From the NCBI RefSeq assembly GCF_000244895.1, contig NZ_CM001441.1:1818226-1882225 (forward strand): a stretch of 64,000 nt of DNA, read 5' to 3'. Below the pieces are notes generated by a model. That model was not told where the DNA came from. It searched no databases and saw only the letters and a program-made list of their open reading frames with translations. The stretch is from Desulfosporosinus youngiae DSM 17734. GTDB lineage: Bacteria; Bacillota; Desulfitobacteriia; Desulfitobacteriales; Desulfitobacteriaceae. A program made the position numbers and the translations under genes. This document shows, in pieces, positions 1-64,000 of this stretch (position 1 is its first letter; each line of letters opens with the position of its first letter).

Positions 1-369
1 GAATTGGAGAAGGGTTTCGAGTATACTATTGCCCAGGGGGGAACCAACCTTTCCGGAGGACAGAAACAACGTCTCTCTATTGCCCGGGCCTTGGTGCGAA
101 AACCTGAAATCTATATTTTTGATGATAGCTTTTCCGCTTTGGACTTCAAAACAGATGCTAAGCTGCGGGCTGCTTTAAGACCTGAAATTGCTGAAGCTAC
201 GGTATTCTTAATTGCCCAGAGTGTTTCAACGGTTAGGGATGCAGACAAAATTATAGTTTTAGATGAGGGACTGATCGCGGGAATGGGAACTCATACTGAA
301 TTGTTAAATACTTGTGAGGTGTATCGTGAGCTTGTGGCTTCACAACTGTCCGAGGAGGAATTGAGATGA
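1..369 (+). CDS. ABC exporter subunit, C-terminal part of nucleotide-binding domain (5' end outside window)
   Basis: This is the last ~122 residues of an ATP-binding subunit; the reading frame is open from base 1, so the gene starts upstream. The signature motif LSGGQKQR and the Walker B stretch IYIFDDSFSALD are visible. The residue after the Walker B aspartate is Asp rather than the catalytic Glu, and the switch position reads IAQSVST with Gln instead of His. Those two changes are typical of the subunit that forms the degenerate ATP site in heterodimeric exporters (TM287/288 or BmrC/BmrD type). The stop overlaps the next start as ATGA, so both halves are translationally coupled. The substrate cannot be told from sequence; multidrug or lipid export is usual for the family. 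Confidence 0.9.
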   Translation, partial: ELEKGFEYTIAQGGTNLSGGQKQRLSIARALVRKPEIYIFDDSFSALDFKTDAKLRAALRPEIAEATVFLIAQSVSTVRDADKIIVLDEGLIAGMGTHTELLNTCEVYRELVASQLSEEELR

Positions 370-2264
370 GTGGAGAACGCAATACCAAAAAGGATAAAGG
401 CTTTTCCGGCGGCGGGCCGGGAGGTCCAATGGGATCTCTCGGCAAACCAGTGGTAAAAGCTAAGGATTTCAAAGGAACCCTCTTAAGGCTTCTGAATTAT
501 CTGAAGCCCCAGAGAACTAAATTTATTATCGTGTTTCTTTTCGCCGGACTGAGTACAATTTTTAGTATTCTCGGACCCAAAATTATGGGGAAAGGAATCA
601 CTAAAATCGGAGAAGGCTTTGGGGCCAAAATGGCGGCGCTGCAGATGGGAAAGCCTGTTCCATCCTTGGATTTTACCTATATCGGGCATATCGTCCTGAT
701 TCTTATTGGGCTGTATCTGATCAGTGCCGCATTTGGTTATATACAGCAGTATATTATGGCTGGAGTTGCCCAGAAAACAGTTTACAAGCTGCGTAAGGAC
801 GTTGATGAAAAGCTTGCCAAATTGCCGCTGAGGTTCTTTGATGCCAGGACTCATGGCGAGATTTTAAGCCGGGTTACCAACGACATTGATAATATTTCGA
901 CAACCCTGCAGCAAAGTCTCACTCAGCTCATAACCTCGATTGTCACCCTGATTGGGGTTGTGGTTATGATGTTGTCAATCAGTCCTTTGCTGACCCTGAT
1001 CGTAATTTTAACCTTACCGCTTTATATGATTGTCACGATGAGCGTTGCCAAACGTTCTCAAAAACACTTTGCGGCTCAGCAAAAATCCCTGGGCGAATTA
1101 AATGGACATGTTGAAGAAATGTATTCCGGTCACAAAGTCGTTAAGGCCTATGGGCGTGAGGATGAATCCATAGGAACCTTTAATAAGATTAATGAAAGAC
1201 TGTACTCGGCAGGCTATAAAGCCCAGTTTATTTCCGGCGTAATTATGCCTCTCATGAGATTCGTCAGTAACCTTGGTTATGTGATTATTTGCGTCGTCGG
1301 CGGAGTTTTTGCAACCAGAGGGCTGATAACTATTGGAGATATTCTGGCCTTTATTCAATATTCCAGGCAATTCACCCAGCCTATAGTACAGACCGCTAAT
1401 ATAGCTAATATCATTCAATCAACGGTTGCCTCGGCTGAACGTGTTTTTGAACTGCTGGATGAGGAAGAAGAAGTACCGGATTCAATGGAGGCCAAGGTGA
1501 TAACCTTCCCTAAAGGAAATGTTCGATTTGAAAATGTGGATTTCAGTTATAATGCTGAAGAATCATTAATTAAAGAAATCAATATTGATGTTAAACAGGG
1601 CCATACTATTGCTATCGTTGGTCCAACGGGGGCAGGCAAAACCACACTTGTCAATCTATTAATGCGGTTCTATGAAATAAATGCCGGCAGAATAACCATT
1701 GACGGAGTGGATATCAGGGATATAAAGCGCGGTGCTTTACGCAGCATGTTCGGTATGGTGCTTCAGGAGACGTGGCTGTTTAATGGAACAATTCTTGAGA
1801 ATATCGCCTATGGCCGTGAAGGGGCTACAGAAGAAGAGGTAATTCGGGCATCCAAAGCTGCTCATGCCCACCATTTCATCAAGACACTTCCCGATGGCTA
1901 TCAGACAATCTTAAATGAAGAAGCCTCCAATATTTCTCAAGGGCAAAAACAGCTTCTCACCATTGCCCGTGCTATCCTGGCTGATCCGGCTATTTTAATT
2001 CTTGACGAAGCGACGAGCAGTGTTGACTCAAGAACTGAAGTGTTTATCCAAAAAGCGATGACAGAACTGATGAAGGGAAGGACCAGCTTTGTCATTGCCC
2101 ATCGCTTATCGACCATCAGAGATGCAGACCTGATCCTGGTCATGAACCAGGGGAGGATTATTGAAATGGGTAATCATAAGGACCTGCTTGTACAGAATGG
2201 TTTTTACGCGGACCTTTATAACAGTCAGTTTGCGGGAGCGAACTTAGAGGTTGAAGTGGTATAA
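366..2264 (+). CDS. ABC exporter half-transporter (membrane domain plus ATPase), partner of preceding gene
   Basis: This 632-residue protein has a Gly-rich N-terminal tail (about residues 14-25), six predicted membrane helices (about 50-350) and a C-terminal ATPase. Walker A is GPTGAGKTT (about residue 418), Walker B is ILILDEATSSVDS with the catalytic Glu, and the switch is IAHRLSTI. The signature reads ISQGQKQ instead of LSGGQ. It therefore supplies the intact Walker B/switch set, while the upstream subunit supplies the good signature motif: the standard one-functional-site arrangement of heterodimeric exporters. It acts in the cytoplasmic membrane. No drug-responsive regulator lies next to it inside the window. 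Confidence 0.92.
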   Translation: MSGERNTKKDKGFSGGGPGGPMGSLGKPVVKAKDFKGTLLRLLNYLKPQRTKFIIVFLFAGLSTIFSILGPKIMGKGITKIGEGFGAKMAALQMGKPVPSLDFTYIGHIVLILIGLYLISAAFGYIQQYIMAGVAQKTVYKLRKDVDEKLAKLPLRFFDARTHGEILSRVTNDIDNISTTLQQSLTQLITSIVTLIGVVVMMLSISPLLTLIVILTLPLYMIVTMSVAKRSQKHFAAQQKSLGELNGHVEEMYSGHKVVKAYGREDESIGTFNKINERLYSAGYKAQFISGVIMPLMRFVSNLGYVIICVVGGVFATRGLITIGDILAFIQYSRQFTQPIVQTANIANIIQSTVASAERVFELLDEEEEVPDSMEAKVITFPKGNVRFENVDFSYNAEESLIKEINIDVKQGHTIAIVGPTGAGKTTLVNLLMRFYEINAGRITIDGVDIRDIKRGALRSMFGMVLQETWLFNGTILENIAYGREGATEEEVIRASKAAHAHHFIKTLPDGYQTILNEEASNISQGQKQLLTIARAILADPAILILDEATSSVDSRTEVFIQKAMTELMKGRTSFVIAHRLSTIRDADLILVMNQGRIIEMGNHKDLLVQNGFYADLYNSQFAGANLEVEVV

Positions 2265-2286
2265 AGTCCTTGGCCTTGCTGTAGTT

Positions 2287-2312
2287 CAAATTCGGATCCG
2301 GATCCGAATTTG
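2287..2312. repeat. 26-bp perfect palindrome between exporter and Rpn gene
   Basis: Two 13-base arms (CAAATTCGGATCC and its reverse complement) abut without a spacer. The right arm runs straight into a GAGGAGG purine stretch. No T-run follows, so it is a weak terminator candidate for the exporter operon; an operator or recombination scar is equally possible. Confidence 0.5.
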
Positions 2313-2359
2313 AGGAGGTAAGCTGTTCGGTACAATTTGGATTAAGCTTGGAGGAAACG

Positions 2360-2446
2360 ATGAAGTTCGCAGATAAATACTCGGATATTGGAAAACCCAA
2401 AACCTTGTTCTCCGCTGTCACGGGATATGGTATAATTAGAGAATAA
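2360..2446 (+). CDS. Possible 28-residue small ORF upstream of Rpn gene
   Basis: An ATG preceded by TTGGAGGAAACG opens a 28-codon frame (begins MKFADKYSDIGK, ends GYGIIRE) that stops 32 bases before the Rpn start. The ribosome-binding site is good, but the frame also contains the -10 element used for the next gene, so it may be the remains of a larger coding region rather than a working peptide. It resembles nothing I recognise. Confidence 0.25.
   Translation: MKFADKYSDIGKPKTLFSAVTGYGIIRE
2405..2437 (+). promoter_or_regulatory. Promoter of the Rpn-family gene
   Basis: A consensus -10 TATAAT (2432-2437) is preceded by TGG, an extended -10. The -35 region is weak (TTGTTC, about 20 bases upstream). 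It lies about 40 bases before the start at 2479. The same TATGGTATAAT string occurs upstream of the coiled-coil gene at 15786. Confidence 0.6.
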
Positions 2447-2478
2447 ACAAATCCTTTTATGGGGCAAAGAGGTGACGA

Positions 2479-3468
2479 ATGAGTCTTATCCATCAACCTC
2501 ATGATAAATTTTTTAAGGAAACCCTCAGCGACATCAAAACAGCCAAGGATTTCCTCCGCCACTATCTGCCTCCGGAAATTCTCGACCTTGTCGATTTAGG
2601 TACCATCACCCCGCAAAAAGACAGCTACATTGAAAACGATCTGGAAGAAACTTTTTCAGACCTGCTCATCCAAGCCAAAATCAACCATAAAGAGGGCTAT
2701 CTTTATTTCCTCTTTGAGCATAAAAGCTACCCTTCCCCTAAGATCGCCCTTCAACTTCTGAAGTACATCCTCAACATCTGGGAGCAAAAAACGGCCCCCC
2801 GGCCCACCGCCAAATTGCCGGTCATTATTCCTCTGGTGGTCTACCACGGTAAAGCCCGCTGGAACAGCCCCTTAAACCTCTCGGGCCTGATCGATGATTA
2901 CGAACAACTGCCTCGGGCAGTGACAACCCACCTTCCTGACTTTTCTTACCTGTTCTATAACCTCTCTCACTACAGCAACGCTGAACTTAAAGGCGGCATC
3001 AAACTTCAGATCTTTCTAAAACTTCTGCGGGACATCTTTGAACAAGATAACACACTGTTTCTCAAAACCTTACGGGAGTCGATTCATGCTTTCGACCAAC
3101 TGGAAAAGCAAAACCAGGGTCTGGAGTATTTTGAGACCTTTATCCGCTATATTATGAACGCCCGAAATAACCTGGAATTTCAGACCATCTACGAACTGGT
3201 TAAAGAGGCTTCTTTGGAAAGGAGTGCTGTTATTATGACAATTGCAGAGAAACTGATCACTGAAGGTATGGAAAAAGGTATAGAGAAAGGCATGGAACAG
3301 GGCTTGGAAAAAGGCATGGAAAAAGGCATGGAAAAGGGTATAGAGAAAGGCATGGAGAAAGGAAAGCTGGAAGTAGCGGAAAATTTGCTAAAACTGGGCT
3401 TAGGAATGGATACGATTTTAAAAGCAACCGGACTGACCGAGGAAGAAGTCCGAAACTTGCTCAATTAA
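2479..3468 (+). CDS. Rpn family recombination-promoting nuclease / putative transposase
   Basis: This 329-residue protein starts with the family hallmark (HQPHDKFFKETLSD, then a stretch ending LPPEILDLVDL) and carries the PD-(D/E)XK-type core around LYFLFEHKSYPSPKIALQLLKYI. Characterised Rpn proteins are DNA endonucleases that stimulate RecA-independent recombination. Residues about 262-300 are a run of MEKG/IEKG/MEQG tetrapeptides encoded by near-identical 12-base units, a common and length-variable feature of these proteins. The gene has its own promoter (TATAAT at 2432) and a terminator at 3562, so it is a monocistronic unit. The start ATG is preceded by AAAGAGGTGACGA. Despite the family name it has no IS-like ends here. 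Confidence 0.88.
   Translation: MSLIHQPHDKFFKETLSDIKTAKDFLRHYLPPEILDLVDLGTITPQKDSYIENDLEETFSDLLIQAKINHKEGYLYFLFEHKSYPSPKIALQLLKYILNIWEQKTAPRPTAKLPVIIPLVVYHGKARWNSPLNLSGLIDDYEQLPRAVTTHLPDFSYLFYNLSHYSNAELKGGIKLQIFLKLLRDIFEQDNTLFLKTLRESIHAFDQLEKQNQGLEYFETFIRYIMNARNNLEFQTIYELVKEASLERSAVIMTIAEKLITEGMEKGIEKGMEQGLEKGMEKGMEKGIEKGMEKGKLEVAENLLKLGLGMDTILKATGLTEEEVRNLLN
3264..3363 (+). repeat. Tandem 12-bp coding repeats (MEKG array)
   Basis: About eight units of GG(C/T)ATGGA(A/G)AAA and close variants encode the tetrapeptide array near the C terminus of the Rpn protein. The period of twelve bases keeps the frame, so copy number can vary by slippage without breaking the protein. Confidence 0.85.
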
Positions 3469-3561
3469 CGTTGACAATTCATGAACGAATCTTCCCCATC
3501 TTTCTTTCTCTGTATGACTGATTCTTGGACAAACCAGCAAATGGAATATCCACTCCAACTT

Positions 3562-3602
3562 ATGGGACGATTGGCTTAAACTAATCGCCCCATATTTTTT
3601 TA
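3562..3602 (+). terminator. Intrinsic terminator of the Rpn gene
   Basis: Imperfect stem GGGACGATTGG / CTAATCGCCCC with a CTTAAA-type loop, followed by ATATTTTTTTAT. It lies about 95 bases after the Rpn stop. Confidence 0.7.
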
Positions 3603-4039
3603 TAGCAGACCCCAATTCCTTAAAAGAGATTCGACAAATACCTGGAACTGCCAGTCTCCTTTGAGAGAAAAAGTTGACCTCGAAGGTGATCTTCGAAGGC
3701 TTGAGTAATCTATCCCAAGGAGAAAGATTATTTGAAATCTTATTATCTTATCGCATGGACTTATTATTGACAAAGTAGACTCAAGAGAACCCGTTCGAAG
3801 GGAAGTTGATGCAAGCATGCTCCCTGAACGATGGAAAGATGTGGGGCAAGAGGGCGGACATTTAACATGCTATTTCCTATTTAAAGGTTAAAACCATTTA
3901 AATTTTCAGGCATGGTTACATGGAAGAAAAATCTTGGCTCTCAAACTAGAGTGTTTAATGGTGTTGATTTGCCTTTAAATGGTTTGAAATTTTATATTTC
4001 GGAAAGGAGCCGGCAAATGAATGATGGTTTACTTCCGTC
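3603..4039. other. Intergenic stretch with no recognisable gene
   Basis: No reading frame here has a convincing start and family. A short plus-strand frame ending near 3891 (residues ...LPERWKDVGQEGGHLTC...) looks protein-like but has no start signal and could be the tail of a decayed gene. Around 3889-3920 and 3970-3990 the sequence TTTAAAGGTT/TTTAAATGG recurs. Otherwise I see nothing. Confidence 0.4.
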
Positions 4040-5632
4040 TTATTTTCCGGTTCTTAACACAGGCATATCGCAGTTATGCAAAATTCCCTTGGACAGAGCA
4101 AAGCAAAGAAGACCGGCAAGGAGTTCCCAGCCGGCGAGAACCCCCATTCCAATCAACACCCCAATCCCTTCGATCATACTGCCAAGGACAATGGCGGCCG
4201 CCAAACCCGGTGCCATGATGATCATGACGGCGAACATATAAAGCATGATCATCAGCCCGGCGCTGATGTCTGCACCCGTCCAGCGCATGGATAGATAATT
4301 GATGCCCAGCAGAAGGAAAGAAAACAAAGTATAAACCGCAATGGACAGAGCGATCAAGAAAATAGTTTCACCCATAATAAAACCGCTGACAGAGAACAAA
4401 ACCACACTTTCCACCAGAACCTTAAAAGCAATCTCCAAATTATTCCAGACGATTTTCCGAAAAGAACTATCGGGAATCAGGTAGATATAATGGGTATAAA
4501 GCTCCTTTAGGCCTCTCCCTGTCCCGATCATGAAAATTTGTACCCACATCAGAGTCTGCAGGATAATCAATAGGCCTCCCCCCGCATCGGAGGGCAGAAA
4601 TGAAGAAAAAATTGCCACACTCACAATCATAATAACGGATGGTAATCCCCAAAGGCCAAACCGGTTGGCGCGGAAGGATTCACGCAGATGTTTATAAAAA
4701 ATAGTGTTCGAACCAAGTCCGCTGATGCCCGTCCCGGCCACTTTTATTTTCTTAGTCGAAGCAGCTTCCGTGTTAATCCGCCCCTCAGATAGGCTGCGTT
4801 TCTTCTCAAAGGTGGTTTCGGTGGCCACCAGTACATCCTCATAATAATCGGGATTGCTCAAGGCGATATAGAGAATCAGGAGCGCACCGATCAGCACCAT
4901 TATGCCCAGAAACAGCAGGCCTTTTGCAAGGTCGCCGGCAATCAGCGCAATAACACCCTCCGAAGCCCAGCCTGCTACCGGTGTCCAGGAAAATACCGGT
5001 GAGCGCATGGTATTTTCCAGCGCCGTCATCGGGTTATCGGCGACCGCAAGCTGGCTGCCCAGCATTGCTATAAGCGGAAGAAAGACTGCTGCGGCGATAA
5101 TTCTCACCGCCATTTTTCGCTTGGGCTTGCTGTTGGTCAGGGTGTAAATCAACAGAGATATAACCTGAAGCAGGCTGTTGGCCATCATAAACCCAAGCAG
5201 GACAATGAGCACTGCGTCAAATCCGACCCCAAAGCCCATCTTAAGGGAATTGCTTTGGAAGAGAATAAAAAATCCGGCGAGAAAGGACATTTTGGCCATT
5301 TTGACAATTCCGTACATCAAAATCAGGCGGGGGTTGACCGGAGAAACGAACAGCAAATTGACATCATTCATGTCAAAGATCACATCACCGTTGGAAAGTC
5401 CTTTTTGAACCGCGATCCCGACAAAAAGCAGAATGAGAAAAAAAAGAATACCCTTTAGCCAGATTATATCCTGGAAACTGTCCGCTTCCCGGGTGGTGAA
5501 CAGCGAAAGAACTATGAGCCCCACAATCATGGCAATGAATACAATCCACATAATCAGCTTTGCCGGCTTGCGCAATAACTCAAAAAAACTGTTTTTGGCG
5601 CTTTTCACCAACAGGAACACCAGGCTGCTCAT
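4040..5632 (-). CDS. ABC-2-like exporter membrane subunit
   Basis: The frame is open further upstream, but the coupled start is the ATG at 5632 (MSSLVFLLVKSAKN), whose ATGA overlaps the stop of the ATPase gene; this gives 530 residues. The protein is very hydrophobic, with about a dozen predicted membrane helices, a cytosolic loop around the middle (LVATETTFEKKRSLSEGR), and the layout of the large 'putative ABC exporter' membrane proteins of Firmicutes. It pairs with the ATPase at 5629-6339 in a two-gene transporter. The substrate is unknown. It is the last gene of this minus-strand unit. Confidence 0.8.
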   Translation of the reverse strand: MSSLVFLLVKSAKNSFFELLRKPAKLIMWIVFIAMIVGLIVLSLFTTREADSFQDIIWLKGILFFLILLFVGIAVQKGLSNGDVIFDMNDVNLLFVSPVNPRLILMYGIVKMAKMSFLAGFFILFQSNSLKMGFGVGFDAVLIVLLGFMMANSLLQVISLLIYTLTNSKPKRKMAVRIIAAAVFLPLIAMLGSQLAVADNPMTALENTMRSPVFSWTPVAGWASEGVIALIAGDLAKGLLFLGIMVLIGALLILYIALSNPDYYEDVLVATETTFEKKRSLSEGRINTEAASTKKIKVAGTGISGLGSNTIFYKHLRESFRANRFGLWGLPSVIMIVSVAIFSSFLPSDAGGGLLIILQTLMWVQIFMIGTGRGLKELYTHYIYLIPDSSFRKIVWNNLEIAFKVLVESVVLFSVSGFIMGETIFLIALSIAVYTLFSFLLLGINYLSMRWTGADISAGLMIMLYMFAVMIIMAPGLAAAIVLGSMIEGIGVLIGMGVLAGWELLAGLLCFALSKGILHNCDMPVLRTGK

Positions 5633-6339
5633 TGTGCACCCCCTTGAAGCTGTCCTTCCGTGATTGCAAAATAGACATCCTCCAGGCTTTGACCTGCTAT
5701 ATCCCCACGGCGGACCACCCGCTCTATTTTGCCCTTGACCATAATATAGGTCACGTCCCAATTGTCTTCCATGCTTTCAATCATATGGGTGCTCACAATC
5801 AGGGCGCAGCCGCTGTCCCGAAGCCGGGCAATCAGGTTTTTCAGCTCACGAATGCCATGAGGATCAAGCCCGACCAGCGGTTCATCAAAAATAACGGCCT
5901 TGGGTTCCGGCAAAAGCGCACAGCAGACACTGACCTTTTGCTGCATTCCCTTGGAAAGCTCTTTGCCCAACTTCAGCTTCTTATCATCCAGTTCAAAACG
6001 GCGGAGCAGTTCCTGCGCTCTTTCCTCCCAGCTTTCCAGCCGGTACGCCTTGGCAATAAACTCCAAGTGTTCGCCCACCGTCAGCATCGGGTAGAGTACG
6101 GGGAATTCCGGCACATACCCCAAGAGCCGCTTCGCTTCCACCGTATGATTTTCATGCCCTTCGATAGTGATGGAACCCTTATACCGCAGCAGCCCGCATA
6201 CGGATTTTATTAATGTGGATTTCCCCGCGCCGTTGGGACCCAGAAGAACGGCAAGCTCCCCGGCCGACACCGAAAGATTGATGTTATCGTTAGCCTTTAA
6301 CTTGCCATAGTTTTTGGTCATATTATGTACGTCGATCAA
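5629..6339 (-). CDS. ABC transporter ATP-binding protein
   Basis: This is a 236-residue stand-alone ATPase. Walker A is GPNGAGKST (about residue 34), the signature is the degenerate LSKGMQQK, Walker B is AVIFDEPLVGLD, and the switch is STHMIES. It energises the membrane protein encoded by the overlapping downstream gene. The likely start is TTG at 6339, preceded by AAGGAAGGAAG. The LSKGM signature and the short length are usual for ABC-2-type exporters that move lipids, peptides or antibiotics; nothing nearby specifies a substrate. Confidence 0.9.
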   Translation of the reverse strand: MIDVHNMTKNYGKLKANDNINLSVSAGELAVLLGPNGAGKSTLIKSVCGLLRYKGSITIEGHENHTVEAKRLLGYVPEFPVLYPMLTVGEHLEFIAKAYRLESWEERAQELLRRFELDDKKLKLGKELSKGMQQKVSVCCALLPEPKAVIFDEPLVGLDPHGIRELKNLIARLRDSGCALIVSTHMIESMEDNWDVTYIMVKGKIERVVRRGDIAGQSLEDVYFAITEGQLQGGAQ

Positions 6340-6598
6340 GGCAATCTTCCTTCCTTATTCAGGTACCCACAGCATAGCAGAAAAAGATCTTCCCTGCCTT
6401 TCATGATTCCAACAAAACAATATGATTATACACATCCCAACTCATTATAATACAATTCATGGTATCTTTCGCTCATTAAGAAGATACTACTCGCCGGAAC
6501 CTGCTAATGAGTTGTCATTTTTTGTCGTTCCGCATGGGTTCCAGGTACCTTCGCGAAACGACAAGTTTCATCGATTATCTAATGAGGTGAAAGAAACT

Positions 6599-6916
6599 AT
6601 GCTAATAATTAGGGCAGAGATAATATTTTTTCGTCCAAATGGAAGTTTTTCGATAAACGATGGAATACGTACAAATATTACTCTAAGACCAGCATTTAAT
6701 TTCGGTGAGGGGTTATTGTTTTCTGGAATGGTAGAAAGTGATTGTGTATATGAGAAGTATATATATGAAAATATGTATGTTGTATCCGTAAAATTTCCTA
6801 CAATAGAAAATGAAGCTTATGAAGCTATTCAATCTGTTATTAAGATAGGAATGAATTTAGATATTCAAAATGCTTCAAGAATAATTGGCAAAGCAAAACT
6901 GTTAGATTATATATAA
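6599..6916 (+). CDS. Small protein with EF-Tu C-terminal-domain-like fold (hypothetical)
   Basis: The open frame extends back to 6422, but the good ribosome-binding site AATGAGGTGAA points to ATG 6599 and a 105-residue protein. The segment AEIIFFRPNGSFSINDG...LRPAFNFGEGLLFSGMVE recalls the beta-barrel of EF-Tu domain 3 (GGR...F-x-GYRPQFYF pattern), found alone in small orphan proteins sometimes linked to polymorphic-toxin immunity. This relation is a visual impression only. The gene is much more AT-rich than its neighbours and stands alone on the plus strand, which suggests recent acquisition. Confidence 0.5.
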   Translation: MLIIRAEIIFFRPNGSFSINDGIRTNITLRPAFNFGEGLLFSGMVESDCVYEKYIYENMYVVSVKFPTIENEAYEAIQSVIKIGMNLDIQNASRIIGKAKLLDYI

Positions 6917-7062
6917 AGAAAATTATAGAAAAACAATTTTGCTGTGACCGCTTATGATTGTTGGTGGTGAAATGATTAAAGCCGAAGGCTAGTACGGTAT
7001 CGTTTGTATCTTTAAAGATGATCAAAAGAAGAGTAAAGGTGAGACACATTGGAGGTAACGTT

Positions 7063-7548
7063 ATGGAAATTAAGATTGGAATTGGGTTAGATTGTTTAGT
7101 ATTTGGAATGTCACAAAAAGAAGTTGAGGATATTTTAGGAAAACCTGACAAAACTAGTGAGACAGAAAAAGACAAGGGAATTGTTTACTACTTTTATGAT
7201 AAATTAATAAAAACTAAATTTGATAAAGAGGAAGACTTAAAACTATATTCTATAGAAGTGCATAATCCTGATGTGAAAATGTTTAAGAAAAAACTAATAA
7301 ATAAAACTAAAGGAGAAATCGAAAGCCTACTCTTAAATAATGGATATAAAAAAATTGAATACGAAGATTATGATACCTTCGACATTATATTCTGTGAAGA
7401 AATATGGACAACATTCGAATTCGAGTTAAATAGATTAAAAAATATTGAATTCAGTCCTTTATTTAAAGACTCAAAAAACATTATTTGGCCTAATCGCATC
7501 TACCACAACCATTCCATCCCCAAAGAGGGCTTAAATGAGGAAGGATGA
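7063..7548 (+). CDS. Hypothetical AT-rich orphan protein, possible immunity-type protein
   Basis: The start is ATG 7063, eight bases after GGAGG; the frame upstream to 7018 lacks a ribosome-binding site. The 161-residue product begins with GMSQKEVEDILGKPDKTSE, the short helix-turn-'LGxPD' motif seen in SmpA/BamE-like and several immunity-like folds, and is rich in Lys, Asp and Glu. There is no signal peptide or membrane helix. Like the preceding gene it is AT-rich and has no partner toxin in view. Function unknown; the immunity idea rests only on size, composition and the motif. Confidence 0.5.
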   Translation: MEIKIGIGLDCLVFGMSQKEVEDILGKPDKTSETEKDKGIVYYFYDKLIKTKFDKEEDLKLYSIEVHNPDVKMFKKKLINKTKGEIESLLLNNGYKKIEYEDYDTFDIIFCEEIWTTFEFELNRLKNIEFSPLFKDSKNIIWPNRIYHNHSIPKEGLNEEG

Positions 7549-7669
7549 CATTTTAGGGGATGCTGACTTCCTGCTATCGAAATGATCGATGGCTGCCAAT
7601 CTAAAATACAGAAGGTTGTCAGATTGTGTTGTATAGTAGGCTATGCTACAATTAGGAAAAATAATTGTA

Positions 7670-7840
7670 TATAGAATTTAGAATCTGCTTTATGGAAATC
7701 GGTGTAATTCCGATGCGGTGCCGCCACTGTGATGAGGAGCTTGCAGCAGAGATTGTTTTTTAACAATTGTGACACTGGATTACGATCCGGGAAGTCGTCT
7801 GCAAGGCTATGAATCTAAGCCAGGATACTTAAACAGGTTT
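7670..7840 (+). promoter_or_regulatory. Cobalamin riboswitch (aptamer)
   Basis: The hallmark blocks occur in order: ATCGGTGTAATTCCGATGCGG, then GCCGCCACTGT, later GGGAAGTCGTCTGC, and the B12-box AAGCCAGGATACTT. This is the conserved core of adenosylcobalamin/hydroxocobalamin riboswitches. It sits directly upstream of the nitrogenase-like/ABC importer operon and is followed by a terminator-capable stem, so corrinoid abundance is expected to switch the operon off. Confidence 0.93.
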
Positions 7841-7901
7841 TGATTTATAGTGTTGCCTGACGTGTCATTGGGTGAGCTTTTATTTGTTGTATAACAATTG
7901 G

Positions 7902-7943
7902 GAGAACCTGTTTGACCTTTCGAGGACAAGCGGGTTCTTTTTA
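7902..7943 (+). terminator. Riboswitch expression platform: intrinsic terminator
   Basis: Arms AGAACCTGTTTG and CAAGCGGGTTCT pair along 12 positions (two G-U pairs) across an ACCTTTCGAGGA loop, followed by TTTTTATA. Placed about 60 bases after the aptamer, this is a textbook transcription-attenuation arm. Confidence 0.85.
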
Positions 7944-8028
7944 TACTGTCAGGAAGCATAAGTCAGCCAGCGGCTTCGCCTTTTGTGCGGCATGAAATAT
8001 AAGGACCCGGCAAGCCGGGTTCTAAGAA

Positions 8029-8889
8029 ATGGGGGTCAATACTATTTCACATATTTGTCGAAGAATCGCCCTCTATGGTAAAGGCGGAATAGGTAAATCA
8101 ACTATTGCCTCAAATTTAGCAGCCGCTTTGGCAAGCAGCGGCTTGAAAGTGCTATTGATTGGCTGTGACCCTAAGGCGGATTCCACCCGTAATCTGACTC
8201 GTGAAACCATTCCTTCTGTTCTGGAAACATTGGAGGGTTCGGAAAAGATAGGAATACAAGATCTTCTCCATACCGGTGATTTTGGGGTTTCTTGTGTGGA
8301 ATCAGGAGGGCCGGAAGCTGGAATCGGCTGCGCCGGCCTTGGCATTTCCACTACACTGGAAGAGCTGACCCGTCTGGGTGTGTATGACCAGGACTGGGAT
8401 ATCATCCTGTATGATGTGCTGGGAGATGTTGTGTGCGGGGGCTTTTCCGTACCCATGCGCAAAAAGCATGTGGATACGGTTTATATCGTGACTTCAGCCG
8501 ATTTTATGTCCCTTTATGCGGCCAATAATATTCTCAAAAGCGTAAAGCGCTATTCGAATAGGGAGAAGCCTCTGCTGGGAGGTATACTGCACAACCGCCT
8601 AGGCAGTGCCAAGGAAAGGGCAGTGGTCCAGGAGTTTTGCCGAAAAACCAATTCCCCTTACATAGCGGCTATGGGACAATCTCCGGAAATTCGTCTGGCG
8701 GAGCTTCAGCGCCAAACGGTGCTGAAGGCCTTCCCCGGCGGCACTGCTGCCCAGGTGTTTTTAGAGCTGGGGCGGCAAATGGCGGAGTCTGGGCAAGCAT
8801 CTGTGCCGACGCCACTCTGTCCCCAGGACATGGATGCAGTGGGAGCCGGCATTCTCAAGCTGCTGCAGGATGAGGAGGTGAAGGAATGA
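8029..8889 (+). CDS. NifH/BchL-like nitrogenase-type iron protein
   Basis: This 286-residue P-loop ATPase is expected to be a homodimeric electron donor carrying one [4Fe-4S] cluster between subunits. The P-loop is GKGGIGKST (residues about 18-26) and the switch region is GCDPKADST. Both cluster-ligand cysteines are present, in GIGCAGLG (about 100) and DVLGDVVCGGF (about 140). The arginine that NifH carries after GCAG is Leu here. As the first gene of the riboswitch operon it overlaps the next start, so it should reduce the NifD/K-like partner encoded there. It lacks the company of true nif genes (no nifK, E, N or B in view). The start ATG 8029 has no strong ribosome-binding site; a small GC-rich hairpin lies just upstream. 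Confidence 0.9.
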   Translation: MGVNTISHICRRIALYGKGGIGKSTIASNLAAALASSGLKVLLIGCDPKADSTRNLTRETIPSVLETLEGSEKIGIQDLLHTGDFGVSCVESGGPEAGIGCAGLGISTTLEELTRLGVYDQDWDIILYDVLGDVVCGGFSVPMRKKHVDTVYIVTSADFMSLYAANNILKSVKRYSNREKPLLGGILHNRLGSAKERAVVQEFCRKTNSPYIAAMGQSPEIRLAELQRQTVLKAFPGGTAAQVFLELGRQMAESGQASVPTPLCPQDMDAVGAGILKLLQDEEVKE

Positions 8890-10625
8890 AAACAACCCTT
8901 GCCCTCTGTGCCTGTACTCAGGAGACGGATGAGGGGACGGCCTCCGCCACTTTATTCAAACGTTCCGATGTGGCGGTGGTCGCCATTGGACCGGCAGCCT
9001 GTCTGCGCCATTTGTATTTCCTGGCCATGCGCTTACAGGCTTTGGAGCAATTGCATCTGTGCTGCCTTACAACCCGGGAATATGCCCTGGGGAATTTCCG
9101 GACGAAAGTCCGGGAGCGCCTGGACCGGGTACTGGGGGAACAGACTGTCAGAGGGATTTTGGTGTATGGGACTTGTGCTGATATTCTCATGCTGGTGGAT
9201 TTTGAGGAGCTTCTGGCAGGGCTGGAGAATCCGGCGGGTATCCCGGTAAAGATCTTTTGCCGCGGCCCTTTAGAAAAACGAAAAATGCCCGCTGTCAAAC
9301 GGCTTCAGATCTTATATCAGGAGCTTGAAGATGAGATGCCCGGCCCGGCAGGTGAGCTGAGTCATCTTCATGGGGAAAAAGCCTTTTTCCTGCCTCCCCT
9401 CGCAGGGGATTTTGCCGGGGTTGTCAGTATGCTCCAGGATTGGAATTGCGAACTGATTCTCTATACACCCGGCGGATGCAGAACCGGCTTACAGATGGAT
9501 GAACCCAGCGAGCGACCGCCTTGTTTTTCTTACACAAGCTATAATGATATTCACGCCGTACTGGGCTCCGAGGGGAAGCTGGTGGAGCTGATGCGGGAAT
9601 CGCCCCCCGAGCAGGGGCGAATAGGGCGCGCCTTGGTAAGCACGCCCGTGCCCTACATTACGGGCTGTGACTTTGAGTGGCTTAAGCAAGAGCTTTCCAG
9701 TCCTGAGTATCCTTTTTTGTGCTTCCCCTGCAACGGGTTTGAGACTTATGCTGTGGGGATGGAAAGGGCTCTGTTGATCCTGGGTAAGACCTTCCTCGAT
9801 TCCCGCAAGCGGGAGAGCAGGCAGATTCTGCTGGCAGGCTGCTCGGCCATGGAGCCTGTATCCCGGAGCCATCTGCAAGGGGCCGTTGACAAGATTGAGG
9901 AATTGGGTTTTTCGGTTTTCTTTTTAGGGGACGGCGGCATAGAATCCGTGCGGCAGGCGGCAGCAGCTTCCTTATGCTGGTGTGTTTCATCCACTGGGGA
10001 AGCCCTGGCAGGATGGCTGAAAGAAACCTTTGGAACGTCATGGTTTACCCATTTGCCCATTGGTCGCAGGGGGATGAACCGGTTATTGGAATTAATATCT
10101 GAAGAGGGGAAAGCTCCCGCCAGGATCATGGGGGGAGAACAGGCGGCAGCCGCCCCAGGAGCTTCTGAGGCTTCCGAGGCTTCCGAGGTTTCCGAAGCTT
10201 ACGAGGTTTCCGAAGCTTACGGGGATGTTCCCCGCATTTTAATCATCAGCGAACCTCTCACCGGTTTAGGAATTCAGCAATGCTTATTTGAAGACTTTGC
10301 CTATGCCGGCAGCAGGGTAGCTGTTTATGGTTTGGGGGGCCGGGCCAGGGGTTTTGAAGAGGATCAGTTTGGTCAACCCATTGTGCATTTCCAAAACCCG
10401 GAGGAGATCAAAGGGCTGGTGTGCAGTGCGGATATTTTGATTGCCGACCCCCTTTATGAAAGACTGGCTCAGAGCTGGGGAGCACGGCCCTTGTTCATTT
10501 CTGTACCCTACCCCGCCCTGAGCGGCAACCTTTATGCTAGGTCCTCGATAGATTTAATCGGGGAAGAAGGTTATCAGTATTTTGCATCTAAATTGGGAAA
10601 AGAGAGGAAGGAGAAAAAACGATGA
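8886..10625 (+). CDS. One-chain nitrogenase component-1-like (NifD/NifK-like) protein with duplicated N-terminal module
   Basis: This 579-residue protein has a nitrogenase/protochlorophyllide-reductase component-1 layout. Two similar N-terminal modules follow each other. Module 1 (about 28-130) has GPAAC39, CC59/60-LTTREYALG and YGTC97ADI. Module 2 (about 188-290) has PGGC198, C213-FSYTSYNDIHAVLG, TGC261DFEW and PCNGFETYAVG. These match the GP-x-C, C...G and tGC positions that hold P-cluster-type Fe-S ligands in NifD and NifK. Two more Rossmann-like domains follow (from about 312 and 448), joined by a Ser-Glu-Ala-rich repeat linker at about 426-445. A C-terminal stretch SGNLYARSSIDLIGEEG fits the family's last domain. 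It overlaps the NifH-like gene by 4 bases and the lipoprotein gene by 4. The substrate is unknown; the riboswitch suggests corrinoid chemistry. Confidence 0.8.
   Translation: MKTTLALCACTQETDEGTASATLFKRSDVAVVAIGPAACLRHLYFLAMRLQALEQLHLCCLTTREYALGNFRTKVRERLDRVLGEQTVRGILVYGTCADILMLVDFEELLAGLENPAGIPVKIFCRGPLEKRKMPAVKRLQILYQELEDEMPGPAGELSHLHGEKAFFLPPLAGDFAGVVSMLQDWNCELILYTPGGCRTGLQMDEPSERPPCFSYTSYNDIHAVLGSEGKLVELMRESPPEQGRIGRALVSTPVPYITGCDFEWLKQELSSPEYPFLCFPCNGFETYAVGMERALLILGKTFLDSRKRESRQILLAGCSAMEPVSRSHLQGAVDKIEELGFSVFFLGDGGIESVRQAAAASLCWCVSSTGEALAGWLKETFGTSWFTHLPIGRRGMNRLLELISEEGKAPARIMGGEQAAAAPGASEASEASEVSEAYEVSEAYGDVPRILIISEPLTGLGIQQCLFEDFAYAGSRVAVYGLGGRARGFEEDQFGQPIVHFQNPEEIKGLVCSADILIADPLYERLAQSWGARPLFISVPYPALSGNLYARSSIDLIGEEGYQYFASKLGKERKEKKR
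10158..10222 (+). repeat. Short tandem repeat encoding the Ser-Glu-Ala linker
   Basis: Units of (G/T)CTTC(T/C)GAGG and GTTTCCGAAGCTTACGAG repeat within the linker of the NifD/K-like protein, giving SEASEASEVSEAYEVSEAYG. The periods are multiples of three, so length changes keep the frame. Confidence 0.7.
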
Positions 10626-11728
10626 AACGATTCTTTACCGGTTTACTAGCTTCCATATTGGTGTTGTCCCTATTGCTTACAGGCTGTGGTGCCGCCGGAG
10701 GCCGGCAGGCTGATCAGGCATCCGGGCCGGAACAGCCCGCTGTCCGTACTGTTACGGATGCCGCAGGCAATGTGGTAGAGGTTCCGCCGGACATTTCCCG
10801 AATCGCAGTGACGCCTCTGCCCTGGTCTTCCGTGGTGAGTGCCGTCGATGGGGGTTCCCAACGGCTTGTCTCCATCAACCCCAGTGCGCTGAAAGCCTAT
10901 TCAGGCAGCTTCTTTGCCAAGCTGGATAAGAATTACGCCACACTGGATGACAAGAGCATCGGCAGCGATTTCTCGATTAATATTGAAGAATTGCTCAACC
11001 GGCAGGTACAGGCTGTTATCATCTGGGAATATCAAACGGCGGAAGCCGAAAAGCTTAAAGAAGTGGGGATTGTCCCTGTGATGGTAAAGAACGGGAATGT
11101 CCAGGAGCTGCAGGACAGTTTTAAAGCAGTTGGGCAGCTTTTGGGTAAAGAAGAACGGGCCAAGTGGATCATTGATGAATACTCCAAGGCTTACGGGAAA
11201 ATGAAGTCCTATGGCGAGGAAGTAAAGAAAGCCGGCAAGCCCCGGGTTCTCTATCTGAAACGCTCGGATCTCACCTTGCAGGGAAACGACAATTTTATAA
11301 AGGAATCCATGGAACTTGCCGGTGCGGATAATATTGCTGCGAATGCCAAAAGCATCACCATGGAGGAAATCCTCAAGCTTGACCCGGAGATTATCCTGCT
11401 CAGCGACTTCGATAAATTTCTGCCCCAGGATTTATATGAGAACCGCATTGCAGGCCAGGATTGGAGCAGCGTTTCAGCAGTGGTGAATAAGCGGGTTTAC
11501 AAAACCCCTGTGGGAATCTATCGCTGGGATGCACCCGGTGTGGAAACACCGTTGATGATGCTTTGGCTGGGGAAGATGCTGCAGCCTGAGATTTTCTCCC
11601 AAGTAGATTTAAAGGCGCAAATGAAGAGCTTTTATCAGGATATGTTTGACTATTCACTGACAGATGAGGACTTCGGGCAAATCTTTAAGGATAAGGCAAA
11701 CGCCGCCAGTGAGCGGCGCATTTCCTAG
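10622..11728 (+). CDS. Metal-chelate/corrinoid-type substrate-binding lipoprotein
   Basis: This 368-residue protein has a lipoprotein signal peptide ending in the lipobox LLTGCG (Cys22), followed by a cluster A helical-backbone binding-protein fold of the FecB/BtuF class (VRTVTDAAGNVVEVPPDISRIA...). It would be anchored outside the membrane and hand its ligand to the permease encoded next. Family members bind Fe-siderophores, haem or cobalamin; sequence alone does not decide which. It overlaps the NifD/K-like gene by 4 bases, so reductase and importer are made together. With the cobalamin riboswitch in front, a corrinoid or related tetrapyrrole is the favoured ligand (inference). Confidence 0.88.
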   Translation: MKRFFTGLLASILVLSLLLTGCGAAGGRQADQASGPEQPAVRTVTDAAGNVVEVPPDISRIAVTPLPWSSVVSAVDGGSQRLVSINPSALKAYSGSFFAKLDKNYATLDDKSIGSDFSINIEELLNRQVQAVIIWEYQTAEAEKLKEVGIVPVMVKNGNVQELQDSFKAVGQLLGKEERAKWIIDEYSKAYGKMKSYGEEVKKAGKPRVLYLKRSDLTLQGNDNFIKESMELAGADNIAANAKSITMEEILKLDPEIILLSDFDKFLPQDLYENRIAGQDWSSVSAVVNKRVYKTPVGIYRWDAPGVETPLMMLWLGKMLQPEIFSQVDLKAQMKSFYQDMFDYSLTDEDFGQIFKDKANAASERRIS

Positions 11729-11739
11729 AGCGGCCGCCA

Positions 11740-12774
11740 ATGCGTACAAACCTCAAAGACCGCCGGGCGGGTGCCTTTCCGGGGCTGCTCATCCTGCTGT
11801 CCGTCCTTCTTGTCATCTTGCTGCTCATTGTCGTGGGTGTGGGCAGGTATCCTCTGCATCCCTTCACAGTGCTCCAGGTTTTGCTCTCCAAGTGGGTGCC
11901 CATTGAACCAACCTGGCCTCAGCAGGCGGAAGGGGTGGTCTTTACCCTCAGGCTGCCCCGTGCTCTGGCCGCGGTTTTGGTAGGCAGCGCCCTCTCTCTG
12001 TCCGGAGCGTGTTATCAGGGAGTGTTTAAAAATCCTTTGGTTGCCCCCGATGTACTGGGGGTTTCTTCCGGTGCCTGTATCGGAGCGTCTATGGGGATTC
12101 TGCTGGGGTGGAATGCCTCCGGTATTCAGCTGCTGGCCTTTATAGGAGGGATGGTGGCGGTTGGGTTGACCACCAGTATCCCGAAGATTACACGCAATCA
12201 ATCCATGATGATGTTGGTCCTATCCGGTATTATTGTCGGCGGTCTGATGAGTTCCATTATGGGATTCATCAAGTATATTGCAGACCCGGAGACACAATTG
12301 GCCTCCATTACCTATTGGCAGATGGGCAGTCTTGCCAAAGTGGTAAGCCCGGATCTGGTGACGGTTGCCATACCGATTCTGCTGGCTACGGGGATTCTGC
12401 TGCTGTTGCGCTGGCGTATTAATGTTTTGTCTTTGGGAGACCGGGAAGCTCAATCCTTGGGAGTGCCGGTGCTGCGTTCCCGCCGGATTGTGATTTTATG
12501 CGCCACGGTTCTGACAGCCAGCGCCGTATGCATCAGCGGCACTATCGGCTGGGTAGGGCTTGTTATCCCGCATTTTGGGCGCATGCTGGCGGGACCGGAT
12601 AACCGGAAGCTTTTGCCGCTGTCATGCCTGTTGGGAGGAATTTTTTTGTTGGTCATTGATACATGTGCCCGCCTGATGACCAGCGCAGAGCTGCCTTTGA
12701 CGATTTTAACCGGAATTGTGGGAGCACCCTTTTACGTTTATTTATTAATTAAGCAAAGGATGAAGCTGTCGTGA
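11740..12774 (+). CDS. FecCD-type ABC transporter permease
   Basis: This is a 344-residue integral membrane protein with about ten predicted helices and the family hallmarks: LRLPRALAAVLVGSALSLSGACYQGVFKNPLVAPDVLGVSSGA near residues 70-115 and GTIGWVGLVIPHFGR around 267. This is the BtuC/FecD/FhuB family that forms a homodimeric channel for metal chelates or cobalamin. The gene follows the lipoprotein gene by 11 bases and overlaps the ATPase gene (GTGA), so it belongs to the riboswitch operon. Confidence 0.93.
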   Translation: MRTNLKDRRAGAFPGLLILLSVLLVILLLIVVGVGRYPLHPFTVLQVLLSKWVPIEPTWPQQAEGVVFTLRLPRALAAVLVGSALSLSGACYQGVFKNPLVAPDVLGVSSGACIGASMGILLGWNASGIQLLAFIGGMVAVGLTTSIPKITRNQSMMMLVLSGIIVGGLMSSIMGFIKYIADPETQLASITYWQMGSLAKVVSPDLVTVAIPILLATGILLLLRWRINVLSLGDREAQSLGVPVLRSRRIVILCATVLTASAVCISGTIGWVGLVIPHFGRMLAGPDNRKLLPLSCLLGGIFLLVIDTCARLMTSAELPLTILTGIVGAPFYVYLLIKQRMKLS

Positions 12775-13544
12775 GATTAGAAGTGCGCGACCTTTGTTTC
12801 GCCTACGGCAAAGGCGATAAGCTGCTGAAGAATGTTTGCTTCACCTTAAAAAAAGGCGAGATCTTTTCCATACTCGGCCCCAACGGAGCAGGAAAGTCTA
12901 CGCTGCTTAACTGCATTATGAATTTGCTTACGCCTGAAAGCGGTTTGATCCGGGTACACGGCCAGCCTCTCGCCTCAATGGATGTGCGTGAGATCGCCAA
13001 AACCATCGGCTATGTGCCTCAGACTCATTCTTTGGTCTATGATTATTCCGTGCGGGACTTTGTCGTCATGGGGCGCACGCCGTATTTGACTGCTTTTCAG
13101 CAGCCCGGTGCCCAGGACTATGCCCTGGTGGACAGCGTATTGGAGCAATTGGGTATAGCCGGGTTAAGTGAGCGGCCTTACACAGCACTCAGCGGCGGGG
13201 AACGCCAGCAGGTTACCATTGCCCGTACCCTTGTACAGCGTCCGCAGATCATCATTCTTGATGAGCCCACATCCTATCTGGACTACGGAAATCAAATCCG
13301 GGTATTGCAGCTGATTAAGAGCTTAGCGGAGGACGGTTATTCTATTATTATGACCACTCATATGCCTGACCATGCCCTCCGCTTAGGCGGAAAAACAGGC
13401 ATCCTTGACCGTGGGGGGCAGTTCAGCGTTGGCAAAACGGAAGAGATCCTGACCCAGGAGCGGTTAAGTAACCTATATGCCAGCGACATTCGTATTCTTT
13501 ATGTAGAGGAACTTGGGCGCTCTATATGTGCAGCGGCCCAATAG
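12771..13544 (+). CDS. FecE/BtuD-type ABC transporter ATP-binding protein
   Basis: This 257-residue ATPase has Walker A GPNGAGKST (about 38), Q-loop YVPQTHS, signature LSGGERQQ and Walker B IIILDEPTSYLD, with switch TTHMPDHA. It starts with GTG overlapping the permease stop. It completes the importer lipoprotein-permease-ATPase and ends the operon; the LysR gene converges on it only 9 bases later, with no obvious terminator between. Confidence 0.93.
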   Translation: MRLEVRDLCFAYGKGDKLLKNVCFTLKKGEIFSILGPNGAGKSTLLNCIMNLLTPESGLIRVHGQPLASMDVREIAKTIGYVPQTHSLVYDYSVRDFVVMGRTPYLTAFQQPGAQDYALVDSVLEQLGIAGLSERPYTALSGGERQQVTIARTLVQRPQIIILDEPTSYLDYGNQIRVLQLIKSLAEDGYSIIMTTHMPDHALRLGGKTGILDRGGQFSVGKTEEILTQERLSNLYASDIRILYVEELGRSICAAAQ

Positions 13545-13553
13545 GCCGGATCT

Positions 13554-14507
13554 TCAGCAGCCCTGCCTACCTGGCATGGCATCAAAGCAGCGGCGCACAT
13601 GGTCCTCCAATAACCGCACATACAGCTCCGCGGTCGTGGTCAGCGGCCGTGATGTTTTCTTAATCCATAATATATCCAACTGTTCACTTTGGCCGGCTAA
13701 GGGGATGGCGCAGATTTCCTGTTGGCCGGCATGCATTTTGTCCCCATTGCTGTTGACAAGGTCCGGTCCGATGCTGAAAGCGTCCGTGGCCCGAACCAGG
13801 GCTATTTTTGTGCAGCGGTCGCTGACATGGACGATCTTATCCAGTTGGCTGTAGAAAACAATTTCTTCAGTAAAATGGGAACCGCTGTTTTTGCCTTGAT
13901 CGAAGGTGATAAAAGGATATTGTTTTAACTCTTCAATGAATAAGGCGTTTTTCCGGGCGAGGGGATGGCTTTGGCGCACAAACACGTAGGGAGAAAGGGT
14001 ATGAATTTTATGTTGGGAAATGTCTCCGGAATGCAAAAGCTTCCGGAAGATTTCGAGATACTGATGCTGTACGGCCAGTACGCCTATTTCACTCCGGCCG
14101 GCTTCAACATCGTGAATTACCTCGTAGGTGGGGCATTCCCGGATGGCAATATCGAAGGGCTCCGGATCAATGGTTTCCATCAGCTTGACAAAAGCGCGTA
14201 CAGCAAAGGGCAGGCGCTGTGTCGATACGGAAAAAAGCATATCCGATGATTTTTTCTGCTGGTACCGATTTTCAAGATAATTGGCTTGTTCCACAATTTG
14301 GCGGGCGAATTGCAAGAAATCCTCGCCTTCCGGGGAGAGGACGACCCCCCGATTGTTGCGCCGAAATAAAACAATCCCCAGTTCTTCTTCCAGCTGCTTG
14401 ATGGCAGTTGACAAGGTTGACTGGGATATAAAGAGTGATTTTGCCGCTTCGGATATGGATGCACAGGCAGCCACTTCGATAACGTATCTTAAAACCTGTA
14501 AAGTCAC
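13554..14507 (-). CDS. LysR family transcriptional regulator
   Basis: This 317-residue protein has an N-terminal winged helix-turn-helix (about residues 1-60; ACASISEAAKSLFISQSTLSTAIKQLEEELG, then LFRRNNRGVVLSPEG) and a C-terminal substrate-binding domain of periplasmic-binding fold. LysR proteins usually control a divergent or adjacent gene in response to a small molecule. The divergent neighbour is the AraC-type gene at 14647, and an imperfect dyad (14572-14592) lies in the shared gap. It converges with the riboswitch operon, so a link to that operon is possible but not shown. Confidence 0.92.
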   Translation of the reverse strand: MTLQVLRYVIEVAACASISEAAKSLFISQSTLSTAIKQLEEELGIVLFRRNNRGVVLSPEGEDFLQFARQIVEQANYLENRYQQKKSSDMLFSVSTQRLPFAVRAFVKLMETIDPEPFDIAIRECPTYEVIHDVEAGRSEIGVLAVQHQYLEIFRKLLHSGDISQHKIHTLSPYVFVRQSHPLARKNALFIEELKQYPFITFDQGKNSGSHFTEEIVFYSQLDKIVHVSDRCTKIALVRATDAFSIGPDLVNSNGDKMHAGQQEICAIPLAGQSEQLDILWIKKTSRPLTTTAELYVRLLEDHVRRCFDAMPGRQGC

Positions 14508-14561
14508 GCTCTGCCACCTCTTAGCCGCGATAATTAGTGCTATTATACCAAAGATCCTGTC

Positions 14562-14592
14562 TTGACACTATCTCGGTTTACTCTATACCGAG
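14562..14592 (+). promoter_or_regulatory. Promoter and dyad in the LysR/AraC gap
   Basis: TTGACA (14562-14567) and TATACC (14584-14589) are 16 bases apart and face the AraC gene. CTCGGTTTA...TATACCGAG (14572-14592) is an imperfect 21-bp dyad covering the -10 region, of the size expected for a LysR box. Confidence 0.5.
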
Positions 14593-14646
14593 GATTGGGT
14601 GAAACTGTAAAGAACAAATAATTTTAAGTTATATGCTTATTGCATC

Positions 14647-15675
14647 ATGAACAATTATGATTATCGTGTTATGATAAATCTCAGCAGAACAAACACCTTG
14701 AGCAGAGAAAATAAATTAAGTGGAGTTGGCTTTGATATGCGTCCTGAAATAATTAACTTCTCAAATGGGATACCCATCAGGGCATTTATTTGGAATAGCG
14801 GTCAATACCCCTATCACTGGCATAATGCAGTGGAAATCATCTATGTCATGGAAGGTTCGGTAAACATCAAAATAGGTGCGGAAACCCATCTGCTGAAGGA
14901 AAACAATGTCGCGGTTATCAATGTGGATGAGATACATGGTATAGCTAAAGACCCCGGTGACAATAAAGTTTTGTTTATACAAATTGACCCGGCTTTCTGT
15001 GAAAAGGTCCTGCCGGATTTTAAGTATACGTTCTTCTACTGCTCTTCTATTTACCACGAAGCCGTGGTTCCCGAAAAGTATCACATACTTAAAGGGTATT
15101 TGGCCCGTTTAGTAGGGGAAATAAATAAGGGGTCTCAAGCCGTCTGTAAGAAGGATATAGAAAGCTCTCTGCAAAAAATGCTCATTTATCTGGCCTACAA
15201 TTTTGATTTTATACGTTGGGGCATGGGGACGGAGGCTTTGGATGAAAAGCTGGTGAAAAGAATCAAGCAAATGTATGAATATGCTGCCGGCCACTATTCA
15301 GATAAGATGGGCTTGAAGGATCTAACTGAGCTGGTCAGTATCGGTGTGCACCATATGTCCCATTTTGTCACGGAAAAATTCGGGAAAACCTTTCAGGATT
15401 TACTGAATTACAGCAGAGGAGAACAGGCGGCCAGGCTGCTCCTGGGTACGGATAAACGTATCCTGGATATTTCCCTTGAATGTGGATTTTCCGATCCGAA
15501 ATATCTCATAAAGTACTTCAAATCAAACTATCAATGTACCCCTCTGCAGTTTCGCAGAATGTACCGGGCAGAGGACAAAACTCTGGCTTCCCAGATAGAA
15601 TATCAGGATTATCCGCTTTCTGAGGCAAGCAACTATTTGGAACCCTATATTAACGCAGCAAACAGTTTGGATTAA
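14647..15675 (+). CDS. AraC family transcriptional regulator
   Basis: The 342-residue product has an N-terminal cupin sensor domain (YPYHWHNAVEIIYVMEGSVNI, then LLKENNVAVINVDEIHG) and a C-terminal pair of helix-turn-helix motifs (about residues 215-315, ending DISLECGFSDPKYLIKYFKSNYQCTPLQFRR). Such regulators sense sugars or other small ligands. No ribosome-binding site is clear at 14647; an internal ATG near 14737 (MRPEIINFSNG), preceded by GTGGAG, could be the true start. It is divergent from the LysR gene. The target is unknown. Confidence 0.88.
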   Translation: MNNYDYRVMINLSRTNTLSRENKLSGVGFDMRPEIINFSNGIPIRAFIWNSGQYPYHWHNAVEIIYVMEGSVNIKIGAETHLLKENNVAVINVDEIHGIAKDPGDNKVLFIQIDPAFCEKVLPDFKYTFFYCSSIYHEAVVPEKYHILKGYLARLVGEINKGSQAVCKKDIESSLQKMLIYLAYNFDFIRWGMGTEALDEKLVKRIKQMYEYAAGHYSDKMGLKDLTELVSIGVHHMSHFVTEKFGKTFQDLLNYSRGEQAARLLLGTDKRILDISLECGFSDPKYLIKYFKSNYQCTPLQFRRMYRAEDKTLASQIEYQDYPLSEASNYLEPYINAANSLD

Positions 15676-15785
15676 TTGTGCCCTCATGTTTTAGTTCTGC
15701 TTAAATTAGGTTGACTTTAGAAAACACATTTGTGGTATTTTATGGTATAATAAATGGCAAGAACATATTGTAAGGCGGTGTACTT

Positions 15786-16100
15786 ATGAATGAGAATCAG
15801 GTGGGTGTAATACTTGAGGAAGTTCGGGATATGTTCAAAACCTTGGCAGAGGGACAGAAAATCTTGGCTGAAGGACAGAAAACTTTGGCAGAGGGACAGA
15901 AAATTATCGAAAATAGGTTGGACAAGGTGGAGGAAGGACAGCAAGCACTGGAAAGCAGGCAGAAATTATTAGAATCTGATATGAGGAACGTCAAATCTGA
16001 TCTGCAAATAATTAAGTCGTTTGTTATTGCTGCCGATAATAGTTTTAACGACTATGAAAACAGGCTTAAGGCTTTAGAGAAAAGACCCGCAAATCTATAA
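15786..16100 (+). CDS. Small coiled-coil protein with EGQK heptad repeats
   Basis: This 104-residue protein is almost entirely helical: LAEGQKILAEGQKTLAEGQK is a 7-residue repeat, continued by ENRLDKVEEGQQALESRQKLLESDMRNV. There is no signal peptide or enzyme motif. It resembles the short repetitive coiled-coil proteins common in Desulfitobacterium-type genomes; function unknown. It is preceded by TATGGTATAAT (about 15737-15747) and GGCGG, and followed by a terminator, so it is a single-gene unit. Confidence 0.65.
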   Translation: MNENQVGVILEEVRDMFKTLAEGQKILAEGQKTLAEGQKIIENRLDKVEEGQQALESRQKLLESDMRNVKSDLQIIKSFVIAADNSFNDYENRLKALEKRPANL

Positions 16101-16142
16101 AGATAGCAGGTTGTTTATGATGAGAGGATATATCGGACAAGC

Positions 16143-16172
16143 AGGAACCCTTTTTGGGGTTCTTTTTCTTTT
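16143..16172 (+). terminator. Intrinsic terminator after the coiled-coil gene
   Basis: Stem GAACCC/GGGTTC with a T-rich loop, followed by TTTTTCTTTT. Confidence 0.8.
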
Positions 16173-16286
16173 GCTACCGCAAAATTGTCAATGAGATTAC
16201 TTTAAAAAGAAACTATAATGAAAAATTATTTAGACCTTTATAATAGTTCTTTGAAGTAACCTTAGGCAAAATTGGAGGGGTATGGG

Positions 16287-17891
16287 TTGAGTGCTGCAAT
16301 TTCGGAACAAAAGAAAAAGAAAAAAATATTGCTAAGCAGCGTCTGTGCACCGTTTGGAGTCAAATATGGGGATGGTTTTGGGGTTTCCTATGAGGGATCA
16401 TGGCAGGTTCTGTGGGCCCAAGGTGTATTTCGTCCCAGAGCCACAACCACCCAGTGGGGAATAGACTTTATTGCAGAGAACCTGGATGCGCCTGTTGTCA
16501 CCCTTCATTACCCTACTCTGAAAAAGTTCATCGCTGAACTGAAAAATAACTACGATTATGTAGGGATAGCTTTTGTACCGTCCACTTTACATAAATTAAT
16601 CCCCATGGTGAAAGCAATCCGCAGCCACGCACCGGATACGAAAATCATTCTGGGGGGCTATGGTACAGTTCTCGATGACAGCATCATCGGCCCATACTAC
16701 GATCATATCTGCAGGAATGAGGAGGGAGTCGCTTTTATGCGTCGTCTCCTGGGAGAGGAAAACCGCAGATCGTTCAGGCAGCCGGATATTACTCAGCGTC
16801 AGACCTTGTTTTCTATTCCTGTAACCGGCAGGCTGGCCTATATTTTTGCAGGCTTAGGTTGTCCTAACGGCTGTGATTTTTGTACAACCTCTCATTATTT
16901 CAAACAAAAACATCTGGCCTTGATTCCCACAGGGAAACAAATTGTAGAGACCATCTCAGAAATCAGGATCAGACACCCTGATATTACTTCGTTTTTTATT
17001 CAAGACGAAGATTTTCTCTTAAATGAAAAGAGAGGCAGAGGATTTTTGGCAGCTATAAGGGATTCCAGGTTGCCTCCCTTATCCATCTCCACCTATGGCA
17101 GTGTAAAAGCCCTCTCCCAGTATACCCCGGCAGAGCTTGTAGAGATGGGGATTGACTGGCTGTGGATAGGGTATGAGGGTAAAAGCGCTAATTATGAGAA
17201 AATGCGGGGCAAGTCCTACCAAGAGCTGTTTTCCGAACTAAGAGCACATGGAATTGGTGTGCTGGCATCCATGATTTTGGGATTTGATTATCAAAACCAA
17301 GAGATTATCCGGCAGGAGTTTGCTGAATTAATGGATTTAAAGCCTTGTGCCTGCCAATTTCTTATTTATGCGCCTACTTGGGGAACACCCTTACGGGAAA
17401 GGTTAAACAATGAAGGAAGAATGCTGCCCATGCCCGTTGAAGAATTCTCTAAGGCGGATGCCTTTATGCTGGCCTTTAAGCATCCTCATCTTGGGCAGGA
17501 TGAGATGAGCGGCATCCAAAAAGAATTATATCGGGAAGAATTCAGGCGGATGGGGCCTACCGCTTTCCGGGTGATCGAAAACTGGCTGATTGGGTACAAA
17601 AATCTCAAAGATCATCCTCTGCCCCGGGTCAGAGCTAAAGCGGAGCAATACGGCAAGGACGCTCACCGGGCCATGATTTTGCTGGCAGGCAGCAAAGGAT
17701 TCGTTAATGAAAAGACCGCCCAATGGCTTCAGCAACTAATTGCAGAGATAGCTGAAGCAACAGGCCCCCAAAGCTGGTGGGAAAAAATGGCGTCTTATCT
17801 TATCCCCGGCATGATCCGCTTCACCCAATTTAAAACCAGGTTAAATATTCAGGAGCAGCCGGAATTTACAAGACGCCGGTTTCGTTGCTGA
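16287..17891 (+). CDS. Radical SAM protein with cobalamin-binding-like N-terminal domain
   Basis: TTG 16287 lies six bases after GGAGGGG, giving 534 residues. The N-terminal ~150 residues have the Rossmann-like layout of B12-binding radical SAM enzymes (IILGGYGTV and a conserved EEG), without an obvious DxHxxG cobalamin ligand. The radical SAM cluster motif is CPNGCDFC (Cx3Cx2C), followed by QDEDFLL and the barrel. It is the first gene of a run with the giant activase (24 bases downstream) and the GAF-CPBP gene. The reaction is unknown; methylation, rearrangement or ring chemistry are all seen in the family. The C-terminal ~130 residues are an extra domain. Confidence 0.82.
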   Translation: MSAAISEQKKKKKILLSSVCAPFGVKYGDGFGVSYEGSWQVLWAQGVFRPRATTTQWGIDFIAENLDAPVVTLHYPTLKKFIAELKNNYDYVGIAFVPSTLHKLIPMVKAIRSHAPDTKIILGGYGTVLDDSIIGPYYDHICRNEEGVAFMRRLLGEENRRSFRQPDITQRQTLFSIPVTGRLAYIFAGLGCPNGCDFCTTSHYFKQKHLALIPTGKQIVETISEIRIRHPDITSFFIQDEDFLLNEKRGRGFLAAIRDSRLPPLSISTYGSVKALSQYTPAELVEMGIDWLWIGYEGKSANYEKMRGKSYQELFSELRAHGIGVLASMILGFDYQNQEIIRQEFAELMDLKPCACQFLIYAPTWGTPLRERLNNEGRMLPMPVEEFSKADAFMLAFKHPHLGQDEMSGIQKELYREEFRRMGPTAFRVIENWLIGYKNLKDHPLPRVRAKAEQYGKDAHRAMILLAGSKGFVNEKTAQWLQQLIAEIAEATGPQSWWEKMASYLIPGMIRFTQFKTRLNIQEQPEFTRRRFRC

Positions 17892-17915
17892 CGGAAGCAG
17901 GGATGGTGAGAAATT

Positions 17916-20900
17916 ATGAAGACCTTAGGATTATGTATCGGCTCCTCTAATATCAGCCTGGTCATCTTAGAGCAGATTCCGGACCGGGTCAGGATAGAAA
18001 GGATAGAAATTAAGGCCCATGAAGGAGATCCCGGCGGTACCATCAGGAAGATGCTGGACAACAAGCTGCTCCCGCAAATAAAAGGTCTGGCTATTACCGG
18101 CAGAAAATTAAAAGCTAAGCTTCAGGCCTCCTCCCTTGCCGAGCCGGAGGCTGTGGAATACGCTTATGAATATTTGCGGGAGCAATATCCCAAGGTTGAT
18201 GTCATTGTCAGCGCCGGCGGGGAAACCTTTATGGCCTATAAATTAGATTCTAAAGGCCGCATCGTCAATGTATTCACCGGAAATAAATGCGCCTCCGGAA
18301 CCGGTGAATTTTTTTTGCAGCAGATCAAAAGGATGGATCTCAAGTTAGAAGAAGCGGTGAATGGTACTCAATCAGCCAACCCTTATCAACTGGCCGGAAG
18401 ATGTTCCGTCTTTTGTAAAAGTGACTGTACCCATGCTTTAAATAAAGGCAGGCAGAAGGAAGAGGTAGTGGCAGGGCTCAGCCGGATGCTGGCTGTAAAA
18501 ATCATGGAAATCTTAAACAAGACAGAGTACCAAAAAGTTATGCTGATCGGAGGAGTTTCAGCAAACCCGGCAGTGGTTGGTTTCTTGCAAAAGGAGATTC
18601 CGGAACTGTGTATACCCCCGGAGGCTAAATATTTTGAAGCTCTGGGTGCTGCCCTTTGGGCCCAAAAGGTTAAAACGAAATCAATAACCGCGGTGGAAGA
18701 ATTACTGGCCCAGGCTGGTACTTCCTTTGCCTGTTTGCCTGATTTAAAGGATGCTTTGCCCCTGGTTACTTATAAAGAAACCCTGCGGCAGGAAGTTAAA
18801 GCGGGGGATCTCGGCATTTTAGGCTTAGACGTGGGTTCCACAACCACCAAAGCAGTGCTGATCCGAAGCGCTGATCAGGCGATTTTAGCCGGTTGTTATC
18901 TCCGCACCAATGGTGACCCGGTGGAGGCTGCCAGAAAATGTTACCGGGAAATCAATGGTTTGCTTAAAACGACGAACATAAAGATTGTGGGTCTGGGGGT
19001 AACCGGATCAGGCAGACAGATCGCGGCGCTGCATGGCGGCTCTAAAGCAGTGATCAATGAAATAATAGCTCATGCCGCGGCAGCGGTTTATTTCGATCCG
19101 AAGGTGGATACGATTTTTGAGATCGGCGGACAAGACGCCAAATATACCTTTATAACTAATGGTGTGGCTTCCGACTATGCCATGAATGAGGCTTGCTCAG
19201 CGGGAACCGGTTCCTTTTTGGAAGAGGCGGCCCAGGAATCCTTGGCGATCCCCACTCAGCTGATCGGTGAGATTGCCCTGAAAAGCGCCAACCCTCTTGA
19301 TTTCAATGATCAGTGTGCCGCCTTTATCGGCAGTGATATTAAGAGTGCCATTCAGGAAGGACGTTCGGTTGAAGATGTAGCGGCAGGTTTAGTGTATTCT
19401 ATCTGTCAAAATTACATTAATCGAGTCAAAGGCAACCGGACAGTGGGGCAGCGGGTCTTTATGCAAGGGGGTGTCTGCTACAATAAGGCCGTGCCCTTAG
19501 CCATGGCAGGCTTAATTGGCAAGGGAATTATTGTCCCGCCGGAACCTGGCTTAATGGGTGCTTTTGGGGTTGCTTTAGAAGTGCAAAACAGATTGGACAG
19601 GGGCTTGCTGGAAGCCATGGATATCAACCTGGAAGAGTTGGCAGCGCGGGAATTACACTATGCAGACCCCTTCACTTGCCGGGGGGGCCAGGAACAATGT
19701 GATCGAAAGTGTAGGATCAGCCGCTTATCCATTGGAGGGAGGACCTACCCTTTTGGCGGCAGCTGCAACAGATACGTTAATCTGATCCGGGATCAGGAGC
19801 AAATTTCCCCCCAGGCCTTGGATTTGGTAAGACAGCGGGAAAAAATGTTAACGGAAACCTATACTGGGCGAAAAGAGGGGCTGCTGCCTGCCCATAGTAA
19901 GACAGTGGGGATTAATTATTCCTTAATGACCCACACTCTTTTCCCGCTGTATGATCAGTTTTTTCACTCCCTGGGATTTCAGGTGATCCTGGGGACAGAA
20001 ATCGACAGTCAAGGGATCAAGAGAAGGGGCGCTGAATTTTGTTATCCTGTGGAGATCGCTCACGGTGCCTTACAGGGACTGATCAAAACCGACGCTGATT
20101 TTTATTTTCTGCCCTTTATTAAGGCTCTGCCGGCGGTGAATCTCCTGGCCGCCAGTGTGACCTGTCCCATGGTCCAGGCGGAACCCTATTACTTGAAGGC
20201 CACTTTCCCTGAGATAGAAGCTAAGATTCTCAGCCCTATTCTTGACTTTTCCAAGGGCTATGCTTCCGGATTAACAACCTTTCTTAATCTGGCCAAAACC
20301 CTGGGGGTAAGAAAAGAAGCGGTTAAAAAGGCCTTTTCCAGGGGAGTTGAAGCTCAGGAAGGGTTTACTCAACAGTGTCAGGAAATGGGCGGAGAATTTT
20401 TACAAGCGTTAGACAGGCAGCCGGAGAAGATAGCTATCGTGCTGTTTGGCAGATCCTATAATGCCTTTACCGCGTCGGCTAATATGGGGATTCCCCAGAA
20501 ATTTGTCTCCAGAGGGTATAGCGTTATTCCTCATGAATTTCTGCCCTTTTCCCGGGAGAAGCCGGAAGACTATATGTATTGGGCCAACGGTCAAAAGATT
20601 TTGCAAGGGGCTAAGTATGTACAAAGGCATCCACGTTTATTTCCCGTTTTTATCACCAATTTCAGTTGCGGGGCGGATTCTTTTTTAATCAATTATTTTC
20701 GGAAGATCATGGGCAATAAACCCTCACTCACTCTGGAACTGGACAGTCATACCGCAGATGCGGGGTTAGATACCCGGATTGAAGCTTTTTTAGATGTGGT
20801 GAATAGCTATCTGAAAGGCAACGCCAGGACAGAACCCCCAAAAAGCGGCTTTCGGGCGGCGGAAGTGGTCAGTGATGCTCAAGGGAGCTGGGTCATGGAT

Positions 20901-22208
20901 TCTCAAGGGAGAAGATTTGAGTTAACGGATCCTAAGGTACACGTTCTTTTTCCTTCCATAGGTGACTTTGCGATACAATTGTTTGCCGCTGCCTTCCGGC
21001 GGATGGGTATCAAGGCCAGTCATGTACCTGCTCCTGCAGAGAGGGAATTGAAAATCGGCAAGGGGCTGTCTTCCTGCAAGGAGTGTCTGCCTTTGACCCT
21101 GACCGTGGGCAGCTTAGTAAACTATTTAGAGAATAGAGGAGAAAAAGAGGAAATACTGGTCTATTTTATGCCCACAACCTCGGGTCCTTGCCGCTTCGGT
21201 CAGTATTCGGTTTTTATAAAAAATTTAATTGAAAAAATGCAGCTTCAGGATGTAGCCTTATTGTCACTGACCAGTGAGAACAGCTATGCGGGTTTCGGAA
21301 CCCAGCTCTCCCTTAGGTTATGGCAGTCCATAGTGATCAGCGATGTGATGGAAGATATCTACAGTGCTGTCTTAACGGTTGCCAAAGATCAAGCAAAGGC
21401 TTTGGCAGCTTATGCTTTGGCGTGCCAAAGTATCCTGCAAAGTGTGGAAAAAGATGACTGGCAGGGGGTAAAACGTGTCCTGAGGGAAGCGGCCGCCAGG
21501 CTGGGAAGGATTGAAAGAGTCCAGGAATTAGAACAGGTGCCTAAGGTTTCTTTGGTGGGAGAAATATATGTGCGCAGGGATGGCTTTTCCAGGCAATACC
21601 TGGTGGAAAGGCTGGCCCGGGAAGGGATTATGGTAAGAACCGCACCTGTGAGCGAATGGCTGCATTACTGTGACTATAATATCATCCATAAAATTGTTAA
21701 AACCACTCTGAAAGAAAGAATGGCGACGGTTTTGATTCATCAGATGAAACGGTTCTATGAAAGAGAAATAAAACAAATTCTCGGCCAATCAGGTCTTTAC
21801 CAAATACACCTGATAGAGATCGAGGAAATGCTCCAAACGGTTTCTCAGCTCATCTCACCTGAGTTTGAGACAGAAGCATTATTGACGACGGCGGCTGCTT
21901 TTTATGAGGCCGTGGAAGATGCAGCCGGAGTGATTTCTATTGGCCCGTTTGCCTGTATGTTGAGCAGAATAGCGGAGTCCGTGATTACTGCCAAAATGTC
22001 CGCCACAAAAATAAAGGTGGCCAGGAATAAAGAACTGGTGGCGGAAGTAATGAAGCATCATCCCTCAATTCCCCATCTGGCGGTGGAAACCGACGGCAAT
22101 CCCTTTCCTCAGCTGATCGAGGCCCGATTTGAAGTGTTCGGCATGCAGGTAAAGCGGGTACATCAACGGACAATGGCAGTGAAGGAGCTAAAGGGGAAGG
22201 GAGGATAA
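17916..22208 (+). CDS. Giant acyl-CoA dehydratase activase-related protein (BadF/BcrA ATPase tandem plus DUF2229)
   Basis: This 1430-residue protein has two ASKHA-fold ATPase units of the 2-hydroxyacyl-CoA dehydratase activator family. Unit 1 (about 1-255) has LCIGSSN and NKCASGTGEFF. Unit 2 (about 300-565) has GLDVGSTTTKAV, NEACSAGTGSF and CAAFIGSDIKS, the cysteines that bind the bridging [4Fe-4S] cluster. A DUF2229-type region follows (from about 655), then a long C-terminal part with FSCGADSF and SCKECLPL motifs resembling the dehydratase-side partner. Such fused proteins hydrolyse ATP to push electrons at very low potential onto a partner enzyme. GTG/ATG choice: ATG 17916 follows GGGATGGTGAG. 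No separate dehydratase subunit genes are adjacent. Confidence 0.88.
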   Translation: MKTLGLCIGSSNISLVILEQIPDRVRIERIEIKAHEGDPGGTIRKMLDNKLLPQIKGLAITGRKLKAKLQASSLAEPEAVEYAYEYLREQYPKVDVIVSAGGETFMAYKLDSKGRIVNVFTGNKCASGTGEFFLQQIKRMDLKLEEAVNGTQSANPYQLAGRCSVFCKSDCTHALNKGRQKEEVVAGLSRMLAVKIMEILNKTEYQKVMLIGGVSANPAVVGFLQKEIPELCIPPEAKYFEALGAALWAQKVKTKSITAVEELLAQAGTSFACLPDLKDALPLVTYKETLRQEVKAGDLGILGLDVGSTTTKAVLIRSADQAILAGCYLRTNGDPVEAARKCYREINGLLKTTNIKIVGLGVTGSGRQIAALHGGSKAVINEIIAHAAAAVYFDPKVDTIFEIGGQDAKYTFITNGVASDYAMNEACSAGTGSFLEEAAQESLAIPTQLIGEIALKSANPLDFNDQCAAFIGSDIKSAIQEGRSVEDVAAGLVYSICQNYINRVKGNRTVGQRVFMQGGVCYNKAVPLAMAGLIGKGIIVPPEPGLMGAFGVALEVQNRLDRGLLEAMDINLEELAARELHYADPFTCRGGQEQCDRKCRISRLSIGGRTYPFGGSCNRYVNLIRDQEQISPQALDLVRQREKMLTETYTGRKEGLLPAHSKTVGINYSLMTHTLFPLYDQFFHSLGFQVILGTEIDSQGIKRRGAEFCYPVEIAHGALQGLIKTDADFYFLPFIKALPAVNLLAASVTCPMVQAEPYYLKATFPEIEAKILSPILDFSKGYASGLTTFLNLAKTLGVRKEAVKKAFSRGVEAQEGFTQQCQEMGGEFLQALDRQPEKIAIVLFGRSYNAFTASANMGIPQKFVSRGYSVIPHEFLPFSREKPEDYMYWANGQKILQGAKYVQRHPRLFPVFITNFSCGADSFLINYFRKIMGNKPSLTLELDSHTADAGLDTRIEAFLDVVNSYLKGNARTEPPKSGFRAAEVVSDAQGSWVMDSQGRRFELTDPKVHVLFPSIGDFAIQLFAAAFRRMGIKASHVPAPAERELKIGKGLSSCKECLPLTLTVGSLVNYLENRGEKEEILVYFMPTTSGPCRFGQYSVFIKNLIEKMQLQDVALLSLTSENSYAGFGTQLSLRLWQSIVISDVMEDIYSAVLTVAKDQAKALAAYALACQSILQSVEKDDWQGVKRVLREAAARLGRIERVQELEQVPKVSLVGEIYVRRDGFSRQYLVERLAREGIMVRTAPVSEWLHYCDYNIIHKIVKTTLKERMATVLIHQMKRFYEREIKQILGQSGLYQIHLIEIEEMLQTVSQLISPEFETEALLTTAAAFYEAVEDAAGVISIGPFACMLSRIAESVITAKMSATKIKVARNKELVAEVMKHHPSIPHLAVETDGNPFPQLIEARFEVFGMQVKRVHQRTMAVKELKGKGG

Positions 22209-22211
22209 GCT

Positions 22212-23447
22212 GTGGAAAAACAAGAGAACAACCTGAATTATCAAGAGTTTACCTTTGCCTTGAGTAGAATCGCCATTGCTTTAACCTCGGAAACCGATCT
22301 CAATAACTTGTTTCAATTGATTGTCAGCGAAATGCTGGAGATTGCCAATTGTGATGCCTGTTCCCTGTTTCTCAGAGAATATGAACCTGACCGCTTAGTC
22401 TTTCAGGCGACACGCACACTATCTCTGGAAAAAAAGCAGTCTCAGCATCTAAGCACCTTTAAAGCAAAACCTGTGAGTCTGGAAAAACAATCCATAGCAG
22501 GGTTTACCGCCTTGACCGGAAGAACGGTAAATATTGCCGATTGTTACGCCCTATCGGAAAAAGAAGAGTTTAAGTTTAATAGTTCTTATGATAAGGCCAC
22601 CCATTATCAAACAATTTCCATGCTGGTTGTACCCATGAAGCTTCAGGATGGTACTATCGTGGGCGTGATTCAGCTCATCAACAAGTTTGACGGGAATAAT
22701 AAGATTGTCCCCTTTCCTAAGCAGTTGGAAGAGGTTATTTCTGCCGTTGCCAGTCAGGCGGCTGTGGCAATTCACAATTCCAGGTTAAAATGCATCCAAT
22801 CCGAATCCAGTTTTACCTTTGTAGCCCTTGTTTTATCCCTATGTGTTTACACCTTCTTTTTAGGGGTTATTGATCCCGAGGCTAATGATAATTCCTATAC
22901 CATTGTGACCTTACTGATTTGTTTGTATTTTATTGTTATTTCGATTGCCCTGATACGCCGCAGTGAGCTGCCCATCAGCAAATTTGGCTTAAGCTTTAAA
23001 AACTTAAAACCATCCTTAATAGAATCCGGGGTCGTAACCGTCATTATCTTAATTCTTATTACTTTGTTAAAAATAGAGGCTATCAAGAGCTGGGCGGTTT
23101 TTCAGGGCTATCCGGTGATTGATTTTGGTTTAATAGACTGGGCCTTTTACCTATACCTGCTCATTGCTCCCTTCCAGGAGTTTATTGCCCGGGGGGTTAT
23201 TCAGGGAACTGTGGAAAGAATTATGCCCGGTAAATACAACTCCCTGTGGGCCATTGTGGTTGCTTCCATGCTATTCAGTGTTTCTCATGTTTTCTACTCC
23301 TTTGAATTAGCGATGCTTACCTCGGTCAGCGGATTTTTATGGGGCTATCTCTATATGCGGCATAGAACGATCATCGGCATTAGTATTTCACATTTTCTGA
23401 TCGGGAATTATCTGGTGTTGACCCATTTCTGGAGCATAATAATTTAA
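22212..23447 (+). CDS. GAF domain fused to CPBP-family membrane protease
   Basis: GTG 22212 lies just after GGAGG. The 411-residue protein starts with a GAF sensor domain (about 15-185; SRIAIALTSETDLNNLF, CDACSLFLRE, IVGVIQLINK, AIHNSRL). Then follow membrane helices (about 200-400) with CPBP/Abi motifs: APFQEFIARG (the usual EExxxR, with Gln first), SVSHVFYS and SISHFLIGNY. CPBP proteins are intramembrane proteases or maturation factors for prenylated or secreted peptides. It directly follows the activase (3-base gap), so the GAF domain may sense a metabolite of that pathway. The fusion is unusual; the function is inference. Confidence 0.8.
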   Translation: MEKQENNLNYQEFTFALSRIAIALTSETDLNNLFQLIVSEMLEIANCDACSLFLREYEPDRLVFQATRTLSLEKKQSQHLSTFKAKPVSLEKQSIAGFTALTGRTVNIADCYALSEKEEFKFNSSYDKATHYQTISMLVVPMKLQDGTIVGVIQLINKFDGNNKIVPFPKQLEEVISAVASQAAVAIHNSRLKCIQSESSFTFVALVLSLCVYTFFLGVIDPEANDNSYTIVTLLICLYFIVISIALIRRSELPISKFGLSFKNLKPSLIESGVVTVIILILITLLKIEAIKSWAVFQGYPVIDFGLIDWAFYLYLLIAPFQEFIARGVIQGTVERIMPGKYNSLWAIVVASMLFSVSHVFYSFELAMLTSVSGFLWGYLYMRHRTIIGISISHFLIGNYLVLTHFWSIII

Positions 23448-23467
23448 CCTTTGCAAAATTGCCGGTG

Positions 23468-23502
23468 AAAGCCGTTGTCATGATTATTTTGACAACGGCT
23501 TT
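23468..23502 (+). terminator. Terminator-like hairpin after the GAF-CPBP gene
   Basis: Perfect 13-bp arms (AAAGCCGTTGTCA and its complement) around a 9-base loop, ending in TTTGCTC. The A/T flanks allow use in either direction. Confidence 0.8.
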
Positions 23503-23523
23503 GCTCATTGTTATATAAATAGG

Positions 23524-23552
23524 TTGCCATAAAGCTTAAACTGCGCTATACT
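23524..23552 (+). promoter_or_regulatory. Promoter of the MarR gene
   Basis: TTGCCA and TATACT are separated by exactly 17 bases. Downstream, around 23577-23596, CAATTGATATACAATTAA forms a near-dyad that could be the MarR binding site. Confidence 0.7.
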
Positions 23553-23634
23553 CTTATTAATCATTGGTACACAAACAATTGATATACAATTAATTTCTCT
23601 ACCAATAAAATAATCAGTGAAATGAGGTGAGATA

Positions 23635-24084
23635 ATGGACGCATCAAATGATAAAAGCAGGAGTCCGTCAAAATATGTATGCTTCAAGTTGAGCCGGGCA
23701 ATGCGGAAGGTTCACCGCTATTACGAAAGCAACCTTTCCCAGTACGGAATTACTCCCGCACAATTTTATGTGCTGAGTGCAGTGTGGGAAAGAGATGGCT
23801 TAAAATTCAAGGACCTTGCCAAAAGTTTGGATATGGACGGATCAACTCTTACCTCTATCTTAGACCGCATGGAACGCCTGGATTTAGTGGAGAGAAGAAA
23901 TGACCCGGAGGACAGACGTTCCCTTTTGGTATTTCTGAAGGAGAAAGCCAAGCATAAATTTGCTGAAATAACCCACTTGGCTGAAGAACTCCAACAAGAA
24001 ATCAAGGAACGCTTTTCGGATGAGGAATTTGCCGCTTTCGAGAGAGTTTTAGATAAGTTCTCTCAGGAATCAAGTGATTCTTAG
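23635..24084 (+). CDS. MarR family transcriptional regulator
   Basis: The 149-residue winged-helix protein shows the family pattern: YGITPAQFYVLSAVWERDGLKFKDLAKSLDMDGSTLTSILDRMERLDLVERRNDPEDRRSLLVFL, with DPEDRR as the wing. It likely represses its own gene and perhaps the redox operon starting 230 bases downstream, with a phenolic or other small effector; that link is inferred from position. ATG 23635 follows GAGGTGAGATA. Confidence 0.9.
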   Translation: MDASNDKSRSPSKYVCFKLSRAMRKVHRYYESNLSQYGITPAQFYVLSAVWERDGLKFKDLAKSLDMDGSTLTSILDRMERLDLVERRNDPEDRRSLLVFLKEKAKHKFAEITHLAEELQQEIKERFSDEEFAAFERVLDKFSQESSDS

Positions 24085-24139
24085 CTTCAGATAGAGTTTG
24101 CCCAAGAGGAACACTTACTCCAGCTGAAGCTTAGAAGAA

Positions 24140-24205
24140 CTTATCCAGGGACGTAGCAGCCGTTATCTCCCACTTATAGAAGATGGGAGTTTTACGGCTG
24201 GTAGT
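24140..24205 (+). promoter_or_regulatory. Imperfect hairpin in the leader of the redox operon
   Basis: GCAGCCGTTATCTCCCA and TGGGAGTTTTACGGCTGG can pair around an ACTTATAGAAGA loop. There is no long T-run, so regulatory structure or MarR-operon terminator are both possible. Confidence 0.35.
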
Positions 24206-24315
24206 CATCGGATAAAGGGGCAGGTTCTCTAAACTGATTGGCATTGGCCATAAGGGGGGATTGGAAAAATTTTTACATAAAGATAATTGAATATTCAGAA
24301 GAGGAGGATTGCCGG

Positions 24316-26556
24316 ATGGATGATTGGAGAAAAACCAGTTGTGTACTATGTGCTCAAAATTGTGGTTTAGAGGTTCAAGTGGAGAATAACCGGATGGTGA
24401 AGGTCAGACCCGATAAGGACAATCCCCGCAGTCAAGGATATGCCTGCCGGAAAGGACTCAATATTGCTTATTACCAGCATCATGACCAGCGCTTAACCTA
24501 TCCCCTGAAAAAGGTTGGGAAAGATTTTGTACCCATCACCTGGGATCAGGCCCTGACTGAGATCGCGGAGAAACTAAGGACCATAATTGCAGAACATGGT
24601 TCCCGTTCCCTGGCCGTAATGGGCCTGGGCGGTTTGGGAGGCCACAGTGAAGCGGTTTTCGGACTCCGCTTGCTGCGAGCCCTGGGTTCTCAGTATTACT
24701 ACAATGCCTTAGCCGGAGAACTGACCGGTTTGTATTGGGGATACGGACGGACTGTGGGAAGGCAATACAATGCGACCATTCCCGACCACCATCAAACGGA
24801 TATGTTGGTCGCCATTGGCTGGAACGGATGGATGAGCCATCAAATTCCCCAGGCCAGACGGATACTTAACCAGATAGCGAAGGACCCTGAGAAACTTTTG
24901 GTGGTCATCGACCCGCGCCGCTCAGAAACGGCGGAAAAAGCTGATATTCATTTGGCTTTGCGGCCGGGCACGGACGCGCTCCTGACACGTGCCATGATCG
25001 CCATCATACTCCAGGAAGGCTGGCATAACCGGGAGTATATTGAGCGTCATGTCAGCCAGTTTGAGCGGATCAGCCCCTGGTTTAGGGAGTTTGATGCCCG
25101 TGAGGCCTGCAAGGTTTGTGAGCTTGACTTTGATCAGGTCAGGGAGGTGTCACGTCTCTTCGCTACCCGCAAATCCTCCCTTCATCCTGATCTGGGTGTG
25201 CTCATGGGCCGGCACAGTACCCTGACAACCTATTTGGAAATTATTTTGCTCACAGTCTGCGGACGGCTGGGCGTACCCGGCGGGAACGTGATTCCGGGTT
25301 ATCTGATGCCCATGGGCTCCCACAGTGATGAGCGGAATTCAAAGTTCTGGCGTACGGTTGCTACTAATTACCCAGCCATCATGGGCATGTACCCGCCCAA
25401 CGTGCTGCCGGAAGAAATCAGCAGCGACCACCCGGAACGACTGCGTGCCGTGCTCATTAGTTCAAGTAATCCCTTACGTTCCTTTGCGGACACCACCGCT
25501 TACGAAGAAGCCTTTTCCAAGCTGGATCTGTTGGTTACCGTGGACATAGCTATGTCTGAGACGGCCAGGGTGTCCGATTATGTTCTCCCTGATCTTTCAG
25601 CCTATGAACGCTGGGATACAACCTATTTTTCCTGGGATTACCCGGAAATTTACTGCCAGATGCGCCGGCCTGTTATAAAAGCTGAGGGTGAATGTCTGGA
25701 GGGAAGTGAGATCTGGACCCGTCTGGCGGATAAATTGGGGATTATTCCGGAGATTCCGGAGTCGTTGCAGGAGGCAGCTCAGAAATCCCGTTTGGACTAT
25801 GGTCAGGCGTTATTTTCTTATGCGAAATCCGATCCGAAGATAGTTGCTGCGCTGCCCTTTGTGGTGGCTAAAACCCTGGGCAAAGAAATGGGTTCGGCAA
25901 ATCTGGCCTGGATGTGGGTTTTGCTTCAGACCGTGCCCAAGGATTTCCGTGCCAACGCAGCCCGGGCAGGCTTTAAGCCAGGTCCAACCATGGGGGATGA
26001 TATTTTCCAGGCCCTTGTCGATCACCCGGAGGGTATGTGGATTGGCTGTGCTGACCCGGATAACAACTTTGCCAACCTGCGTACGGAGGATCAGCGAATC
26101 AATCTCTATATCCCGGAAGTGGAGGAATGGGTCGGCAGTATCACCCCGGAGCTTGAGCAGAAGCAATTGCAGACTGACGAAGATTACCCCTTTATTCTCA
26201 TGGCCGGAAGACACATGGACATGAATGCCAATACCCTGATACGCAATCCGGAGTGGAACAAAGGGCACCGGGCCTGCACGCTGGCTATGCATCCTGATGA
26301 TGCCGCCAGGCTGGACCTGAATGATCAGCAGATTGTCAGGGCAGCGACCGAGGCAGGATCCGTGGATATCGAGCTGGAGATAACGCCGGCCGCCAGACCG
26401 GGAACGATCATCATTCCTCATGGTTTTGGGCTTTCCTATAATGAGGAGGAATATGGGGTTAATGTCAATCAGTTAACAAAGAAGACCCATCGAGACCCAA
26501 TTGCCGGTACTCCGCTGCACCGATATGTCCGCTGCAGAGTCGAAAAAGTAGAATAG
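24316..26556 (+). CDS. Molybdopterin-dependent oxidoreductase (DMSO reductase superfamily catalytic subunit)
   Basis: GAGGAGG ten bases before ATG 24316 sets the start, giving 746 residues; the frame upstream to 24238 is not needed. The N terminus has a [4Fe-4S] motif (CVLCAQNC...YACRKG). Molybdopterin-domain features include WDQALTEIAEKLR, a cofactor-binding stretch (AIGWNGWMSHQIPQARR, VIDPRRSETAEKADIHLALRPGTDALL) and a C-terminal cofactor domain (LMAGRHMDMNAN, HGFGLSYNEEEYGVNVN). No Tat signal is visible, so it is probably cytoplasmic. The Mo/W ligand cannot be assigned by eye. It is operonic with an OYE-type flavoenzyme and a ferredoxin, which suggests anaerobic reduction or hydration of an unsaturated or aromatic substrate. 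Confidence 0.88.
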   Translation: MDDWRKTSCVLCAQNCGLEVQVENNRMVKVRPDKDNPRSQGYACRKGLNIAYYQHHDQRLTYPLKKVGKDFVPITWDQALTEIAEKLRTIIAEHGSRSLAVMGLGGLGGHSEAVFGLRLLRALGSQYYYNALAGELTGLYWGYGRTVGRQYNATIPDHHQTDMLVAIGWNGWMSHQIPQARRILNQIAKDPEKLLVVIDPRRSETAEKADIHLALRPGTDALLTRAMIAIILQEGWHNREYIERHVSQFERISPWFREFDAREACKVCELDFDQVREVSRLFATRKSSLHPDLGVLMGRHSTLTTYLEIILLTVCGRLGVPGGNVIPGYLMPMGSHSDERNSKFWRTVATNYPAIMGMYPPNVLPEEISSDHPERLRAVLISSSNPLRSFADTTAYEEAFSKLDLLVTVDIAMSETARVSDYVLPDLSAYERWDTTYFSWDYPEIYCQMRRPVIKAEGECLEGSEIWTRLADKLGIIPEIPESLQEAAQKSRLDYGQALFSYAKSDPKIVAALPFVVAKTLGKEMGSANLAWMWVLLQTVPKDFRANAARAGFKPGPTMGDDIFQALVDHPEGMWIGCADPDNNFANLRTEDQRINLYIPEVEEWVGSITPELEQKQLQTDEDYPFILMAGRHMDMNANTLIRNPEWNKGHRACTLAMHPDDAARLDLNDQQIVRAATEAGSVDIELEITPAARPGTIIIPHGFGLSYNEEEYGVNVNQLTKKTHRDPIAGTPLHRYVRCRVEKVE

Positions 26557-26571
26557 GGGAGGTTTTTCAAG

Positions 26572-28584
26572 ATGTCAATCCTTTTTTCGCCCGCTCAAAT
26601 TGGTACACTTCAGCTTCGCAACCACCTGGTTATGACGCCTATGCACTTAGGGTACAGTCCTCAAGGGGAAGTAACTGATCAGCTGATCGAGTTTTATCGA
26701 GCGCGAGCCCGCGGGGGAGTGGGTTTAATCGTGGTTGGCGGGTGCGGAATCGACCGGATCGGCAATGCTTTCGGTATGACTCAGCTTGATGAGGATCGCT
26801 TCATTCCGGGACTTCGCCGTTTAGTTGATGCCGTACACGCTGAAGGTGCTAAAATTGTGCCCCAGCTTTATCAAGCGGGAAGGTATGCTCATTCTGTTTT
26901 AACAGGTCAGCCCGCGGTGGCGCCTTCTCCGATTCCTTCCAAATTGACCAGGGAAACTCCTGTGGAGCTTACCGAAGAAAAAATCAAGGAAGTCATCGCT
27001 TCCTTTGCCGGCGCCGCTAAAAGAGCCCAATCAGCAGGGTTTGACGGGGTTGAGATAATTGCCAGCGCAGGTTATCTGATTTCGCAATTTCTTTCCCCGC
27101 TTACCAATCACCGGACAGACCGCTATGGCGGTGACCTTCAGGAGCGCATGACCTTTGGACTTGAAGTAGTGGGGGCTGTGCGTGAAGCAGTCGGACCGGA
27201 GTTTCCGATCATTGTTCGCGTAGCCGGCAATGACTTTGTTCCGGGCAGCAATACAAACACAGAATCCCGGGCTTTCTGTCAGGCCTTAGAAAAAGCCGGC
27301 GTTAACGCTCTCAATGTAACCGGCGGGTGGCATGAAACCCAGGTTCCTCAGCTTACTATGAATGTACCCCCGGGAGCTTACGCCTACCTGGCTCATGGAA
27401 TCAAAACCGCCGTTTCTATTCCTGTCATAGCCTGTAATCGGATTAACACTCCTGAATTGGCAGAGGGTATCTTAGAAGAGGGATTAGCCGACTTTATCGG
27501 CATGGCCCGCCCTTTGCTGGCGGACCCTGAACTGCCCAATAAAGCCATGAGCGGTCAATCAGGACGGATTCGCCCTTGCATCGGATGTAATCAAGGCTGC
27601 TTAGACTATGTCTTCCGCCTCAAACCAGTCAGCTGTTTGGTCAATGCGGAAGCAGGCCGGGAGGCGGAACTGGGCCCAATCAGGCAAGCTGCGGAAACTC
27701 AACAGATCCTGGTGATTGGGGCCGGTGCCGCGGGGATGGAATTTGCGCGGGTCGCGGCCCTGGGCGGACATGAGGTTACCATTTGGGAAGAGAGCGGACA
27801 GACGGGAGGACAATTAGCCTTGGCGGCAGCCCCTCCGGGACGGCAGGATTTCTTATACTTTGCTGACTACTTAGCCAATGCCTGCCGGGAACTGGGAGTA
27901 AGGATTCAGTATAATACCAAGGCAGCTCCGGACAAGATTCTGGCCGCTGTGCAGAATGGACAGTTTAATAGAGTTGTTCTGGCCACCGGAGCCCAGCCTA
28001 TCACTCCGCCGATCAAAATTGAAGCAGGTGCAGAGGTTCTTCAGGCGTGGGATGTATTATTAGGCCGTAAGAAAACGGGGCGAAACGTGATTATCGTCGG
28101 CGGCGGAGCTGTGGGTGTGGATACTGCTCTGCTCTTGGCGGAAGCAGGTACGATGGACAGTCAAACCCTGCGATTCCTCATGCTGCAGCAAGCGGAAACA
28201 GATCAGGAACTTCATCGCTTGTTGACTCAGGGAACAAAAACGATTACTGTTTTAGAAATGGCTAAAGAAATCGGACGGGATATCGGTCCCAGTACCCGCT
28301 GGTCCATGTTAGCCGATTTGAAGCGCTATAAGGTGAATTGTCTGAGCAAACACACTGTGCTTGAAATCCGCTCGGACGGTGTTCTGGTGGAGAGCGCCAA
28401 TGACGGTGTTCAGAAAGTTATTCCAAGCGATACGGTGGTTTTAGCAGTAGGTTCCTGTTCGCGGAATGAACTCTATCAAGCTTTGCAGGATAAGATAGAG
28501 AATTTAAGTATTATCGGAGATGCGGTTAAACCACGCAAAGTCCTTGATGCAGTGCATGAGGCTTATGCTGAGGGGAGGAAATAA
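26572..28584 (+). CDS. Old-yellow-enzyme-type NADH:flavin oxidoreductase / 2,4-dienoyl-CoA reductase-like
   Basis: The 670-residue protein has an FMN TIM barrel (about 1-340; LFSPAQIGTLQLRNHLVMTPM, then NHRTDRYGGDLQERM), a [4Fe-4S] motif CIGCNQGC...SC (about 337-360), and a C-terminal FAD/NAD(P) Rossmann pair (VIGAGAAGMEFARVAA at about 383; IIVGGGAVGVDTALLL at about 505). This is the domain order of 2,4-dienoyl-CoA reductase, trimethylamine dehydrogenase and several enoate reductases: electrons pass from NAD(P)H via FAD and Fe-S to FMN. It follows the Mo enzyme by 15 bases. Bases 27701-28165 are duplicated at 43319-43783. Confidence 0.92.
   Translation: MSILFSPAQIGTLQLRNHLVMTPMHLGYSPQGEVTDQLIEFYRARARGGVGLIVVGGCGIDRIGNAFGMTQLDEDRFIPGLRRLVDAVHAEGAKIVPQLYQAGRYAHSVLTGQPAVAPSPIPSKLTRETPVELTEEKIKEVIASFAGAAKRAQSAGFDGVEIIASAGYLISQFLSPLTNHRTDRYGGDLQERMTFGLEVVGAVREAVGPEFPIIVRVAGNDFVPGSNTNTESRAFCQALEKAGVNALNVTGGWHETQVPQLTMNVPPGAYAYLAHGIKTAVSIPVIACNRINTPELAEGILEEGLADFIGMARPLLADPELPNKAMSGQSGRIRPCIGCNQGCLDYVFRLKPVSCLVNAEAGREAELGPIRQAAETQQILVIGAGAAGMEFARVAALGGHEVTIWEESGQTGGQLALAAAPPGRQDFLYFADYLANACRELGVRIQYNTKAAPDKILAAVQNGQFNRVVLATGAQPITPPIKIEAGAEVLQAWDVLLGRKKTGRNVIIVGGGAVGVDTALLLAEAGTMDSQTLRFLMLQQAETDQELHRLLTQGTKTITVLEMAKEIGRDIGPSTRWSMLADLKRYKVNCLSKHTVLEIRSDGVLVESANDGVQKVIPSDTVVLAVGSCSRNELYQALQDKIENLSIIGDAVKPRKVLDAVHEAYAEGRK
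27701..28165 (+). repeat. Donor copy of a 465-bp segmental duplication
   Basis: This part of the flavoenzyme gene (the FAD-binding region) recurs at 43319-43783 with a constant offset of 15618 bases, no indels, and scattered substitutions. Confidence 0.92.
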
Positions 28585-28586
28585 AT

Positions 28587-29693
28587 TTGGGCCACGGTAT
28601 TAATGCTAAAGATGAGATATACCATGCGCTGGCTGAACGTCTAAGCAAGACTCCGGAAGGTGCGCCAATTAATGAACACCTCATGGCAATACTTCATCGT
28701 CTTTATACGGAAGGCGAAGCTTTAGTGGGCAGCAAATTTTCTTCAATACCTATGCCTTTGAAAAAGATCTCGTCTCTCACAGGTGTAGAAGAAACGGAAT
28801 TAAAAGCAATCCTTGACGGAATGTCTGATAAGGGTTTGGTCCTGGATATTCCGCGCAAGGATACAGTCTATTATATGCTAGCTCCCATGTTGGTTGGATT
28901 TTTTGAATATACTTTTATGCGGACAGGGGATCATGTTCATCTTAAAGAGTTAGCTGAGTTATTTGAAACTTATTTTCATAGCCCGGGTGTGATGCAGGAA
29001 ATTGCCGGCCTGGATACCAAAGTTATGCGAACCCTGATTTATGAAAATGTTTTGCCTTTAGCAGTTGAAACTGAGGTTTTGGACTATGAGAAGGCGACGG
29101 AAGTTATCCGGCAATCCGGAGGCGGAGCCATAACCATGTGCGCGTGCCGCCACGAGGCCTCTCATCTGGGCACAGCCTGTGATGCTCCGCTGGAGGTTTG
29201 TATTTCCCTGGGCGGCGCGGCCCAATGGATCATACGTAAGGGCTGGGGCAAAGCGGCAACTGTTGAGGACCTGCTCAATGTGCTTAAACGAACCCAGGAA
29301 CTTGGCTTAGTGCATCTGTGTGATAATGTAATGAATAAACCAACCTATATTTGTAACTGCTGCGGCTGCTGCTGCAAGGTTCTGCGGGGTATCAATGAAC
29401 AACAGGTTTTTGCTACCCATCCCAGTAATTTTATTCCCTCCGTGGAATTGGAAAGCTGCATTAGCTGCGGGATTTGCGCGGAAAGCTGCCAAATCCATGC
29501 GATTGCTATGACAGCTCAAGAGGATGGCAGTGAAGTACCGGTCATAAACAATGAGGTCTGTATCGGCTGCGGAGTATGTTCCGCTGCCTGCCCCAGCGGA
29601 GCGCTGACCATGTCCGGCCGTTCAGTCCGGCTGGTGCCTCCGGAGAATGTCAAAGAGAAGTTTCAACGCATGGCGCTGGAAAAGGGCCGCTGA
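28587..29693 (+). CDS. Cys-rich ferredoxin-type protein with winged-helix-like N terminus
   Basis: TTG 28587 opens a 368-residue frame two bases after the flavoenzyme stop, following GAGGGGAGG. The N-terminal ~110 residues look like a helical winged-helix domain (SSLTGVEETELKAILDGMSDKGLVLDI). The middle has two Cys clusters (MCACRHEASHLGTACDAPLEVC and ICNCCGCCCK), and the C terminus two [4Fe-4S] motifs (CISCGICAESC and CIGCGVCSAACPSGA). It probably carries electrons between the Mo enzyme and the flavoenzyme, or to an external donor. Proteins of this layout accompany OYE-like and fumarate-reductase-like enzymes in anaerobes. Confidence 0.85.
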   Translation: MGHGINAKDEIYHALAERLSKTPEGAPINEHLMAILHRLYTEGEALVGSKFSSIPMPLKKISSLTGVEETELKAILDGMSDKGLVLDIPRKDTVYYMLAPMLVGFFEYTFMRTGDHVHLKELAELFETYFHSPGVMQEIAGLDTKVMRTLIYENVLPLAVETEVLDYEKATEVIRQSGGGAITMCACRHEASHLGTACDAPLEVCISLGGAAQWIIRKGWGKAATVEDLLNVLKRTQELGLVHLCDNVMNKPTYICNCCGCCCKVLRGINEQQVFATHPSNFIPSVELESCISCGICAESCQIHAIAMTAQEDGSEVPVINNEVCIGCGVCSAACPSGALTMSGRSVRLVPPENVKEKFQRMALEKGR

Positions 29694-29776
29694 TCGGGAT
29701 GATTCTCTTCAGTATTAACAGAAGTTGAGTATTCAAGTTAGCTTAGGAGTATATACAAAATTATAGAAGATCTTAG

Positions 29777-29806
29777 GCGCACGTTAAATTCTAACGTGCG
29801 CTTTTC
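29777..29806 (+). terminator. Intrinsic terminator of the redox operon
   Basis: Perfect 10-bp stem GCGCACGTTA/TAACGTGCGC with loop AATTC, followed by TTTTCTGTG. Confidence 0.88.
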
Positions 29807-29831
29807 TGTGTTAACCCAGAGAGGTAATAAA

Positions 29832-30131
29832 TTGCGTATTTGGAAGAAAGGCTTTAATAGTCGGACACAAAATCGTCACAATGCAGCCAAAGCAGTTGAC
29901 GGAAATACAGCCACTCGCTGGTCCAGTGTGTTTAGCGACCCCCAATGGATTTACGGAAGCGACTCCATTGTAACCAGCTGCGAATATGATAAAGACAACC
30001 GGCCGACCAAAATGATTTTGAACAGCTTACGAGAACTCCAAAAAAAGACGGGATTAAAAAATATTAACTGGAAATATCGTTCTATGCGTGAGAAAATAGA
30101 TTTAGGATTAATAAGGAAATATTTATTTTAA
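29832..30131 (+). CDS. Orphan fragment with a discoidin (F5/8 type C)-like motif
   Basis: TTG 29832 has a ribosome-binding site (GAGAGGT); the upstream part of the frame lies inside a terminator. The 99-residue product contains NAAKAVDGNTATRWSS...SDPQWI, the signature of carbohydrate-binding F5/8 type C domains. It has no signal peptide, and the rest (LNSLRELQKKTGLKNINWKYRSMREK) is unrelated. The domain is normally about 140 residues and secreted, so this is probably a truncated, chimeric remnant. Confidence 0.45.
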   Translation: MRIWKKGFNSRTQNRHNAAKAVDGNTATRWSSVFSDPQWIYGSDSIVTSCEYDKDNRPTKMILNSLRELQKKTGLKNINWKYRSMREKIDLGLIRKYLF

Positions 30132-30194
30132 GAGCAAAATGAGAGGAAAAGATATTAAAGGAAACCTAAAATGGTATTGGTTGGGGGAGAACGT

Positions 30195-31934
30195 GTGAAT
30201 TATCAGTATCATCCTTATATCATGCCGGTCATTGCCTCAGCCTGTGTTTCATTATCCCTGGGGATATTTACCTTGTTAAAGCGCAGGGATGTCAAAGGCG
30301 CTAAAAGTTTTATGATTAGTATGTTTGTAGTAACTATTTGGTCCGGGGGCAATGCCTTGGAAATCGCAGGTTCAGATTTACCAACCAAACTTTTTTGGGC
30401 AAATGTCCAGTATTTTGCCTATTGCTATTCCCCGGTAACCTTACTGGCCTTGTGTATGGAGTTTACAGGCTTTGACCGCTGGGTTGACAATAAAAAAGTG
30501 CTTCGGTTTGCCGTCCTGCCCGCAATTATCCTTCTGCTGGTCTGGACAGATCCCCTGCACAGTTTAATTCGCTATAACCTACACATGGATTATAGCGGCA
30601 CTTTTCCGGTAATTGCCAAAAGATATGGCCCAATGTTTTATATTCATGCCCTGTATTCCCATTTTTTAAATTTTTTTGCCTGGGTATTGTTATTCAGGGA
30701 GGTCTTTTTTAGAAATACCGTCTACCGGAAGCAGGCCGCGGCTCTTCTCTTGGGAATAAGCTTCATTGTTTTGCCGAATATCCTATATATTTCAGGCTAT
30801 AGTCCGGTAAAAAGATTCGACCTGACCCCCGTCTTCTTTGCTCCCGCCGGTTTAATTATTGCCTGGGCTATTTTTCGCTATAAAATGTTTGATGCTGTCC
30901 CGCTGGCCTGGGCCACCGTAATCAGAACCATGGAGGCTGGGGTTATGGTTTTAGATCTGCGCAACAGGGTTCTGGATGTTAACCCTTTCTTTGCCAATAT
31001 GGCCGAAATAAATCCTGCGCTGGTTCTAACCAAACAGGTGGACGAAGTGTGCACAGGAATTCCGGAGCTTATCCAGTTTTGTACAAGTCCAAATATGACT
31101 CCCAGTGAGTTTTCCAGAATTGTTAACGGGCAAACCAAAGTTTATGAGGTCTGGATTTCTCCGCTTATGGACCAGAAAGGAAAACTCATTGGGCGGTTGG
31201 TAGTTATCAATGATATAACCCAAAAGAAACTGGTTCAACAGGAATATCAGAAACAACAGTGGAAGCTTGCTGTTACAGAAGAAAGGGAACGTCTGGCCAG
31301 GGATCTTCATGATAATTTGGCACAAGTGCTCGGCTTTCTTAATTTTCAGACGGAGGGGATCCGGCAGGAACTCCTGAACGCTGGAGTAACCATTGCCAGG
31401 CCTCAGATTGATAAACTGGTGGAAGTTACGCAAGCCGCTCACGCTGATATCCGCGAGTATATCCGCCGGGCCAGAAACTCAGGGTTTATGGATAAAAACT
31501 TTGCGGAGGCTCTTGCCGGAGATATAAGGAGTTTTGAGGAACAGAGCGGTATCAAGGTTCAACTGGATATTCCTCCCGGCTTTACCGGGCGAGAGCTTAA
31601 ACCCCTGGTTCGAATCAATCTGCTGAACATTATCAAAGAAGCCTTGAATAACATCAGGAAACATGCCGGAGCCGGTGTGGTCAGTCTATCCCTGGTCAGA
31701 GCGGAGGGACAGTTATCTGCTGCTATAGAGGATGATGGCAGAGGGTTTGACTCAAAACCGGACGAAGACACCAACCATGGGTTTGGTTTAAATATTATGC
31801 GGGAACGGGCTTGGGAAATAGGTGCTCAAATTGAGATTGTTTCGGCAGAAGGGAAAGGGAGCCGGATTACCTTGCTGGTCCCGTTGGAAGAGGTGAGAAG
31901 GGAAGATGCCGGGGAAAGTGATGCTGGTAGATGA
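30195..31934 (+). CDS. Sensor histidine kinase (7TM sensor, PAS, HisKA_3)
   Basis: GTG 30195, seven bases after GGGGGAGA, gives 579 residues; ATG 30171 is less likely. There are seven predicted membrane helices (about 1-225) of the histidine-kinase 7TM type, a PAS-like domain (about 235-345, ending RLVVINDITQKK), a dimerisation/phosphoacceptor box ERERLARDLHDNLAQ with the phospho-His, and a HATPase domain (NNIRKHAGA, DDGRGF, GFGLNIMRERA). This is the NarX/DesK class. It overlaps the response regulator gene by 29 bases. It stands at the head of the RiPP region and probably controls it. Confidence 0.9.
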   Translation: MNYQYHPYIMPVIASACVSLSLGIFTLLKRRDVKGAKSFMISMFVVTIWSGGNALEIAGSDLPTKLFWANVQYFAYCYSPVTLLALCMEFTGFDRWVDNKKVLRFAVLPAIILLLVWTDPLHSLIRYNLHMDYSGTFPVIAKRYGPMFYIHALYSHFLNFFAWVLLFREVFFRNTVYRKQAAALLLGISFIVLPNILYISGYSPVKRFDLTPVFFAPAGLIIAWAIFRYKMFDAVPLAWATVIRTMEAGVMVLDLRNRVLDVNPFFANMAEINPALVLTKQVDEVCTGIPELIQFCTSPNMTPSEFSRIVNGQTKVYEVWISPLMDQKGKLIGRLVVINDITQKKLVQQEYQKQQWKLAVTEERERLARDLHDNLAQVLGFLNFQTEGIRQELLNAGVTIARPQIDKLVEVTQAAHADIREYIRRARNSGFMDKNFAEALAGDIRSFEEQSGIKVQLDIPPGFTGRELKPLVRINLLNIIKEALNNIRKHAGAGVVSLSLVRAEGQLSAAIEDDGRGFDSKPDEDTNHGFGLNIMRERAWEIGAQIEIVSAEGKGSRITLLVPLEEVRREDAGESDAGR

Positions 31935-32577
31935 TCATGACTTATTCATGGAAGGGCTGAAATACCTGCTCGGAACCTATGGAATTGAGGTTGTCTGCTT
32001 AGTCAAAGACGGCAGTAAGGCCTTGACTCAGGCCAGGCTTCTGAAGCCGGACATTATTTTAATGGATATTAAAATGCCGGATTGCTGCGGGTTGGATGTC
32101 TTAAAACAGATTAAGGCCGATATGCCGGAAATTAAGATCGTCATGCTGACCACTTCCGATGAGGATGATGACCTTTTTGACGCTATTAAATACGGGGCTT
32201 CGGGTTATCTTTTGAAAAATACCAGTGCCAGAGAGCTGGTAGATATGCTGTCCGGTTTGGAAAAGGGAGAGGTTCCTTTGTCTCCGTGCCTTGCTGCCAG
32301 GCTTTTAAAAGAATTCAGACGCAAAGGTGCGCCTGCAGACGTTTTCTCTCAGCAGGCCCGGGAAGAGGTTAGACGAAGGCATCTCACGGAACGGCAGCTG
32401 GAGGTGCTGGAGATGGTTGCCGGGGGCATGACCTATAAGGAAGCGGGAGCGGCTTTAGGACTTTCAGAACGCACTATTAAGTATCATATGGAAAGAATTA
32501 TTGACCAGTTCCATTTGGAAAAACGGGCTCAGGTTATTGCCTATGCAGCCCAGATGGGGCTTATCAAAGGCAAGTAA
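31906..32577 (+). CDS. NarL/LuxR-type response regulator
   Basis: The 223-residue protein has a receiver domain (MLVDDHDLFMEGLKYLL, phospho-acceptor DIILMDIKMPDCCG, switch MLTTSDEDDD, conserved Lys in GYLLKN) and a C-terminal LuxR helix-turn-helix (RHLTERQLEVLEMVAGGMTYKEAGAALGLSERTIKYHMERI). Its gene overlaps the kinase gene, so the two form a two-component pair. A strong terminator follows immediately, so downstream genes have their own promoter, which this regulator may drive. Confidence 0.93.
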   Translation: MPGKVMLVDDHDLFMEGLKYLLGTYGIEVVCLVKDGSKALTQARLLKPDIILMDIKMPDCCGLDVLKQIKADMPEIKIVMLTTSDEDDDLFDAIKYGASGYLLKNTSARELVDMLSGLEKGEVPLSPCLAARLLKEFRRKGAPADVFSQQAREEVRRRHLTERQLEVLEMVAGGMTYKEAGAALGLSERTIKYHMERIIDQFHLEKRAQVIAYAAQMGLIKGK

Positions 32578-32592
32578 ATGAAGATGATTGAT

Positions 32593-32631
32593 AAAAGTAC
32601 AGTCTCTAATCCGGAGACTGTACTTTTTTTG
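32593..32631 (+). terminator. Intrinsic terminator after the two-component pair
   Basis: Stem AAAAGTACAGTCTC / GAGACTGTACTTTT with a 7-base loop, ending in a run of seven or more T. Confidence 0.92.
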
Positions 32632-32787
32632 TTGGCAAGACTGCACTTTCGCACATTGTTAAGAAAAAGATTAGCAAATAAAATTAAAATATCAGCTGTA
32701 TTTTTGGAGTTTTCCTTATAAGAGATAATCCTCGAATAATATTGACTAAATATAAGTTGCATATGTTCCAAGGAGGACTACAAGAAA

Positions 32788-33354
32788 ATGTTCACGCAGA
32801 CCCAAACCGAGGAAAGGTCATTGGTTTCTCCGGCCGATGATGATCGTGCTTTTATTGAGTTGTATAATGCTTTTTTTTCTCGGGTTTACAATTATGTGCA
32901 TTATCGAGTGAACGATTTCCATGATACTGACGATTTAACCAACCAGATTTTTCTCAAACTCTTTACCAAACGAAAATGTTACCAGCCGGAAAAGGCGCCG
33001 TTTTCAGTATGGATATTCAGAATCGCCCGCAATACCGTAACAGATTATTATCGCCGCCGGGGGCGAAATACTTATGTTTCTTTGGAAGAAACGGAAGAGC
33101 TTGAAGATTCCGGATTTAGCCCTGAAGATGCTGTCGAGTCTAAGGACATGCGGCGGCATTTGCATAGGGCTTTGGCTTCTTTAAGTCAGCGGGAGCGGGA
33201 GATCATCGCCTTGAAATTCTGGAGTGGTTGTACCAACAGGGATATCGCTAAACTAACTGGGATCAGCGAAAGCAATATTGGTGTTATCTTATTTCGGGCC
33301 ATGCGGCGGCTGCGTCAAATCTTGGAAAGCCGGGGGGTTAACATTGATAACTGA
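32788..33354 (+). CDS. RNA polymerase sigma factor, sigma-70/ECF type
   Basis: The 188-residue protein has a sigma region 2 (FIELYNAFFSRVYNYVHYRVNDFHDTDDLTNQIFLKLF...FSVWIFRIARNTVTDYYRRRGR) and a region 4 helix-turn-helix (LSQREREIIALKFWSGCTNRDIAKLTGISESNIGVILFRAMRRLR). AAGGAGG lies 11 bases before ATG. No classical anti-sigma factor follows; the next gene, overlapping by 11 bases, encodes a small zinc-ribbon protein that may fill that role. It probably directs transcription of the RiPP genes just downstream. Confidence 0.92.
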   Translation: MFTQTQTEERSLVSPADDDRAFIELYNAFFSRVYNYVHYRVNDFHDTDDLTNQIFLKLFTKRKCYQPEKAPFSVWIFRIARNTVTDYYRRRGRNTYVSLEETEELEDSGFSPEDAVESKDMRRHLHRALASLSQREREIIALKFWSGCTNRDIAKLTGISESNIGVILFRAMRRLRQILESRGVNIDN

Positions 33355-33727
33355 TCAAACGAAGGCCGAACTGTACCTCGCCTACCTGGACCGGATACTG
33401 ACAGGTGAAAAAGATATTGGACCGGTCGAGGATGCCGAAGTAGCTAAACTCTTGGGGCTGGCCCAAAGCATGATTACTGTTGACTTCAGCACAAACAAGG
33501 AAATCAGGGAGAGACTGCGAAGAAAGCTTCTGGCTCACTTGTCGCCTGAAGATACACCCAACCAGGCAATTGACGTCAAGGTCAACCGGACAGAAGAGGA
33601 CGAGCTTACGGATGAAGATCTGGCATATGCAGCCGCCGGTCTGGAGAGACAAGCCGGAGAGACAATTTGTCCTTATTGCGGGGCAAGGACCATCAGCCTG
33701 GGAAGATGTCCCTTCTGCAGCAGGTAG
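33344..33727 (+). CDS. Small zinc-ribbon protein coupled to the sigma factor
   Basis: TTG 33344 inside the sigma gene, preceded by CGGGGGG, gives 127 residues (start MITDQTKAELYLAYLD). The C terminus is a zinc ribbon, CPYCGARTISLGRCPFC. Just before it lies DELTDEDLAYAAAG, which looks like the leader motif of the RiPP precursors encoded next (ELSDNELDAVAGG). Candidates are an anti-sigma-like partner, or a sensor that competes with leader peptides. There is no membrane helix. Function is inferred only from position and this likeness. Confidence 0.7.
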   Translation: MITDQTKAELYLAYLDRILTGEKDIGPVEDAEVAKLLGLAQSMITVDFSTNKEIRERLRRKLLAHLSPEDTPNQAIDVKVNRTEEDELTDEDLAYAAAGLERQAGETICPYCGARTISLGRCPFCSR

Positions 33728-33838
33728 GGTCAAAATTTGAAATAAAAGTACTTTTAGGATGTAATAAAGTCAAATGTTCAGCGTATTAACCATTGAAAAT
33801 GCAAAGCAAGTGGTCAATAAAAAATGGAGGTTGGAAAG

Positions 33839-34081
33839 ATGAGTATTGAATCAGCAAAAGCTTTCGTAGCAAAGCTCAAGACGGATGAGGGGTTTGCCAA
33901 TCAGGTTAAGGCCTTCCCGAATGCCGAGGAACGCTTAGCGTTCGTGAAAGAATCAGGTTTCGATTTTACGCCGGAAGAAATTAAACAAGTGGATGAAGAA
34001 CTTAGCGATAATGAGCTGGACGCGGTTGCCGGCGGCGATCATTGGTGTGAAAATGCTTTTTGCTGGACATTTGGTTATTAA
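33839..34081 (+). CDS. RiPP precursor 1, Nif11-type leader
   Basis: ATG 33839, seven bases after GGAGG, gives 80 residues. The leader is a Nif11-like helical domain (SIESAKAFVAKLKTDEGFANQV..., residues 1-66) ending ELSDNELDAVAGG, the double-Gly site cut by C39 peptidases. The core is 14 residues, DHWCENAFCWTFGY: two Cys four residues apart (CENAFC) and five aromatic residues. A SPASM radical SAM maturase and a peptidase-ABC exporter are encoded nearby, so a thioether-bridged secreted peptide is expected (inference). A hairpin follows the stop. Confidence 0.9.
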   Translation: MSIESAKAFVAKLKTDEGFANQVKAFPNAEERLAFVKESGFDFTPEEIKQVDEELSDNELDAVAGGDHWCENAFCWTFGY

Positions 34082-34101
34082 GAACTGTAACCGCACAAAC
34101 A

Positions 34102-34132
34102 AAAGCCGGCTGTTCCTCTAGTAGCCGGCTTT
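34102..34132 (+). terminator. Hairpin between the two precursor genes
   Basis: Perfect 10-bp arms AAAGCCGGCT/AGCCGGCTTT with an 11-base loop, then TTTGCAATT. The T-run is short, so it may attenuate read-through or stabilise the first precursor's mRNA. Confidence 0.65.
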
Positions 34133-34165
34133 GCAATTGAAAATAACCAAAGGGGTGGTTATGAA

Positions 34166-34408
34166 GTGAGTACGGAATCAGCAAGGAAATTTATCGAGAG
34201 GTTAAAAACAGACGAAGGATTCAACAGCAAGATAAGAGAATGCCGCACTGCTGAGGAGCGCATGGTCATAGCGAAGGAAGCCGGGTTTAGCTTTACGCCT
34301 GAAGAGATCAAAGAAATCCGGGAAGAGCAGCTCAGTGACAGTGAACTGGATGCCGTTGCAGGTGCCGGGTGCAGGGAGAATTTATTCTGTGACAGCCTAT
34401 ATTATTAA
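34166..34408 (+). CDS. RiPP precursor 2, Nif11-type leader
   Basis: GTG 34166 after AAGGGGTGG gives 80 residues, collinear with precursor 1 (leader STESARKFIERLKTDEGF..., ending QLSDSELDAVAGAG, with Ala-Gly in place of Gly-Gly). The core CRENLFCDSLYY has 12 residues: Cys-x5-Cys and a Tyr-Tyr end. The shared pattern C-(x)-E-N-x-F-C is conserved while the flanks differ, which suggests the Cys pair and the Phe/Asn between them are the modification sites. Both peptides could form a two-component product. Confidence 0.88.
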   Translation: MSTESARKFIERLKTDEGFNSKIRECRTAEERMVIAKEAGFSFTPEEIKEIREEQLSDSELDAVAGAGCRENLFCDSLYY

Positions 34409-34422
34409 ATCCAGGTGCTGGA

Positions 34423-34462
34423 AGAGGGCGCAGCGAAGGCTTTACTTCGCTGCGCCCTCTGT
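34423..34462. terminator. Long perfect hairpin between precursor 2 and the convergent maturase gene
   Basis: Sixteen-bp perfect arms (AGAGGGCGCAGCGAAG and complement) around a 6-base loop. It separates convergent genes and is probably a bidirectional terminator or mRNA 3' shield; no long T-run is present on the plus side. Confidence 0.8.
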
Positions 34463-34485
34463 GCGCCACACATGGAATAAAAATG

Positions 34486-35877
34486 TCAAAAATCAAGGGG
34501 GCAGGGTTTCGGGGGGAGTATATCCCCTCCCAGCAGGAAAGCCAGATCCTCAGGGTCCAAACAACCAATGATCGCGGCGGCCAGTTCAAGTTCCCGGCGT
34601 CTCAAGCGGCAGATCTCCTCCGATGGTGTGGTCAAGGAGCCGCGGGAGCCCACATTATCGTGTTTGCAGCCGCCGGCACAATAATAGCGGGCCAGGCAGG
34701 CGGTGCAGAGCGGGTTGCTTCTGGCAGGACTTTCCTGATATTGCTCCCTGTTCAGCTTAGACTCAAAAACGGACCCGATTTTATAATCCGCCATACCCAC
34801 AAAACGCTGGCATAAATAGACATCACCTGTAACCGAGACCGCGACCATCCCCAGCCCCGCACTGCAGGCATAATGCAATTTTTTGTTATGGAACAAAGCG
34901 CTTAGACCAAAATATAAGAAACTTTTATTTTTGAGTTCCAGCAAAGCCCCTACATCTCTGCTCCGGGTAAGGCTGATCCAGGTTTCGGCCTCCTGCTCCA
35001 AAAGATCGAGGAGGTTGGAGATGTCACGCTCCGCTTTTTGCTTATCGGCTTCTCCGCAAAAGAGGCTTTGGGAAGACGTGATAACCGATATTTTTTGAAA
35101 ACCGATTTCTTTCATTGCGTCCTTAACCACTTGGGGATCGGTATTGCCGACAATTACGGCATGACCGGGGGTATCGGGCAAGAAGGTCAGCAGGTTCTTT
35201 ATTTTGGGTACGACAACATCATAAGATCCTTGACCGCCCACAAAGGGGCGTTGGAGGTTATGAATCTCCCGGGGACCGTCAATGCTGATCATGACGGAAA
35301 TACTATGGTTGCGGATAAAAGCGATTTGTTCATCATCCAAAAGGGTAGCATTGGTCGTGCAGTGGAATCTCACTTCTTTACCAGTCTCTCGAACGCGTTT
35401 ATTGGTGTACGCTACAATTTCTTTCATCAGCGGAAACTTTAAAAAAGGCTCTCCCCCAAAAAAGCCCAGATGAATCTTTTTCATATCCCTCGATTGTTCA
35501 ATTAACCAGTCCACAGCCTGATAGGCAGTCTTTTCTTCCAGACTGCCGCCTGTTCCGTATCCCCCCCCATTTCCATAACAGTAAACACAGTTTAGGTTAC
35601 AGGACTGGGTCAGAAAAAGGCACATGTTGATAATGGGATAGGGTTCTGTTCTCAGCGGTCGTAGTTTTTTCTCCCAGCCTTCTGAAATGATACCAATTTC
35701 TTGCAGCTTTTTTTCTGCTCCGGCCGATAATAATACTTCAGGCTGAGCGGACAGGCTTTCAAGGATTTTGGCTGTGGGAGCATCAATGGCCTTAGCGCAC
35801 ATCCCTTCAATATTAATGACATAGGGGCTGCCCTGATGATAAAACAGGTGAAAGGGCATTATATCTTTGCTGCTCAA
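34486..35877 (-). CDS. Radical SAM/SPASM peptide maturase
   Basis: The 463-residue protein has an N-terminal leader-recognition-like region (MPFHLFYHQGSPYVINIEGMCAKAIDAPTAKILESL), the radical SAM motif CNLNCVYC (about 103-110), and a SPASM domain with Cys sets CSAGLG...GDVYLCQRF, CTACLARYYCAGGC and EEICRLRR. This layout matches thioether-forming enzymes of the ranthipeptide/SCIFF and quinohemoprotein (QhpD) class. It should install S-C bonds in the precursor cores. It converges on the precursors. Start: TTG 35877 with AGAAGGA upstream, or ATG 35859. Confidence 0.9.
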   Translation of the reverse strand: MSSKDIMPFHLFYHQGSPYVINIEGMCAKAIDAPTAKILESLSAQPEVLLSAGAEKKLQEIGIISEGWEKKLRPLRTEPYPIINMCLFLTQSCNLNCVYCYGNGGGYGTGGSLEEKTAYQAVDWLIEQSRDMKKIHLGFFGGEPFLKFPLMKEIVAYTNKRVRETGKEVRFHCTTNATLLDDEQIAFIRNHSISVMISIDGPREIHNLQRPFVGGQGSYDVVVPKIKNLLTFLPDTPGHAVIVGNTDPQVVKDAMKEIGFQKISVITSSQSLFCGEADKQKAERDISNLLDLLEQEAETWISLTRSRDVGALLELKNKSFLYFGLSALFHNKKLHYACSAGLGMVAVSVTGDVYLCQRFVGMADYKIGSVFESKLNREQYQESPARSNPLCTACLARYYCAGGCKHDNVGSRGSLTTPSEEICRLRRRELELAAAIIGCLDPEDLAFLLGGDILPPKPCPLDF

Positions 35878-35963
35878 CGCGCTATCCTTCTTTCCTTAGA
35901 TTTTCGGCCTGCGGAGGGCTTTTCCTCCGGCTTCATTTGTTAATACGATAAACAAGAGGTACT

Positions 35964-35999
35964 ATTACAAAAGCTTGTAATATTTTCTCAGGTTGTAAT
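35964..35999. promoter_or_regulatory. TTGTAAT operator-like repeats in the divergent maturase/lipoprotein gap
   Basis: ATTACAA-AAGC-TTGTAAT is an 18-bp dyad (35964-35981), and another TTGTAAT half-site follows at 35993-35999, 18 bases in phase. The repeats sit between the divergent maturase and lipoprotein genes, a good position for the cluster regulator to bind. Confidence 0.6.
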
Positions 36000-36090
36000 A
36001 CTTTCTTTGCTCTAACGTACTAACTTAAAGCATAGAGACTTAGAAAATCGTTCTAATCTCAGAATGATCAAGCAAAAGGCAGGAGGGGCT

Positions 36091-37218
36091 ATGTTCGATA
36101 AAATGTGTCGGATTTTTCAAATCCTTTTTCTTTGTCTTGGTTTAATCTTTTTGTCCGCAGGATGCACCCGGCCGGAAGAACCACGGGAAATCGTCATTGG
36201 GGCGGTTTGGCCCTTTGCGGCTAATAATGACCTTTTTAATGAAGGAATCGATCTGGCCGTTAAAGAGATTAACTCTGACGGAGGGGTTAACGGCAAGGAA
36301 TTAAAACTGCTCAAAGAGGACGACAATTCCGAGGTTGTCAAAGGGATCTCCATCGCCGAATCGTTGGCTGGCAATAAGTCCGTCCGGGCAGTCATCGGGC
36401 ACCGCAATTCTTTTGTTTCTCTTCCTGCTTCCGCAGTATACGAACAAGCCGGACTTACCATGCTGTCCCCCACTTCCACGGACCCGGAACTTACCCGTAA
36501 CAATTATCGCTATATTTTCCGCGGCCTTCCCAGTGATGACGAAATCGCGGGGAAACTGGCAGAATTCTTGGGAGGACAGGGCTTAAAACAGATGGTGGTT
36601 TATTATTCCCCGGATGCTTACGGGACCGGCTTAGCCAATTCTTTTGAAGACCAGGCTAAGCGGAAGGGCATCACGATAGTCGATCGTTTTAACGATTACT
36701 CGGGTATAGAAGAACTCAAACGGCTGCGCAGCCGGTGGCAGGCGTTTAGTTACGACGGTGTTTTCATTGCGGCCTCGATGCCTGAAGGAGCCCAATTTAT
36801 TCATGATGCCGGAAAAGCCGGGATCAAGGGGACTTTTGCTGCCGGGGATGCCCTCGACTCTCCTAAACTGGCCGTCATAGGAGGAAAAGCGGCGGATGGG
36901 ACGGTGGTTGGCTCGGTGTTTGATTCAGTTAGTGATCGACAGGAGGTACAACGTTTTGTCGCGGCCTTCCAGAAAACGTACCAGGAAAAACCCACTTCCG
37001 ATGCAGCCTTGGGTTATGATGCCGTAAGGATGCTGGCAGCTGCGATGCAAAAAAGCGGCAAAGAGGATCGGGCTTCGATAGCTGAAGGATTAAGGAATTT
37101 GGGTAAGTGGCCGGGTGTCTGCGGGGTCCATGAATTGAGTGCAGAGGGAGACGACCTGGGCGACTTGGCAGTCCTAAAACAGTTGCAGGATGGGAAATTT
37201 GTTTTCTTAGAAAAGTAA
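36091..37218 (+). CDS. Branched-chain-amino-acid-type ABC substrate-binding lipoprotein in the RiPP cluster
   Basis: ATG 36091 follows AGGAGGGGCT; the frame from 36064 is not needed. The 375-residue product has a lipoprotein signal peptide (lipobox LSAGC) and a type I periplasmic binding fold (VIGAVWPFAANNDLFNEGIDLAVKEINSDGGVNGKEL, VRAVIGHRNSFVSLPASAVYEQAGLTMLSPTSTDPEL), as in LivJ/LivK. No Liv permease or ATPase is nearby; the neighbours are the NHLM exporter genes. It may sense or bind the extracellular peptide or an amino acid signal rather than feed an importer (inference). Confidence 0.88.
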   Translation: MFDKMCRIFQILFLCLGLIFLSAGCTRPEEPREIVIGAVWPFAANNDLFNEGIDLAVKEINSDGGVNGKELKLLKEDDNSEVVKGISIAESLAGNKSVRAVIGHRNSFVSLPASAVYEQAGLTMLSPTSTDPELTRNNYRYIFRGLPSDDEIAGKLAEFLGGQGLKQMVVYYSPDAYGTGLANSFEDQAKRKGITIVDRFNDYSGIEELKRLRSRWQAFSYDGVFIAASMPEGAQFIHDAGKAGIKGTFAAGDALDSPKLAVIGGKAADGTVVGSVFDSVSDRQEVQRFVAAFQKTYQEKPTSDAALGYDAVRMLAAAMQKSGKEDRASIAEGLRNLGKWPGVCGVHELSAEGDDLGDLAVLKQLQDGKFVFLEK

Positions 37219-37231
37219 TGAGGTGCTGGGT

Positions 37232-38203
37232 ATGGAGCAAAAAATATTCCGGGAAGTATCCTTAAAGAGGCTTTCTTCGCCGGAACAACTGGATCAACTG
37301 ATCAAAGTTACTTCACCCAGGGGATGGCTGGCCCTGGTCGCTCTAATCCTTCTTTTGGCTGGGGTGATCGTCTGGAGTTTTGCCGGCAGCATTCCCACGA
37401 AAATAGCAGGACAGGGGATCCTCTTAAATGACGCAGGCGTTTTTTCTTTAACTCATGACACTTCCGGTCTGGTCCTCGACGTGCGTTTCACTGCCGGAGA
37501 TAAAGTGAAAAAAGGAGATATTATCGCTAGAATCGAACAATCGGAATTGGTAAAAGAAATTAATGGTCTGCTTGATACCCTCCAAAGTTTGGAAAAGGAT
37601 GGGGACTCAGCCTCTCTTAAATATCAGAGCTTGAAAAACCAGGTAGAGCAGCTGCGGCAAGAATTGGGCTACCGCTCGCAAATCGTATCACCAATTGAGG
37701 GGCGGGTTTTAGCCATGAATATGCATCCCGGCAGTATCGTTCAGCCGGGGCAGACCCTGGCGACACTGGAGCAGTATGGCGCCTCGGTCCGGCTGCAAGC
37801 CGTGCTCTATGTTGCCGCGGAGCTTGCGGGAAAAATCCGGCCGGGGATGGAAGTACAAATCTCTCCGACAATTGTCAATAAAGAAGAATATGGCTATATG
37901 CCGGGCAGGGTCATTTCCGTTGCAGAATATCCGGCGACTGTCCAAAGCATGATGCAAACTCTGGGCAACGAAAACCTGGTCTCTTTATTGACGGGGCGGG
38001 GTGCCCCCTTAGAGGTCCTAGTCGACCTGGTACCCGACAACAGTACGGTCAGCGGATATAAGTGGTCTTCACCGGCCGGACCGCCCCTCGCCATGGCTGG
38101 CGGAACGCTGGTGCAAGGCGATGTCGTGATTGCCAGAGAAAAACCGGTTGCCAAGGTGATTCCCTTTTTCGGGGCACAGACCGCTGAAAACGGTCAGAAA
38201 TAA
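37232..38203 (+). CDS. NHLM bacteriocin system secretion protein (HlyD family)
   Basis: ATG 37232 is six bases after AGGTG. The 323-residue protein starts EQKIFREVSLKRLSSPEQLDQL, characteristic of the NHLM-type membrane-fusion component. It has one N-terminal membrane helix (about residues 34-55), a biotinyl-lipoyl-like domain with a short coiled-coil hairpin (LLDTLQSLEKDGDSASLKYQSLKNQVEQLRQELG), and a beta-barrel. It links the ABC exporters to the outside. The gene sits between the lipoprotein and peptidase-ABC genes with short gaps. Confidence 0.92.
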   Translation: MEQKIFREVSLKRLSSPEQLDQLIKVTSPRGWLALVALILLLAGVIVWSFAGSIPTKIAGQGILLNDAGVFSLTHDTSGLVLDVRFTAGDKVKKGDIIARIEQSELVKEINGLLDTLQSLEKDGDSASLKYQSLKNQVEQLRQELGYRSQIVSPIEGRVLAMNMHPGSIVQPGQTLATLEQYGASVRLQAVLYVAAELAGKIRPGMEVQISPTIVNKEEYGYMPGRVISVAEYPATVQSMMQTLGNENLVSLLTGRGAPLEVLVDLVPDNSTVSGYKWSSPAGPPLAMAGGTLVQGDVVIAREKPVAKVIPFFGAQTAENGQK

Positions 38204-38220
38204 AGCGGGGGATTAAGCAA

Positions 38221-40464
38221 GTGGGCAGAAATAAGGTGCTAAATAACAAAGGAATAACTTCGGCCATAACCAGGGTACCCACCGTCCTCCAGATGGAAGC
38301 AGTGGAATGCGGGGCAGCCTCTCTGTCCATGATTTTAAGATACTATGGGAAATATGTGCCCTTAGAGCAGGTCAGGGCAGCCTGCGGTGTATCCCGGGAC
38401 GGCAGTAAGGCCAGTAATATCCTCAAAGCAGCCAGGCAGTATGGTATGGAGGCCAAAGGGTTTCGCAAGGAACCGGAAAGCCTGAAAAAAATGCCCCTGC
38501 CGGTTATTGTTCACTGGAACTTCAGTCATTTTTTGGTCCTGGAGGGCTTTCGTAAGGGTAACGTTTATTTGAATGATCCCGCTTCCGGCCGGCGGAGTGT
38601 AACGGAAGATGAATTTAACCAGTCCTTTACCGGTATCACCCTTACCTTCACTCCTAGGCCGGATTTTGAAAAAGGCGGCAGAAAGCCCAGCTTGGTCTCC
38701 GGTCTCCTTAAACGACTGCGCGGTTCCCAGGCCGCTTTGCTTTATGTGGTGCTGGCTGGACTGGCACTGGTCATTCCAGGCTTGATTCTTCCTGTTTTTA
38801 CTAGGATTTTTGTTGACGATATTCTATTGGCCGGAAAAGATTCCTGGCTGGTTCCCTTGCTTTGGGGGATGGGATTGACGGCGGTTGTTCGTGGGATTCT
38901 TACCTGGCTCCGACAATATTACCTGTTAAAATTGGAATCTAAAATTGCTCTGGCGTCCTCCAGCCGGTTTTTGTGGCATATTTTAAAGCTGCCGGCGGAG
39001 TTTTTTGCCCAACGCTCCGCCGGGGACATCGCCTCCCGCATGCTGAGCAATGATCGGGTAGCTAAATTGCTCTCGGGTAAACTGGCAGCCTCCGTTTTAA
39101 ATCTGATTATGATTGTTTTCTATTTTATTTTGATGCTTCATTATAATGTCATCTTGGCTTTGGTTGGGCTGGCAATTGCTCTCATCAATATTTTGTATTT
39201 GAAGATGGTTGCGGCTAAACGAAAAGACACGAACAGCAAGCTCTTAAAAGACCGGAGTATGGTTACTGCAACCGGGATGACAGGCTTGCAGATTATTGAA
39301 ACCCTCAAGGCCACCGGTTCGGAATCGGACTTTTTTGCCAAGTGGGCAGGTTATCAGGCTAAAGCTCTGAATTCAGAACAGGAATTAGGGGTTTCTTCCC
39401 AATACCTGGCGGTACTTCCTGCCTTTTTGACGGGAATTAATAACACCCTGATCCTGGCCTTTGGTGCCTTTTTTATTCTGGAGGGACAATTGACCATCGG
39501 CATGCTGGTGGCTTTCCAAAGCCTGATGACCAGCTTTATGACCCCTGTTACAGAAATTGTGGGGCTGGGGGCGGAGCTGCAGGAAGTGGAAGGGGAAATG
39601 AACCGCCTGGACGATGTCTTGCAGTACCCTGCCCGGCCGGAAACAGGGGACGAAGAAAAAGCGGAAGACGCAGAGAAAATGGAAGAGAGGGTTAATGCTG
39701 AGAATAAGGATCAGGGCGGGAGAATTTGCCCGGCTGGGCAAAAGTTAGAGGGCTTTATAGAACTGAAGGGGATCACCTTTGGTTACAGCCTCCTGGAGCC
39801 TTCCCTCATTGAAGATTTCAGTTTAAAGCTCAGGCCCGGATTTCGGGTCGCCTTGGTAGGCGGTTCCGGCAGCGGTAAATCCACCGTAGCGAAAATTCTG
39901 GCTGGAATTTACAAGCCCTGGTCCGGGGAAATCCTCTTGGACGGCCGCCCTAGGTCAGACTGGCTCCCGGATGTGATCACTAATTCCCTGGCCATGGTTG
40001 ACCAGGAAATCTGGATGGTTGAGGGCAGTGTGCGGGACAATATCACCCTGTGGGATGAAACGGTTTCGGAATTCGAACTGATACGGGCGGCTAAGGATGC
40101 CTGTATTCATGAAGACATCACATCCCGGGCAGGCGGTTATGACCAAAGGGTGGAAGAAGGCGGGAAGAATTTCAGCGGCGGGCAAAGGCAGCGTCTGGAG
40201 ATCGCCAGGGCCTTAGTGCAAAATCCCGCAATTATAATCTTGGATGAGGCTACCAGTGCCCTGGACCCCTTAACTGAAAAAATAGTGGATGAAAATATCC
40301 GGCGCCGGGGATGTACCTGTGTGATTGTAGCCCACCGTTTGAGCACCATCCGGGACTGTGATGAGATTATCGTTCTGGAGAAAGGGAAAATCGCCGAGCG
40401 GGGCACTCATGAAGAATTGTATGCGCGAGGCGGCCTTTATGCCGGCCTGATCAAAACCGGCTGA
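38221..40464 (+). CDS. NHLM peptidase-containing ABC exporter (C39 peptidase, membrane domain, ATPase)
   Basis: GTG 38221 opens a 747-residue PCAT. The N-terminal C39 peptidase (about 20-145) has catalytic Cys in MEAVECGAAS, His in HWNFSHFLVLEG and Asp in NDPASG. Six membrane helices follow (about 165-450), then an ATPase with GGSGSGKST, signature FSGGQRQR, and IIILDEATSALD. It should cleave the precursors after Gly-Gly (and Ala-Gly) and export the core. An acidic, Glu/Lys-rich stretch (about 475-505) joins membrane and ATPase domains. Confidence 0.95.
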   Translation: MGRNKVLNNKGITSAITRVPTVLQMEAVECGAASLSMILRYYGKYVPLEQVRAACGVSRDGSKASNILKAARQYGMEAKGFRKEPESLKKMPLPVIVHWNFSHFLVLEGFRKGNVYLNDPASGRRSVTEDEFNQSFTGITLTFTPRPDFEKGGRKPSLVSGLLKRLRGSQAALLYVVLAGLALVIPGLILPVFTRIFVDDILLAGKDSWLVPLLWGMGLTAVVRGILTWLRQYYLLKLESKIALASSSRFLWHILKLPAEFFAQRSAGDIASRMLSNDRVAKLLSGKLAASVLNLIMIVFYFILMLHYNVILALVGLAIALINILYLKMVAAKRKDTNSKLLKDRSMVTATGMTGLQIIETLKATGSESDFFAKWAGYQAKALNSEQELGVSSQYLAVLPAFLTGINNTLILAFGAFFILEGQLTIGMLVAFQSLMTSFMTPVTEIVGLGAELQEVEGEMNRLDDVLQYPARPETGDEEKAEDAEKMEERVNAENKDQGGRICPAGQKLEGFIELKGITFGYSLLEPSLIEDFSLKLRPGFRVALVGGSGSGKSTVAKILAGIYKPWSGEILLDGRPRSDWLPDVITNSLAMVDQEIWMVEGSVRDNITLWDETVSEFELIRAAKDACIHEDITSRAGGYDQRVEEGGKNFSGGQRQRLEIARALVQNPAIIILDEATSALDPLTEKIVDENIRRRGCTCVIVAHRLSTIRDCDEIIVLEKGKIAERGTHEELYARGGLYAGLIKTG

Positions 40465-40548
40465 TCTGCAGAACGGCAAAAAGGGGCCTTCAGAGATATT
40501 TATATATGCTTGGCACTAAGCGAGTTTTCTTTATAAAGCAGGTGAATT

Positions 40549-43287
40549 ATGGCTATTGCAGATTTTTTTGAGAGAGAAGGCACTAAGGTCTTATTAGCGG
40601 GCAGCAAACCGCAAATGCTGGACGATCCTGGTTTCGTCTGGTTTGTCGGGCCGGAGAAAGTTACTGTCTTTATAACGGCTTTGTCCATGGATAACCAGCC
40701 GGGAGTTAAGAATTTTCTGTTTGAAGCCGGACCCGGTGAATTGCTCTTTGGCCTGACCCCGGAAGAGCTTCCCCAAAAAACGGCTTTAATGGCATGCGGG
40801 CGGCTAGGCTCCAGCCTGATCCGGCTGGAAGCAAAGCGGCTCGAAGAGTTTCAGTCAGAGGAAATATCCCGGGAAAGAGCCAGGTTGACGGCCTGTTGGC
40901 TGGAAAATCTGAGGAAAGCCGCTGGCGGCGAGATAATTGGGCAAAGCAGGGAACCTAATCTGGCCGATAACGCTTTAAGTGAGGTTGCAGCTTCAGGGGA
41001 CCTTGGTCAGAGCGAGTATGATCACAGTCTGGCTCTGCGCGCGATCACAGAATCTTGGCAGGAAAAAAGGCAGACGGAAGCAAAACGCCTGCAAAAAAGG
41101 AAAGACAATGACCTGTGGCTGATGGACAGTGTACTTTCTCGTCTTGCCTCCCTGAATAGCAAAGAGGAAGAAAGGGGTCTCGACGAGGAAAGCGGCGATC
41201 CGCTGCTGGATGCCTGCCGTCTGGTAGGGCAAAGCATGCAGATCAAAATTGAAACGCCTGATTTAAATAGTCATGATGATGACGGCAGAGAAGGCTATGT
41301 CTCGGAGCTTACCTTAGACGCAATTGCCCGCGCTTCCAGTATCCGGATCAGAGAAGTGGCTTTGAACGAGGAATGGTATAAAGAGGACAGCGGCCCGATC
41401 CTGGGGTTTAGGGAAGAAGACGGCAGACCGGTTGCTCTGATCCCTGTTTCGCCTGGTGCCTATATTCTTCATGACCCAGTCTTACATAGCCAAAAAAAGG
41501 TGGACCGGGAAACGGCTGCTCAAATCAGAGGGTGGGGGTATGTTTTCTACCGTCCCTTCAACCCTAGAGCGATTAAACTGGGTGATCTTCTCTCCTTTGG
41601 TTTGCAAAGCTGCTGGAAAAGGGACTTGCTGGTGATTGTGCTCATGGGTATTCTGGGAGGACTCCTGGGTACTGCCGTTCCCTTGGCAACCGGCATCGTC
41701 TTTGACAGCATTATTCCTGAAGGAGATAAGGGTGCGCTTCTGCAAATTGCTTTGATCCTGGGGTCAGCCGCCCTGGCCTCGATGTTATTTCAATTGACCC
41801 GTTCTTTAGCAACAATGCGCTTGGAAGGAAAAATGGACGGAACACTCCAGGCGGCGGTCTGGAACCGCTTGCTAAGTCTGCCGGTGCCCTTCTTCAAAGA
41901 ATATTCAGCAGGGGAATTGGCCATGCGGGCTATGGGAATCAGCCAGATCAGGGTCATCCTTTCAGGAACAACCCTTAATACAATCCTATCCGGCATTTTT
42001 TCGGTCTTCACTTTTGTTCTGCTATTCTATTACGAAGCCCGGCTGGCCTTGGCAGCTGCAGTACTGGTTGCCCTGGCTGTCCTGATTATGGGGTATCTGG
42101 GTTACCGCAAGGTAAGCTGGGAGCGCCAAGTCTTGGAGGTTTCCAACCATATCTCCGGTTTAATGCTGCAGCTGATTGGCGGAGTGATCAAGTTCCGGGT
42201 GGCAGGTGCGGAAAAGAGAGCCTTCAGCCGCTGGGCCCGGGAATTTAGTTTACAGCGGAAACTGGTTTTCCGGAGGGAAACTGTGGCCAATGTTTTAACC
42301 ACATTTTATTCCATATTTCCGGTTCTCTCCAGCATCATTATTTTCTATGCTCTGACTTCCTTAACTGAGCCGCTGCCGGCCGGTCAGTTCGTCGGCTTTT
42401 ATTCGGCCTTTACGACCTTTATGCTCTCTATGGTTTCATTGTCTGACGCCTTAATCGGCGTTAACCTGGTGATTCCTCTCTACCAAAGGGCCAAACCGAT
42501 CTTGGAAACCCTGCCTGAAGACGATGAAAAGAAGATTAATCCCCGGGTTTTAAACGGTTCAATTGAAGTAAGCCACGTCTCTTTCCGTTACCGGACTGAC
42601 GGCCCCCTGGTCCTGGAGGACGTTTCCTTTGAAATTAAAGAAGGGGACTATGTCGCCCTGGTGGGTACTTCCGGCTGCGGTAAATCCACACTCTTTCGGA
42701 TTCTCTTGGGTTTTGAAAAACCGGAAACGGGAAAGGTTTATTATAATGGACAGGACCTGGCCAAAGCAGATGTCCGGGCTGTGCGCCGGCAGTTGGGTGT
42801 AGTGCTGCAAAACGGGCAGCTGATGACCGGCAGCATCTTAAGCAATATAATCGGCGCCAATCCCCGGCTAACCATCGACGACGCCTGGGAAGCGGCCAAG
42901 ATGGCGGGAATTGAAGAAGACGTCCGGGAAATGCCCATGGGCATGTTTACCATGGTCAGTGAAGGTGCCGGCACCATCTCCGGTGGGCAGAAACAGCGCC
43001 TGATGATTGCCCGGGCTATTGTCAATAAACCGAGGATCATTTTCTTTGACGAAGCTACCAGCGCCCTGGACAACCGGACCCAGGCTATTGTCAGCCAAAG
43101 TTTGGATAAGCTGCAGGCAACCAGGATTGTCATTGCTCACCGCCTGAGCACGATTATGAACTGCCACAAAATCTTGGTGATGGATCAGGGGAAAATTGTG
43201 GAGCGCGGAACCTATCAGGAACTTATGGACAAGGAAGGGGTCTTCGCTGATCTGGCCAGAAGACAGTTGGTGACCTTTTCTCGATAA
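40549..43287 (+). CDS. NHLM second ABC transporter (permease-ATPase with long N-terminal domain)
   Basis: The 912-residue protein has a ~340-residue cytosolic N-terminal domain, starting MAIADFFEREGTKVLLAGSKPQML and typical of the NHLM system's second transporter. A degenerate peptidase-like region follows (EEWYKEDSGPILGFREEDGRPVALIPVSPGAYILHDP), then six membrane helices (about 355-650) and an ATPase (GTSGCGKST, ISGGQKQR, IIFFDEATSALD). It has no catalytic C39 triad. It partners the peptidase-ABC gene 85 bases upstream and is the last gene of the export block. Confidence 0.93.
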   Translation: MAIADFFEREGTKVLLAGSKPQMLDDPGFVWFVGPEKVTVFITALSMDNQPGVKNFLFEAGPGELLFGLTPEELPQKTALMACGRLGSSLIRLEAKRLEEFQSEEISRERARLTACWLENLRKAAGGEIIGQSREPNLADNALSEVAASGDLGQSEYDHSLALRAITESWQEKRQTEAKRLQKRKDNDLWLMDSVLSRLASLNSKEEERGLDEESGDPLLDACRLVGQSMQIKIETPDLNSHDDDGREGYVSELTLDAIARASSIRIREVALNEEWYKEDSGPILGFREEDGRPVALIPVSPGAYILHDPVLHSQKKVDRETAAQIRGWGYVFYRPFNPRAIKLGDLLSFGLQSCWKRDLLVIVLMGILGGLLGTAVPLATGIVFDSIIPEGDKGALLQIALILGSAALASMLFQLTRSLATMRLEGKMDGTLQAAVWNRLLSLPVPFFKEYSAGELAMRAMGISQIRVILSGTTLNTILSGIFSVFTFVLLFYYEARLALAAAVLVALAVLIMGYLGYRKVSWERQVLEVSNHISGLMLQLIGGVIKFRVAGAEKRAFSRWAREFSLQRKLVFRRETVANVLTTFYSIFPVLSSIIIFYALTSLTEPLPAGQFVGFYSAFTTFMLSMVSLSDALIGVNLVIPLYQRAKPILETLPEDDEKKINPRVLNGSIEVSHVSFRYRTDGPLVLEDVSFEIKEGDYVALVGTSGCGKSTLFRILLGFEKPETGKVYYNGQDLAKADVRAVRRQLGVVLQNGQLMTGSILSNIIGANPRLTIDDAWEAAKMAGIEEDVREMPMGMFTMVSEGAGTISGGQKQRLMIARAIVNKPRIIFFDEATSALDNRTQAIVSQSLDKLQATRIVIAHRLSTIMNCHKILVMDQGKIVERGTYQELMDKEGVFADLARRQLVTFSR

Positions 43288-43318
43288 AACGGATACTCCA
43301 GAGTTAGGTTTTCTAACA

Positions 43319-43783
43319 AACAGATTCTGGTGATTGGGGCCGGTGCCGCGGGGATGGAATTTGCGCGGGTCGCGGCCCCGGGCGGACATAAGGTTACCAT
43401 TTGGGAAGAGAACGGACAGACGGGGGGACAATTAGCCTTGGCGGCAGCTCCTCCGGGACGGCAGGATTTCTTATACTTTGCTGACTACTTAGCCAATGCC
43501 TGCCGGGAACTGGGGGTAAGGATTCAGTATAATATCAAGGCAACTCCGGACAAGATTCTGGTCGCTGTGCAGAAGGTCGAGTTTAATAGAGTTGTTCTGG
43601 CCACCGGAGCCCAGCCTATCACTCCGCCGATCAAAATTGAAGCAGGTGCAGAGGTTCTTCAGGCGTGGGATGTATTATTAGGCCGTAAAAAAACGGGGCG
43701 AAACGTGATTATCGTCGTCGGCGGAGCTGTGGGTGTGGATACTGCTCTGCTCTTGGCGGAAGCAGGTACGATGGACAGTCAAA
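43319..43783 (+). repeat. 465-bp degenerate copy of the flavoenzyme FAD domain
   Basis: It starts 32 bases after the NHLM ABC stop. Aligned with 27701-28165 at a constant 15618-base offset, it has no indels and a handful of substitutions, many changing conserved residues (GGG to VGG in the second dinucleotide motif). The copied frame stays open but joins foreign sequence at both ends, so it encodes nothing useful. The right edge (...ACAGTCAAA) abuts an IS1634-type transposase tail. Confidence 0.92.
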
Positions 43784-44092
43784 GACATTGTCGAGAAGGC
43801 CTTTGGTAACCTAAAGGAGAGATTGAATTTCCGTAGAATGCAGGTTTCATCCGAATTATCTCTAAACGGCAAACTTTTTGTTGAGTTTATTGCCCTCATT
43901 TATCTATCCTATGTAAAAAAGAAAATGCAGGATGCCAGACTTTTTGAAGCATGGACAATGCAAGGCCTGTTGGATGAACTGGACACCATTGAGTTGTTTG
44001 AGGCCCCAGGACATGGTTGTATTCTAGGCGAGGTGACTAAAAAACAAGAAGGTATCTACAGAGCCTTAGGTGTGAATCCACCCTCGTTATAA
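43784..44092 (+). pseudogene. C-terminal remnant of an IS1634-type transposase
   Basis: The ~100-residue tail DIVEKAFGNLKERLNFRRMQVSSE...FVEFIALIYLSYVKKKM...GHGCILGEVTKKQEGIYRALGVNPPSL is the end of IS1634-family DDE transposases. The N-terminal ~450 residues are missing. The remnant is joined directly to the duplicated flavoenzyme segment. Confidence 0.8.
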
Positions 44093-44116
44093 ATTTCGGG
44101 AACTCAGGTAACACAG

Positions 44117-44151
44117 GGAGCAGGACTAGCGAAGTCTATGCTCTTTTTTTA
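44117..44151 (+). terminator. Terminator after the transposase remnant
   Basis: Imperfect stem GAGCAGGACT / AGTCTATGCTC, followed by TTTTTTTA. Confidence 0.65.
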
Positions 44152-44350
44152 TGTCACGAAACGGCCTGACTTCCTACATGACTTTCAGAACAAAAGCGTG
44201 TGTGAGCTTATATTTTGAAAGAGTTCAATGGTATTATCTACTGTGCTATAAACACAGTAAACGGAAAGAGATACGTTGGGTTAACAACAGACCTTTTGGA
44301 CGACAAGGGGTTACGGTTAGAGGAAATGGCTCCCATTCCTGTATTTTTTT
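44152..44350. other. Intergenic stretch without recognisable gene
   Basis: A 72-residue plus-strand frame exists but lacks a ribosome-binding site or any family feature. It lies between the IS remnant and the PadR promoter. Confidence 0.4.
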
Positions 44351-44352
44351 TA

Positions 44353-44402
44353 TTGACATATATAGATAATCTATATACTATACTAATATAGATTATCTAT
44401 AT
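44353..44402 (+). promoter_or_regulatory. PadR promoter with two perfect operator dyads
   Basis: TTGACA (44353-44358) is followed by the 19-bp dyad TATATAGATAATCTATATA (44359-44377) and the 17-bp dyad ATATAGATTATCTATAT (44386-44402), with TATACT between. The pair covers -35 to the ribosome-binding site, the expected layout for PadR autorepression. Confidence 0.85.
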
Positions 44403-44416
44403 ATGGAGGCCCGAAT

Positions 44417-44757
44417 ATGGCAATCAATAAAAGTCTTTTAACTGGAAGTACCACCATACTTATCTTAAAGCTACTTGACGAAAAAAATATGTACGGCTAC
44501 CAGATGATTGAAGAACTCAGAAAAAAGTCAAACAATACTTTTGAGTTAAAAGCAGGAACGTTATATCCATTGCTCCACACCTTAGAGCAAAAGGATATGC
44601 TCACTTCTTACGAAGAGACTGTTGATAATGCGAGGGTACGAAAGTATTACAGTATCACAAAAAAGGTCGCAAGCATTTGAACGAGAAAAAAGAAGAATGG
44701 GAAACATTTACTGCTGCTGTAAATGCTGTTTTGGGAGGTGCGGGTTTTGCAACCTAG
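44417..44757 (+). pseudogene. PadR family regulator with a single-base frameshift near the end
   Basis: The frame as read gives 87 residues (MAINKSLLTGSTTILILKLLDEKNMYGYQMIEELRKKS..., winged helix; KYYSITKK then VASI stop). One extra A in the AAAAAA run near 44659-44664 would restore GRKHLNEKKEEWETFTAAVNAVLGG, the normal PadR C-terminal helix, stopping at 44757. So the last ~30 residues are lost by a homopolymer slip, or the base is a sequencing error. The intact form would overlap the next gene by 11 bases, as PadR/permease-prefix pairs do. Confidence 0.8.
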
Positions 44758-45547
44758 TAAAATAACCGAGTATTTGGAAGTTGTGTGCCGACAGATACGT
44801 TGGAAAAAGGCTCAATCTTCTGTTTTAGAGGAAATCGAAAACCATATAATTGATCAAAAGAACGCCTTCATTAGTGATGGACTTAATGAAGAAGAGGCAA
44901 CAGACAAGGCAATTGCTGAGATGGGCGACCCTATTGTTGTTGGGGAGCAACTTGACCGTGTTCATAGGCCTGGGCTTATTGGCATGAGTATAGGAATACT
45001 TTTAGTTCTAGGTATTTTGGGAACAGCGGATATGGGCAACAGTCTATTACGGCTTCTTGGGGTGGGAGACCAAATAGTGCTTGGGATAAATATCCCAATG
45101 CTAGGAGAACTAATTTACCTAGTTGGAGTGTTTGTGACCATATCTTCATTTGCAGCTATTTTTGCTCCGAGGAATATAAGTAAAGTCATAATTTGGTGTC
45201 AAGGTTTTATCCTGACAGCTATTTACTTTATGGAGGTATTCCCTCGTATTAGGTTTGCTCTGCTCTTGGTTGTTGTCAATATCATTAGCTTCCTTGTCGT
45301 ATACCGAATCAGTAGAAGTGTTAAAACTGGTCTAATGTCTACTATAACGAGTTTTGCTGGACTTTTTCTATTCGTGGTAGGCACCCAAATTAATTGTTAT
45401 ATGTACAACCACGGAGTGAATGGCAGCTATGGAGGGTTTGAGAATGTTCCTAAAGCCTTAGCAATCATTTGTATTATGTGCTTGGTTCCTCAACTACTGA
45501 TGGCAGCTTTTATATCGGCAAAAAATTCTAAAGAACGAATAGCATAA
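44747..45547 (+). CDS. Membrane protein with permease-prefix (HAAS-type) domain
   Basis: TTG 44747 is six bases after GGGAGGTG and gives 266 residues. The N-terminal ~70 residues form the helical permease-prefix domain (ITEYLEVVCRQIRWKKAQSSVLEEIENHIIDQKNAFISDGLNEEEATDKAIAEMGDP). About six membrane helices follow. These proteins are encoded next to PadR repressors and probably sense or transduce envelope or antimicrobial stress; often an FtsW/RodA-like gene follows, absent here. Confidence 0.82.
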   Translation: MQPSKITEYLEVVCRQIRWKKAQSSVLEEIENHIIDQKNAFISDGLNEEEATDKAIAEMGDPIVVGEQLDRVHRPGLIGMSIGILLVLGILGTADMGNSLLRLLGVGDQIVLGINIPMLGELIYLVGVFVTISSFAAIFAPRNISKVIIWCQGFILTAIYFMEVFPRIRFALLLVVVNIISFLVVYRISRSVKTGLMSTITSFAGLFLFVVGTQINCYMYNHGVNGSYGGFENVPKALAIICIMCLVPQLLMAAFISAKNSKERIA

Positions 45548-46060
45548 TTTACAGAAGAGTGACAATGACAATTAATAAGTTACTTACTAGACATAATTTA
45601 CGTGTCAGGTAAGGAAATTATAAAATTAAGCAGAGAATGATGGAAGATGACTTGTTGGTAATAGATGACATCGCATTGCGTGGATGTTATGGAAAGGATT
45701 CAACTGAAAGTTCAGAACTCAGAAAACCGTTAATGGAGTTACGACAAACTATTACCTGAATGGTGACAAAGTGACCCTTCATGGAGCCGGGGCATCCGTG
45801 ACCGGAGAGCAGGTTTTTTGTGGGCGGCCCCATACCCTAAACCGATAGGGGAATGAAAAACGAGGCGCTTCACAAGGAAGTGTCTCGTTTGCGTCTGTTT
45901 TTGTTCCGTTAAGCTATGCCGGGGGATTTTCATATATTGAGTGGGTCGGGCAGAGTAGTCACACGAATTGCACGATCGAGGAGGTGTTGGAAAGTGTCGG
46001 GTTGAAGGTAAACTGAATAGAAATGTTTCGGTTAATCTCCATGAGTATTAGAGTAAACTC
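45548..46060. other. Gene debris, including an RHS-repeat remnant
   Basis: A frame at 45708-45848 reads RTQKTVNGVTTNYYLNGDKVT, the typical RHS/YD repeat, then stops. Around 45862-45890 an imperfect hairpin CGAGGCGCTTC/GAAGTGTCTCG is followed by TTTGCGTCTG. A second short open stretch (45909-46016; SYAGGFSYIEW...TIEEVLESVGLKVN) has no start. No intact gene is present; this is probably the wreck of a polymorphic toxin or cell-wall protein locus. Confidence 0.5.
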
Positions 46061-46061
46061 A

Positions 46062-46151
46062 TTAAAATAAATCACTATGTGTTCCTGTTCGTGTCAAAGA
46101 CAATATCAAGATGTCCTTTTCAACTTTATAAATTAGCAGCCAGTCAGGAGT
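46062..46151 (-). pseudogene. C-terminal remnant of a YafQ-type toxin
   Basis: Just after the antitoxin stop, minus-strand codons read PDWLLIYKVEKDILILSLTRTGTHSDLF, ending in TAA: the conserved C-terminal third of YafQ/RelE-superfamily ribonucleases (PDWLLIY...RTGSHSDLF). About 60 N-terminal residues are missing and there is no start. A deletion has joined the antitoxin end to the toxin tail. Confidence 0.85.
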
Positions 46152-46416
46152 GATATAGATCCTCCATTAAAGCACTGACGCTGTCAAAGGCTTTGCTCAT
46201 ATTGCGATTGTTATTGACATCATCAATAGCAGCCAAGGTTTCAGCATTAGGTTGTTCAATGCGGAGGTCAAAAGGAATGCCGCCGTAGCGAACGGAATAA
46301 CGCAGGAAAATATTCATAGCTGTGGACATATTAAGCCCTAGCTCAGCAAATATGGCCTCAGCCTTGCGTTTTAATTCCTCATCCACTCGAATATTTAAGT
46401 TGGTTGTATTAGCCAC
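46144..46416 (-). CDS. RelB/DinJ family antitoxin
   Basis: The 90-residue protein starts ANTTNLNIRVDEELKRKAEAIFAELGLNMSTAMNIFLRYSVRYGGIPFDL, the ribbon-helix-helix DNA-binding domain of DinJ-type antitoxins. The C-terminal part (AFDSVSALMEDL) is the toxin-binding tail. It normally neutralises a YafQ-type toxin; only a toxin remnant is left, so this is an orphan antitoxin. RBS: AAAGGGGTTGG before ATG. Confidence 0.92.
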   Translation of the reverse strand: MANTTNLNIRVDEELKRKAEAIFAELGLNMSTAMNIFLRYSVRYGGIPFDLRIEQPNAETLAAIDDVNNNRNMSKAFDSVSALMEDLYHS

Positions 46417-46609
46417 AATACCAACCCCTTTCTATACTTAGATTATATAGTATTATATGCAGTTATTCAAAAAATTCCCTGATTTGCTTTACGTTGTCAT
46501 TACAAATCTATATAAAAACTCTCTGTCCCGGAAATCATTCCGAAGGTAAAATTACTTGTAGGAGATACATGGAAAGTGGTTGATTAAAATTAATTTGTAT
46601 CAGTGAAAG
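46417..46609. other. Promoter-containing gap upstream of the antitoxin
   Basis: Minus-strand TATAAT-like strings (ATTATATAGTATTATATG, 46443-46460) could be the antitoxin promoter. Nothing else is recognisable. Confidence 0.35.
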
Positions 46610-46646
46610 GCGTCCTTCTCTCACTTTTATAGTGAGAGAAGGACGC
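46610..46646. terminator. 16-bp perfect hairpin downstream of the MATE gene
   Basis: Arms GCGTCCTTCTCTCACT and complement around TTTAT. It lies about 60 bases past the stop of the minus-strand MATE gene. T-runs are weak on both sides. Confidence 0.75.
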
Positions 46647-46706
46647 TTCTTGTTACCTGTACCCACTTTGAATTTTGAGAATTGAAGAGTTTTTACAAAA
46701 TCACCT

Positions 46707-48071
46707 TCAGGACTGTTCCACCGGCTTAGAGGTACTTTTGGGGAGATTTCTCATCTCAAACAGGATAACTGTAACTGTAATCAGAACAGACAAAGTATCT
46801 GCTATTGGAGCTGTTCTCCATACTCCCTCGATTCCCCAAAAGCGAGGAAGAATGATCAGGAGCGGGATGAACAACAATACCTGGCGGGAAAGACTCAGCA
46901 GAGTGGATTGAACAGGTTTGCCCACGGCTTGAAAGTAACTGGAACAGAGAATTTGGACACCGATGAGGGGAAGAAGGGCAAAGAATGTCAGCATCGCATG
47001 GACAGTAAGCTCGGTAAGCGGCAGATCCCCCTTGCTGAAAAGCCCCACAATTTGATCAGGCCAGATCAGAATAACGATAAAGCCGGTCACGGCCATAATG
47101 GTACTGACAAACACTGATTTCTTTAAAGTTTCTTTAACCCGGTCATATTGTTTTGCACCATAGTTAAAGCCGATTAAAGGCTGAGCACCCTGGCTGATAC
47201 CAACAATGGGCATGAATATTAATGTAGCAATACTCATAATAATCCCAACGGCAGAAAGGGCCAGGTCTCCGCCATAGACCATCAGAGTTTTGTTCAAAAT
47301 CGTTTGTTGAACGCTGTTGGCGATCTGCATGGCAAAGGGAGCAAATCCGATTGAAAGAATACCCAGGACAATAGGCAATTGGGGCTTGAGATTTCTCAAG
47401 TAGATTTTAATCGTACTGCGGCCTGAAAGATAATAACCAAGAACGAAAAGCGCGGATATAGTTTGACCGCAAATCGAAGCTAAAGCAGAGCCTTTAATAC
47501 CTAAACCGAGTTTAAAGATAAAAATGTAGTTTAAGATCGTGTTGATTACTGCACCAATGATCTGAGTCAGCATAGCATAGCGGGGGTTTCCTTCGGCCCG
47601 AATGAAGTTGTTCATACCAAAGGCAATCGAACCGGAGACTGAACCCAACATAATGATATGAGTAAAATCACGGGCATAGGGCAAAACTGCTTCACTGGCT
47701 CCGAACAACTTCAGGATGGGATCGGTGAAAGCCAGATAAAGTGCTGCCAGCAGGAGCGGAAGTAAAATGAGCAAGACAGTGGCATTGCCGGCGATCTTTT
47801 CAGCTTCTTCTTTCTTTTGTTCGCCAAGGCGGATAGAAATGAGGGCTGTGGCTCCGATGGCAATCAACATGGACGTTGCCATCATGATGATCATAATCGG
47901 AAATGCCACCGTTGTGGCGGCAATCCCTACAGATCCCACACCTTGACCGACAAAAATCCGGTCGACAATATTATAAAGGGCATTGACCAGCATTGCGATG
48001 ATCGCCGGCAAGGAAAATTTCCAAAGAAGTTTACTGATCTTTTCGTCGCGCATTTCTAAATTCTTATTCAT
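46707..48071 (-). CDS. MATE family efflux protein
   Basis: The 454-residue integral membrane protein has twelve predicted helices and the family hallmarks: SLPAIIAMLVNALYNIVDRIFVGQGVG at the N terminus and GISQGAQPLIGFNYGAKQYDRV in the middle. MATE proteins export cationic drugs or metabolites in exchange for Na+ or H+. Start ATG 48071 follows AGAGGAGCTACATT. The piece of a regulator-like frame just upstream (48084-48206) is a probable relic of its former controller. Confidence 0.92.
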   Translation of the reverse strand: MNKNLEMRDEKISKLLWKFSLPAIIAMLVNALYNIVDRIFVGQGVGSVGIAATTVAFPIMIIMMATSMLIAIGATALISIRLGEQKKEEAEKIAGNATVLLILLPLLLAALYLAFTDPILKLFGASEAVLPYARDFTHIIMLGSVSGSIAFGMNNFIRAEGNPRYAMLTQIIGAVINTILNYIFIFKLGLGIKGSALASICGQTISALFVLGYYLSGRSTIKIYLRNLKPQLPIVLGILSIGFAPFAMQIANSVQQTILNKTLMVYGGDLALSAVGIIMSIATLIFMPIVGISQGAQPLIGFNYGAKQYDRVKETLKKSVFVSTIMAVTGFIVILIWPDQIVGLFSKGDLPLTELTVHAMLTFFALLPLIGVQILCSSYFQAVGKPVQSTLLSLSRQVLLFIPLLIILPRFWGIEGVWRTAPIADTLSVLITVTVILFEMRNLPKSTSKPVEQS

Positions 48072-48083
48072 AATGTAGCTCCT

Positions 48084-48206
48084 CTAAATTTTTTTCATAT
48101 CGAGCCGCTTACCGATTTCAGTTAAGGTCAGGTAATCATGCTGATAAAGAACGCTGATAATTTTACCGTGATTTTTTTTATCCAGGATGGTGCCAAAGAC
48201 TCCTGC
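48084..48206 (-). pseudogene. Possible remnant of a winged-helix regulator upstream of the MATE gene
   Basis: The minus-strand frame reads FGTILDKKNHGKIISVLYQHDYLTLTEIGKRLDMKKI and stops 12 bases before the MATE start. The pattern (HGKIISVLYQH...LTLTEIGKRLDM) is that of a winged helix. There is no start codon and the frame is closed upstream. Confidence 0.4.
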
Positions 48207-48370
48207 TCAGGAAGTTCCCAACAGTAAAAACTGCATTGTTGCATTAAGGCAAGAGATTAATAGTTAGAATTCTCACCTTTTAACTAAGTTATTGTATATG
48301 AAAAGTGACCTGGAATCAATTGCAATTGTAATAAATTGACGGTTGGCGCGGCGAATTTAGTATTTAAAAC

Positions 48371-48425
48371 TTGATTGAAAACGTTTGTCTATTATGATAG
48401 ACTGATGTTGTCTATTGGAATAGAC
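48371..48425 (+). promoter_or_regulatory. blaI-type promoter with two operator dyads
   Basis: TTGATT (48371-48376) and TATGAT (48393-48398), 16 bases apart, form a promoter. GTCTATTATGATAGAC (48387-48402) covers the -10, and GTCTATTGGAATAGAC (48410-48425) lies 23 bases further on. Both are GTCTATT-NN-ATAGAC dyads, the expected twin sites for an autoregulating BlaI/MecI repressor. Confidence 0.9.
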
Positions 48426-48429
48426 GAAA

Positions 48430-48807
48430 GTGAGGAGGATTATGGAACAATATAAACTGTTTGATGCGGAATTTAAGTTTATGTGCATCGTTTGGGAAGC
48501 AGAGCCGCTCAGTGCCCGAAGGCTTACCGAGCTGTGTCAGGAGAGGTTGGGCTGGAAAAGAACCACTACATATACAGTACTGCGCAAGCTGAGCGACCGT
48601 GGAATCCTGCAGAATGTGAATTCCCAGGTTTCCACGATTATCAAACGGGAGCAAGTTCAAAAATATGAGAGTGAAACGGTTGTTGAAAAAGCCTTCAATG
48701 GTTCTTTGCCCAAATTCATCGCCGCTTTCCTTGATGATAAGACGCTTTCCGCCGAGGAAGCAGAAGAGATGAAGCGCCTTATTGACCGTCATAAGGAGGC
48801 TAGATGA
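48430..48807 (+). CDS. blaI: BlaI/MecI/CopY family transcriptional repressor
   Basis: The 125-residue winged-helix protein (FKFMCIVWEAEPLSARRLTELCQERLGWKRTTTYTVLRKLSDRGILQ) is a repressor that is cleaved when the neighbouring BlaR1-type sensor is triggered. It overlaps the sensor gene by 4 bases. The two upstream dyads are its probable operators. No beta-lactamase gene is nearby, so the pair may control something else, possibly the MATE exporter. Confidence 0.92.
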   Translation: MRRIMEQYKLFDAEFKFMCIVWEAEPLSARRLTELCQERLGWKRTTTYTVLRKLSDRGILQNVNSQVSTIIKREQVQKYESETVVEKAFNGSLPKFIAAFLDDKTLSAEEAEEMKRLIDRHKEAR

Positions 48808-50987
48808 TGGGCATATTTTATGAAGATGCGTTTATGACCGTGCTCAATATGAGTGTGACAGCCAGTTATGTGGCGCTGGCTGTGCTGGCTGCCCGTTTCC
48901 TTCTGCGCAAGGCACCTAAACTATTTTCCTATGCCCTTTGGTCGATTGTACTTTTCCGGCTGATTTGCCCTGTCAGCTTTTCCTCTGGTTTTAGTTTATT
49001 GGGGCTTATCGGTTCCAACCACGTCGATAATACCTTTTCTGCTGCTCAGTATATTCCCCGTAAAATCGGGCTGATGGCTGTTCCTCAGGTGAATACGGGA
49101 ATAGACAGTGTGAACGCCGGAATCAATGCCGTACTGCCTGCGGCAACTCCCTATGCCAGCGTCAACCCGATGCAGGTTTGGATTTCTTTGGCCGGTCTGG
49201 TCTGGCTGACCGGGATAGTGGTTTTGCTTGGTTATGCCATCTTTTCTTATCAGCGCTTATTGAGCCGGATCAGCACCGCGACTTGGGTCGAAGATAACAT
49301 TTACGAAACGGACTTAATTCAAACGCCTTTTGTCTGTGGCTTTATCAAGCCCAGGATCTATCTGCCTCTCAGGATCACAGGGCGTGAGCGGGAATACATC
49401 ATACGCCATGAGCAGGTTCATATCAAACGCCTGGATTATATCATTAAACCCTTAGCCTATTTTGCCTTGGTGATCCACTGGTTCAATCCGCTGATCTGGG
49501 TCTGTTTCTCTTTGTTCACTAAGGATATGGAGATGTCCTGTGATGAACGGGTTGTGGAAAGGGCGGAGAACGGAGAAGTCATCAGCTACAGCTCCTCATT
49601 GCTGGCTTTAGCGGCTCAGAAGAAAATGCCCAGACCAACCCCTTTGGCTTTTGGGGAAAGCAATGTGAAAGCCCGGATTAAAAATATCCTCAACTACCGC
49701 AAGCCATCCTTTTGGGCTTTAAGTGTTTCCGCTATTGCCCTCTTGATTTTGGTAGTGGTGCTTATCTCCAACCCACTGAGCAGACAAAACACATCGGACC
49801 TTCAAGCCGCCGCTTCTTCGTATAATGTTGAGTATTTGCTGAACAACAAAACCCCCTATGTGGGAAATAACTCAAAGGTGGGTGCCCTGCTCAATGGGTT
49901 GCCCCTGCCCGAGGGGATAACCCGAGGCAGCTTCGTATTGTCAACGGATAATCCTCCCTATGGCTTGACGTCTTACTACGATCTGGAAGATGATGCTCTT
50001 GAGGTTAGTGAAGATCAGTTCTTGAGAAACTCTATCCTGCTTTTTGCCCTGATCGATAATCTGGATCAGGTGACCCATACCGGGTTCTGGCATAATAAAC
50101 TGCTTTCTTCCACACCCTTTCAATTCAGCTATACCCGTGCTGATGCTGAGCGGGTGGCCGGTGGGGATGTGAGGCAGTTTGCCAAGGATCAAAGGAGCTT
50201 GGAAGAGCTGATCGAGGTGGTCAAGCTGCTGGGTTCGGATACAACACAAGCCCAAGCTACAATGAAAGGCTTGGAACTCTATGTTTGGCGCAATCCGGAG
50301 CTAACCGGCAGCAATGCTATCTACTACACCCTTCTTCAGGGGACGAACCGCAATAAAACGGCGGAGGAGATTTATGATCTGACGGCGGCTACCACCAGTA
50401 TCGAAGATATACGCCGCGAACTGGCCAAATACGGAACCATTGATGTTTTGGTCAGCCATCCCCTGGAAATCTCTAAGCAAGAGATGATGGAAATCGTGGA
50501 TCAAATGAAAGTAAAAAACGGCTCAATTGCTGCGGGGGTAAGGTGGTTTGAGCAAAACCCTCTTTCTGAAAAAACCAGGGTGATATCCCCAATTGCCGAA
50601 CTGAGGCATTTAACGGAGAAGGAATATCTGGAAGTAGGTACTTCAGAGATAGAAAATCCCTCAATCGATGATTTTCGCAGGCTGGATCTGACGCTTAAAG
50701 TGCAAGGGCTTGATGACAGGAAACTAAGTTTTCCTGAAGACCGGCAAATAACTGATGTGCTGACACCTGAGGTACATTGGTTCTCCAGCAGTTTTAGTCA
50801 GGATAATTCCTCTGAAAATTTCGCTCACTATTCTGCTGAGATTGTTGTCTATATCAGAGAGATTGGGGAAAATGGCTTGCGGGACAGACTGAAGAATTTG
50901 AATATCGATGTGGCCTATACCAACCAACAAGGGGAGAGGGTTGAACAGAGCTATAATCTGGGGGATATTCTGGTGGTTATAGAATAA
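48804..50987 (+). CDS. BlaR1-like M56 family metallopeptidase with DUF4825-type C terminus
   Basis: The 727-residue protein has membrane helices (about 10-130 and 305-325), an M56 zinc protease domain with HEQVH (in REYIIRHEQVHIKRLDYI, about 205) and the motif MEMSCDERVVE. The C-terminal extracellular part (about 340-727) begins YNVEYLLNNKTPYVGNNSKVGALLNGLPLP, the DUF4825 type, in place of the penicillin-binding sensor of BlaR1. So the ligand is likely not a beta-lactam. It should sense an external signal and cleave the BlaI-type repressor. Confidence 0.88.
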   Translation: MMGIFYEDAFMTVLNMSVTASYVALAVLAARFLLRKAPKLFSYALWSIVLFRLICPVSFSSGFSLLGLIGSNHVDNTFSAAQYIPRKIGLMAVPQVNTGIDSVNAGINAVLPAATPYASVNPMQVWISLAGLVWLTGIVVLLGYAIFSYQRLLSRISTATWVEDNIYETDLIQTPFVCGFIKPRIYLPLRITGREREYIIRHEQVHIKRLDYIIKPLAYFALVIHWFNPLIWVCFSLFTKDMEMSCDERVVERAENGEVISYSSSLLALAAQKKMPRPTPLAFGESNVKARIKNILNYRKPSFWALSVSAIALLILVVVLISNPLSRQNTSDLQAAASSYNVEYLLNNKTPYVGNNSKVGALLNGLPLPEGITRGSFVLSTDNPPYGLTSYYDLEDDALEVSEDQFLRNSILLFALIDNLDQVTHTGFWHNKLLSSTPFQFSYTRADAERVAGGDVRQFAKDQRSLEELIEVVKLLGSDTTQAQATMKGLELYVWRNPELTGSNAIYYTLLQGTNRNKTAEEIYDLTAATTSIEDIRRELAKYGTIDVLVSHPLEISKQEMMEIVDQMKVKNGSIAAGVRWFEQNPLSEKTRVISPIAELRHLTEKEYLEVGTSEIENPSIDDFRRLDLTLKVQGLDDRKLSFPEDRQITDVLTPEVHWFSSSFSQDNSSENFAHYSAEIVVYIREIGENGLRDRLKNLNIDVAYTNQQGERVEQSYNLGDILVVIE

Positions 50988-51394
50988 AGAGGAGACTGCC
51001 GGCAGGGTTTTCCTTTACTTGCGCGTTTGGCAGCTAAACACTGCTCTCCTGAAGGAAGACCGGAATGCGACGATGGCCATGCCCTTATATTCGATGGACT
51101 CGATCAAGAAACTACACTGCTTGGTTTCGTGGTGACGAAAAGAGCATTACGACACAAAGGATATGTCTGCCCGAAATCAGGAGTTAAACTAATAAATGGG
51201 AGTTTTGAAGGATATCTAATGTCTATGAACTACTTTTATTTCCAATTATGGAATCTCTTCTAGCTCTTTGACGTTGCTGTTTGACTAAAAACTGGTGTTT
51301 TTGAACAGCCTCTTTAAGAGATTAAGCAAGTATGGATGCGATGTAAGTAATTAGTATATTCGTTAAATTTGGTCAAATGAGCTCAAAAACGTGA
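50988..51394. other. Gap with no clear gene
   Basis: A 78-residue plus-strand frame (51027-51263) lacks a start signal or known family. At 51308-51331 CTCTTTAAGAGATTAAGCAAGTA matches 51698-51717, the start of a duplicated downstream region. A TATAAT at 51395 serves the small toxin-like gene. Confidence 0.4.
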
Positions 51395-51463
51395 TATAAT
51401 AGGCTTGTACAACTAAATAGGGAGCAGGGTGGGCGGCTAATCCCCGTGGAAGGGGGTGATGCC

Positions 51464-51565
51464 ATGGATAAGATGTATCAAACGCTTTCTTTGATGATTG
51501 CATTTGCAACTTTGGTTGTTTTGATACTTCAATTTGCGTTTAAAATAACGCAAAAGAAAAAGTAG
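51464..51565 (+). CDS. Type I toxin-like small membrane peptide (putative holin-like toxin)
   Basis: This gene encodes 33 residues: MDKMYQTLSLMIAFATLVVL, then a Phe-rich end and ITQKKK. It has a single hydrophobic helix with a basic tail, as in TxpA/BsrG-type and 'holin-like' toxins, and a strong ribosome-binding site (AAGGGGGTGAT). A TATAAT at 51395 lies about 65 bases upstream, leaving a long 5' leader. The 3' region has complex inverted repeats and a terminator, where an antisense antitoxin RNA would be expected. Toxicity is inferred from form only. Confidence 0.75.
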   Translation: MDKMYQTLSLMIAFATLVVLILQFAFKITQKKK

Positions 51566-51633
51566 CCCATCCCTGACCGGCAGCTACTTTTTCCGTACCC
51601 CTATGGTCGCCCACTTTGCGACTGGTTGTGCAG

Positions 51634-51665
51634 GCTAGGACGCGGTAACGTCCTAGCTTTATTTA
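51634..51665. terminator. Terminator of the small toxin-like gene
   Basis: Stem GCTAGGACG/CGTCCTAGC with loop CGGTAA, then TTTATTTAT. Confidence 0.82.
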
Positions 51666-51697
51666 TATTCGAGTTCTTATGAATTAATTATATATCC

Positions 51698-51835
51698 CTT
51701 TAAGAGATTGAGCAAGTACTGAAGACAAAAGTAGCCTGCCCTGAGAAGTAGCTACTTTTTCGGCAAGATCCATTTATAAGTCCGCTCATTTTGCGGATGG
51801 TTGAACGGGAGCGCGGTATGTTTGTTGTGTATCGT
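51698..51835. repeat. Degenerate second copy of the toxin-locus 3' region without the ORF
   Basis: TTTAAGAGATTGAGCAAGTA matches 51311-51331, AAAGTAGCC...GTAGCTACTTTTTC matches the sequence after the toxin stop (51559-51591), and CCGCTCATTTTGCGGATGGTTG parallels CGCCCACTTTGCGACTGGTTG. The coding part is missing: a tandem duplication followed by loss. Confidence 0.7.
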
Positions 51836-52265
51836 GCTCTTTCTTAATATGTTGGCTGATATTGTCTACTGAGGCAACGGGCACGAACCGCGCAAGAAAA
51901 AGTGGAACAGCTCAGGTTCACTTTCCGATGTAGGTAGGGGCTTTTTTGTTTTATGACTCCGTTCGCCAAATTTTATACAAGCGTTGTGCAATAATGAAAG
52001 AGGGAGCGCAGGGGTGGCTTGCAGTGGAGCCATAGAAGTACCGCTTCCCTAAACTAAAGAATAAGACTGGACCCGATCAAAAGTAACCTGAAATGGTATT
52101 CAGTTAGTTAGAATATTGTAGTGCTTTGTCTATTAGGCGAAGTTGGTAATGAATATGGACGTTAAGAATGAATTTTTATATGGCATAAATGATTGTGGCA
52201 TATTCGTAAGACGTACCGAAATAAAGTAAATTTGTTTTGAAAAAGGGGAAATCTTCGAAATTAAC
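51836..52265. other. Gap with no clear gene
   Basis: Contains a third weak echo of the toxin-region repeat (about 51897-51945, AAAAAGTGGAACAGCTCAGG...). No coding potential is evident. Confidence 0.35.
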
Positions 52266-52300
52266 TTCGGGTATTTCCCAAAATAGTAGGAATACCCGAA
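52266..52300. promoter_or_regulatory. Inverted repeat upstream of the DinB/YfiT-type gene
   Basis: TTCGGGTATTTCC and GGAATACCCGAA pair with one bulge; a further TTCGGGAATCCCG follows at 52308-52320. The first is a possible operator or leader hairpin; the distance to the start is about 95 bases. Confidence 0.5.
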
Positions 52301-52394
52301 CTAAATATTCGGGAATCCCGTAGTTATGTGTCATGCCTATTTCGGGGTAGGTTTGCCAGACGAGAATTATAGGATGAAGAGGAGGTTGCGTTAA

Positions 52395-52925
52395 ATGGAC
52401 GAGCTTAAATATCCTATTGGTCAATTTAATTTTTCTGAAGAGGTCAGTGACGTGCAAATTCCAGGCTTAGTTGCACACATAGAGGCACTGCCAGATTTAC
52501 TTTTAAAATCCATTGGAGGTTTGTCTGAAGAACAATTGAACTGTTCATATAGACCAGCGGGATGGACAATTAGACAAGTGGTTCATCATATTGCTGATAG
52601 CCATATGAACGGGTACGTTAGGTTTAAATTGGCGCTTACAGAAGATTGTCCCACAATCAAACCATACGACGAGGCCCAATGGGCCGAACTAGAGGATGCT
52701 GTGAATATGCCGGTCGATGTTTCTCTAAGACTTGTCGAATCGTTACACAAAAGATGGGTTCGATTAATAAGATCATTGTCCAGTACGCAACTAGACTCTG
52801 AATTTCGTCACCCTGATATCGGAAACGTCAGTCTCAAAAAGGCTACTAGTCTTTACGCTTGGCACGGTAATCATCATCTAGGACACATAAACACCTTCAA
52901 AAAGAAGATCGGGCTAGAAATATAG
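52395..52925 (+). CDS. YfiT/BstA-like bacillithiol transferase (DinB superfamily)
   Basis: The 176-residue protein (ELKYPIGQFNF at the N terminus; SYRPAGWTIRQVVHHIADSHMNGYVRFKLALTED; LYAWHGNHHLGHI near the C terminus) matches metal-dependent YfiT of Bacillus. The His residues of HHIADSH and HGNHHLGH form the metal site. Such enzymes conjugate bacillithiol to electrophiles or hydrolyse amides. It sits 67 bases before the dapF-like gene and may be co-transcribed. GAGGAGG precedes ATG. Confidence 0.9.
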   Translation: MDELKYPIGQFNFSEEVSDVQIPGLVAHIEALPDLLLKSIGGLSEEQLNCSYRPAGWTIRQVVHHIADSHMNGYVRFKLALTEDCPTIKPYDEAQWAELEDAVNMPVDVSLRLVESLHKRWVRLIRSLSSTQLDSEFRHPDIGNVSLKKATSLYAWHGNHHLGHINTFKKKIGLEI

Positions 52926-52992
52926 AGTGGGCACAACACATAACAGCTATCGGAAAAGGTGTTTGTGGTCAATTGATAGAGGGGGTTAATAC

Positions 52993-53844
52993 GTGAAAGT
53001 AGATTATGTAAAATACCATGCGTTGGGTAACGACTATATAGTTATCGATCCCAATAGAACCAGGCTTAATTTAACTAAGGAGAATATTGAACTGATTTGT
53101 CATCGGAATTTTGGAATAGGATCAGACGGGATTTTATATGGACCAATCCTTGATAGCGGTAGCATGAAGCTAAGGATTCTAAATCCTGACGGTAGTGAAG
53201 CCGAGAAAAGTGGAAACGGAATCCGTATCTTTTCAAGGTATCTTTTTGATCAGGGCTATATCAACACGAACAGGTTCACTTTGGACACCTTGGGTGGGAA
53301 GGTACTTGTTACTATACTAGATGGAAAAGGTGAATTAATAAGAGTAGACATGGGGGCCGTAACCTTTTTGAGTGAATCCATCCCAGTGGCAGGACTTTCC
53401 CGCGAGGTTGTGGATGAAGTCTTAGAATTGGATAAAGGTTCGTTTAGGATTACGTGTCTATCGATAGGTAATCCACATTGCGTGTTTCCCATGGATATGA
53501 TTTCAGAGGGGCTAGCCAAAGAATTAGGACCTGTTATTGAAACCCATCCGATGTTCCCCAATCGGATAAATATTCAATTTCTAAAGATCCTTGACAGAAA
53601 GAATATTAGAATTGAGATTTGGGAACGGGGAGCTGGTTATACTTTGGCATCTGGCAGTAGTAGCTGTGCGGCAGCAAGCGCTGCATTTAAGTTAGGTTTA
53701 GTTGATCACCAGGTGAAGGTGCACATGCCTGGTGGAGTCATTGACATAGACATTAATCCTGACGGACATGTTCACATGACCGGTTCGGTTTCTAGTGTCA
53801 CAAGTGGTACATTTTCAGACGAAATGTGGCAGCGTTTGGGGTAA
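52993..53844 (+). CDS. DapF-fold epimerase-like protein with both catalytic Cys replaced by Ser
   Basis: The 283-residue protein is collinear with diaminopimelate epimerase: VDYVKYHALGNDYIVID, NPDGSEAEKSGNGIRIFSRYL, SIGNPHCVFPMD, and WERGAGYTLASGSSSCAAA. In DapF the two acid/base cysteines sit in (M/A)CGNG and ACGTG; here both positions are Ser (KSGNG and ASGSS). A racemase needs both thiols, so cofactor-free epimerisation of diaminopimelate is doubtful. Paralogues with this pattern occur elsewhere in Firmicutes; an isomerase or dehydratase of another amino acid is possible. GTG start after GAGGGGGTT. Confidence 0.85.
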   Translation: MKVDYVKYHALGNDYIVIDPNRTRLNLTKENIELICHRNFGIGSDGILYGPILDSGSMKLRILNPDGSEAEKSGNGIRIFSRYLFDQGYINTNRFTLDTLGGKVLVTILDGKGELIRVDMGAVTFLSESIPVAGLSREVVDEVLELDKGSFRITCLSIGNPHCVFPMDMISEGLAKELGPVIETHPMFPNRINIQFLKILDRKNIRIEIWERGAGYTLASGSSSCAAASAAFKLGLVDHQVKVHMPGGVIDIDINPDGHVHMTGSVSSVTSGTFSDEMWQRLG

Positions 53845-53865
53845 AGCTGTTACGCCATATATACA

Positions 53866-53923
53866 GAGGGTTTCGCGACATCGGAGATAATATGAATGTA
53901 GTAACCCGACGTCGCAAACCCTC
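53866..53923 (+). terminator. Long hairpin after the dapF-like gene
   Basis: GAGGGTTTCGCGACATCGG pairs with CCGACGTCGCAAACCCTC (two mismatches) across a ~20-base loop. There is no T-run, so it may be a transcript stabiliser or attenuator instead of a strict terminator. Confidence 0.55.
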
Positions 53924-53966
53924 GGGACGTTATCTGCAATCCTAGCATTTTTATGGAGGACAATTT

Positions 53967-54101
53967 ATGATAGAGATGTTTTACCAAGGAGGATTTTTTA
54001 AAGATAAGTGGGATGTAGTAAATTTTTATGATGATTCAGTAGGTATGCTAAAACTTGAGAAGGATGCCATGCGTTGTATGTACCATATAAGGTTGTTATA
54101 G
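53967..54101 (+). CDS. Possible 44-residue small protein
   Basis: ATG 53967 after ATGGAGGACAATTT opens MIEMFYQGGFFKDKWDVVNF...MYHIRLL, 44 residues. The ribosome-binding site is convincing and composition is AT-rich like the neighbours. It could be a small orphan or the truncated start of a longer gene; the following ~250 bases carry no frame that continues it. Confidence 0.35.
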   Translation: MIEMFYQGGFFKDKWDVVNFYDDSVGMLKLEKDAMRCMYHIRLL

Positions 54102-54370
54102 GAATCAAAAATCTTTCCTGATTTCCATTTGACAAGGACAAATTATTTTAATGCAACCCTAATGAATCAGAAACTAAGAATATCAATGTACGCTATGTAT
54201 ACTCCGCTTAATAAGAATATCTAAAATGTGAGCTTGATTGGACGTGGGTGTTAGCTAACGCTACCCCTCCTTTTAGATGTGCCAAAACAATGTAATGACT
54301 GGCATTAAATTATGTAGCATACTAAATTAAGGTAATTGCTGGGAATAAACTAATTACAAGGAGAAGTAAT
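54102..54370. other. AT-rich gap with no clear gene
   Basis: No frame, hairpin or known motif stands out. ATTACAAGGAGAAGTAAT just before 54371 provides the next ribosome-binding site. Confidence 0.4.
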
Positions 54371-54883
54371 ATGATAAAAAATTGGGCTAAGCTCATCATT
54401 ATTTTATTAATTATTACCAATCTAATATTTATTTCTACAACCGTTTTTTATAAAAGAATAATTGACAATCAAGTATTCAAAGTATATACATTCGAAGGAG
54501 AAAGTAATGATATTCGATTAAGTAATGGTATTATTATTATCTCTTCTGGTAAACAGATTGTTAACGGTGGTCAAATACAGTATGTAGGCAACAAATTAGG
54601 AAATATAAAGTCTTATTCCAAGACTATTTATCTGGATAAACAAGGGAGTCAGCAACCTGTCTTATCTAACACTGTATTGAATTATAATAGCATCACGGGG
54701 ATGACGTTTCCTGATGAGTTATCACTAAATAGAGCTATTGGAGAAATAAGTAGCGAGGAACTGTTTAGTGATAAAGACATTAATGCTTTTAAAGACAACC
54801 TTTATTTTTCTCTTACCTACACACAAGATGACGGTAACCCTAAAAATTTTATAGTTAAACTTAGTGTAAAAAAAATCCTATGA
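54371..54883 (+). CDS. Membrane-anchored hypothetical protein
   Basis: The 170-residue protein has one N-terminal membrane helix (AKLIIILLIITNLIFISTTVF) and an extracytoplasmic beta-rich domain (YTFEGESNDIRLSNGIIIISSGKQIVNGGQIQYVG...). AAGGAGAAG precedes ATG. The two repeated phrases about ligand-like beta strands are typical of small Firmicute exported proteins, but I recognise no family. AT-rich and unlinked to its neighbours. Confidence 0.6.
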   Translation: MIKNWAKLIIILLIITNLIFISTTVFYKRIIDNQVFKVYTFEGESNDIRLSNGIIIISSGKQIVNGGQIQYVGNKLGNIKSYSKTIYLDKQGSQQPVLSNTVLNYNSITGMTFPDELSLNRAIGEISSEELFSDKDINAFKDNLYFSLTYTQDDGNPKNFIVKLSVKKIL

Positions 54884-55064
54884 ATTGAATGATATTGTTC
54901 GCTTTTCGAACTGTACTGGTAATTAACGGAATATTATAATTATTCTTAAATTTGTTACAGTGCTTCCCACTTACTGAACCTCCCATTATCTATATACCCG
55001 TTAATCTAATAATCGGGAGTTCAATAGTAATCATGATAAAAATAATCTTAAAGGTGGATAAGTT

Positions 55065-55700
55065 ATGAACAAACTAAAGCTGCCGACAAGTAGTAGTGAT
55101 TTACAAAATGCACTAGAACACGTATTGGATTATGTAATATCAACAGACCATCTAACTATTGAGGCTTATGTAGAAAAACTACTTGAACAAAACAAAGGTA
55201 TTAGTTGTGATGAATTAGCAAAAAAAATATTGCATAGAAAATCTATAAAGAATGGATTTATAGGTGCAGCTACGGGTCTTGGCGGATTAATTACTTTGCC
55301 CGTTACTATTCCGGCTGATTTAATTTGTTCATGGAGAATTCAGGCATCGATGGCTTTTTCTATTTCGTATGTATATGGGCATACAAAGGATACTACTGAT
55401 TTAAAAACGGATTTATATTTGATTCTTGCTGGAGATTCTGCTAAGGAAGCCTTGAAAAAAATCGGTATTGAGGCCTCAAAGGCTATAACTAAAAAGGCAG
55501 TGGAAAAATATATAACTAAAGATATTATGCTGAAAATATGGAGTGTGGTAGGAAGAAAAGTTATTACTAAAGCAGGTGAAAAGTCTTTGACTAGTTTTAT
55601 GAAAATGGTACCTTTAGTTGGTGCACCGGTTGGTTTTTCATTTGATTGGGCTGCAACACAAGCTGTAGGAAAATTTGCAATAAAATATTATAAGGGATAA
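55065..55700 (+). CDS. EcsC family-like protein
   Basis: The 211-residue protein has the EcsC-type core: LAKKILHRKSIKNGFIGAATGLGGLITLPVTIPADLICSWRIQASMAFSISYVYGH, then MKMVPLVGAPVGFSFDWAATQAVGKFAIKYY. Two amphipathic/hydrophobic segments (about 62-90 and 180-200) suggest membrane association. Function of EcsC proteins is unknown. The gene is AT-rich and single; AAAGGTGG precedes ATG. Confidence 0.72.
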   Translation: MNKLKLPTSSSDLQNALEHVLDYVISTDHLTIEAYVEKLLEQNKGISCDELAKKILHRKSIKNGFIGAATGLGGLITLPVTIPADLICSWRIQASMAFSISYVYGHTKDTTDLKTDLYLILAGDSAKEALKKIGIEASKAITKKAVEKYITKDIMLKIWSVVGRKVITKAGEKSLTSFMKMVPLVGAPVGFSFDWAATQAVGKFAIKYYKG

Positions 55701-55737
55701 TTTGTACATTATTTGAAATTCTCATTATCCTTAGCAA

Positions 55738-55839
55738 ATTATCCGGAGTTAGGCGTAAAAAAGCTCAAGCCCAAATTAGAGCCTGAGTATATAAATACAC
55801 ATATCTAGGGGAACCGATTCTTGCCTAACTTTGGATAAT
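55738..55839. repeat. Long inverted repeat downstream of the EcsC-like gene
   Basis: ATTATCCGGAGTTAGGC (55738-55754) and GCCTAACTTTGGATAAT (55823-55839) are inverted, 17 bases with a two-base central mismatch, separated by 68 bases. No coding frame lies between. It could be the ends of a tiny non-autonomous element or a large stem-loop. Confidence 0.55.
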
Positions 55840-56016
55840 TACGATAGCACGAAACCGCCGGGAAAAGCACATCAGTATGGGGATTGAATAGTATTCTCCT
55901 GTCTAGTTTTGAGAACTGTTACGGAATCAGCGTTAAGACGCAATAACTACTATGAAAAATCAACATCAAATATGGCAACATAGACATAGTTCCCCCCTCC
56001 CCATAACAGGGCACTT
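55840..56016. other. Gap before the IS91-type element
   Basis: No gene. Sequence CCCCTCCCCATAACAGGGCAC at 55994-56014 could mark the terminal region of the element, but I cannot fix the end. Confidence 0.3.
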
Positions 56017-57183
56017 TTAAGAGTTTGTAATTTTTATGGCGGCAGGAGGAGATTTACCAAAGTCCATAAATCGCTTTAGTTTGTCCGATCCACAGTGGGG
56101 ACATTTGGACAAATCCAGTCCTGTGAGTTTTTGGATAAGCTGAAGATTGGAAGCCTCTTCTTTAATTAGAACTGGCGTATTAGTAAGCTGTTTGCAAATT
56201 TTCAGTTTGGTAGTCCTGTTACGATTGCCAAGCAAGCCATAATGTCTAATCTTCATAAAACGGCTTGGCAAAATATGAATAAGAAATCTGCGGATGAACT
56301 CATCAGCAGAAACAGTCATTAGCTTATGCTTGCTGCTATCTTTGTAATCCCGCCATTTGAAGGCAATGTTACCGTTTTCCATACTGACGATACGCTTGTT
56401 GGATATAGCCACTCTGTGAGTATATCGACCCAAATATTCGACAACACAAGAAGCATTTTTAAAAGGAGGTTTACAGTAAACAATCCACTCTTTGCTATAG
56501 AGAGGGGAGAGTAACTTTTCAAATTCATGATCGTTGGAAAGATACGATTGACTACCGTGGAATTCAAGCTTATTTTGGCAGTATAGTTGTTTAAGGTAAT
56601 ACAGGAATTTGCCTCTGAATTTTCGAGACAGAACCTTAACAGGGATGAAAAATTTCTTTCTGCTATTAACCCATTTACCAATTGAGGATAATCCACCACC
56701 TGGTACAATGCAGTGAATATGCGGGTGGTGCATAAGATTTTGCCCCCACGTATGGAGGACAGAGGTGAAACCAATCTTTGCACCGAGATATTTCTTGTAA
56801 GAGGCTAATTCTGCAAGAGTTTCGGCAACCGTCTTAAACAACAGTGTATAAACTGCTTTCTGATTTTGATAGGCCATCAAATTTAGAGTATCTGGAATAG
56901 TGAAGACTACATGGAAGTACCCAACGTCAAGCAAATTGCTCTTCTGGTTTTCAATCCAACGTTCTTTCGCAAGAGTTTGACATTTAGGGCAGTGTCTATT
57001 ACGACAAGAATTGTAAGAAATTCGAGTATGCCCACAACTATCACAAACGTCCATATGACCGCCTAACTGTGACGATCGACATTTTTGAATGGCAGACATC
57101 GCTTTATGCTGCACCAGAGTGAGCTTATGGTTGTTTCGATAGTCAGTGCCGTAGTTTAGGAAGATATCTTGAACTTCAACCAT
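56017..57183 (-). CDS. IS91 family transposase (Y2/HUH type)
   Basis: ATG 57183 (MVEVQDIFLNYGTDYRNNHKLTLVQHKAMSAIQKCRSSQLGG) gives 388 residues. The N-terminal zinc finger (CDSCGHTRISYNSCRNRHCPKCQ), the HUH pair MHHPHIHCIVPGGG and the C-terminal YLGRYTHRVAISN with the catalytic Tyr are visible. IS91 enzymes move by rolling-circle transposition, using single-strand nicking. The start overlaps the recombinase gene by 8 bases, so both are expressed together. Confidence 0.93.
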   Translation of the reverse strand: MVEVQDIFLNYGTDYRNNHKLTLVQHKAMSAIQKCRSSQLGGHMDVCDSCGHTRISYNSCRNRHCPKCQTLAKERWIENQKSNLLDVGYFHVVFTIPDTLNLMAYQNQKAVYTLLFKTVAETLAELASYKKYLGAKIGFTSVLHTWGQNLMHHPHIHCIVPGGGLSSIGKWVNSRKKFFIPVKVLSRKFRGKFLYYLKQLYCQNKLEFHGSQSYLSNDHEFEKLLSPLYSKEWIVYCKPPFKNASCVVEYLGRYTHRVAISNKRIVSMENGNIAFKWRDYKDSSKHKLMTVSADEFIRRFLIHILPSRFMKIRHYGLLGNRNRTTKLKICKQLTNTPVLIKEEASNLQLIQKLTGLDLSKCPHCGSDKLKRFMDFGKSPPAAIKITNS

Positions 57184-58039
57184 TAGGCTTTTCCAATTCA
57201 ACGAGCAGATCAAGAGGGCTTGTTACATTTAGAGATTCAATCTTAAGTAAATGCAAATAGAAGCATGTAGTGCTGATATCTGAGTGCCCAAGTAGCTGCT
57301 TAATGTGGAAGATACTTATGCCTGATTCAAGTAAGTGGGTGGCAAAACTGTGCCGCAGGCTATGGACAGTCACGTTTTTGGTGATTTTTGATTTGTTGAT
57401 ATATTTATGAAAAACATTTTGTACAGCTTTGGAAGTCATGTGTGTGCCAGTCTTGTTCCTGCTGTAAAAAAGCCATTCTTTCGGGCGATATGCCTTCCAG
57501 TAATCTCTAAGAATTTCAAGATTAGCTTGTGAAAGTAGAGCATATCTATCTTTGCTGCCTTTAGCATTACGAATGAAAAGCTGCATTTTTTGACTATGAA
57601 TATCTGAGACTTTAAGGGAAGCCACTTCACTAAGGCGAAGTCCTGCACCATAGATGGTCATTAGAATACATTTATCTCTCAAATTATCACAAGCCTTGAA
57701 AAGGGTTTGAATTTCCTGTTGAGTAAGGATATCAGGGAATTTGCGTTGTTTACGGTGACGAGGGATTTGCTTGATGTTTAAATTAATATCCAACGTTACG
57801 CCATACAAAAAGCGGAGACCGCTATTATAGGAATTTACCGATCCAGAAGCGAGACCTTTTTCTGTAGTGAGATAGTGGAGGAACTTTCTAATGTCCTGCT
57901 CACCTAACTCAGTAGCAGGTCTATCAAAGTACTCCTGAAAGATTTTAGCTTTGGTATAATACTCATCTTGGGTATTCTTGCTTAACCCCCTGAGTTCTAC
58001 ATCGAATTTCAGCTTTTCCAGAACTTCTTCTTTGGTCAT
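57176..58039 (-). CDS. Tyrosine recombinase/integrase of the IS91-type element
   Basis: The 287-residue protein has an N-terminal SAM-like core-binding domain (LEKLKFDVELRGLSKNTQDEYYTKAKIFQEYF) and a catalytic domain with the R-H-R-Y set: GAGLRLSEVASL (Arg), VHSLRHSFATHLLE (His/Arg), LGHSDISTTCFYLH (His, Tyr). It precedes the transposase gene in the same direction. Integrases of this sort accompany a subset of IS91 relatives and may resolve or integrate circular intermediates. ATG 58039 after AGGAGATG. Confidence 0.93.
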   Translation of the reverse strand: MTKEEVLEKLKFDVELRGLSKNTQDEYYTKAKIFQEYFDRPATELGEQDIRKFLHYLTTEKGLASGSVNSYNSGLRFLYGVTLDINLNIKQIPRHRKQRKFPDILTQQEIQTLFKACDNLRDKCILMTIYGAGLRLSEVASLKVSDIHSQKMQLFIRNAKGSKDRYALLSQANLEILRDYWKAYRPKEWLFYSRNKTGTHMTSKAVQNVFHKYINKSKITKNVTVHSLRHSFATHLLESGISIFHIKQLLGHSDISTTCFYLHLLKIESLNVTSPLDLLVELEKPNG

Positions 58040-58120
58040 AATAGAACATCTCCTTTAATCTAAATTAGCTCTAATTGTAAAGGAGAGTAATAAAAAAGGA
58101 ACTGATTATTATATCAGTTC

Positions 58121-58811
58121 AGCAACAGGCATCTTAAAATTACGGAGACCACCGCGAAGCGGTTTAGTGCTATCCATATTAGTAAAAGAGAAAATATGTT
58201 TTACTAACCGGGAAGGAAACAGTGCGTGGCTCAATATGGTATCAAAGAGTCAAGTATCATCAAAAACTGCAGGTTGAACTTCGCGATCTTAAATACTTTG
58301 ACGCCCGAGTCAGACAAGCCAGTTTTTTCAACACTACCCCTTTCCCATACCTTGCAATCCCCGTCAAAAAAGCTATAATTAGGAATAGGTGGAAATTAAA
58401 AAGTCGCCGTGACCTGAAAGTGTTGGCGCACTTCCAGGCACGCGCAGGTGAAACGGCACCTACACGTAACAGACTGTCCACGACGACATTTTTATTATAC
58501 AATGCTGCCCATTTAAGCACAAGCGAGGTACCCGTGCTATGGGTGAAGCGAGTATAACGGAACGTCGGCGGGGATTAGACTGTGCGGCTTCACGCAGCAG
58601 GAGATTAAGCCTATTCCTGACCCGGGCAGCGGAAAGGAACGTTGTGATGGGGCTCAGGTGTTTAGGATTCAGCAAATTACGAAGCATAGCGCATGTGTAG
58701 GGTAAATAAAACCTCGCATGCGCTTTTTAATTTCCCCTATAAAAGCAGAGGTTAGGACCGGGTCATGACCCGGAGCCTTGCCGCTGCTTGAAATAGGGGG
58801 TATAGAATAAG
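58121..58811. other. Unexplained 690-base block upstream of small phage-like genes
   Basis: ACCGCGAAGCGGT (58150-58162) is a small dyad and GGGTCATGACCC (about 58761-58772) another. The middle part (58420-58680) is GC-rich, sharply different from the flanking IS91 AT-rich sequence, and contains no frame with a start signal. It may be the end of an element, a structured RNA or vector-like debris. I see no known family. Confidence 0.35.
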
Positions 58812-58979
58812 ATGTTGGACTATAAAAAGATGTATTTTCAGCTGGCGGCTAAAGTTACGGATGCCATGGATATTCTTTTAAAAGCACTGCAGGAGGGAGA
58901 ATCTGAATTCATGAATGAAGAGCCGTTTCCTGGGTTCAAAGTCATTACCATTAAAGATGAAAACCGTGATCCTGAATAG
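58812..58979 (+). CDS. Small protein, 55 residues, of phage/mobile-region type
   Basis: ATG 58812 with GGGGGT ten bases upstream opens a 55-residue frame: YKKMYFQLAAKVTDAMDIL...FMNEEPFPGFKVITIKDENRDPE. Short helical proteins of this sort (YxxMYFQLAAKVTDAIDLL) occur next to DUF1659/DUF2922 genes or in prophages. It is followed by a strong hairpin. Function unknown. Confidence 0.65.
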   Translation: MLDYKKMYFQLAAKVTDAMDILLKALQEGESEFMNEEPFPGFKVITIKDENRDPE

Positions 58980-59009
58980 GGAAAGAGGATTCCCCTTGTG
59001 AGAGGTTAG

Positions 59010-59044
59010 CTGCCGGCCAAGAGACCTTGGCCGGCAGTCTAAAG
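59010..59044 (+). terminator. Strong hairpin after the 55-residue gene
   Basis: Perfect 12-bp arms CTGCCGGCCAAG/CTTGGCCGGCAG with loop AGAC, followed by TCTAAAGGGTTTCTCTTTT. Confidence 0.85.
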
Positions 59045-59081
59045 GGTTTCTCTTTTGAGACCCAGGGGGCACTCAGCACTT

Positions 59082-59321
59082 TTAAGTCTGAGGCGGGTCG
59101 AATAAATCATTGATGACGGTATCGATGACCTTCGCATCCTTGGCCCCGGTAATGGTGCCGCTGGTCGTGATTAAAATGTCTTTCGTTATGAGCTTATTCA
59201 TGACGGTGAGAATTTCAGCCTGGCTCAAATCCTCCCGGGGATTGGGAATCGACAGAGTGAACGTCTTCCCGCCTGCCGTAGTGAAGCTGAGCTTAAGGAT
59301 TTTATTCGTTGAAATACCCAT
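59082..59321 (-). CDS. DUF2922 family protein
   Basis: The 79-residue protein (KILKLSFTTAGGKTFTLSIPNPREDLSQAEILTVMNKLI...AKVIDTVINDLFDPP) matches the small DUF2922 family. It lies downstream of, and in the same direction as, a DUF1659 gene, a pairing widespread in endospore-forming Firmicutes. Function unknown. Start ATG 59321 follows AAAGGAGGCAGCGCC. Confidence 0.85.
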   Translation of the reverse strand: MGISTNKILKLSFTTAGGKTFTLSIPNPREDLSQAEILTVMNKLITKDILITTSGTITGAKDAKVIDTVINDLFDPPQT

Positions 59322-59354
59322 GGCGCTGCCTCCTTTCTCTGATTGTCGTGCTCC

Positions 59355-59579
59355 TTATTCTTCCAGCAGCCGGAAGTTCTTTTTCAGCAGGACATCAAGG
59401 ACCGGATGAAGGGAAAGGCTGAACAAAGCCTGAGCGATTTCATAAAGTGCTTCCTCTGAGGCATCGGACCGCACATAGCTGATGCTTTTTTGGCGGCTCA
59501 CCGGAGCGCCGGCGGGAGTGGTTCCGTCCTGATAGACTATCACCAGTCCTGAATTCAGAGGTTCAGCAGTAATGGCCAT
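59355..59579 (-). CDS. DUF1659 family protein
   Basis: The 74-residue protein (MAITAEPLNSGLVIVYQDGTTPAGAPVSRQKSISYVRSDASEEALYEIAQALFSL) has the DUF1659 pattern and precedes the DUF2922 gene by 33 bases. AAGGAGTTGAATTG precedes ATG. Function unknown. Confidence 0.88.
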   Translation of the reverse strand: MAITAEPLNSGLVIVYQDGTTPAGAPVSRQKSISYVRSDASEEALYEIAQALFSLSLHPVLDVLLKKNFRLLEE

Positions 59580-59686
59580 TCAATTCAACTCCTTGTTTTA
59601 TTGGCAGACCGGATATTCGGCCTGTCTCTGTATCTTATGGTTTTATTTTCCCGGAGGTTACAGCTTGGTTAAAAAACAGGGGAAAG

Positions 59687-59735
59687 CGGGCATGTCCCAG
59701 AACGCGACACGATGTCGCGTTCTGGGACATGCCCG
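59687..59735. repeat. 23-bp perfect inverted repeat (long hairpin) before the DUF3102 gene
   Basis: Arms CGGGCATGTCCCAGAACGCG... and complement, 23 bp, pair perfectly around CGA. The related imperfect copy at 60797-60846 lies on the other side of the DUF3102 gene. The shared core is GCATGTCC(C/T)A(G/A)AACGCGACA. Confidence 0.9.
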
Positions 59736-59800
59736 TGCCGGTTGTCACCCTCAGCGGGCGAATCATATGCTATGGTTAGAACCGACAGAAGATTTGCCGG

Positions 59801-60733
59801 GTGCAGGAGAGGATGGATGGAATGATGGATGAATTGGCAGCTAACCGGACCCCCGTGGTGATTGCCTCGGAGATTAACACCCTAAAGCGGCAGATGGAGA
59901 AGATTTTCCTTGTCCATGCCGTCGAAATCGGGCGCAGGCTGAAAGAGGTCCGATCCGTACTTCCCACTGGACAGTGGGGGCAGTGGCTGGAAGCATCGGT
60001 CAATTACTCGCCAAGAACAGCCCAGCGTTTCATGCGGCTCTTTGACGCTTACGGAGAACACTTTCTCCTGCCCGTAGCCGGGGAGTCCTCCCAGGATCAG
60101 GTGGTGACTCAAGGCGGAGAGGGGATTCGGATTGAGGAAGCGGGCCGGATGCTGCCGCAGCTGACAACGGCGCAAGCTATGATTCTTTTAGGGCTTCCCA
60201 AGGAAGAGCGGGTTCAGTTCCTGGTGGAGGCGGATGTGGAAAGCATGAGCGCCCGGGAGCTGAAAGAGGCCGTTGAGCAGCGGCAAGAGGCGCAGAAGGA
60301 AAGGGAGCAGGCCGTGGCCGAACGGGATCAGGTCAGACATGAGAGCGCAGTTCTCCGTGAGGATCTGGACAAGGAAAAGGATAAGAGCGCCCGGTTGGCC
60401 GGAGAACGGGATAGCCTGAAAGCCGAAACCCATGAGCTAAAGCTGGAGAAAAATAAATTGGAGCAGGCGATCGAAAATAAACAAGCCTCCTACGACAAGC
60501 TGAAAGAGCGAACGGGCTACAAAGCCATTAAACAAATGGAGGCGACTTTGAATGAAGCTTATGGCAGGGCTGAGGCCAATAAAATCGCCTTTTTATATGA
60601 CAATCTCTTCAAGACCTTTAAGGAATTAGCCTATGAAATGACCCGGTTTGCCGGAACAAACCCGGAGCTGCATAACCTATACAAGGAGAAGATCGATGAT
60701 TTTCTCCACAAGGCCTTGCGGGAGAAGTTCTGA
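59801..60733 (+). CDS. DUF3102 family coiled-coil protein
   Basis: GTG 59801 gives 310 residues; ATG 59813 or 59822 are alternatives. The N-terminal part (about 10-105: IASEINTLKRQMEKIFLVHAVEIGRRLKEVRSVLPTGQWGQWLEASVNYSPRTAQRFMRLFDAYG) is the DUF3102 domain, found in plasmid and mobile regions and possibly DNA binding. The centre is an uninterrupted coiled coil (about 160-245; Glu/Lys/Gln-rich) and the C terminus is helical (FLYDNLFKTFKELAYEMTRF). It is bracketed by the two related hairpins. Function unknown. Confidence 0.85.
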   Translation: MQERMDGMMDELAANRTPVVIASEINTLKRQMEKIFLVHAVEIGRRLKEVRSVLPTGQWGQWLEASVNYSPRTAQRFMRLFDAYGEHFLLPVAGESSQDQVVTQGGEGIRIEEAGRMLPQLTTAQAMILLGLPKEERVQFLVEADVESMSARELKEAVEQRQEAQKEREQAVAERDQVRHESAVLREDLDKEKDKSARLAGERDSLKAETHELKLEKNKLEQAIENKQASYDKLKERTGYKAIKQMEATLNEAYGRAEANKIAFLYDNLFKTFKELAYEMTRFAGTNPELHNLYKEKIDDFLHKALREKF

Positions 60734-60797
60734 TCGGTAAGTAACTCAAGGCTCTGCCCGTTATGTAGATTGAGAAGAAGCGAGTTCAATTTTAAAG

Positions 60798-60846
60798 CAG
60801 GCATGTCCTAAAACGCGACAGGTTGTCGTGTTTGGGGACATGTTTG
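60798..60846. repeat. Imperfect hairpin related to 59687-59735
   Basis: AGGCATGTCCTAAAACGCGACA and TGTCGTGTTTGGGGACATGTTT pair with several G-U or mismatched positions. Its left arm is 19/22 identical to the upstream copy's. It ends just after the DUF3102 gene. Confidence 0.85.
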
Positions 60847-61020
60847 TTCTCCTTTCCTGCGGATTTCTTTTTATGTCTGATTGGGTTATTTTTACTTTAC
60901 AGGAAGGACATGAGGAAAAAACGTAGAAATATTTGAGTGGACTGATTTGGCTGATTCTAAAGCTCTCACGAAGAGAAAGATACATTTGAGATGTGGGGAA
61001 AAGGATAATATGGCTCGTGT
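60847..61020. other. Gap between the repeat and the IS21-type element
   Basis: No gene or recognisable motif. Confidence 0.4.
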
Positions 61021-61023
61021 ATT

Positions 61024-61067
61024 TGTCAACCTAAAAGTTGACCACCTTGATAACTTAAAAGTTGACC
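61024..61067. repeat. Terminal repeat region of the IS21-family element
   Basis: TGTCAACC leads into two direct copies of TAAAAGTTGACC at 61032-61043 and 61056-61067, 24 bases apart. Multiple terminal repeats of this style mark IS21 ends; the other end lies beyond the window. Confidence 0.75.
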
Positions 61068-61136
61068 TACCCTGGCAAAAAAATTAGCGTTAAATACATA
61101 CGAATGTTAATGACATATTCTTCTTTTGGAGAGAGT

Positions 61137-61189
61137 GCGCGTGTAAAATCGAAGTGAGGACGTAGTCCGAATGAAGATTTTACACGCGC
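61137..61189. ncRNA. Structured element with nested hairpin inside the IS21 end
   Basis: Perfect 14-bp outer arms GCGCGTGTAAAATC/GATTTTACACGCGC enclose a 25-base loop that itself contains GGAC-GTA-GTCC. It could be a terminator of the IS genes read on the minus strand, or a small structured RNA. Confidence 0.5.
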
Positions 61190-61297
61190 CGCGAAAAATT
61201 CAGCCTCTATCACCAAGGAGAAAGTAAGTTATCCGCCGGAGTAACCCTAGGCTACTAAGCCACCTATCCACAGACAAGACCAAATCAATCTTTGGGG

Positions 61298-61639
61298 TTA
61301 CGCATAAACCACTCGCTTATTCCCTTGTGGATAGAATGTACATACCGTTTCGTTCATAGTAATGGAATCCATTTGAGTGTAACAGCCATGACAAGGAAAT
61401 GAAGGACCATCTAATTGGTCCGGGTCCTCATAAACCCACATGATCTCACCGCATTCGCCACAATGCAGTTCATACGCCTGCTCAAGCTTCTCTTCTTCTA
61501 CCATCTGAAAGAGTATAGTTTGAATCATTTCCACTTCACAATGCAGCATGCGGGCTATTTCTGCAGGATAAATTGCCGGTACATTATTTTTGAGCAGTAT
61601 TTGAATTAGATTTTTAAGGTCGCGGTTGAATCGATTCAC
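61298..61639 (-). CDS. Hypothetical IS21-passenger zinc-ribbon protein
   Basis: The 113-residue protein has a helical N-terminal half like a winged helix (LKNLIQILLKNNVPAIYPAEIARMLHCEVEMIQTILFQMVEEEKLEQ) and a C-terminal zinc ribbon with CGECGE...CHGC. It lies downstream of the DUF5348 and istB genes in the same direction and inside the element. Probably a regulatory passenger; no further function visible. Confidence 0.65.
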   Translation of the reverse strand: MNRFNRDLKNLIQILLKNNVPAIYPAEIARMLHCEVEMIQTILFQMVEEEKLEQAYELHCGECGEIMWVYEDPDQLDGPSFPCHGCYTQMDSITMNETVCTFYPQGNKRVVYA

Positions 61640-61707
61640 GTAATTTCCTCCATTTTAACGTATTCAAGCTGGATTAAGATAGGCTTATCTGTTGCCACTA
61701 GACGTTC

Positions 61708-61932
61708 TCACATGCTCACGCTATAAATAGTCGTTGGATGCAACACGAAGGGAGTTTCCTGAACAATGACATACCAGTTAGCATCTAACTCCAATTGGCA
61801 TGAAAACGTGGTTTTTCCTATATGCAACAGAAAGGATTCTCCACAGTGTAAGGGATACATCCGCTCATTTAATTTGACACACCACTGGTCTTGCTCACGG
61901 TTGTAGTGAATCGTCGTCTTTCTACTCACCAC
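61708..61932 (-). CDS. DUF5348-type small protein of the IS21 element
   Basis: The 74-residue protein (IHYNREQDQWCVKLNERMYPLHCGESFLLHIG...SCQLELDANWYVI) resembles DUF5348 proteins found beside istB in some IS21 elements. The Start ATG 61932 is 2 bases below the istB stop, so it is co-expressed. Function unknown. Confidence 0.7.
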   Translation of the reverse strand: MVSRKTTIHYNREQDQWCVKLNERMYPLHCGESFLLHIGKTTFSCQLELDANWYVIVQETPFVLHPTTIYSVSM

Positions 61933-61933
61933 T

Positions 61934-62695
61934 TCACACCTCCTCTGAGCGGCTTAAGCGCTCACGGAATCGGTGTGATTCGCCATCAAACACAAGGATG
62001 TGAGAATGGTGGGTCAGTCGATCCAATAGTGCGGTGGTTAAAGCGGGATCTCCAAACACTTCGATCCAGCGGGAAAACTCCAAATTAGAGGTAATAATGA
62101 GGCTGCTTCGTTCATAACGCTGAGAAATAAACTGGAAGAGAAGCTTGCCGCCTTCTCCCAAAGGGATATACCCAAGTTCATCAAGAATCACGACATCATA
62201 TTTGTTCCAGGTTTTCAGATAACGGGGAAGACGGTATTCCGATTCCGCTTGCTGCAACTCCTGGATGAGTTGCATAACCGGTGTAAAACGCACCCGATAC
62301 CCCTGACGCATAACCTCTATCCCAAGAGCAATGGCTATGTGGCTTTTACCAGTTCCAGATTTTCCGATGCAAAGAACGTTTTCGTGGTGACCGACAAAAT
62401 CTCCCCCGGCAAGCTGTTCTACCTTCATTTTTGGCAGTTTAGGGATCTTTGTAAATTGAAATTCTTGCAGTGTTTTAAGGACCGGAAATTTGGCCTGCCT
62501 AAGTAAGGCTAATTGTTTTTGCTCTTGTTTTCGGGCAACCTCATATTCCAAGCAAGCTGCCAAGAAGCTTAAGTGATCTGAATTCCGTTCAAGAGCATCG
62601 CGAACAATGTCTCGATAGTATTGAGCAAGTCCCGGCAACCGTAGTTGCCCACAGGCCAGCTCTATCCGCGCTTCAATAATGGCAGAGGCATCCAT
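61934..62695 (-). CDS. istB: IS21 family helper ATPase IstB
   Basis: The 253-residue AAA+ protein has Walker A GKSGTGKSH (about 111), Walker B DVVILDELGYIPLG and a sensor SSLIITSNLEF; the N terminus GLAQYYRDIVRDALERNSDHLSFLAACLEYE is typical. IstB stimulates the IstA transposase. The genes overlap (stop of istA at 62695 and start of istB). Confidence 0.95.
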   Translation of the reverse strand: MDASAIIEARIELACGQLRLPGLAQYYRDIVRDALERNSDHLSFLAACLEYEVARKQEQKQLALLRQAKFPVLKTLQEFQFTKIPKLPKMKVEQLAGGDFVGHHENVLCIGKSGTGKSHIAIALGIEVMRQGYRVRFTPVMQLIQELQQAESEYRLPRYLKTWNKYDVVILDELGYIPLGEGGKLLFQFISQRYERSSLIITSNLEFSRWIEVFGDPALTTALLDRLTHHSHILVFDGESHRFRERLSRSEEV

Positions 62696-64000
62696 TAGAT
62701 CACCTCCGCTAGAAGTTGATCGTATTTCGTCGCATCATCAATGGTCGTGATGGCTTCTGAATAGACTTGGGGTTGAACATTATCTCCTGATACTATTTGG
62801 CGGATAGTATCCGCTGTGATCGTAGATTCACCCAGCAATTCCAACGCTGTGGTCAGTTCGGCAACGGAATAGTCACGCAGCAGAAGCAGAACTTCAAGAA
62901 AGTCTTTGTAGCCGCGGCTATGGACCCCGACCATTCGTTCACGTAAACGTCCAAACACTGCCGGGAGCTGCCTCACCACTTTAGCATGGGTGACGGCATG
63001 AGGTTTGTGCTGAAGCACGGGTAGGTAATGCAAGATTTCAAGGATAGCTTCACCTCGGGCATAACAGCGAGGATGTGTTGCTACAATTTGGCTAAGATGG
63101 ATGATGTCTACACGATCCACATACGCTTTGGCTAGAAGCACTTGGCCAGTATACTGGCATGGAACGGAATACTTGTTACGATCGACCGTAACTAAAGCAT
63201 AAGAATCCACTTTAACGGGTTTTGGCCGTGCAGCGGAGAAGGAGGTGACGGGAAGCGGACGCAGAGCTTTTTGTTCTTCAAGCCATTGATCCATATGCTT
63301 CTCTTTCTCTTTTTGGCACCAAGAAAGCAGATGAGCATTCAATTCATCCCATGTCTGAAACGATGGAACTGGAACTAAAGCGCGTTTACGTACATATTTA
63401 ACAAGAGATTCAACGCTGCCCTTTTCGTTTCCACGACCAGGTCGGGCAAATAAGCTGTTAAAGAGATAGTGAGCCCTCAGACTGGAAAACCAAGTGTGTT
63501 CTTCTCGTTCGGGACCTTCAAGGATTTTAACGACCTGAGTAGAGGCATTGTCATACAAGCCTTCTTTACAAACACCTCCAAAATATGCGAAGGCACGATT
63601 ATGGCCTTCAAGAAAAGCTTCAAGACGTTGGGTTGGGAAAGCGATAACAAACGGTACGCTGCTGTGCTTTAAGCGCATACAGAATAACAAAACTTTCACA
63701 AGCTTATTTTTAAATAGATTTGGGCTTCCCCGAAATCGATCTGCATTTGTTCGCCTGGTGCGGCTTCGAGCAAAAGAAAACACTCATTCTTTACATCTTT
63801 TAAACTGCGCACGTAGCGTCGGACCGTTGATTCTCCGCCTTTGAATCCATATTCATCATGAAGTCGTTCATAAATACGAGCTGAGGTATGCCGCTGCTTT
63901 GGTGGAGCATTTGTATCCATTTCTAAGATGTTTTCTATGACGTCTCGATAAGGATCCATGACCGGACTGGGTTTAGGCTTTTTTCGATGGTACTTCGGTA
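62695..64000 (-). pseudogene. istA: IS21 family transposase IstA, frameshifted and cut by the window edge
   Basis: Read from the window edge: YHRKKPKPSPVMDPYRDVI...RHTSARIYERLHDEYGFKGGESTVRRYVRS...PGEQMQIDFGEAQIYL. The frame then closes at a run of five A (63702-63708); one more A would continue into KNKLVKVLLFCMRLKHSSVPF...GNEKGSVESLVKYVRKRAL, the DDE core. The rest to 62695 is intact. So either a slip has broken istA, or a programmed or sequencing slip bridges it. The N terminus with the HTH is outside the window. Confidence 0.88.

Follow-up and report, generated by a model that had tools for sequence, protein, structure and literature searches.

A pair of Nif11-leader precursors and their NlpM-family radical SAM maturase in Desulfosporosinus youngiae

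Two Nif11-leader precursors with tiny cores lie beside a single radical SAM/SPASM maturase in the anaerobe Desulfosporosinus youngiae DSM 17734, and the question they raise is which bond such an enzyme would put into peptides of so few residues. We analysed a stretch of 64,000 nucleotides (the window; positions 1,818,226 to 1,882,225 of contig NZ_CM001441.1) together with relatives drawn from 23 further genomes or records. The locus probably makes two very small, cross-linked, exported peptides, and with slightly better than even confidence we propose that the maturase, NlpM, links a core cysteine through its sulfur to the β or γ carbon of a nearby residue.

A conserved export locus around two precursors

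Both precursors scored far above the cut-offs of the two leader models (PF07862, 23.8; TIGR03798, 32.3), which bears out their first-pass annotation as Nif11-leader precursors, and PF07862 has no other match in the genome of 5.66 Mb (Table 1). Precursor A starts at the ATG at 33839, with GGAGG upstream; a longer open reading frame from 33824 overlaps this ribosome site and was rejected. Alignment with other precursors places the start of core B at a Gly (VAGA|GCRENLFCDSLYY), the cut site being GA, not GG. The stem-loop between A and B is a possible attenuator or terminator, and the 16-bp stem-loop between B and nlpM is a probable bidirectional terminator, absent from the terminator scan list because it has no T run.

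Table 1. Features of the NlpM locus, in window coordinates.
Feature	Coordinates	Strand	Evidence and remarks
7TM histidine kinase	30171..31934	+	PF16927 207 bits; syntenic in L158, L161, L163
Response regulator	31906..32577	+	Syntenic with kinase in L158, L161, L163
ECF-type sigma factor	32788..33354	+	TIGR02937 121.5 bits
Small zinc-ribbon protein	33347..33727	+	Nif11-leader-like ELTDEDLAYAAAG stretch ahead of ribbon
Nif11-leader precursor A	33839..34081	+	Core DHWCENAFCWTFGY after VAGG; PF07862 62.9 bits, TIGR03798 83.3 bits
Stem-loop between A and B	34102..34132	+	Fold -17.5 kcal/mol, z -3.0
Nif11-leader precursor B	34166..34408	+	Core GCRENLFCDSLYY after VAGA; GTG start; PF07862 55.3 bits, TIGR03798 73 bits
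Stem-loop between B and nlpM	34423..34460	.	Fold -44.7 kcal/mol, z -7.4
NlpM radical SAM/SPASM maturase	34486..35877	-	TIGR04064 591.2 bits, cut-off 518.7
Periplasmic-binding-type lipoprotein (Peripla_BP_6)	36064..37218	+	PF13458 162.7 bits; lipobox LSAGC read in sequence
NHLM HlyD-type adaptor	37223..38203	+	TIGR03794 336 bits
NHLM ABC1: C39 peptidase, permease, ATPase	38221..40464	+	TIGR03796 1130.6 bits; PF03412 C39
NHLM ABC2 permease/ATPase	40549..43287	+	TIGR03797 990.7 bits

On the forward strand the kinase, response regulator, sigma factor and zinc-ribbon genes precede A and B; nlpM, on the minus strand, comes next and converges with them; past it lie the binding-type lipoprotein, HlyD adaptor, ABC1 and ABC2. 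TIGR03794, TIGR03796 and TIGR03797 all scored above cut-off and the C39 domain is present in ABC1, in agreement with the NHLM exporter with C39 peptidase predicted earlier. That transporter had also been called adjacent: it does belong to the same cluster, but it lies about 2.3 kb past nlpM with the lipoprotein and the adaptor between. No second maturase was found in the window cluster, the remaining open reading frames being regulators and transport genes.

The order of sigma factor and zinc-ribbon genes, precursor(s), reversed nlpM, binding protein, HlyD, ABC1 and ABC2 is kept across genera, recurring in Ca. Formimonas (L063) and in L158, L159, L160, L161 and L163 (in L163, ABC2 falls outside the stretch examined). 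Six loci besides that of the window have the sigma factor gene intact, and the zinc-ribbon gene adjoins it in seven loci, the window included. The sister genome G003 retains both precursors, nlpM, the binding-protein gene and the exporter genes (89.6% across 9.6 kb), and the zinc-ribbon gene, the kinase and regulator genes and most of the sigma factor gene, of which only a fragment is left, are missing from this place (L157 10941-11123).

The lipoprotein, of the branched-chain amino-acid-binding type, is encoded in the window and in seven other loci of the same order, and its gene stops 4 bases ahead of the HlyD start. No import permease was found among its cluster genes. Its presence within an export cluster is unexpected, since absence of a binding protein was given as the rule for such clusters (Haft, 2011; PMC3023750), and we regard it as a candidate peptide sensor or immunity protein. 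The zinc-ribbon protein had no match in a Pfam search. Directly before its ribbon it carries an ELxEEDLxYAAAG-like stretch that resembles a Nif11 leader end (ELSDNELDAVAGG); homology to Nif11 leaders, for which there was a local match of 17 columns only (probability 12%), was not accepted and serves as no more than a lead. The protein might act as an anti-sigma factor, or the C39 peptidase might cleave it as another substrate.

The entire locus is flanked by a 465-bp direct repeat, 96.6% identical between its copies (27701-28165 and 43319-43783), of which the downstream one is a fragment of the oxidoreductase-like gene at 26572-28584. The repeat suggests recombination, by which the locus either arrived or was rearranged.

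NlpM and its relatives

After TIGR04064, the next-best families for NlpM by score were PapB (242.5 bits with model NF047865, below the cut-off of 340), QhpD (218 bits) and the SCIFF maturase (213 bits). Its nearest solved structure was CteB both by sequence profile (5wgg, E 7e-67, NlpM residues 9-434) and by fold (from an AlphaFold2 model with pLDDT 87.8; E 1e-29, TM 0.72 relative to the query), and the fold alignment takes in the N-terminal leader-binding domain. SkfB was a weak, more distant match in the same scans. NlpM thus carries an N-terminal RRE-like domain, and a C-terminal PKPCPLDF tail; with a profile alignment to CteB that begins at residue 9 and a full-length fold match, its earlier description as a SPASM maturase with a leader-recognition region stands. 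Kinship to PapB, QhpD and SCIFF maturases, with SPASM and RRE, is the ranthipeptide feature seen in NlpM.

In an alignment of seven NlpM members, the CxxxCxxC cysteines (93, 97 and 100) and seven SPASM cysteines (338, 356, 391, 394, 400, 404 and 423) are invariant, the latter lining up with those of CteB. So is C459 in PKPCPLDF, an eighth cysteine on top of the seven SPASM ligands. The tail, as C-x-L-D-[FL], occurs in 21 of the 27 family members in our tree, divergent Chlorobi and Desulfotomaculia types included, but was absent from every SCIFF and QhpD protein compared. In the predicted model, pLDDT is below 50 for residues 459-463. CteB, of the SCIFF (thermocellin) system, shares with NlpM the RRE, the radical SAM domain and the seven-Cys SPASM layout, but SCIFF precursors are another family and the SCIFF maturases compared have no C-terminal Cys tail.

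Proteins above the TIGR04064 cut-off are rare: we found them in 4 of the 398 phylum genomes sampled, in 5 of 83 from the class, and in 7 of 113 from the class to which a Desulfofundulus genome belongs. In the class that includes a Chlorobiaceae genome, 1 of 98 had such a protein and four more genomes scored below the cut-off. No further members were found in viral contigs. The 27 family sequences form one clade (99/97), within which a canonical group of 14 contains the window and a second group often has two maturases side by side. A search of 299 phylum genomes yielded no PapB members for the tree, nor any control match, so the comparison with PapB is by profile score only.

TIGR04064 (NlpM) was described as the sole maturase of Nif11 precursors, with founding members that include YP_516403.1 (Haft, 2011; PMC3023750). 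The window is an added member of this published family: it too has a sole maturase beside Nif11-leader precursors, scores above the curated cut-off and adds new core sequences only. YP_516403.1 is presumably a D. hafniense Y51 protein. Short-core precursors have also been described, with a leader:core of 66:14 in D. hafniense and 66:17-18 in D. acetoxidans, both from NHLP/Nif11 clusters which, like the window, combine Nif11-type precursors, radical SAM proteins and a peptidase transporter (Letzel, 2014; PMC4289311). Genome G602, with precursors of 66:18 and 66:17, is probably D. acetoxidans, judged by these lengths; unlike the window, it belongs to the sister subgroup, with paired maturases and CCGYTCESE cores. 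In the open-access literature that our search covered, we found no report of an NlpM product or of its bond chemistry.

Short cores with a constant cysteine

The canonical Firmicutes cores number 13: DHWCENAFCWTFGY, GCRENLFCDSLYY, SSWCLWNG, GCLVDSCGLGELF, GCVLDSCGLRELF, MCLTDWCSRGAIL, ICLTDICSKTKFI, ANKPCNTVGGILNPQYQPR, ISACGKICKWGAEINVES, CGHACLEGIGDVQVW, CGHACLAIPGADLKFT, GSSWLGCDSQQEQ and GCLLMFG. All hold at least one Cys, and one Cys shortly after the cut site is their constant feature. A second Cys is present in nine; SSWCLWNG, ANKPCNTVGGILNPQYQPR, GSSWLGCDSQQEQ and GCLLMFG have one only. The first-pass annotation had considered the window cores unusually short for their class, which does not hold given the D. 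hafniense precursor and the shortest core found among relatives, the seven residues of GCLLMFG (G669).

The two window cores had been said to share C-(x)-E-N-x-F-C. Their gap-free match is limited to E-N-x-F-C, at residues 71-75 in both; the first Cys is out of register (residue 70 in A, residue 69 in B). Precursors with CxENxFC beside SPASM enzymes, sought among the relatives, occur only in this genome and its sister, and the motif is no family signature. G003 retains both precursors (A 95% and B 94% identical), and across both cores there are three silent changes and a sole change at the protein level, Tyr80 to Cys, such that the terminal Tyr noted in both cores is found in this genome but in the sister A ends in Cys. 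Aromatic enrichment was likewise rejected as a family trait, since only SSWCLWNG and the two window cores are dense in aromatic residues, although each core has at least one.

Among spacings between Cys and a possible acceptor, C-x-x-[DN] was the most recurrent: it occurs in 6 of the 13 canonical cores, where shuffling predicts 1.6 (P 0.0015, before any correction for the nine offsets), and no other offset stood out in this test. When each clade was represented by a single core it was found in 4 of 10 (P 0.026). As an acceptor pattern the enrichment is suggestive, and weak after this thinning. N-x-x-C was rejected as a family motif, the minus-3 offset being not enriched (3 of 13 against 1.6 expected). 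The second group has CxxxCEx[DE] in 13 of 13 cores (e.g. SCCGYTCETDSRTCSWDRP). In L181, L182, L183, L184 and L185 two NlpM-like maturases adjoin, the C-x-L-D-F tail being in only one of each pair, and the cores are Cys-rich (CCGYTCESD...). Near another NlpM locus, a tiny open reading frame ending ELNEEELEKVAGGNYQAVPTAPC (L162 3821-4000) is a possible minimal-leader precursor.

Two canonical NlpM partners in Chlorobi, one on a conjugative plasmid of Prosthecochloris aestuarii and the other in a second Chlorobi genome, are Nif11 proteins with Cys-less, GG-less cores ending RTRFQESRLGYDGP... (L150 11974-13724 and L164 4417-6191). Both have the same frame and a similar C-terminus, so the lack of Cys is not a frameshift. 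No NHLM exporter was found in the stretches examined around them, and since GG is absent as well they may be a derived side branch. The NlpM beside one of them (G530) scored above the TIGR04064 cut-off. Cores lacking a Cys pair, an observation that had been set against the original reading in advance, thus exist as four single-Cys cores and these two Cys-less partners, while 9 of 13 keep the second Cys: the pair is common but not needed by the NlpM family.

Which bond NlpM may form

PapB links Cys to Asp or Glu, accepts Cys-X0-6-Asp and requires that the acceptor follow the Cys (PMC9413430), QhpD makes S-Cβ and S-Cγ links, and CteB a Cys-Thr link (PMC8326336). As PapB, QhpD and SCIFF/CteB join Cys to a β or γ carbon, the C-x-x-[DN] pattern fits a thioether-forming enzyme, and kinship and pattern together make a thioether from Cys to an Asp or Asn side chain the leading guess. 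A thioether had already been proposed as the simplest product and, by analogy with these relatives, would be the likeliest. The PapB/freyrasin ranthipeptide system is the closest named maturase family to NlpM after TIGR04064 and makes Cys-to-Asp/Glu side-chain thioethers, but its substrate has six CX3D motifs, against one or two Cys in a core of 13 residues.

On this proposal, the precursor leader would bind the RRE-like domain of NlpM, which would act as a CteB/PapB/QhpD-like radical SAM enzyme with two auxiliary clusters. The acceptor for the core Cys would most often be the Asp or Asn three residues on, predicting a Cys69-Asn72 link in B and, in A, a link of Cys70 with the adjacent Glu71-Asn72; with a possible second link at Cys75, each window core may carry two. 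The C39 domain of the NHLM transporter would cut at VAGG/VAGA, and ABC1, ABC2 and HlyD would export a peptide of 13-14 residues. Sensing or control of this peptide is the probable task of the lipoprotein and of the module formed by kinase, regulator, sigma factor and zinc-ribbon protein.

The clearest objections to a side-chain thioether are GCLLMFG and the Cys-less Chlorobi partners. GCLLMFG has a Cys but lacks Asp, Glu and Asn alike, so that not all cores can offer a carboxylate or amide as acceptor; its only possible acceptors are Gly, Leu, Met and Phe, which would suit an NlpM that joins sulfur to the α carbon of hydrophobic or aromatic residues (a sactionine). Met is among the acceptors known from sactionines (SkfA; PMC6231123), and none of the cores surveyed is without an aromatic residue. 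Against this, the families that score closest to NlpM (PapB, QhpD and SCIFF) form non-α thioethers and SkfB is more distant, and we consider sactionines unlikely.

The direction of the link could be either, as D-x-x-C in core A and N-x-x-C in both cores match the geometry of the streptococcal NxxcA, in which Asn20 lies ahead of its partner Cys23 (PMC8326336). Core A contains D-H-W-C and N-A-F-C, core B N-L-F-C and G124 N-K-P-C; from the window motifs, β-thioethers Cys75-Asn72 and Cys70-Asp67 in A and Cys75-Asn72 in B would follow. Against this, N-x-x-C is not conserved among NlpM substrates, with the minus-3 offset at the frequency given above, no NxxcB-type model was among the best matches of NlpM, and PapB refuses the reversed order (PMC9413430); we hold such links to be quite improbable. 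Equally doubtful is an NlpM that makes no use of Cys sulfur, performing a carbon-carbon link, epimerisation or other change, with Cys pairs closing as an ordinary disulfide once exported. In its favour, the Cys-less, GG-less Chlorobi partners keep a conserved C-terminus beside an NlpM, and in these at least the reaction may differ from a Cys thioether. Against it, Cys is present in every canonical Firmicutes core and the Chlorobi pair may be derived.

The C-x-L-D-F tail of NlpM (CPLDF in the window) resembles the C-x-x-D of the cores, and might be a built-in mimic of the C-x-x-[DN] substrate. Its Cys, the only conserved one beyond CxxxCxxC and the seven SPASM ligands, could then cap the iron of the auxiliary cluster, which in CteB has an open site, and give way when a core Cys displaces it. 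Few thioether peptides with side-chain links would be smaller than the products, which would serve as signals that the conserved lipoprotein and sigma module read. We offer this, from sequence resemblance, as a speculation that is unlikely to be right.

The comparison of relatives shows which parts of these tiny peptides are constant, and the cores surveyed form a compact natural substrate series (two-Cys, one-Cys and Cys-less, with one of just seven residues) that allows a direct experimental answer as to which residue NlpM links. The conserved Cys tail of NlpM is specific and easily mutated, and bears on the role of the open auxiliary-cluster site in thioether maturases. If NlpM makes rings in cores of 7-14 residues, it would be a useful small cyclisation tool.
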